Below, piece after piece: positions 1-7,072 of a stretch of 7,072 bases of DNA. How positions within the stretch are numbered: position 1 is the first letter of the stretch; the number at the start of each line of letters is the position of its first letter. A program made the translations under genes and the position numbers. This DNA comes from JBFLXN01 sp040755715 [NCBI: Candidatus Edwardsbacteria bacterium] (GTDB lineage Bacteria; Edwardsbacteria; AC1; JBFLXN01): positions 1 through 7,072 of the forward strand of contig JBFLXN010000142.1 of assembly GCA_040755715.1 (NCBI GenBank). The letters are read 5' to 3'. Under the pieces are notes generated by a model. It made no database searches, was not told where the DNA came from, and saw nothing but the letters and a program-made list of their open reading frames with translations.

Positions 1-150
1 GTAGCGAACTTGGGCTTGCAACTCTCTTAAAATTAAGGAGTTATATAACAGGAGGGCAACAAGCAAGAAGGTGTGCTTGTAACTTCGTGTAAATCAAGAG
101 GTTGTGAATTTCGTGAAAGCCACGATATAAAACAAAAGGAGGTTTAAGAT
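1..150 (+). other. Structured 5' leader upstream of the citryl-CoA lyase-like gene
   Basis: No gene is recognisable here. Three small hairpins can be drawn. At 20-42, AACTC and CTTAA pair with TTAAGGAGTT around an AA loop, with T25 bulged. At 59-80, ACAAGCA pairs with TGCTTGT across an 8-base loop. At 111-125, TCGTG pairs with CACGA. The first part is imperfectly repeated 61 bases downstream (GCTTGCAACT at 14, GCTTGTAACT at 75). No known riboswitch or T-box signature is evident. One frame is open from the window edge to a stop at 90-92 and could be the tail of an upstream gene, but its 29 residues match nothing I recognise. Confidence 0.35.
134..142 (+). promoter_or_regulatory. Strong ribosome binding site for the citryl-CoA lyase-like gene
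   Basis: AAAAGGAGG ends 8 bases before the ATG at 151. It is the best Shine-Dalgarno match in the window and fixes the start of the downstream gene. Confidence 0.85.
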
Positions 151-924
151 ATGAGTTCTCAAGAAACCTGGAAGACTTCTATTACTAACATTGCCCCCAA
201 TAGAATCTTAGTGCGTGGGGCCCAAATTGACGAAATGATGGGGAAAGTGAGTTTTGCTCAGGCAGTCTATTTGGTTCTCAAAGGAGAACTGCCAAATCAA
301 AATGAAGGAAAAATGATTGATGCCATTTTAGTCTCTTCTATTGACCATGGTGTTACGCCACCTTCTACCTTGGCGGCTAGAACCGTCGCCTCTTGTGGTG
401 TTCCTCTGACCGCCGCTTTAGCCAGTGGCATTTTAGCGATTGGAAGTTATCATGGTGGAGCGGTAGAAGATTGTATGCGAACCCTTTTACAAGCAGTAGA
501 AAGAAAAGCTCAGAATAAAAAAGATTTTGAGACAACCGCCAAAGAGATTGTGCATGAATCCAAACAAAACGGCAAGAAAATATTTGGTTATGGACACCGG
601 GTTCATGGACAAGACCCACGCACTGCAAAACTATTTAAGTTAGCGGAAGAATTAGGTTTCTTCGGTGATTATCTCCAGATGGCAAAAGCGATTGAGGAAG
701 CTCTTTTTATTGCTCAAGGAAAGAGATTGCCTCTGAATGTTGATGGGGCTATTGCCGCTTTACTCTGCGAAATGAAATTCCCTCCTGAATTAGGAAATGC
801 TTTCTTCATCATCGCCAGAATTCCAGGATTGATTGCTCATATCTACGAAGAAAAGATCAAAGAAAAACCAATGAGAATTATTAATCCAACAAAATGGGAA
901 TACGACGGACCAGCACATCTATAA
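151..924 (+). CDS. Citryl-CoA lyase-like protein (short citrate synthase-fold enzyme)
   Basis: This 257-residue protein has the citrate synthase catalytic core but lacks the large N-terminal part of normal citrate synthase (about 370-430 residues). The visible signatures are DHGVTPPSTLAAR (65-77), SYHGGA with H101, GYGHRVHGQDPR with H149 and D155, NVDGA with D198, and ARIPGLIAHIYEE (222-234). H101, H149 and D198 correspond to the citrate synthase catalytic His-His-Asp set. The length and motif spacing fit citryl-CoA lyase, which splits citryl-CoA into acetyl-CoA and oxaloacetate. It acts as a stand-alone subunit in two-step reductive TCA citrate cleavage (Hydrogenobacter type) and is homologous to the C-terminus of ATP-citrate lyase. 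No citryl-CoA synthetase or other TCA gene is visible in the window, so the pathway role is inferred. A related acyl-CoA lyase or a citrate synthase-like paralogue is the alternative. The start is supported by a strong ribosome binding site. Confidence 0.8.
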   Translation: MSSQETWKTSITNIAPNRILVRGAQIDEMMGKVSFAQAVYLVLKGELPNQNEGKMIDAILVSSIDHGVTPPSTLAARTVASCGVPLTAALASGILAIGSYHGGAVEDCMRTLLQAVERKAQNKKDFETTAKEIVHESKQNGKKIFGYGHRVHGQDPRTAKLFKLAEELGFFGDYLQMAKAIEEALFIAQGKRLPLNVDGAIAALLCEMKFPPELGNAFFIIARIPGLIAHIYEEKIKEKPMRIINPTKWEYDGPAHL

Positions 925-969
925 AAAATGCAAAAATCAAAATTTTGGAATTCCTTAATTTTGCATTTT
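925..969. repeat. AT-rich inverted repeat in the 96-base spacer
   Basis: AAAATGCAAAA (925-935) pairs perfectly with TTTTGCATTTT (959-969). The 23-base loop contains two smaller palindromes, CAAAATTTTG and GGAATTCC. It begins directly after the stop codon. The arms are too AT-rich for a typical Rho-independent terminator. The same words (TTTTGCATTTT, GCAAAATTA) recur at 2321-2608, so I read it as a member of a dispersed spacer repeat family. It could still reduce read-through. Confidence 0.55.
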
Positions 970-1020
970 AATTTTTATTTTTCCTTGAACCTTATTTAAC
1001 AATAAAGGAGCTCTAAAAAT

Positions 1021-2316
1021 ATGAAAAAACAAATCCAATTCACACTCTCACCGTCAGATATGCCCACAAAATGGTATAATATCATACCTGACTTGCCTGA
1101 ACCTCTACCAGCACCAAAAGACCCAGAAGAAGGTGCTTCACGATTGGCAACTCTTCCCCAAATGCTTCTCAAAGAATGTCTGAAACAAGAAGGTTCTAAT
1201 GAAAAATGGATTGACATTCCAGCTGGACTTTTGGAACTTTATGTCCGGGCAGGACGACCGAGACCTCTCTTTCGTGCCACCAATTTAGAAAAAGAATTAG
1301 GAACACCAGCAAAACTTTATTACAAGGGAGAATTTTATAGCCCGACTGGAAGTCACAAAGTGAACACTGCCTTAGCCCAAGCCTATTATGCCAAAGAAGA
1401 ACGCTACGAAAGATTGACTACTGAAACCGGTGCCGGACAGTGGGGCACCGCCCTTTCTTACGCCGCCAGTGTTGTTGGACTGAAGTGCACGGTCTACTGG
1501 GTGAGAGCAGTCTATAACTGGAAACAAGCCCGGCGCACTTTTATGGAACTATATGGGGCTAAAGTCTTCGCTTCACCGAGCCCTAATACTGAAACCGGTC
1601 GTACACTCTATGAAAAAGATTCTAATCACCCAGGCTCTTTAGGAATCGCCATCTCTGAAGGATTAGAAGATGTCAAGAAAGACCCAAAGGCAATTTACTG
1701 TCTCGGTTCAGTCTTAAATCATGTCTTGATGCATCAAACTATCATTGGTTTAGAAACACAAATGCAATTCAAAATGGCCGGTGACTATCCAGACTTGATG
1801 ATTTCTTGTCTGGGAGGTGGCTCAAATTTTGGTGGTTTTGTCTTGCCATTTGTTGGTGAAGTGATTAAGAAGAAAAAGAAGATTAAATTCATTGCCGCTC
1901 AAAGTGAAGCGGCTCCCAATTTGCAAGGCGAGTATCGCTACGATTTTGCCGACTATGCCGAAATGACTCCACTCCTGAAAATGTATACCCTGGGTCATAA
2001 GATTGATATGCAACCAATTCGTGGCGACGGCTTGCGCTATCACGGCTGTTCACCAATTCTCAGCCTCCTCAGACATTTAGGCTATATTGATACCGTGGCT
2101 TATCCCGCCGATGAAAAACATGTCTTTGAACGAGCTAAAATTTTTATTCAGACCGAAGGATTTTTACCCGCCCCTGAATCAGCTTACAGCATTGCTTGCG
2201 CTATTGATGAAGCCTTGAAGTGCAAAGAAAAAAAACAGAAAAAGGTCATTGCTTTTAATATCTCCGGACACGGATTTATGGATATGGAAGGCTATCGCGC
2301 CGTCCTGGGACTCTAA
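1021..2316 (+). CDS. trpB2: TrpB2-type tryptophan synthase beta chain (PLP-dependent)
   Basis: This 431-residue cytosolic fold-type II PLP enzyme joins L-serine (or a related donor) and indole to make tryptophan. The PLP lysine is K113 in GSHKVNTA (110-117). The catalytic glutamate motif is ETGAGQWG (135-142); Trp follows Gln where classical TrpB1 has His, which is typical of TrpB2. GGGSN (265-269) binds the PLP phosphate, and SGHGFMD lies near the C-terminus. The extended N-terminus (MPTKWYNIIPDLPEPLPAP, from residue 14) and the length above 420 also mark TrpB2 rather than the roughly 400-residue TrpB1. No trpA or other trp gene is adjacent, which agrees with TrpB2 enzymes working without a tight alpha subunit, often as indole salvage enzymes. 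AAAGGAG (1004-1010) lies 10 bases before the ATG. The family assignment is firm; the physiological substrate is inferred. Confidence 0.93.
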   Translation: MKKQIQFTLSPSDMPTKWYNIIPDLPEPLPAPKDPEEGASRLATLPQMLLKECLKQEGSNEKWIDIPAGLLELYVRAGRPRPLFRATNLEKELGTPAKLYYKGEFYSPTGSHKVNTALAQAYYAKEERYERLTTETGAGQWGTALSYAASVVGLKCTVYWVRAVYNWKQARRTFMELYGAKVFASPSPNTETGRTLYEKDSNHPGSLGIAISEGLEDVKKDPKAIYCLGSVLNHVLMHQTIIGLETQMQFKMAGDYPDLMISCLGGGSNFGGFVLPFVGEVIKKKKKIKFIAAQSEAAPNLQGEYRYDFADYAEMTPLLKMYTLGHKIDMQPIRGDGLRYHGCSPILSLLRHLGYIDTVAYPADEKHVFERAKIFIQTEGFLPAPESAYSIACAIDEALKCKEKKQKKVIAFNISGHGFMDMEGYRAVLGL

Positions 2317-2356
2317 TCCTCATTGCAAAATTAGCAATCAGGGTGTTGATTTGACC
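2317..2356. repeat. GCAAAATTAGCAAT repeat word after trpB2
   Basis: The stretch just after the trpB2 stop contains CATTGCAAAATTAGCAAT (2321-2338). It is nearly the inverse of ATTGCTAATTTTACATTTTGCAATG around 2428-2452, so it appears to form the outermost arm of the palindrome that follows. Confidence 0.45.
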
Positions 2357-2474
2357 GCAAAGACCACAGAGAGCACAGAGAATTCAATTCAAAATTAGCA
2401 ATACAAAATTATCGGTTTAAAATGTTAATTGCTAATTTTACATTTTGCAATGAAATTGTGTTCTTTGTGGTTTC
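2357..2474. repeat. Composite palindromic repeat, copy 1 (ACCACAGAG arms)
   Basis: The outer arms are ACCACAGAGAGCACAGAG (2363-2380) and its imperfect inverse ending CTTTGTGGT (2463-2471). They enclose a perfect 12-bp inverted repeat, AAAATTAGCAAT (2391-2402) against ATTGCTAATTTT (2428-2439). There is no open frame or transposase, so it is MITE-like in form. As RNA it would fold into a long stem between trpB2 and the methyltransferase gene. Equivalent outer arms recur in three later spacers. Confidence 0.65.
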
Positions 2475-2495
2475 AAGCATTATTTCAACAGCCTG

Positions 2496-2608
2496 AATGC
2501 AAAATTAACAATTAGCAATGAATACAAAGGAAGAGAAAAAGACAGGAAAAGAAACGATTTTAAAATGGTAATGGCTAGTTTTGCATTTTACACTTTACAT
2601 TTTTCATT
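2496..2608. repeat. AT-rich imperfect inverted repeat upstream of the methyltransferase gene
   Basis: GAATGCAAAATTAACAATTAGC (2496-2517, imperfect) faces GGCTAGTTTTGCATTTTAC (2574-2592). A purine-rich stretch (2524-2556, AAGGAAGAGAAAAAGA-like) lies between the arms. With copy 1 it fills the whole 309-base spacer. I see no gene here; its 3' arm ends at the ribosome binding site of the methyltransferase gene. Confidence 0.5.
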
Positions 2609-2625
2609 GGGGTGAAGCGACTCGG

Positions 2626-3531
2626 ATGCATCCTTTTACCCAGATTCCGCCCATCTATGACCGACTGATGAGTGACATTCCCTATGATAAATGGGTGGAA
2701 TATATTGAACAGATTCTGAAACAATTATCTTGTAAGCCAAAGAAGATTTTGGACTTGGCTTGCGGCACCGGGACCGTTGCTTTCTTACTCATCAAAAGAG
2801 GTTATAAAGTTGTCGGAGTTGACTCTTCTGAAGGAATGCTAAATGAAGCAGAGCGTAAAAGTAAAAACGAAAAATTACCTCTAGACCTCATTCATTCCGA
2901 AATGCAGAATTTTCGTCTGCGGGAAAAGGTTGAATTGGCTATTTGTCTCTTTGATAGTTTAAATTATCTCTTAAAAGAGAAAGATTTGGAAAACACTTTC
3001 TGGTGTGTATTTGAGGTTCTTACTTCTGATGGAATCTTCATCTTTGATATGAATACCGAATATGGCCTTTCTAGCTATTGGGGTGAGAATATTTATGTTA
3101 AAGAACAGTCTGGACTTTTCTCTGTCTGGCAGAACCGTTATGACCAAAAGAGTGGTATAGCCACTTTGAGAATTACTATCTTTGCCGAAGAGACCTGTCC
3201 CGACCTGTCCGTTGTGCCAGCCTGCGGAGCCCAACCTGTCCGTTGGCTCCGATGCTTGCCCAACGGTCAGGACGGTCAGAATGGAAGTGGGAACGGATTC
3301 TACCGACGCTATGAAGAATTGCACCGAGAGAGAGCCTATACCAATGAAGAAATAAAAGAATTGCTAAAAAAAGCCAATTTTCAAGACATATCTTTTTTCA
3401 AACATAGGACTTTTATTCCACCAACATCAACCACTACCCGCATTATGGTGGTGGCCAGAAAAGGGAGTAATGCCAAAAATCTTACGAAAACCACGGAAGC
3501 ACTGAAGAAAGGAGACACTTTACATTATTAG
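2626..3531 (+). CDS. Class I SAM-dependent methyltransferase with repeat-derived insert and tail
   Basis: This 301-residue protein probably transfers a methyl group from S-adenosylmethionine to an unknown small molecule or macromolecule. Motif I is ILDLACGTGT (41-50), the acidic end of strand 2 is D66 in VGVDSS, and later strand motifs are AICLFDSLNYLL (105-116) and GIFIFDMNT (136-144). The C-terminal YRRYEELHRERAYTNEEI (226-243) is typical of the YqeM/CcbJ-like group, which is usually near 245-250 residues. The excess here is an insert at about 190-223, rich in Cys, Pro and Gly and encoded by a hairpin repeat, and a tail after VARK (about 280-301), whose last part is encoded by another repeat arm. 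I place the start at 2626 because GGGGTGA (2609-2615) precedes it; an in-frame ATG at 2581 lies within repeat sequence. The substrate is unknown. Confidence 0.85.
   Translation: MHPFTQIPPIYDRLMSDIPYDKWVEYIEQILKQLSCKPKKILDLACGTGTVAFLLIKRGYKVVGVDSSEGMLNEAERKSKNEKLPLDLIHSEMQNFRLREKVELAICLFDSLNYLLKEKDLENTFWCVFEVLTSDGIFIFDMNTEYGLSSYWGENIYVKEQSGLFSVWQNRYDQKSGIATLRITIFAEETCPDLSVVPACGAQPVRWLRCLPNGQDGQNGSGNGFYRRYEELHRERAYTNEEIKELLKKANFQDISFFKHRTFIPPTSTTTRIMVVARKGSNAKNLTKTTEALKKGDTLHY
3193..3279. repeat. GC-rich palindromic element inserted in frame in the methyltransferase gene
   Basis: These 87 bases (29 codons) form a long imperfect hairpin. The outer arms are about 3193-3214 (ending GACCTGTCCGTTG) and CAACGGTCAGGACGGTCAG (3261-3279). 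An inner stem pairs CGGAGCC-C-AAC (3225-3235) with GTTGGCTCCG (3242-3251). ACCTGTCCGTTG occurs as a direct repeat at 3203 and 3234. GC content is visibly above that of the flanking coding sequence. The length is a multiple of three and introduces no stop, so the reading frame continues into conserved methyltransferase sequence. The form recalls Rickettsia palindromic elements, but I see no sequence relation to them. The exact borders are uncertain by a few codons. Confidence 0.7.
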
Positions 3532-3706
3532 AGCTACCATCAGAATATTAGGTTATCAGGTGTATCAGACTATCAGGCTACCAGGTTAATCTGTATTCTC
3601 TGATCCTCTGATAATCTGATATCCTGATTTCTCAATATCTTCCATCCTGATTTTCTGATAACCCGATATGCGCTTTAGCATTCCGTGCATTTCGTGTTTC
3701 CGTGGT
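3487..3706. repeat. Composite palindromic repeat, copy 2 (ACCACGGA arms, ATCAG core)
   Basis: The outer arms are ACCACGGAAGCACTGAA (3490-3506) and TTCCGTG...TTTCCGTGGT (3681-3706). The core is a run of ATCAGG/CTGAT words in opposite orientation. Its best pair is ATATTAGGTTATCAG (3545-3559) against CTGATAACCCGATAT (3655-3669), 13 of 15 positions matching. The left arm lies inside the methyltransferase gene and encodes part of its last 15 residues. The right arm ends 15 bases before the endonuclease Q start. No gene or transposase is present. Confidence 0.7.
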
Positions 3707-3721
3707 CAGAAAGGAAAAACC

Positions 3722-4987
3722 ATGCCTAAGTTTATCGCCGACTTTCATTTACATTCTAAATATAGCCGAGCCACTAGCAGTGATATGGATATAGAAAACT
3801 TATCTCGCTGGGCGAAAACAAAAGGGATTACTCTATTAGGCACAGGCGATTTTACCCATCCAAATTGGGTAAGAGAACTCAAAGAGAAACTTAAACCAGT
3901 AGGCAACGGCCTATATCAGTTTTCTAAAGGTGAAGAGGAAACCTATTTTATCCTGACGGCGGAAGTGAATAATATTTTCACTAAAGAAGGAAAAACCCGT
4001 CGGATTCACAATATAATTTTTGCTCCATCTTTTGAAGTAGTGGACAAGATTAACTATCAGTTGGGGAAATTTGGTATCTTAACCGCTGATGGTAGACCGG
4101 TTCTTTCCTTCTTCGCTTCTCGTTTAGTAGAAATGGTCTTAGACATTTCTCCTGAATGTTTAATTGTACCAGCTCACATCTGGACTCCCCATTTTTCTCT
4201 TTTTGGTGCCAATGCGGGATTTGATAGAATTGAAGAGTGTTTTGAGGAACAAACAAAAAATATCTTTGCCTTAGAAACCGGACTCTCCTCAGATCCAGCG
4301 ATGAACTGGCGACTTTCTGCCTTAGACCGTTATTCTCTAATTTCTAATTCCGATGCACATTCACCTAGTAGAATTGGTAGAGAAGCCAATGTCTTTAATT
4401 GCCAACTTTCTTACCCCGAAATTGTGGATGTCCTGAAAAAGAAAGACAAAAATAGATTTCTTTATACGATAGAATTTTTTCCCCAAGAAGGTAAATACCA
4501 TTTTGACGGACACCGAAACTGCCAGACCAGAATTTCGCCGACAGAAGCCAGATTGAACAATAACCTCTGTCCGGCTTGCGGGAAAAAAATCACTGTAGGA
4601 GTGATGCATCGCTTGGAAAATCTGGCTGATAGAGAAGAAGGAATAGTTTCATCAAATGCTATCCCTTTCAAAAATCTTATTCCACTAGAAGAAATTATTG
4701 CTGATGTTCTTGATCTGGGGGTAAAGACGACTACAGTAGAGAATGAATATCAAAAATTGATTAAAAATTTTGACAATGAGTTTAATGTCCTCTTAGAATT
4801 ACCCCAGAAAGCCCTTGCTTCTGTGACCAGCAAAGAAATCGCTGAAGGAATCATAAATGTTCGTGAAGGAAAAGTGGAGATTCTGCCGGGTTATGATGGT
4901 GAATACGGGAAGATCAAAATTGCCAGAGAGGAAAAAGCGAAAGAAATTTCTAAAGAAGAAACCAAAGGACAACTGAAGTTATTTTAG
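3722..4987 (+). CDS. Endonuclease Q (PHP-domain repair nuclease for deaminated DNA)
   Basis: This 421-residue protein resembles EndoQ, which nicks DNA 5' of deoxyuridine, hypoxanthine, xanthine or abasic sites. The N-terminal PHP metal site shows DFHLHS (D7, H9, H11), GTGDFTHP (D43, H46), AEV (E81), H96, PAHIW (H152) and NSDAHS (D211, H213). A zinc-binding module follows: GHRNC (C267) and CPACGKK (C283, C286). It is followed by HRLENLADR (296-304) and a helical C-terminal region. The final five residues, QLKLF (417-421), fit the bacterial sliding-clamp binding consensus. EndoQ is known from Thermococcales, some methanogens and a minority of bacteria. Such proteins are often mislabelled as UvrD helicase or PHP phosphoesterase. 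The start at 3722 follows AGAAAGGA (3708-3715); the ATG 54 bases upstream lies inside a repeat arm and would add 18 residues before the conserved start. No repair partner is adjacent. Confidence 0.88.
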   Translation: MPKFIADFHLHSKYSRATSSDMDIENLSRWAKTKGITLLGTGDFTHPNWVRELKEKLKPVGNGLYQFSKGEEETYFILTAEVNNIFTKEGKTRRIHNIIFAPSFEVVDKINYQLGKFGILTADGRPVLSFFASRLVEMVLDISPECLIVPAHIWTPHFSLFGANAGFDRIEECFEEQTKNIFALETGLSSDPAMNWRLSALDRYSLISNSDAHSPSRIGREANVFNCQLSYPEIVDVLKKKDKNRFLYTIEFFPQEGKYHFDGHRNCQTRISPTEARLNNNLCPACGKKITVGVMHRLENLADREEGIVSSNAIPFKNLIPLEEIIADVLDLGVKTTTVENEYQKLIKNFDNEFNVLLELPQKALASVTSKEIAEGIINVREGKVEILPGYDGEYGKIKIAREEKAKEISKEETKGQLKLF

Positions 4988-4993
4988 CGTGAA

Positions 4994-5170
4994 ACCACAG
5001 AAATATTTACCACGGAAGCACGGAATAATGAATATGAAATAGATTGAAATTGGTAGAAACTTATTGTCATGCCTTAGGCAGATCCGCCTTTGGCGGAAAA
5101 TTTATTGTTTTTTGCCACTAATTTCCATCTATGTCTATAAATTTCCAATAATTTTTGTGTCTCCGTGGTT
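4994..5170. repeat. Composite palindromic repeat, copy 3 (ACCACGGA arms)
   Basis: The outer arm ACCACGGAAGCACGGAA (5009-5025), preceded by a degenerate ACCACAGAAA at 4994, faces TTTTTGTGTCTCCGTGGTT (5152-5170). Inside, AGATTGAAATTGGT (5041-5054) pairs imperfectly with ACTAATTTCCATCT (5117-5130). The centre holds two tight GC-rich hairpins, TGCC-TTA-GGCA (5070-5080) and TCCGCC-TTT-GGCGGA (5083-5097). The element starts within 10 bases of the endQ stop and ends 16 bases before the HIT start, occupying nearly the whole spacer. It has no coding capacity. Confidence 0.7.
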
Positions 5171-5186
5171 AATTTTGGCTTAAAAA

Positions 5187-5714
5187 ATGAAAAAACTTTG
5201 GGCGCCTTGGCGGATGAAATATATTTTAGGCAAAACGCCAAAGGGGTGTATTCTCTGTAGTAAGCCAGCCGAGAAGAATGATAAGAAAAATTTTGTTCTC
5301 TTTCGAGGGAAGAAATGTTTTGTGATGATGAATATCTTTCCTTATAATAATGGTCATTTAATGATTGCCCCCTATCGGCATATCGCTAACTTAGAAGAAA
5401 TGAGCGCTGAAGAAAAACTGGAATTGATGGATGTTTTGTCTTTCTCTATAAAAATTTTAAACAAAGTAATTAAACCTGAGGGATTCAATGCCGGAATAAA
5501 TTTTGGTAGAGTAAGCGGAGCAGGAATTGAAGACCACTTACATCTCCATCTTGTTCCTCGGTGGAGTGGCGACACCAATTTTATGCCGATTATTGCTAAT
5601 ACAAAGGTGGTTTCCGAAGGACTTGAGGAAACTTACAAAAGGTTAATAAAAGAATTTAAAATCTATGAATCTTATTGTCCAAAAATACGGCGGGAGTTCA
5701 GTGGCAAATGCTGA
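5187..5714 (+). CDS. HIT-family protein, Ap4A phosphorylase/hydrolase-like
   Basis: This 175-residue cytosolic protein has the histidine triad [11 protein letters not shown], with H117, H119 and H121; by family analogy the middle histidine is the nucleotidyl-accepting nucleophile. The opening [17 protein letters not shown] (C21, C24) and [10 protein letters not shown] (H57, H65) mark the zinc-containing branch that includes mycobacterial Ap4A phosphorylase (Rv2613c type). The likely activity is cleavage of diadenosine polyphosphates or other nucleotide conjugates; the substrate is inferred. The start is set by the conserved N-terminus, yet there is no clear Shine-Dalgarno: the 3' arm of a repeat ends 16 bases upstream, followed by AATTTTGGCTTAAAAA. 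The final 16 residues overlap the lysC start in another frame and look like an extension beyond the usual family end. Downstream translation is probably coupled. Confidence 0.88.
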
Positions 5715-6870
5715 ACGCATCAAACGTGTTGCTAAGAACATCGTCGCCACAAAGAGGAAAGGAACAGATTTAGTAGTGGTAGTTTCCGCTATGGGAGATA
5801 CCACCGACGAATTGCTAAATTTAACTGAAGAAATCACCTCTAATCCACCAAAGCGTGAAATGGATATGCTCCTTTCAACTGGCGAAAGAATTTCTATTGC
5901 ACTTCTTTCAATGGCGATAAATGTCTTAGGCGAAAAGGCTGTCTCCTTCACCGGCTCACAAGTAGGAATTATCACCGATACCAATCATACTAGAGCCAAG
6001 ATTCTGAAAGTAAAAGCTCACAGAATCCATCAGTCACTGGCTGAGGGGAAGATACCCATCGTCGCAGGATTTCAAGGTGTCAGTGAAGAAAAAGAAATTA
6101 CCACCCTGGGTCGAGGGGGCTCAGATACGACGGCAGTAGCCCTGGCCACTGCTCTTGAAGCAAAAGAATGTGAAATATATACTGATGTTAAAGGAATCTT
6201 TACCGCTGACCCGAGAATCGTTCCTTCTGCTCACAAGTTATCTTGTGTCTCCTATGATGAGATGTCAGAAATGACCAGTTTAGGGGCAAAAGTCTTACAT
6301 CCACGGGCAGTAGAAATTGCCGCCAAGTATAAAATACCATTGCAGGTGCGTTCCAGTTTTTCCTCAGAAAAAGGCACTAAAGTTACAGAAATAGACGAAA
6401 TAGAAAAGGTAAGAGTTAGAGGTATTGCTTTTGACGAAAAGATTGTGATGTTGACACTCTGCCGCGTGCCCCGGCAACTACACAGCCTTTCGCAAATTGT
6501 TACCCAACTGGCTGAACGAGGAATTTCCCTTAGGTCATTTTCTCACGGTGCCAGTGGTGGTAGAACTGTAGACCTGCTATTTATTGTGCCTGAAGAAGAA
6601 TTGGACGAGTCTTTGGCGGTGTTGAATACAGGAGCAAGAAAATTCAAGGCCAAAGAGGTAAGAGTAAACAAGGAAGTCGGCCTAGTCTCGCTAATTGGCA
6701 CCGGCGTGGGAAGAGATGCAAAAATATTAGCCAGGATGTTACACACCATGGCGAAAAATAAAGTCCATATTGAAGCAGTATTTACTTCAGAAATAAGAAT
6801 TACCTGCATTATCAAAAAGCAAAAAGTAAAACAAATCGTCAGAGCCTTGCATAAGAATTTTGATTTATGA
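5665..6870 (+). CDS. lysC: Aspartate kinase (aspartokinase)
   Basis: This 401-residue enzyme phosphorylates L-aspartate with ATP, the first step toward lysine, methionine, threonine and diaminopimelate. The kinase domain shows KYGGSSVAN (7-15), [15 protein letters not shown] (37-51), STGERIS (71-77), GRGGSDTTA (149-157), [13 protein letters not shown] (172-184) and [14 protein letters not shown] (212-225). Two ACT domains follow at about 258-330 and 338-401, the second ending with SEIRITCII. The length fits a monofunctional, feedback-regulated aspartokinase. ACT1 has [12 protein letters not shown] where many homologues have a GxPDxPG turn, so its effector response may differ. The start lies inside the 3' end of the HIT gene; an in-frame stop at 5647 excludes earlier starts and K7 excludes later ones. 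No good ribosome binding site precedes it. No other lysine-pathway gene is visible. Confidence 0.95.
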
Positions 6871-6898
6871 AAACCACGGAATCACTGAAACACGGAAA
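6871..6898. repeat. Repeat arm of the ACCACGGA family, copy 4 (partner arm not seen)
   Basis: AAACCACGGAATCACTGAAA followed by CACGGAAA starts immediately after the lysC stop codon. It matches the left arms at 3490 and 5009. No inverted TCCGTGGT arm appears in the remaining 170 bases, so the copy is either truncated or continues beyond the window. Confidence 0.6.
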
Positions 6899-6950
6899 GA
6901 TACCTTTAACACGACTTTGTTAAAATTTTGTCTAAAATTGGCACAATTTA

Positions 6951-6969
6951 TCCTGAACGGAGTGAAGGA
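6951..6969. repeat. TCCTGAACGGAGTGAAGGA dispersed motif
   Basis: This imperfectly palindromic word (TCCT...AGGA ends) resembles a repeat type, CATCCTGA-GCGAAGGA, that I recall from many unrelated bacterial genomes. It occurs once here. The recognition is from memory, not from a search. Confidence 0.35.
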
Positions 6970-7019
6970 AAATCAACACTGACAAGCGTTTAAGCCTTCT
7001 TGGCTTGTTCTTCTCTTGT

Positions 7020-7037
7020 CCTCCGACAAGTCGGGGG
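7020..7037. repeat. GC-rich hairpin CCTCCGAC-AA-GTCGGGGG
   Basis: An 8-bp stem with one G-T wobble pair and an AA loop. An alternative fold pairs CTTGTC (7015-7020) with GACAAG (7025-7030). There is no T-run after it, so it is not a standard intrinsic terminator. It has the same design as the hairpin at 7053-7072. Confidence 0.5.
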
Positions 7038-7052
7038 AAGAAAGACAGCCCA

Positions 7053-7072
7053 AGCCCCGATAAATCGGGGCT
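7053..7072. repeat. Perfect hairpin AGCCCCGAT-AA-ATCGGGGCT at the window end
   Basis: A perfect 9-bp stem with an AA loop ends exactly at the last base. A following T-run, which would make it a terminator for the HIT-lysC transcript, cannot be judged because the window stops. The related hairpin 33 bases upstream suggests a dispersed palindromic repeat. Confidence 0.6.

Follow-up and report, generated by a model that had tools for sequence, protein, structure and literature searches.

A SAM-dependent methyltransferase gene in the window analysed here (the whole stretch of DNA, 7,072 nt in length) contains an extra segment that is a lineage-specific in-frame coding palindrome, located at a permissive turn of the enzyme and unlike the inserts of other homologues. 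Its origin is, in our tentative view, best explained by the gain of a palindromic element in frame at this turn, much as is known for Rickettsia palindromic elements (RPEs). The gene and the segment are located as follows:

2626-3531, plus strand: SAM-dependent methyltransferase gene (Pfam Methyltransf_25, E 6.3e-17)
3193-3291, plus strand: in-frame extra segment relative to homologues, 99 nt / 33 aa, translated as TCPDLSVVPACGAQPVRWLRCLPNGQDGQNGSG

Extent, frame and composition of the insert

The methyltransferase ORF comprises 301 codons, from an ATG at 2626 to a TAG stop, and is intact apart from the insert; the best fold matches of its product in the PDB are 1y8c and 3d2l. The ends of the insert were set with homologue L005, whose turn is the most suitable template for the ancestral one (FAEENGMWRRYFEE against FAEE, the insert and then NGFYRRYEE), and the flanking codons are GAG (3190-3192) before it and AAC GGA TTC (3292-3300) after it. 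For a native turn of one Gly only, the homologues place the end of the insert at 3294, and otherwise at 3291. The preliminary description had delimited a palindromic element of 87 bases, which fits the hairpin core described below, and the extra segment itself is slightly longer (3193-3291, 99 nt, 33 residues). What it had said of the gene holds: the segment is in frame, contains no stop and leaves conserved residues in place on both sides, with near-invariant or fully invariant positions such as D65, D140, E230, H232 and R271 retained in a 49-row alignment. The homologue alignment that it had proposed as a check finds the 33-residue insert absent from all homologues examined.

The GC content is 0.655 over 3193-3279, compared with 0.404 for the window, in which the top 87-mer elsewhere reaches 0.62, and 0.636 over the whole insert (3193-3291), in a methyltransferase gene with a GC content of 0.41. 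The result is a sharp GC step, about 99 nt long, inside a window of 0.40 GC. The encoded peptide contains three Cys and a Gly-rich tail. An antisense ORF (2971-3324) runs across the insert, and progenitor coding palindromes are predicted, in an excerpt of PMC2996958, to have such an antisense ORF.

Several other readings of the segment were set aside. Its open frames (all three forward frames, with two stops in one reverse frame) are ordinary given that the used frame is open (P = 0.47). In programmed translational bypass, take-off and landing codons match at both ends of the element; here, by eye, the codons GAA GAG before and AGT GGG AAC GGA TTC after the insert show no match, and a hop element was rejected. 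Inteins and self-splicing introns are longer than 99 nt, and the segment is too short to be either. No in-frame target duplication was found at the insert by eye, the nearest pair being GAAGAG (3187) and GAAGTG (3284), which lie 97 nt apart and do not keep the frame.

A nested hairpin built from repeated words

The hairpin and the words from which the segment is built are:

3195-3279, no strand assigned: 31-bp imperfect nested hairpin, with outer arms 3195-3221 and 3254-3279 and an inner hairpin at 3225-3251
3193-3200, plus strand: word ACCTGTCC, copy 1
3203-3210, plus strand: word ACCTGTCC, copy 2, 10 nt after copy 1
3234-3241, plus strand: word ACCTGTCC, copy 3, in the inner hairpin and mostly in its loop
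3263-3280, minus strand: two degenerate inverted copies of the ACCTGTCC unit, read on the minus strand as CCTGACCGT and TCTGACCGT

As DNA, the hairpin has a minimum free energy of -25.8 kcal/mol and a z of -3.88, with 0/200 shuffles as stable, in agreement with the palindromic core first described, whose coordinates fit the predicted pairs (3195-3279). The RNA fold of 3193-3291 has a z of -4.14, again with none of 200 shuffles as stable. When 110-nt windows across the 7 kb were compared (40 shuffles each), the one at 3181 had the lowest energy of 233 and ranked third by z, behind those at 3541 and 5941. The arms 3200-3221 and 3254-3275 are 82% complementary over 22 nt, and this 22-nt inverted pair is accompanied by repeat units of 9-16 nt, namely three copies of RACCTGTCC (D1) and two of a 16-mer (D2). 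The description of the segment as GC-rich with repeated words is matched by the three ACCTGTCC copies and the GC values above. Neither ACCTGTCC nor its complement was found in the rest of the window, and when the 99 nt were dinucleotide-shuffled 5000 times, 6 of the shuffles contained some 8-mer at least three times. A search of Rfam over 2900-3600 returned just two sub-threshold matches far below the gathering score, rliD (E 0.033, 3281-3399) and the AilA thermometer (E 0.85), both taken as chance.

The insert as a predicted loop at a permissive turn

An AlphaFold2 model of the methyltransferase, built with 48 homologues and numbered without the first Met, has a mean pLDDT of 88.7, with 228/300 residues at 90 or above. 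The insert is predicted as a low-confidence loop (pLDDT 58, 59 and 51 for residues 191-200, 201-210 and 211-220) at a beta-hairpin turn between the well-predicted strands 177-188 and 224-235, in keeping with the loop for which structure prediction had been suggested as a check; the C-terminal 20 residues are also poorly predicted. The enzyme presumably still works despite the insert.

The length of this turn was compared in a set of 110 loci, consisting of 80 of the 93 loci confirmed in a scan of contigs, which also formed the first turn comparison (L075 stops before the region), and 30 from genome searches. Two of these (L077 and L248) were dropped from the count, and L001 and L216 are one gene counted twice. 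A separate alignment, A1, comprises 48 of 58 loci taken from the 110, the omitted ones being L213, L223, L226, L227, L231, L243, L245, L009, L248 (partial) and L001 (identical to L216). Measured from the strand Phe to the conserved Glu, the turn has 7-16 residues in 97/108 homologues, 20-81 in the remaining 11 and 44 in the window protein; since long turns occur in 11/108 homologues, the site is permissive. The turn of L077, long and acidic, would be a twelfth. The 11 long turns consist mostly of acidic runs and are found, by record title, in Lachnospiraceae, other Clostridia and unclassified bacteria. Their DNA is unstructured (z of -1.49 to 1.37, against -2.71 for the window insert on the same measure), and their loop GC exceeds the gene GC by at most 0.09, compared with 0.20 in the window gene.

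Relatives of the window and the search for further copies

The genomes that could be searched are distant from the window. The top methyltransferase identity is 44%, to Candidatus Desantisbacteria CG1_02_49_89 (L216) in the 49-row alignment, and in the nearest genomes the protein has an identity of about 35-44%, which varies with the measure. One group of genomes (G131 group), about 35-43% identical by HSP, carries a PHP gene after the methyltransferase gene in 10/10 genomes, as in the window; its turns have 11-12 residues in the nine loci measured, the tenth (L248) being partial. The PHP-like protein of the window (3722-4987), so named on our own reading, has no Pfam match at E 0.001, and reaches E 1e-100 or better in 75/300 genomes, at 43-63% identity. 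The TrpB-like protein (1021-2316) is 73-76% identical in five genomes, none of them in the G131 group, and at most 54% identical in the others listed, which suggests a distinct subgroup or gene transfer. A further gene (151-924) encodes a protein of 257 aa; its best stretch aligns with positions 166-356 of a 357-position citrate synthase profile, and we take the protein to be perhaps citryl-CoA-lyase-like.

No second copy of the hairpin was recognised in 386 distant genomes, in pattern searches of IMG/VR, or in plasmids and phages. A 116-nt query gave 17 genomes with E 0.05 or better among the 386, with scoring limited to two candidates per genome, and all of these matches are short. The best one, 23 nt in genome G326 (E 4.5e-5), covers the insert tail alone and lies in what we read as a collagen-like Gly-X-Y gene. 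The same query gave 23 genomes with E 1 or better among 59, the best at 0.028, and the hairpin pattern matched 0/62 genomes. The 14-nt word ACGGACAGGTYGGG is found in 20/386 genomes, at most three times in each, and by manual count at 22 places, compared with 21 for the reversed control; judged with their contexts, these 22 exact matches were rejected as chance or convergent. Against plasmids and phages, the insert DNA has no match at E 0.1, and the insert peptide has no match against plasmids.

Within IMG/VR, the 19- and 20-nt patterns gave no match, the pattern GGACAGGTNGNNANCCTGTCC is found in 14 stretches, and the sole match to the hairpin pattern (L353) is ordinary coding sequence. A 17-nt piece of the inner hairpin is found in 11 stretches (L260-L270), in which the similarity is no longer than about 25-40 nt: in 8/11 the part in common with the inner hairpin is about 25 nt at 92% or 40 nt at 80%, and all were rejected as chance or convergent. 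The same applies to the G145 and G185 stretches and to at least 120 further ones, with a best identity of 18 nt among the matches listed. Because the nearest genomes are distant and fast-turning repeats are not expected to be shared, these empty searches are weak evidence and neither establish nor rule out membership of a dispersed RPE-like repeat family.

As a separate observation, clusters of 4-8 ACCTGTCC or GGACAGGT words within 300 bp occur in 9/34 IMG/VR stretches (L273, L274, L277, L280, L285, L286, L293, L294 and L301). Seven of the nine contain words in both orientations, and many words are 10 nt apart. An ORF near the cluster was scanned in 7/9 cases; five of the seven carry domain sets that we read as primase or helicase type (PriCT_1/DUF3987, Prim-Pol with AAA_25, VapE-like twice and AAA_25), and the others gave Terminase_3 and no match. 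These clusters look like replication iterons with a common CCTGTCC core. Clusters of the control word were found in 8/55 stretches, of which one was scanned and lies beside a DUF5906 gene.

Neighbouring palindromes and repeats

A palindrome of similar design adjoins the methyltransferase gene:

3535-3680, no strand assigned: intergenic palindrome (RNA z -4.27, 0/200 shuffles)

It starts less than 10 nt (8 nt) beyond the methyltransferase stop and is made up of ATCAG four times and then CTGAT six times (3539-3659), with 5/8 within-arm spacings equal to 8 nt; elsewhere in the window ATCAG and CTGAT occur 5 and 6 times, respectively. When 3535-3680 was searched in 18 genomes, two (L405 and L406) gave E 0.01 or better. 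By eye, L405 (G138) contains a weak array resembling the ATCAG array, and L406 does not.

Other repeats are present in the window. AT-rich direct and inverted copies lie upstream of the methyltransferase gene, at about 2318-2592. Words of the ACCACGGAAGCAC type occur directly at 3482-3513, 5001-5032 and 6865-6896 and inverted at 3689-3706 and 5152-5170; the copy at 3482-3513 is at the 3' end of the methyltransferase gene, and the others are at gene ends or intergenic.

The like design and different words of the two palindromes, seen in one 7-kb window, suggest a process or element class in the genome and not one sequence family. A broader version of this idea, which we consider unlikely, is that the genome carries a general class of phased-word palindromes with a direct and an inverted arm, whose words differ by locus and which arise or land both intergenically (3535-3680) and in frame (3193-3291).

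How the insert may have arisen

In the model that we tentatively prefer, a short palindromic DNA element composed of phased 8-10 base words, with a direct left arm and a degenerate inverted right arm, would have been gained in frame at the permissive beta-hairpin turn of the methyltransferase, in the manner of an RPE. It would then be translated as a flexible loop with the enzyme fold kept, since its length is divisible by three and no stop occurs in the frame in use. We infer that the segment arrived as a copy of such an element and did not grow in place.

Growth in place is nevertheless a real possibility. Here, a short quasi-palindrome would have undergone slippage and template switching, by which a local word was duplicated and inverted, with frame-keeping lengths retained at a tolerant turn, and template switching is named in an excerpt of PMC6649704 as one possible mechanism for palindromes. 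The segment is built from units of 9-16 nt that recur within it in direct and inverted form, no copy was recognised elsewhere, other lineages differ in the length of the turn, and an array of a different word adjoins the gene. However, the gene has a GC content of 0.41, ACCTGTCC is absent outside the segment, and hairpin DNA is found in 0/11 of the other long turns.

It is rather improbable that the insert is an ordinary loop selected as protein, perhaps for partner or metal binding through its three Cys and Gly-rich tail, with the DNA hairpin being incidental. Longer loops at the same turn in 11/108 homologues, plus L077, and the match of the tail codons to a collagen-like gene over 23 nt would fit such a loop, but the DNA hairpin has a z of -3.9 to -4.1, the other long turns, mostly acidic, lack structure in their DNA, and the predicted confidence in the loop is low. 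An assembly error, with a repeat that belongs elsewhere joined into the contig, is very unlikely given the exact frame, the conserved residues on either side and the location at a length-variable turn. It is hardly credible that the segment comes from an array of iterons in a phage or integrative element, with the clustered CCTGTCC words that the replication origins of such elements contain: in some phage contigs ACCTGTCC does form arrays with a period of 10 nt next to genes of primase or helicase type, and L286 and L293 show the same repeat unit ACCTGTCCCG, but a same-composition control word with the common 7-mer core also forms arrays (8/55 versus 9/34), Pfam gives no mobile-element family in the six window proteins scanned (the PHP protein having no match), and the similarity is at the level of words only.

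Relation to known coding palindromes

Coding palindromes are already described, in an excerpt of PMC2996958, from Rickettsia, Wolbachia, Methanocaldococcus jannaschii and PARCEL-bearing microbes. The best comparison is with RPEs, which are about 150 bp long and form ten families (PMC10969869, in excerpt; see also PMC2635572, in excerpt). Like these, the insert is a short palindrome, located in frame in a metabolic or housekeeping gene, to which it adds a peptide (PMC10969869, in excerpt). Its size (an 85-nt core in a 99-nt segment) agrees with the palindromes of roughly 100-150 bp of the RPE type, the gene stays open after the in-frame insertion, and the insert lies where the fold can take extra residues. 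By the RPE descriptions, it is set apart in being GC-rich, 99 bp long, made of phased 8-10 nt words and known from one copy, and the homologues do not point to Rickettsiales. The RPE-like reading of the preliminary description stands for an in-frame palindrome that is absent from homologues and predicted to form a loop, and does not extend to a dispersed family, for which no second copy was found in the distant genomes searched. As far as can be seen, the insert works like an RPE insertion.

Other known systems are less similar. PARCELs share coding dyad symmetry and occur in diverse bacteria; in the same excerpt of PMC2996958 they form tandem domains of 25 residues, and the genes that contain them have no known function, whereas here there is one insert in an enzyme, and no PARCEL domain is among the Pfam matches of the whole methyltransferase at E 0.001. 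Nematomorph mitochondria also have inverted repeats within protein-coding sequence, which, as excerpted from PMC6649704, are perfect and numerous, in contrast to the imperfect and single insert. MITEs and REP elements are likewise short imperfect palindromes, and in-frame fusions of intragenic MITEs are described as not unusual (PMC10969869, in excerpt), but the insert comes without an in-frame target duplication and with no second copy recognised. Among the literature matches listed, no title concerns coding palindromes in candidate phyla, which is not proof of absence, and the titles found for the words ACCTGTCC and GGACAGGTTG are apparently unrelated.

A clear case in an apparently uncultured lineage would widen the known range of coding palindromes, and it concerns a turn that is also lengthened by other means in other bacteria. 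The adjoining array, of similar design and with a different word, offers a way to test one process for both palindromes. If the general class of phased-word palindromes were true, a process that makes DNA structure would be adding peptide loops to enzymes.
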